Source of the DNA: Deltaproteobacteria bacterium
Lineage (GTDB): Bacteria; Desulfobacterota_C; Deferrisomatia; Deferrisomatales; JACRMM01
DNA: 11,189 bases
Reading direction: 5' to 3'
Assembly (NCBI GenBank): GCA_016218905.1
Contig: JACRCS010000147.1
Span: 1-11,189 of the forward strand
Part shown: positions 1 to 11,189 of the stretch, in pieces
Position numbering within the stretch: the stretch's first letter is position 1
Layout: every line of letters begins with the position of its first letter
Notes under the pieces: model-generated
What the model saw: only the letters and a program-made list of their open reading frames with translations
Told to the model about the DNA's origin: nothing
Database searches by the model: none
Made by a program: the position numbers and the translations under genes

Positions 1-222
1 GTACTGCTCTCCGAAGCCGAGCCCGACGCCTCCGCCGAAGCAGCCGAAGGTCCGGGCGCTGCAGGCGGCGGTCCTGCCCTCGACGGCGCTCGCCAGGAGC
101 CACATCACGCACCCCCAGCGCCCCTCCTTGAACCCGGCGGCGCCCGAGGGCTTCCGATCCGACCAGAGGAGGGCCACGGGGTGGGTGTCGAGACGCAGGG
201 CTTCCGCGATCTTGCTCTTCAT
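1..222 (-). CDS. DUF169 family protein, N-terminal part (runs off left edge)
   Basis: The 74 residues visible match my memory of the start of DUF169 proteins: a start MKSKIAEALRLDTHPVALLW, then a KEGRWGCVMWLLASA stretch, then the cysteine- and glycine-rich FGCFGGGVGLGFGEQY at residues 59-74. The ATG at 220-222 has a strong GAGGAGG ribosome site about 8 bases upstream. DUF169 proteins are soluble, usually 200-270 residues, and have no assigned reaction; the conserved Cys/Gly stretch is their signature. The C-terminal two thirds lie outside the window. It is divergent from the toxin-antitoxin pair, with 215 bases between them. Family call is confident; function is unknown. Confidence 0.85.
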   Translation of the reverse strand, partial: MKSKIAEALRLDTHPVALLWSDRKPSGAAGFKEGRWGCVMWLLASAVEGRTAACSARTFGCFGGGVGLGFGEQY

Positions 223-396
223 GGCTGCCTCCTCGCGTGGATGAAAACCCCTGCACACTACAAACGGGGCCGGGTGCCGTCAATGGCGAGCGACGAGGAA
301 CAGCGCGCCGGAGAGGACGCCCACCAGGGGCAACGCCGTAGATGAGGCTGTCCCAGCTTCACCGTCCACAGCAGGAGTGGCCTGTAGCGCGCGTTC

Positions 397-416
397 GTTA
401 TAACATATGGTATAAC
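397..416. promoter_or_regulatory. Palindromic operator upstream of the toxin-antitoxin pair
   Basis: GTTATAACATATGGTATAAC is a 20-bp palindrome centred on CATATG, with one mismatched pair (A at 403 against G at 410). It is sharply AT-rich in GC-rich surroundings and ends 21 bases before the antitoxin ATG. AbrB/MazE antitoxins bind palindromes overlapping their own promoter, so this is the natural autoregulatory operator. TATAAC at 411-416 could also serve as a -10 box, but no convincing -35 is seen. Confidence 0.65.
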
Positions 417-437
417 ATCGGACGCAGAGGAGAGCTC

Positions 438-662
438 ATGATCGCGCTCAAGATCACGACCGTCGGTAACTCCGCCGGCGTCGTCCTTCCCCGGGAAGTG
501 CTGGCGAGGCTCAAGGTCCAAAAGGGCGATACCGTGTACTTGGTCGAAACCCCGGACGGATTTCGGATCACCCCTTACGACGAAGAGTTCGCCCGGCAAA
601 TGGAGGCGGCCGAAAGCATCATGCGAGAGGACCGCGATATCTTGAGAGCGCTTGCGAAGTGA
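438..662 (+). CDS. AbrB/MazE-type antitoxin
   Basis: A 74-residue protein. Residues 1-46 form the AbrB/MazE swapped-hairpin DNA-binding domain (KITTVGNSAGVVLPREVLARL, then GDTVYLVETPDGFRITPYD). The acidic helical tail from about 47 to 74 is the expected toxin-binding part. I chose the ATG at 438 because GAGGAGAG lies just upstream and the domain begins there. The frame is open further upstream, but that extension has no homology and crosses the operator. The stop overlaps the GTG start of the Doc toxin, so the two are translationally coupled. Expected role: neutralises Doc and represses the operon through the palindrome at 397-416. AbrB-type antitoxins paired with Doc are known, although the P1 prototype uses Phd. 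Confidence 0.87.
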   Translation: MIALKITTVGNSAGVVLPREVLARLKVQKGDTVYLVETPDGFRITPYDEEFARQMEAAESIMREDRDILRALAK

Positions 663-1051
663 AAGAGGAACCGGTCTGGCTACTTGAGGAGACGATCCTG
701 GCCGTACACGACGCGCAGATAGGCGAGCACGGCGGACCCGTCGGCCTTCGCGACAGGGGCTTGCTCGAATCTGCGCTCGCTCGCCCCCGAAACCTTTTCG
801 CCTATCAAGGCGCCAGTCTCTTTCAACTCGCCGCCGCTTACGGAGCCGGAATCGTCCGAAACCACCCTTTCGTTGACGGCAACAAGCGGACGGCCTACGT
901 CGCGACGCGCCTGTTCCTCTTGATGAACGGGTTCGATATGACCGCGGAGGCCAGAGAGCGGGTGATCACGTTCATGCGCCTCGCCGCAGGGGAGTTGGAC
1001 GAGCCCGAGTTGGCCCGAGGGCTGGAGGCAAACTCTGCGGCTCTCCCATGA
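659..1051 (+). CDS. doc: Doc (death-on-curing) family toxin
   Basis: A 130-residue Fic-fold protein starting at GTG 659, four bases inside the antitoxin gene. The Doc signature is complete at residues 69-77, HPFVDGNKR (H69, D73, N75, K76, R77), followed by TAYVATRLFLLMNG. Doc differs from AMPylating Fic enzymes in having lysine after the asparagine (NKR instead of NGR). P1 Doc is a kinase that phosphorylates EF-Tu and stops translation. The length fits the family (about 126 residues) and no catalytic residue is missing, so the toxin should be active. It acts in the cytosol and is held inactive by the upstream antitoxin. Confidence 0.93.
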   Translation: MKEEPVWLLEETILAVHDAQIGEHGGPVGLRDRGLLESALARPRNLFAYQGASLFQLAAAYGAGIVRNHPFVDGNKRTAYVATRLFLLMNGFDMTAEARERVITFMRLAAGELDEPELARGLEANSAALP

Positions 1052-1088
1052 GTCCGGGGCCAGCGTCTTTATTCCAGACGAATGAACT

Positions 1089-1103
1089 GGGACCCAACGT
1101 CCC
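1089..1103 (+). terminator. Possible weak terminator after the toxin-antitoxin operon
   Basis: GGGAC-CCAAC-GTCCC forms a 5-bp stem with a 5-base loop 37 bases after the doc stop. It is followed by CTTGTCGTTTT, a poor but T-containing tract. Position and shape fit a weak intrinsic terminator, but the stem is short enough to be chance. Confidence 0.25.
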
Positions 1104-1139
1104 CTTGTCGTTTTCCGCGGTGAAGAGAGGTTCGACCAG

Positions 1140-1928
1140 ATGGCGAGAGAGAGCGTGAATCAGGATCTAAGGGACCTGGCGTACGAGGTTCTGGCTCGGT
1201 CTTCACGCGATTTTCTGATGCAGAGTGGGCTCTCCGAAGGAATGCACGTCCTCGAAGTGGGCTGCGGAGCCGGGGCGATGACCCCGTGGCTCGCGCAGAC
1301 GGTCGGGGCTAATGGAAGCGTCACCGCGCTGGATGTGGACCCCCGCGCACTCGAGATGACCCGCGCCCGTGTGCGGTCTCTCGGCTCGGGCAATGTCGAG
1401 TACGTCTTGAAGCCAGTCCAAGAGATTGCTTCCCTTCGGAAGTCTTTTGATCTGATCTACTGCCGCTTCGTACTGATGCAGTTCCAGGAGCCCGCCGAGA
1501 TCGTCGGCCGCCTCGTTGCCTCCCTCAACACCAAAGGCATCCTCGCTCTCGACGAGCCCGACCAGGAAGCGGACCTCGCGATGCCCCCCTGCCCTCCTTG
1601 TGCTGCGGCCAATCGGGTCTTCTTGGACTATGCTGAGCGCGCCGGTATGACTGTCCAGATCGGCAAGCTCTTGTTCCCGATCCTGCGACAGCTCGGGCTT
1701 GAGATCGTTTTCGCCGAGGTGCGCCAGCCGATCATCTCGCTCCGGCTTGGACTGCAGATGTTCAAACATGGCCTCCTGGATTCCGCACCGTCCCTGGTCC
1801 GAGCGGGCGTGATCGACGACCACGGGCTGGACGAGCTGCTCGAGAGCTTGGAGGTCTGGCCCTCGCTACCCGGAGACTACTACGCGCTCTCCCGCCAATT
1901 TCAAGTGTCCGGACGACTCTCGAGCTGA
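1140..1928 (+). CDS. Class I SAM-dependent methyltransferase
   Basis: A 262-residue soluble Rossmann-fold methyltransferase. Motif I is VLEVGCGAGAMTPWLA (residues 37-52), the SAM-binding glycine loop. The acidic end of strand 2 is VTALDVDP (61-68), and motif III-like FDLIYCRFVLMQFQEP (103-118) follows. The C-terminal ~100 residues lack a recognisable substrate domain, so the methyl acceptor cannot be named. The ATG at 1140 has GAAGAGAGG about 9 bases upstream. It stands alone: 88 bases after doc and 324 bases before the next gene. Ubiquinone/menaquinone or small-molecule methyltransferases look alike at this level, so only the general class is certain. Confidence 0.9.
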   Translation: MARESVNQDLRDLAYEVLARSSRDFLMQSGLSEGMHVLEVGCGAGAMTPWLAQTVGANGSVTALDVDPRALEMTRARVRSLGSGNVEYVLKPVQEIASLRKSFDLIYCRFVLMQFQEPAEIVGRLVASLNTKGILALDEPDQEADLAMPPCPPCAAANRVFLDYAERAGMTVQIGKLLFPILRQLGLEIVFAEVRQPIISLRLGLQMFKHGLLDSAPSLVRAGVIDDHGLDELLESLEVWPSLPGDYYALSRQFQVSGRLSS

Positions 1929-2252
1929 CAAGGAAAGGCCACCACTCGTGCCGGCTTCCGTATGGCACCACTTCCGGAGGGCTTGTCGAGGAGCCTTGCA
2001 GAATCCCATTCAGCGACCCGGACACGGTTTTTCGGGCGGGCAGGTCCCGCGTCCCCGGAGTGTGGGCGCTCTGCACTGCCCTCGCCGGTCATGGTCTACC
2101 CGCGGCAGCCTTGGGTCTACTCGCGTTCCTCGCCGCTCCCGTCGAGGCCGCGCTTCTTCGATCTTCCGGTACCTGATGTGGGCAGGTACGTTAGATGGGT
2201 CGTAGCAATCAGGGCGGTCAGGAGCAGCTCCGGTGATCGGACGGGTGAAGGT
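1929..2252 (+). other. Gap with no recognisable gene
   Basis: These 324 bases separate the two methyltransferase genes. Open frames exist on both strands, but their translations are arginine/serine/proline-rich and match nothing I recognise, as expected of non-coding GC-rich DNA. The frame of the next gene stays open back to about 1962, but that extension has no family resemblance. No clear terminator or promoter was seen. Confidence 0.5.
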
Positions 2253-2708
2253 GTGAAGATCAGAACGCTCATGGGGAGCGGCGACAGGATCGCCCTGCTC
2301 GCGCTGCCGTTCGTCCTGGTCGGCCTGAGGCTGAATGTCTTGCACCCCTCTCTGTTCAGCGTGGGCGGCCCCTCGCTAGGGTTGAAGGCGGTCGCCGTGA
2401 GCATGTTGGGGTTCGGGGTCGTGGTCTGGCTCTGGTCCGCTATCCTCATCCTGACGCGCGTGCCGAGGCACGCGCTGATCACGAATGGACCGTTCGCCGT
2501 CGTGAAGCACCCGCTCTATACGGGCGTCGGACTGCTGGTGGTCCCGTTTCTCGGCCTTCTGCTCGATAGCTACCTCGGGATCCTGATCGGACTCGTCATC
2601 TACGCCGGATCGAGGATCTTCTCGCCCATCGAGGAGAAGGCTCTGTCACGTGAGTTCGGCCGTGCCTGGGACGATTACTGCAAGAAGGTGGCGCTCCCGT
2701 GGCTGTGA
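2253..2708 (+). CDS. Isoprenylcysteine carboxyl methyltransferase (ICMT/PEMT)-like membrane protein
   Basis: About 151 residues from GTG 2253. Three to four membrane segments are visible: residues 12-30, 44-68, 90-103 and 105-122. The ICMT/PEMT hallmark follows the second: the KHPLYTGV motif at 85-92, then EEKALSREFG (127-136) and DYCKKVALPWL (141-151), the typical SAM-binding C-terminus. Bacterial members of this family methylate lipids or unknown small targets at the inner membrane; the substrate here is unknown. The start is uncertain: GTG 2253 has only a weak AAGG upstream, and ATG 2271 is an in-frame alternative that would still keep the first membrane helix. Upstream in-frame codons look non-coding. 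The length of about 150 residues is normal for compact family members. Confidence 0.83.
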   Translation: MKIRTLMGSGDRIALLALPFVLVGLRLNVLHPSLFSVGGPSLGLKAVAVSMLGFGVVVWLWSAILILTRVPRHALITNGPFAVVKHPLYTGVGLLVVPFLGLLLDSYLGILIGLVIYAGSRIFSPIEEKALSREFGRAWDDYCKKVALPWL

Positions 2709-2776
2709 AGAAGGTTTCAGCGCTCCTCGGCTGCGGGAGCGAGAAACACACGTACGGAGCCGTTCGGGGAAGGTCA

Positions 2777-2929
2777 GAGGGACGTTGGCGCGCAAGAGCA
2801 TTGCTCGCACTGTGCTCCAACGTCCCTTTTGCCCTCCCAGGTGGGCTGCGAGAGCCCCTCGCAGTTCAGCCGCGCGTACAGCCGGCTGTTCGGTGCGCCG
2901 CCTTTGCGGGACGTGACGAGGGCGGATGA
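2777..2929 (+). repeat. Hairpin-AraC repeat, copy 1
   Basis: A 153-bp unit repeated at 6092-6243 in the same orientation; by hand alignment there are 7 substitutions and one 1-base gap (about 95 % identity). The first 48 bases (2779-2826) form a long imperfect hairpin. Its outer 10-bp stem is perfect (GGGACGTTGG with CCAACGTCCC) and an inner GAGC-ATT-GCTC stem-loop sits inside. The rest codes for the C-terminal tail of an AraC-family regulator. Identity begins at the GAGGGACG just before the hairpin and ends at GGGCGGATGA; the flanks differ completely on both sides. Confidence 0.92.
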
Positions 2930-2954
2930 CACGTCCATCCCTAGCCGGTCCTGA
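2838..2954 (+). pseudogene. AraC-family regulator, C-terminal remnant (repeat copy 1)
   Basis: Codons from 2838 to the TGA at 2952-2954 read as the end of the second helix-turn-helix of AraC regulators that contain a 'VGYESPSQFSREY' motif: here VGCESPSQFSRAYSRLFGAP, followed by PLRDVTRAD. Everything N-terminal (effector domain and first helix-turn-helix) is absent and is replaced by the hairpin of the repeat. The conserved tyrosine of GYES is changed to cysteine. There is no start codon or ribosome site, so it cannot make a regulator. Confidence 0.75.
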
Positions 2955-3137
2955 AGGTTGCGCATGTCACGTGCAGGATGTCCGCCGCCCGGCTCACCCG
3001 TTCCGCCGTCGTGCACCGCGACGAAGTACGTCAGGCGCCTCCGCCCCAGGTCGGTTGTAATCGCAGCGCGTGCCGTTCGAGGAAAAGGTCAGGTTGCCCT
3101 TCGGAGTCTTAGCGATAGTCTCGCTCAAACTCGACAC
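2927..3137 (-). pseudogene. Possible decayed reading frame of unknown family
   Basis: On the minus strand two adjacent frames look protein-like rather than random. The first is VSSLSETIAKTPKGNLTFSS followed by NGTRCDYNRP (from 3137 downwards). After a frame change near 3050 comes LTYFVAVHDGGTGEPGGGHP followed by ARDMRNLQDRLGMDVSS, which runs into the repeat. Joined, they would be one broken gene of about 70 residues. I do not recognise the family, no start site stands out, and GC-rich DNA can produce such frames by chance. It occupies the gap between the first repeat copy and the hydrolase operon; nothing else is seen there. Confidence 0.25.
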
Positions 3138-3211
3138 GCCCCTGCACGGGAGGGATCCGACGAGACCTCCGGAAGGGCAGCGGGTAAAGGACCCGCCGAA
3201 AGGAGCGCATC

Positions 3212-3850
3212 GTGAGCAACTCCGCCGACCGCCTGCTGACGCCGGACAACTGCGCCCTGGTCCTGATCGACCACCAGCCACAGATGTTCTTCGGCGTCCA
3301 GTCCATGGACCGCCAGACCCTGATCAACAACGTCCTCGGGCTCGCGAAGGCGGCGAAGGTCTTCGACGTCCCGACGATCCTCACGACCGTTGCCGCGAAG
3401 AGCTTCAGCGGGGATCTACTCCCCGACCTGCAGGCGGTCTTTCCCGCCCAGCAGCCGATCGACCGGACGAACATGAACTCCTGGGAAGACCGGAACCTCG
3501 TGGAGGCGGTGAGGAAGACCGGCCGAAAGAAGCTCGTGATGGCGGCCCTCTGGACCGAGGTCTGTCTCGCCTTCCCCGCCCTGTACGCCTTGAAAGACGG
3601 CTACGAGGTCTACGCCGTCGTCGACGCCTCCGGAGGCACGACGGTCGAGGCCCACCAGAGCGCGATCCAGAGGATGGTCCAAGCCGGCGCCGCTCCGGTT
3701 ACCTGGCTCCAAGTGCTCCTGGAGTTTCAGCGCGACTGGGCGAGGCAGGAGACCTACGACGCGGTGCTCTCCGTCGTCAAGGAGCACGCGGGCGCGTATG
3801 GCATGGGGGTCTTCTACGCCCAGACGATGTTCGGGGGCCACGAGGGCTGA
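3212..3850 (+). CDS. YcaC-like isochorismatase-fold cysteine hydrolase
   Basis: A 212-residue hydrolase of the isochorismatase superfamily, YcaC subgroup. The catalytic triad positions are filled: D20 (LVLIDHQP), R85 (IDRTNMNSWED) and C118 (TEVCLAFPAL). E. coli YcaC, as I recall it, has D19, R84 and C118, so the match is close. The YcaC-type conserved DASGG and RMVQAGAAPVTWLQVLLE (about 174-191) are also present. The GTG start at 3212 follows AAAGGAG by 6 bases. YcaC proteins are cytosolic oligomers whose natural substrate is unknown; the superfamily cleaves amides or vinyl ethers. It is the first gene of an operon with XapX (65 bases on) and an amidohydrolase, which suggests two hydrolytic steps in one small-molecule pathway. 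Confidence 0.93.
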   Translation: MSNSADRLLTPDNCALVLIDHQPQMFFGVQSMDRQTLINNVLGLAKAAKVFDVPTILTTVAAKSFSGDLLPDLQAVFPAQQPIDRTNMNSWEDRNLVEAVRKTGRKKLVMAALWTEVCLAFPALYALKDGYEVYAVVDASGGTTVEAHQSAIQRMVQAGAAPVTWLQVLLEFQRDWARQETYDAVLSVVKEHAGAYGMGVFYAQTMFGGHEG

Positions 3851-3915
3851 GCACCACCCGGGGGGATGTCTCCCACTGCCTGGCCGCACGCCGAGCGCGC
3901 ACCGGAGGACCGTGA

Positions 3916-4191
3916 ATGAAGGCCGCCATCGGACTTCTCTCGGGCCTTCGGAATCGACGCGGCGAGCCGGTGGCTAGGCTCACCCTCGGTCTCCTGATCG
4001 GTGCCGGCTGCCGCTGGTTCGACGTGCCGGCTCCTGAGCCTCCCCGCCTCGTCGGTGCGCTTCTCGTCCCCGCGATGACGCTCGGCTACGTGGTGGCCGG
4101 CCAGTTCGCGGGCCAGCCCGGCCGGTCCAGCCAACGCCGGCGAGAAGCCTCCGCCCGTGTCCGTGACGCCCCTACAGCACGGAGCAAATGA
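3916..4191 (+). CDS. XapX (DUF1427) domain membrane protein
   Basis: A 91-residue protein containing the XapX domain at about residues 24-66: GLLIGAGCRWFDVPAPEPPR, then LVGALLVPAMTLGYVVAGQF, which gives two short membrane helices joined by the P-x-P-x-P-P turn. The ATG at 3916 follows GGAGG by 7 bases. Oddly, about 13 residues (RNRRGEPVARLTL) separate MKAAIGLLSGL from GLLIGAG, where members I recall run straight on; an in-frame GTG at 3970 would give a conventional short form. The arginine-rich tail after residue 66 is also longer than usual and ends one base before the amidohydrolase ATG. XapX proteins have no known function; they recur beside amidohydrolases and isochorismatase-like enzymes and could anchor or serve as a transport accessory (inference). 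Confidence 0.75.
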   Translation: MKAAIGLLSGLRNRRGEPVARLTLGLLIGAGCRWFDVPAPEPPRLVGALLVPAMTLGYVVAGQFAGQPGRSSQRRREASARVRDAPTARSK

Positions 4192-4192
4192 G

Positions 4193-6064
4193 ATGACCGC
4201 ACCCGACCTGGTCCTACACAACGGCGCGGTCACCACCCTGGACCCTCGACGGCCGCAGGCCTCCGCCGTCGCCATCGCCGGGCGGCACATCGAGGCCGTG
4301 GGCGGGGAGGAGCTCCTCCAGACGGCCGGTGAGGGAACCCGCCGGATCGACCTCAAGGGGCGCCGGGTCATCCCCGGGCTCAACGACTCCCACATGCACG
4401 TCATCCGCGGCGGTCTCACGTACAACCTCGAGCTCCGTTGGGACGGGGTTTCCTCCCTCGCCGACGGGCTTCGCATGCTGAAGGAGCAGGCGCAGCGCAC
4501 GCCTCCGGGACAATGGGTTCGCGTCATCGGCGGCTGGAGCGAGTTCCAGTTCGCCGAGCGGCGGATGCCCACGCTCGAGGAGATCAACGCCGTCTCCCCC
4601 GACACGCCGGTCTTCATCCTGCATCTCTACTGCCGGGGGATGCTGAACCGGGCGGCGCTGGGGGCCTGCGGCTACACGAGAGACACTCCGAACCCGCCCG
4701 CCGGCGAGATCCAGCGCGACGCGAGCGGAAACCCCACTGGGCTCCTGATCGCCCGCCCCAACGCAGGCATCCTCTATGCGACCGTCGGCAAGCAGCCGAA
4801 GCTCCCACCCGAGCACCAGATGAACTCGTCTCGCCACTTCATGCACGAGCTGAACCGGCTCGGCCTCACGAGCCTCGTGGACGCGGGCGGCGGATCACAG
4901 ATTTACCCGGACGACTACGCGATCATCGAGGAGCTGCACCGGCGGGACGAGCTGACCGTCCGCATGGCCTACAACCTGTTCACGCAGAAGCCCAAAGAGG
5001 AGAAAGAGGACTTCCTGCGCTGCATGAAGCTGACGGCCCCGGGCCAGGGCGACGACTTCTACCGGTGCAACGGTGCCGGCGAGATGCTCGTCTACTCGGC
5101 CGCCGACTTCGAGGACTTCCTGGAGCCCCGTCCCGACCTGCCGGCCCCGATGGAGAAGGACCTGAAGGAGGTCGTCTCGGTCCTGTCGGCGAACCGGTGG
5201 CCGTTCCGGCTCCACGCGACCTACGACGAGAGCATCTCGCGCATGTTGAACGTCTTCGAAGAGGTGAACCGCGAGATCCCCTTCGCGGGGCTGAGATGGT
5301 TCTTCGACCACTGCGAGACGATCTCCGACGCGAGCCTCGAACGGGTCAAGGCGCTCGGCGGCGGCATCGCGATCCAGAACCGGATGAGCTTCCAGGGCGA
5401 GTACTTCCTTGACCGCTACGGAAAGGAGGCGGCCGAGCGGACGCCTCCCGTGCGTAAGATGCTCGAACTCGGCATCCCCGTAGGCGCGGGCACCGACGCG
5501 ACGCGCGTTTCGAGCTACAACCCGTGGCTCTCCCTCTACTGGCTGACCGCGGGGAAGACCGTGGGCGGCGCCTCCCTGTATTCGCAGCGAAACCGCCTCA
5601 GCCGGGAGGAGGCCCTGAGGCTCTACACGGAAGGCAGCAGCTGGTTTTCGGGCGAGGAGGGCCAGAAGGGCGCGATCGCCGCTGGCCAGCTGGCGGACCT
5701 CGCCGTGCTCACGGAAGACTACTTCTCGGTGCCCGAGGAGCGGATCAAGGGCATCGAATCGGTCCTCACGGTGGTCGACGGCAGGATCGTCTACGGCGCC
5801 GACGAGTTCCGAGACCTCGGCCCGGCCCCGCTGCCGGTGCTGCCGCAGTGGTCGCCGGTGAAGGTCTTCGGCGGGTACGGCGCGCCACTCGACGTCCGCA
5901 AGGCGGCGCGGGCCGGCGTCCCGGTCCCCCAACACCAGCACTCTACCGAGTGCCGCGCCCGCGGTTGCCGGCACGCCGCCCACCAGCTCCTGGCCGGGCT
6001 CCGGGCCGCTGCTCCCCGCTACAGCGATTTCTGGGGGCTCGGCTGCGACTGCTTCGCGTTTTGA
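4193..6064 (+). CDS. YtcJ-like metal-dependent amidohydrolase (amidohydrolase_3)
   Basis: A 623-residue enzyme. The N-terminal β-sandwich (1-60) leads into the metal motif GLNDSHMHV (H67, H69). Later candidate ligands are H341 (FRLHATYDES), H373 (FFDHCET) and D435 (GAGTDATR), and the C-terminal sandwich returns at about 497-535 (GQLADLAVLTEDYFSV, VLTVVDGRIVYG). No signal peptide is seen, so it is cytosolic. Related YtcJ-type enzymes hydrolyse amides or cyclic amides, but the substrate cannot be told from sequence. I chose ATG 4193, with GGAG 8 bases upstream, over an in-frame GTG at 4157 inside the XapX gene. A tail beyond about residue 560 carries His/Cys clusters (H581, H583, C587, C592, H594, H597, C618, C620). 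It is the last gene of the operon. Confidence 0.93.
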   Translation: MTAPDLVLHNGAVTTLDPRRPQASAVAIAGRHIEAVGGEELLQTAGEGTRRIDLKGRRVIPGLNDSHMHVIRGGLTYNLELRWDGVSSLADGLRMLKEQAQRTPPGQWVRVIGGWSEFQFAERRMPTLEEINAVSPDTPVFILHLYCRGMLNRAALGACGYTRDTPNPPAGEIQRDASGNPTGLLIARPNAGILYATVGKQPKLPPEHQMNSSRHFMHELNRLGLTSLVDAGGGSQIYPDDYAIIEELHRRDELTVRMAYNLFTQKPKEEKEDFLRCMKLTAPGQGDDFYRCNGAGEMLVYSAADFEDFLEPRPDLPAPMEKDLKEVVSVLSANRWPFRLHATYDESISRMLNVFEEVNREIPFAGLRWFFDHCETISDASLERVKALGGGIAIQNRMSFQGEYFLDRYGKEAAERTPPVRKMLELGIPVGAGTDATRVSSYNPWLSLYWLTAGKTVGGASLYSQRNRLSREEALRLYTEGSSWFSGEEGQKGAIAAGQLADLAVLTEDYFSVPEERIKGIESVLTVVDGRIVYGADEFRDLGPAPLPVLPQWSPVKVFGGYGAPLDVRKAARAGVPVPQHQHSTECRARGCRHAAHQLLAGLRAAAPRYSDFWGLGCDCFAF

Positions 6065-6091
6065 CGCCGCCCGCGGAACGTCGAAGCGTCG

Positions 6092-6243
6092 GAGGGACGT
6101 TGGTGCGCAAGAGCATTGCTCGCACTGTGCTCCAACGCCCCTTTTGCCCCCCAGGTGGGCTACGAGAGCCCCTCGCAGCTCAGCCGCGACTACAGCCGGC
6201 TGTTCGGTGCGCCGCCTCTGCGGGACGTGACGAGGGCGGATGA
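6092..6243 (+). repeat. Hairpin-AraC repeat, copy 2
   Basis: The second copy of the unit at 2777-2929, starting 27 bases after the amidohydrolase stop. The hairpin is 6094-6141; a T-to-C change puts one A-C mismatch in the outer stem, while the inner GAGC-ATT-GCTC loop is unchanged. The AraC-coding half keeps the same frame. The two copies bracket the three-gene operon as direct repeats. The hairpin could also act as a transcription end for the operon, since CTTTTGCC follows it directly. Confidence 0.92.
6152..6243 (+). pseudogene. AraC-family regulator, C-terminal remnant (repeat copy 2)
   Basis: The frame from 6152 reads VGYESPSQLSRDYSRLFGAP then PLRDVTRADE, the end of the second helix-turn-helix of an AraC-family regulator. 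This copy keeps the usual GYES that copy 1 has changed. The frame stays open past the repeat to 6361, but those residues come from the neighbouring RAYT element and are not AraC-like. There is no start codon context, no effector domain and no first helix-turn-helix. Confidence 0.75.
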
Positions 6244-6253
6244 AAGAGCGAGG

Positions 6254-6479
6254 GACGGGGTCAGGTCTACGCAATTGACGGGTGGGGCCGGACTGAGGGA
6301 AGACGGAGGGAGATGGGGGGAAGACTTGGCCAGGAGTGTCCGGGCGCGTCCTATTACGTGACTCCACGGGGCAATGGGCGCCGATTGCCGCAGCAATCGC
6401 GCAACTGACCGACGTCTTCAGGCGTCTTCAGACCTGCGACTGAAAAGGGAACCGTCAAATGCGTAGACCTGACCCCGTC
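6254..6479. mobile_element. 226-bp MITE-like element with RAYT/REP-type terminal inverted repeats
   Basis: The ends 6254-6281 and 6452-6479 are 28-bp inverted repeats with a single mismatch. Each carries the core GGGGTCAGGTCTACGCA / its complement TGCGTAGACCTGACCCC. Sequences with a GGGGTCAGGTCT core commonly flank REP-associated tyrosine transposase genes in my recollection, and the interior here encodes a RAYT start (6313-6408). A whole RAYT gene needs about 600 bases or more, so this looks like an internally deleted, non-autonomous derivative. No target-site duplication is visible, as expected for this IS200/IS605-related class. Confidence 0.78.
6313..6408 (+). pseudogene. REP-associated tyrosine transposase (RAYT), N-terminal remnant
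   Basis: From ATG 6313 to TGA 6406-6408 (31 codons) the translation contains RLGQECPGASYYVTPRGNGR, the RAYT opening motif that normally reads close to E-x-PGA-x-YHVT-x-RGN. The usual histidine of YHVT is tyrosine here. GGAGGGAG lies directly upstream. The catalytic HUH and tyrosine region and the rest of the roughly 200-300-residue protein are missing. It sits inside the 226-bp inverted-repeat element and is presumably what remains after internal deletion. Confidence 0.68.
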
Positions 6480-6549
6480 CGGTACCCCCTACTTCTCTGA
6501 GGCCACCCGGCTCGGGATCGCAAAGGCGTCGGGTGAGTGGAAGGAAGAT

Positions 6550-6571
6550 GGGGTGCCCCAGAGGGCACCCC
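6550..6571 (-). terminator. Terminator-like hairpin after the FMN-binding protein gene
   Basis: GGGGTGCCC-CAGA-GGGCACCCC is a perfect 9-bp stem with a 4-base loop, 21 bases past the stop of the minus-strand gene ending at 6593. The following minus-strand bases are CATCTTCCTTCC, pyrimidine-rich without a clean T run. Strong stem, weak tail. Confidence 0.55.
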
Positions 6572-6592
6572 GCGGCTTAGACCTTCCGGGGC

Positions 6593-6964
6593 CTACAAAG
6601 TCTGTTCCACCGAGAGAACGGTTACGATCAAGGCAGCTCGAGCCCACGAGAATCGGGCCTTGACTCCTTCGAACTCCGGACCGGAGGCGGCGAACGCGGC
6701 CTTACCCTTCACCAGAAAACCGGTGCCGAGGCCGTTCTTTCCGGCGACTTTGCTGCTGCCCATGGTGAGGAGCACGTTGTTGTTGGTCGAGATGTTGGCC
6801 TCCGTCTTGTGATAGTACCCTGCTGGAATCAGCAGGCGGCCGTCGTCGGTAATCCGTACGTAGCTGTTCCAGGTGTTGACCATGTGCGGTCCTTCAGGGC
6901 CGAGGGTCGCGATGGCCACCACCCCGTCCTTCTTCAGTACTTCGCGCAGCTTGTCTGGAATCAT
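6593..6964 (-). CDS. Small FMN-binding split-barrel protein (pyridoxamine-phosphate-oxidase-like)
   Basis: A 123-residue protein that closely resembles the 122-residue FMN-binding protein of Desulfovibrio vulgaris as I remember it. Shared blocks include DGVVAIATLGPEGPHMVNTW (13-32), HKTEAN (52-57), KVAGKNGLGTGFLVKGKAAF (71-90) and the end RAALIVTVLSVEQTL. It folds as a split β-barrel, binds FMN at a dimer interface, and is thought to act in electron transfer; no substrate is firmly known. The ATG at 6962-6964 follows AAGGAG by 6 bases. It lies 288 bases downstream of a Crp/Fnr regulator on the same strand, so redox- or oxygen-dependent control is plausible (inference). Confidence 0.9.
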   Translation of the reverse strand: MIPDKLREVLKKDGVVAIATLGPEGPHMVNTWNSYVRITDDGRLLIPAGYYHKTEANISTNNNVLLTMGSSKVAGKNGLGTGFLVKGKAAFAASGPEFEGVKARFSWARAALIVTVLSVEQTL

Positions 6965-7252
6965 GAGACTGCTCCTTTCTGTGGTTGCTGGTGCAGGCTA
7001 CCTCACAGGCGGTGGTGCAACGTCTTGCGGTGACTGTCTGGAAGCCTTGAAATGGCTGAGTGAGTCACGGCGCGATGCTAACAAACTGCACCCAGGGGGT
7101 TCGGTAGCTGACACTACATCGCCCAAGTTTCTTTCGGCCTCGGGAAGGAGGCCAAGGTCGTACCGCGGATGGGGAGTGACTGCCGTGGTTGGAAAGTCGA
7201 CTGAACAGGGGGGAAGTAGAAACGGGGCAGGTGGTTAGCGATCTACGCCCGG
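6965..7252 (-). other. Spacer between regulator and flavoprotein genes
   Basis: 288 bases without a supported gene. They contain an imperfect hairpin at 7131-7156 (GGCCTC/GAGGCC, extended by CTT/AAG) with no T run. Towards the flavoprotein there is presumably its promoter, but I see no convincing -35/-10 pair. I also find no clean Fnr-type (TTGAT-N4-ATCAA) or Crp-type (TGTGA-N6-TCACA) site. Confidence 0.45.
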
Positions 7253-7969
7253 TCAGCCGTCTTGCACGTCGCTCACGAAGAGAAACTTTCCGGCAGAACG
7301 AACCCGGCCGGTTTCTCGAAGCTTGCCGAGAGCGCGGGTGACGCTGACCCGGTGCGCGCCCACGAGGAAACCGATCTCCTCGTGAGTGAGCGGGAAAGCG
7401 ATGTTCCACCCCCCTGGGGCAGGTGTGCCCATGTCGCGGGCCACGTTCGCCAAGACCTCGTACAACCGGTCTTCGAGGTTCAGCTCCGACAGCGCCCCCA
7501 TCTTGCCGGAGAGAAGATTGATCCTGCGGGACAGATTTCGGATCACCACGATGCCCACCGACGGGTACTGATGGACGATGGATTCGAAGGTCTTTCGGTC
7601 GATACCACACAGGACGGTCGGCTCGAGACACGTCGCCGCGACCGGATACTCTCCGCCGTCTTCGATGAGCACGTTCTCACCGAGCAGGTCGCCCGCCTTG
7701 CGGATGTCGAGGGTCAGGACGCGGCCATCCTCCGTCGTCTTCCATAGCTTCACAGAGCCCGCCTTGATGAGCCACATGCTGTCGGCGGGATCGCCCTGCA
7801 AAAACAGGTTCTCGCCAGCCGACAGGTGCCTGCGCAGCAGATCTCCCGAGAATTGCTCCCATGCCTCTGCCGGCGCACCTTCGAAGAGCCAGATCTGGCC
7901 GAAACAGCGCGGGTGCAGCGGGACGTCGGGCCCCGCAAGTCGCCGGCATCGACATAGGTTCTCGCCCAC
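7253..7969 (-). CDS. Crp/Fnr family transcriptional regulator
   Basis: A 238-residue regulator. Residues about 24-130 are the cyclic-nucleotide-binding-type β-roll (LSAGENLFLQGDPADSMWLI, GSVKLWKTTEDGRVLTLDIR, GDLLGENVL). A dimerisation helix spans about 138-175. The winged helix with FPLTHEEIGFLVGAHRVSVT (192-211) carries the recognition helix. The β-roll lacks the RSA-type cAMP phosphate-binding motif, so the ligand is probably not cAMP. The N-terminus is cysteine-rich (C6, C8, C22), with C114 and C121 in the roll, which could suit an iron-sulfur or thiol redox switch; the spacing is not that of E. coli FNR. The GTG start at 7969 follows GAGGTGG. Related Geobacter-like regulators share the CFG-x-x-WLFEG opening. 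A likely target is the flavoprotein gene downstream. Confidence 0.92.
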   Translation of the reverse strand: MGENLCRCRRLAGPDVPLHPRCFGQIWLFEGAPAEAWEQFSGDLLRRHLSAGENLFLQGDPADSMWLIKAGSVKLWKTTEDGRVLTLDIRKAGDLLGENVLIEDGGEYPVAATCLEPTVLCGIDRKTFESIVHQYPSVGIVVIRNLSRRINLLSGKMGALSELNLEDRLYEVLANVARDMGTPAPGGWNIAFPLTHEEIGFLVGAHRVSVTRALGKLRETGRVRSAGKFLFVSDVQDG

Positions 7970-8041
7970 GGTTCCACCTCACTTCGGCTAGGCGTTCGCT
8001 GCACTCGGCAGACGAGGCACTTGTTCGCGCTCGCACTCATA

Positions 8042-8569
8042 TCAGGTCTCTGAGGCCGTCTCTGTAGCATCCGCTACACTCTCAGTCTCTCGTCCGAGTG
8101 GCTTCACGTTCACGCCGGCGAGATAGAGGTTCGCGAGACTCCAGGCCGTGTGATGCCACTTCGTCTGGCGGAGGACCGCCTCGATGTTTGCCGGGGTCAG
8201 GAAGACCACCGACCAGCCGAGCGCATCGAGGACGAGATCCTGTTCGCGCCGCGGGAAGAGGCCGCGCACCATCGGGGCAACCCTTGCCCGCGTCAACGCG
8301 ACGAGATCGAGACCCGCGAGCTCCTCCGACACGATCGCATGCCCAGCTCGGCGCACCACCTCGTCGATGAGTGCCCCGCGAAGCGCCGCGTGCGCGTGCC
8401 GTGCGCGGGCAAGGAAGTCGCCGCCGCGAAAGGCCGCGTAGTGCTGGCTGTCGTAAGCACCGGTGTGGACGTAGCGTTCGACGGCCTCTCGGCAGGCGCC
8501 GCCCCCCATAGGGCCCTCGCGGCCCTCCGGACCTCTTGAACGGGGCGGCGCGTCAGGTTGAGGGCCCAT
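8042..8569 (-). CDS. Conserved protein of unknown function, overlapping parE
   Basis: 175 residues from ATG 8569 (GAGGGTGG about 9 bases upstream). An in-frame ATG at 8509 would give 155 residues and starts closer to the conserved part. Conserved-looking blocks are CREAVERYVHTGAYDSQHYA, the hydrophilic helix FLARARHAHAALRGALIDEV, RARVAPMVRGLFPRREQD, and GWSVVFLTPANIEAVLRQT with TAWSLANLYLAG. I recall proteins with this core that continue into a zinc-protease-like HExxH-type half; here the protein stops soon after LANLYLAG with a low-complexity tail, so it may be truncated. It has no membrane segment. It overlaps the parE end by 17 bases, so it is probably co-transcribed with the toxin-antitoxin pair, 72 bases before the Crp/Fnr gene. 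Confidence 0.75.
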   Translation of the reverse strand: MGPQPDAPPRSRGPEGREGPMGGGACREAVERYVHTGAYDSQHYAAFRGGDFLARARHAHAALRGALIDEVVRRAGHAIVSEELAGLDLVALTRARVAPMVRGLFPRREQDLVLDALGWSVVFLTPANIEAVLRQTKWHHTAWSLANLYLAGVNVKPLGRETESVADATETASET

Positions 8570-8903
8570 TTTCGGGACCACCCTCGTGAATGGACTCCTG
8601 AAGCGCGGAGGGAATGTCTCGCGCGGCGTGAAGGACGCGGAGCACGTCCACGTAGTCGTCCCGCTCGACGTAGAAGACGAGGTAGTTCTCGAAATCGGGA
8701 ACGGCCCAGACCCGCAGGTTCTCCATGATCGGCAGGTGCGCGTACCGCGGAGATCCGATGGAAGGACGTTCGCCGATCCGGTCGAAGGCGGCCTGCACCG
8801 CGTCGAGGAAGCGGAGGGCCGCCTCGAGATAGTCCTTGGCGATGTAGCCCGCGTGGTCGTCGATCTCACGATCGGCCCGCGGGCGAACTCGAACGGGCTT
8901 CAT
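8553..8903 (-). CDS. parE: ParE/RelE-superfamily toxin
   Basis: A 116-residue toxin of the ParE type: RVRPRADREIDDHAGYIAKD (5-24), the two N-terminal helices with RFLDAVQAAFDRIGERPSIG, and the β-strand core with VWAVPDFENYLVFYVERDDY and VDVLRVLHAARDI. ParE members poison DNA gyrase, while RelE relatives cleave mRNA; the pairing with a ParD antitoxin favours gyrase. The ATG at 8901-8903 overlaps the parD stop by four bases, giving translational coupling. Length is slightly above the usual ~95-105 residues because of a polar tail after residue 104. No sign of inactivation. Confidence 0.93.
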   Translation of the reverse strand: MKPVRVRPRADREIDDHAGYIAKDYLEAALRFLDAVQAAFDRIGERPSIGSPRYAHLPIMENLRVWAVPDFENYLVFYVERDDYVDVLRVLHAARDIPSALQESIHEGGPENGPST

Positions 8904-9151
8904 CCGCCTGCTTGCTTCTTCAGGAGCGCGGCCCGTTTGCCTCGCCAGTAGCCCTCATCGGCTGGGACCGGAGGGCCGGACTCGAGCCCTTCCAGCATCA
9001 GGGCCGCCAGGCGCTGCTCGGCCTGGCCGATCTGGTCCTTTCGGATCAGGTCGCGCACGTACTCGCTCGACGTGCTGTAGCCCCTCTCCCGCACCTGTGT
9101 GTCCACGAAGCGCCTCATGCCGTCGGGCAGGGAGATGTTCATCGTCGACAT
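8900..9151 (-). CDS. parD: ParD-type antitoxin
   Basis: An 83-residue antitoxin. Residues 1-40 are a ribbon-helix-helix DNA-binding domain (MNISLPDGMRRFVDTQVRER, then GYSTSSEYVRDLIRKDQ). The rest is the flexible toxin-wrapping tail, with the conserved W69-R70 near GYWRGKRAALL. The start is either ATG 9151 or the adjacent ATG 9154; GAGG lies just upstream of both, and 9151 gives the family-typical MSTMNISLP opening. ParD dimers repress their own promoter and bind ParE. The upstream bases (9160-9200) are relatively AT-rich and probably hold the promoter, but I could not define the boxes. Confidence 0.93.
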   Translation of the reverse strand: MSTMNISLPDGMRRFVDTQVRERGYSTSSEYVRDLIRKDQIGQAEQRLAALMLEGLESGPPVPADEGYWRGKRAALLKKQAGG

Positions 9152-9361
9152 CATGACCTCGCGCGAAGATGGGATATGACAAAGTTTGCCAACCAGCTCC
9201 CGCGATGTCCAGGGCAATCGGCGTGCCACATCCCTCTCTGCCAGGCGCCGCCGGTGTTTCGCTCGAACAGACGCAGGGACCGAGACCTCCAGCCCGCGAA
9301 GGGCGTATCCTTCCCGCCGCCGCGCGTAGTGATCGCGGGCTGAGGAAGAAAGGACGCCCCC

Positions 9362-9758
9362 TTGGTTGTCGCGCACGTCTCGACGAGTGAAGACGGACTC
9401 TACCTCCGGGCGGAGTCGGCGCCTGCTTCGGCCAAGAGCAAACGGAAGGGAGCTCGCCGCCGCAACGGGGTCGGCTCACGAGACCGAGTATGAGGGCCTG
9501 GACCGGCCGTCGCGCGACATCGTGGAAGTGCTCTCCGTGCTCGCCTCCGCAGTGACCCGCACGCTGCTCCTCCACTGCCTGGCTGCAACAGGCTCTCGTG
9601 CACCCAGGGAGAAGAACTGGACCGCCCAGAACCTTTTGTTCGTCTTCCGAAAGCTCGTCGAGACAGGCCTCGCGGAGGACGTCGACAAGAAGTTTCGCTG
9701 CGCGTCGGCCTTCCGGGAAGTCGCCACACGGCGGGTGCTCGCGCAGAAATCGGCTCGG
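9362..9758 (+). pseudogene. Frameshifted 5' fragment, perhaps of an SNF2/DEAD-box-type helicase
   Basis: A TTG at 9362, preceded by AAAGGA, opens a frame reading VVAHVSTSEDGLYLRAE and ending in an Arg/Lys-rich stretch with a TGA at 9491-9493. The coding look continues in another frame from about 9477: LDRPSRDIVEVLSVLASAV, then WTAQNLLFVFRKLVETGLAE and FRCASAFREVATRRVLAQ, which resembles a winged-helix-like segment. I have the impression of the N-terminus of a bacterial SNF2-related helicase (a short opening strand, a basic linker, then this helical domain), but that is from memory and weak. A frameshift between 9450 and 9490 and the abrupt switch to a phosphoesterase after about 9760 show that the gene is broken. 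Confidence 0.4.
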
Positions 9759-9833
9759 GAGGCTGTCCAAGGAGCTTCGGTATCTATTCATGGTCGAGAG
9801 GGTTCAGGCACTTGCCCGAAGGCCATGATCCAC

Positions 9834-10259
9834 AAGGTTAGGTCCCTCGAACGGGGTGGAAAGACGGTGTGGATCGCCGGCGCCGGGGACCTCTGGGAGG
9901 ACCATCGAGACGTCGATGTCCTCCTGCGCGGGATTCCCGAAGCGGACTGCCGGATCGTCTTGGCGCACAATCCGGACACCGCCGACACCGGCTTCGGCGG
10001 ACGGACAGACCTCATGATCTCCGGCCACACGCACGGAGGACAGGTGAACATCCCCTTTCTCGGGCCGCCGGTGCTGCCTGTGCGCAACAAGACGTACTCG
10101 AGTGGGCTCAAGACCTCAACCCGGGGCGCGCGGGTCTTCATCTCCAGAGGAATCGGCTGGGCGATCTACCCTGTGCGGTTCAATTGCCCGCCCGAGATTG
10201 CTGTGCTCGAGCTCGTACCCGACAAGTCAGGCCCGGGCCACCCAGGCACGAGTCCCTGA
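9834..10259 (+). pseudogene. Metallophosphoesterase (YkuE/YaeI-like), C-terminal half only
   Basis: The last ~140 codons of a frame open from about 9366 read as the C-terminal half of a YkuE/YaeI-type calcineurin-like phosphoesterase: ERGGKTVWIAGAGDLWEDH, then CRIVLAHNPD (first retained metal histidine), DLMISGHTHGGQVNIPFLGP (GHTH, the last metal-binding pair), and GARVFISRGIGWAIYPVRFN, PEIAVLELV. The N-terminal D-x-H, GD and GNHD motifs that complete the two-metal site are missing, so the product cannot be a normal enzyme. It is joined in frame to the unrelated fragment upstream, with no start codon or ribosome site of its own in good position. Intact relatives sit at the membrane and cleave phosphodiester or pyrophosphate bonds of lipids. 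Confidence 0.8.
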
Positions 10260-10502
10260 ACGGCCATTCGTCCCGCCGGGGAGCGGCCGCAGCGCGGTGA
10301 GTGCCGAAAGGCATCGGTCTTTCAACGAACCCGAAGAAGTCTTCAAAAAGTCGTCGGAGCCTTTTCGCAACACCTCTGGTCGCCGGGCGTTCACGACTCG
10401 CCACCACACCGACATGCTTCGGACCCGTCCCGCCCGGACTTCAAAAAGGCGACCCATCTGCAACCGACGAGTCCGAAAGTGTCCTCTGCAGGACTCAAGC
10501 AC

Positions 10503-10528
10503 AAAACCTCCCCGCCATTCCGGGGCGG
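10503..10528 (-). terminator. Probable intrinsic terminator on the minus strand
   Basis: Read on the minus strand, CCGCC-CCGGAAT-GGCGG (10528-10512) is followed by GGAGGTTTTG with a TTTT run at 10506-10503. It begins 1-2 bases after the stop of the small membrane protein frame, where a terminator would be expected. Confidence 0.4.
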
Positions 10529-10529
10529 T

Positions 10530-10682
10530 TCATAGAAGAGCGACACGGATCGTTTCACTAATCACGTAGATGAGAAACAGCGGAAAGACGGCGAGGACCG
10601 CCGTCATGACCCAAACAATTCCCTTCGACAGGAACGCAGGGTGCGGCAAGTATCGGTCGGCCGCCCTCTCGAGTGAGAACAT
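10530..10682 (-). CDS. Possible small single-pass membrane protein
   Basis: A 50-residue frame starting MFSLERAADRYLPHPAFLSK and followed by one clear membrane helix (about residues 22-43, IVWVMTAVLAVFPLFLIYVI), ending SETIRVALL. The frame stays open upstream to about 10772, adding a less convincing hydrophobic LLFLTAM, so it could also be the end of a longer broken membrane protein. No strong ribosome site precedes ATG 10682. Support comes from the uninterrupted hydrophobic helix and the terminator-like hairpin directly after the stop. I do not recognise a family, and it may be chance. Confidence 0.4.
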   Translation of the reverse strand: MFSLERAADRYLPHPAFLSKGIVWVMTAVLAVFPLFLIYVISETIRVALL

Positions 10683-10784
10683 GGCGGTGAGGAACAGGAG
10701 AGACTGGGGACGGGCGAGGGGACGTTTGCTAAGGTTTATTAAGGGTATGCTTTTGCTCCACGGCTTGAGCAAGTCCTCTCGAGA

Positions 10785-10966
10785 CGACCGCGAAGAGCGG
10801 TCGAAGACCTCCTGCGCGAGGTGAGCGAGAAGTACGGCTGCGCGGCGGAGGCTCTGTTCGGCGGCAGCCGGAACCGGCTCTCGCGCGTGGGCGGCGGGAA
10901 TTCCTGCTGCGCGCGGTGGAGGAGGCGGGTACTCCGATCAGTTCGTTGGCTCGGGCCCGTCCCCTC
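10785..10966 (+). pseudogene. RAYT-like transposase, frameshifted C-terminal remnant
   Basis: Reading from about 10785, VEDLLREVSEKYGCAAEALF (10800 on), then GGSRNRLSRVGG; then, in another frame from 10892, RREFLLRAVEEAGTPISSLA. This is the layout I remember for the C-terminal helical, DnaA-like DNA-binding region of REP-associated tyrosine transposases (helix, FGG/GRSR turn, helix, short helix-turn-helix). At least one frameshift near 10890 and loss of everything N-terminal make it dead. About 75 bases upstream is GGGGACGTTTGCTAAGG (10718-10734), which may be an old element end. Family call rests on pattern memory and is moderate at best. Confidence 0.5.
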
Positions 10967-10992
10967 CCGTCCCGTCCACCATTGGCATGCCG

Positions 10993-11189
10993 TTACGGCT
11001 TCCGACGCGCCCTCAGCCGCGAGGTCGGCGCTTGGGGATCCTCTCGGGTTGAACGCGATGCCGCGGCGAAGTCCATGATGGTGTCGAGCCGTGCCTCCAC
11101 GCGTGTGGTTCGCCGGTCGAGTTCCCGGACCTCCTCGGCGAAGCTCTTCACCGTCTCCGAGAGCGCCTTGACGTCGTCCGTGAGCTTCA
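10993..11189 (-). CDS. Coiled-coil protein, C-terminal part (runs off right edge)
   Basis: From the right edge to a TAA at 10993-10995 the minus strand reads KLTDDVKALSETVKSFAEEV, RELDRRTTRVEARLDTIMDF, then a polar, arginine-rich tail. Heptads of leucine/valine at a and d positions over about 40 residues indicate a coiled coil. The last visible bases (TGAAG) would form ATG-AAG if the next base outside is A, so it may be a complete protein of about 65 residues rather than a tail. Function cannot be told. It faces the RAYT remnant and ends 27 bases from it. Confidence 0.5.
   Translation of the reverse strand, partial: KLTDDVKALSETVKSFAEEVRELDRRTTRVEARLDTIMDFAAASRSTREDPQAPTSRLRARRKP

Follow-up and report, generated by a model that had tools for sequence, protein, structure and literature searches.

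REP sequences reportedly lie at the join-points of duplications, as the title of a 1990 study by Shyamala has it. According to passages of PMC3733652, they are found predominantly downstream of coding regions and sometimes inside genes, and passages of PMC11708052 present REP clusters as possible recombination hot spots. GGGGWSAS is given in PMC3733652, again in the passages concerned, as the TIR motif of TIR-associated tyrosine transposases.

The locus described here resembles REPs and REP-linked duplications, as these passages of PMC3733652 and PMC11708052 depict them, in that a palindrome lies shortly 3′ of same-strand genes and borders a segment that is duplicated. Unlike REPs, which measure 20–40 bp, this palindrome has about 54 nt. 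Nor, by eye, does it carry GTAG or CGTC as an unpaired tag: AGAG is found in copy 1 and GGAG in copy 2, and CGTC occurs inside the stem only.

Two hairpin-araC blocks flank a three-gene operon

The window (the whole stretch of 11,189 nucleotides analysed) contains the following features:

2773–2929, + strand: repeat copy 1 (hairpin and araC 3′ fragment), 94.3% identical to 6088–6243 with one indel
2776–2829, + strand: hairpin of copy 1, −16.6 kcal/mol as DNA and −33.6 kcal/mol as RNA
2841–2954, + strand: araC 3′ end of copy 1, 37 codons and a stop (VGCESPSQFSRAYSRLFGAPPLRDVTRADDTSIPSRS, then the stop), HTH_18, ending 13 residues after PPLRD
3212–3850, + strand: YcaC-like isochorismatase-fold hydrolase (PF00857, 3e-27; NF041461, 8e-49, below the equivalog cut-off)
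3916–4191, + strand: XapX-domain protein (TIGR03510, 39.3 bits, cut-off 27.8)
4193–6064, + strand: YtcJ-like amidohydrolase (PF07969, 1e-123)
6088–6243, + strand: repeat copy 2 (hairpin and araC 3′ fragment), from the gapped alignment to copy 1
6091–6144, + strand: hairpin of copy 2, one mismatch weakening the stem, −13.3 kcal/mol as DNA and −28.5 kcal/mol as RNA
6155–6243, + strand: araC 3′ fragment of copy 2, HTH_18, no natural stop before its end
6253–6480, no strand assigned: distinct mini-element bounded by terminal inverted repeats of 29 bp that carry GGGGTCAG, starting 9 bp right of copy 2

The two copies thus enclose the YcaC-XapX-amidohydrolase operon, as the first-pass annotation had it. 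In the gapped alignment 148 of 157 columns were identical (94.3%), with 8 mismatches and 1 gap; over the narrower spans 2777–2929 and 6092–6243 the count was 145 of 153, which agrees with the direct repeats of about 153 bp and about 95% identity annotated earlier. With its register broken by the indel, the repeat appeared in the repeat search as a direct family of 65 nt (94%) and another of 106 nt (92%). The longest exact run common to both copies is 33 nt.

The same annotation had described sharp edges of identity and taken them to mean that hairpin and gene tail moved, or were copied, in one piece. Similarity between the flanks was indeed not significant (shuffle fractions 0.087 for the left 60 nt and 0.52 for the right 60 nt), although on the left the local alignment extends 4 further bases across one gap. 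Movement as a unit does not follow from sharp edges alone, however, because any duplication has two of them. A structural feature, the start of the hairpin, is found at the left edge only. At the right edge no clear structure was seen (z −0.1 and −2.0 for folds of 101 nt), and in copy 2 this edge lies inside the araC gene, 9 bp before the mini-element. In carrying GGGGTCAG within its 29-bp inverted repeats, the latter resembles elements of TIR-associated tyrosine transposases as passages of PMC3733652 present them, whereas the hairpin-tail block lacks both the motif and TIRs of this kind. The mini-element had no match in 148 genomes.

Both copies carry a stable hairpin

Folding against shuffled sequences bore out the annotated hairpin in each unit. 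As DNA, z was −4.1 for copy 1 and −2.6 for copy 2 (1 and 4 of 200 shuffles equally stable), and as RNA −5.0 and −4.0. The copy 1 hairpin lies 67 nt past the stop codon, ending at 2708, of an upstream methyltransferase-like gene, and the copy 2 hairpin 26 nt past that of the amidohydrolase (ending at 6064). Neither was listed by the terminator scan, whose rule does not seem to cover loops and T runs like theirs, and the Rfam search gave no match. That the hairpin is diverged araC coding sequence was rejected: compared with the corresponding part of araC, at the DNA level and for each copy in three frames, it did no better than shuffled sequences (fractions 0.13–0.93). An integron attC site was also rejected, its core sites being in the wrong orientation as judged by eye.

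The araC tails are probably decaying remnants

The tail corresponds to part of the C-terminal domain of AraC-family genes (HTH_18, PF12833). Only positions 51–75 of the 80 in the profile were matched by copy 2 (E 0.0005) and 55–75 by copy 1 (E 0.02), so that a complete DNA-binding domain of the family is found in neither; scores fall under the gathering cut-off because so little of the domain remains. The 5′ part of the gene was not found in the window. Both copies had been annotated as the last ~30 AraC codons, cut at the same point. A tail is present in both, but that of copy 1 is longer than the block: its frame continues to a stop at 2952–2954, giving 37 codons, 13 residues beyond PPLRD. 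This distance was the commonest (38/120) among the 120 listed relatives, which are short. In the araC ORFs from the loci opened, 31 of 33 were scorable, with 11 residues commonest (9/31) and 13 in 6/31. Judged from its sequence, the C-terminus of copy 1 is normal, the distance being within the usual range of relatives.

Unlike AraC-family genes, copy 1 retains just these 37 codons, and the two copies differ at near-invariant residues. In the common frame before the edge codon, three of the four differing codons are non-synonymous. Positions changed between the copies hold Y in 120/120, F in 120/120 and E in 118/120 of the listed relatives, an invariance inflated by their having been chosen by similarity. 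Since three near-invariant tail residues are affected, both copies look like decaying pseudogene fragments.

Both tails were matched by tblastn with 33 AraC ORFs, and the 428 other rows all had E values of at least 0.006, except one (query L063, copy 2 tail). With this query the match to the copy 2 tail extended leftward through the hairpin (E 7e-11). A weak, recurrent AraC match at 8733–8807 (23 rows, E 1.0–4.6) was dismissed as chance.

Search for further copies

A scan for the exact stem in 84,980 GTDB species genomes, blind to altered stems such as that of copy 2, returned 13 stretches, all with unrelated loops. The sole find of a pattern search in 148 genomes was the hairpin of G004, already among these, and two scans of viral collections gave no match. 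In three phyla, blastn with the hairpin at E ≤0.1 matched 16 of 235, 13 of 249 and 10 of 297 genomes, always in short pieces (16–40 nt where re-aligned). Six of the 10 rows from the 297 genomes fell on one 3′ arm (query 42–66), and were taken as chance because by eye their surroundings held no comparable hairpin or araC tail.

The whole unit was compared with 195 genomes of a Geobacter-like class, scoring at most 4 candidates per genome: 65 matched, and among the matches listed only the tail was covered (query position 61 onward). Thirty of these loci were opened and held araC genes without the hairpin, 29 of them full-length stop-to-stop ORFs of 302–353 codons and the remaining one, at a contig end, a 152-codon araC ORF. 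At the protein level the tail frame had 151 matches, and no hairpin-coded N-terminus occurred among the 120 listed. By eye, about 9 of these 120 (P0036, P0040, P0056 and P0058 among them) have an unusual N-terminus; their junctions vary and are hairpin-coded in none. The alternative frame through copy 1 gave one candidate, and none at E 0.1. No third copy of the unit was found in the collections searched, which do not include the source genome. REPs form multi-copy families; of this hairpin two copies are known.

Origin of the repeated block

Between a mobile unit and the scar of a duplication, both of which had been envisaged, we favour the latter: the hairpin and dead araC tail are probably what a local duplication has left, and the stop in copy 1, the seemingly decayed tails and the lack of a third copy in the collections searched leave the element unsupported. 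The route that we infer is a cut in araC followed by a single local copying. A REP-like or terminator-like palindrome would have been the site at which an araC gene was disrupted, with the hairpin and the 3′ end surviving. The block would then have been copied once across the operon, either in a tandem duplication after which one operon copy was lost, or with the palindrome as the site of ectopic recombination or of template switching, and in the absence of selection for the protein both copies would have decayed. The older arrangement is probably that of copy 1, where the normal stop codon is retained. Several observations count against the duplication. No trace of its route, such as a residual operon fragment, remains, the left edge at the hairpin also fits the end of an element, and the unusual N-termini above indicate that broken or fused araC tails are not rare. 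In addition, araC was rejected as the operon's own neighbour: none of the 24 distinct operon loci, for most of which the flank was ≤1.5 kb, was matched by the tail query, and in 1 of 35 genomes having both (G660) the tail lay within 2 kb of the operon, in a hand count based on the best few candidates per genome and on often short contigs. The tail is therefore no usual neighbour of the operon in relatives.

In a small non-autonomous mobile unit, the hairpin would serve as left end for an HUH transposase (Y1 or RAYT-like) that works on single-stranded DNA, with the araC tail as captured cargo. In favour of such a unit are the left edge, which coincides with the hairpin in both copies while the left flanks are not significantly similar, and the presence 9 bp away of a repeat element with the TIR motif of TIR-associated tyrosine transposases. 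We regard it as unlikely: the right edge lacks clear structure and lies inside a gene that in copy 1 runs on to a stop at normal distance, unlike the end of an element, and the collections searched, from which the source genome is absent, gave no further copy. It is similarly doubtful that the block belongs to a lineage-specific miniature element of single-strand type, with the palindrome as left end and a captured araC 3′ end, spreading as hairpin plus tail downstream of genes.

Integrases target tRNA genes and some protein genes, and one end of the insertion normally restores the gene. Direct repeats of a gene 3′ end around a compact operon could accordingly mark, as attL and attR, the ends of a 3.3-kb island that entered araC at its 3′ end, and the amidohydrolase, which shares 84–86% identity with Geobacter-named proteins and with many others, is present in several phyla going by names. 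Such an island is very improbable, as intact araC is found at neither end, the hairpin lies within the common block and the stop codon outside it, and the YcaC-like, XapX and amidohydrolase genes that fill most of the interval include no integrase (2930–3211 being outside the domain scan). Equally remote is the reading in which two neighbouring araC paralogues each received a hairpin element, independently, at an identical codon. Paralogues do exist, with two tail matches in some genomes, but a single event combined with copying accounts far better for 94% identity over hairpin, junction and tail and for the same 5′ loss in both. The window is likely a metagenome contig, as far as we can infer, and a chimera could have been assembled at the repeat; this is hardly credible, since 9 of 157 columns distinguish the copies and the 33-nt exact run is too short to confuse the usual long k-mers, which makes an assembly error unlikely.

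As a duplication scar the locus carries little weight, being one more duplication with a palindrome at its edge and two gene ends that are dead. If same-edged copies occurred in the source genome, the block would amount to a miniature element of bacteria with a captured gene fragment; in open-access literature, by title, such capture was found for eukaryotic Helitrons only, which does not prove that bacterial cases are absent from print. If the block were an element, its two copies around the operon would also permit excision or movement of the latter by recombination. No useful product is likely to come from the AraC tail itself, and the hairpins, shortly downstream of same-strand genes, may still end transcripts or stabilise mRNA, by analogy with what has been proposed for REP sequences.

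A duplicated hairpin and araC tail around a three-gene operon

The first-pass annotation had described a duplicated block around a three-gene operon with a hairpin in each copy, and both points were borne out. The two copies lie in direct orientation and are identical in 148 of 157 aligned columns (8 mismatches, one 1-nt indel); each opens with a palindrome followed by codons for the C-terminus of an AraC-family protein (HTH_18 profile match), and domain profile searches identified the enclosed genes:

2773-2929, copy 1 (hairpin and araC 3′ tail)
3212-3850, ycaC-like gene
3916-4191, xapX
4193-6064, amidohydrolase gene
6088-6243, copy 2 (hairpin and araC 3′ tail)
6253-6480, mini-element with terminal inverted repeats (29 bp, 97% identity, 170 nt between)

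The palindromes fold better than nearly all their own shuffles (copy 1: -16.6 kcal/mol as DNA, z -4.1, and -33.6 as RNA; copy 2: -13.3 kcal/mol as DNA, z -2.6, and -28.5 as RNA). As the hairpins closely follow stop codons (beginning 67 nt after in copy 1 and 26 nt in copy 2) and run into four T, a role as transcript ends is possible; neither was listed by a simple terminator scan of the window. We also observed ACTGGGACCCAACGTCCCCTT at 1086-1106, matching the hairpin 3′ arm at 81% over 21 nt, a portion of which the scan lists as a terminator-like site (9 such sites found vs 6.3 expected).

Block edges and state of the araC tails

The sharp edges had been read as a sign that the block moved or was copied as one. 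The left edge sits at most a few bases from the palindrome, and the 60 nt flanking the two copies on that side are not significantly similar (shuffle fraction 0.087). On the right, the annotated tail proved too short in copy 1: the araC frame stays open beyond 2929 and meets its stop codon at 2952-2954, which puts 13 residues between PPLRD and the end. This distance is the commonest in the listed short relatives (38/120); among araC ORFs taken from loci, 31 yielded a value, with 13 seen in 6 and 11, the commonest, in 9. The probability of a stop falling in the normal range by chance is estimated at perhaps one in five, and the copy 1 stop is therefore suggestive, not proof; its normal distance suggests that the right edge is unlike an element end. 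In copy 2 identity ceases inside the araC gene, 9 bp short of the separate mini-element, and this copy may have been cut by the mini-element or by the event that brought it. The mini-element folds as DNA at -64 kcal/mol (z -5.7, for the element extended by 8 nt leftward and 5 nt rightward) and had no match in 148 genomes. It contains GGGGTCAG, which fits GGGGWSAS, a motif given in PMC3733652 for the TIRs around tyrosine transposases.

In the shared frame before the edge codon, four codons differ between copies (Y/C, F/L, A/D and one synonymous Leu). The nonsynonymous positions are near-invariant in the 120 listed relatives, themselves selected by similarity to the tail (Y 120/120, F 120/120, E 118/120); since these three residues differ, the tail protein seems, judging from three codons, to have been without selection since copying. 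No other araC part was found in the window by tblastn with 33 AraC ORFs (498 rows): rows outside the tails had E values of at least 0.006, barring one in which the copy 2 tail match extended leftward through the hairpin. The hairpin of each copy was therefore compared with araC coding sequence, both at the DNA level and in three reading frames; an origin from old araC coding sequence was rejected, the similarity being no better than that of shuffles (fractions 0.13 to 0.93).

Mobile unit or scar of a local duplication

Two origins had been proposed, a small mobile unit or a duplication scar. A mobile unit, with the hairpin as left end and the araC tail as cargo, would agree with the left edge at the palindrome. 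Among 195 genomes of a Geobacter-like class the unit matched in 65, every row listed covering the tail alone; 29 of 30 loci inspected there were full-length araC ORFs, the other being cut by a contig end. Hairpin blastn in 235, 249 and 297 genomes (partly overlapping earlier samples) gave short matches only; in the third sample 6 of 10 rows fell on the same 3′ arm, in apparently unrelated surroundings. A scan of an 84,980-species collection for the exact stem (arms 20-36 nt apart) gave 13 stretches with unrelated loops; copies with an altered stem, such as copy 2, would escape it. Plasmid matches (best 20 of 130 records) began only from position 6141, essentially the tail. No hairpin-tail fusion protein was found in the tail-frame protein search (120 of 151 matches inspected) or in a search with a second frame. 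Because about 9 of the 120 tail proteins had, by eye, unusual N-termini with varying junctions, we consider that broken tails of this araC gene occur elsewhere without the hairpin. We regard a mobile element as improbable, and a local-duplication scar as the likelier, ordinary explanation, one that we favour with some confidence. In the simplest history, an araC gene would have been disrupted beside a palindrome, hairpin and tail copied once across the operon, and both copies left to decay.

The operon's amidohydrolase is widespread (47/195 genomes of the Geobacter-like class, E 1e-200; 9/145 in a second phylum, E 1e-150). The araC tail was absent, within the flanking DNA present, from 24/24 distinct operon loci, and only one of the 35 genomes with both tail match and amidohydrolase (hand count) has them about 2 kb apart (G660, of the Geobacter-like class; contig 145, 7287-11054); its amidohydrolase, of the same family as the window's, shows 56% identity and one in-frame stop. 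Judged by these loci, the tail is no regular neighbour of the operon, and operon neighbourhood in relatives would leave its source unexplained.

Other features of the window

At 10700-10985, G-rich and C-rich ends flank a frameshifted reading frame reminiscent of the C-terminal part of REP-associated transposases; 10821-11075 had no Pfam match. REP sequences lie mostly downstream of genes and sometimes inside them (PMC3733652) and can promote rearrangements and duplications (PMC11708052; PMC8763031); the window hairpin, possibly a REP, differs from them in overall length and tag. Pfam also identified two toxin-antitoxin-like pairs, one at each of 438-1048 and 8556-9154: a MazE-like protein paired with Fic/Doc, and ParE paired with ParD, the ParD match being weak. 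A YaeI-like phosphodiesterase gene at 9861-10217 is likewise reduced to its 3′ portion (profile positions 158-271 of 271; 107 bits against a cut-off of 188) and so is another truncated gene tail in the window.
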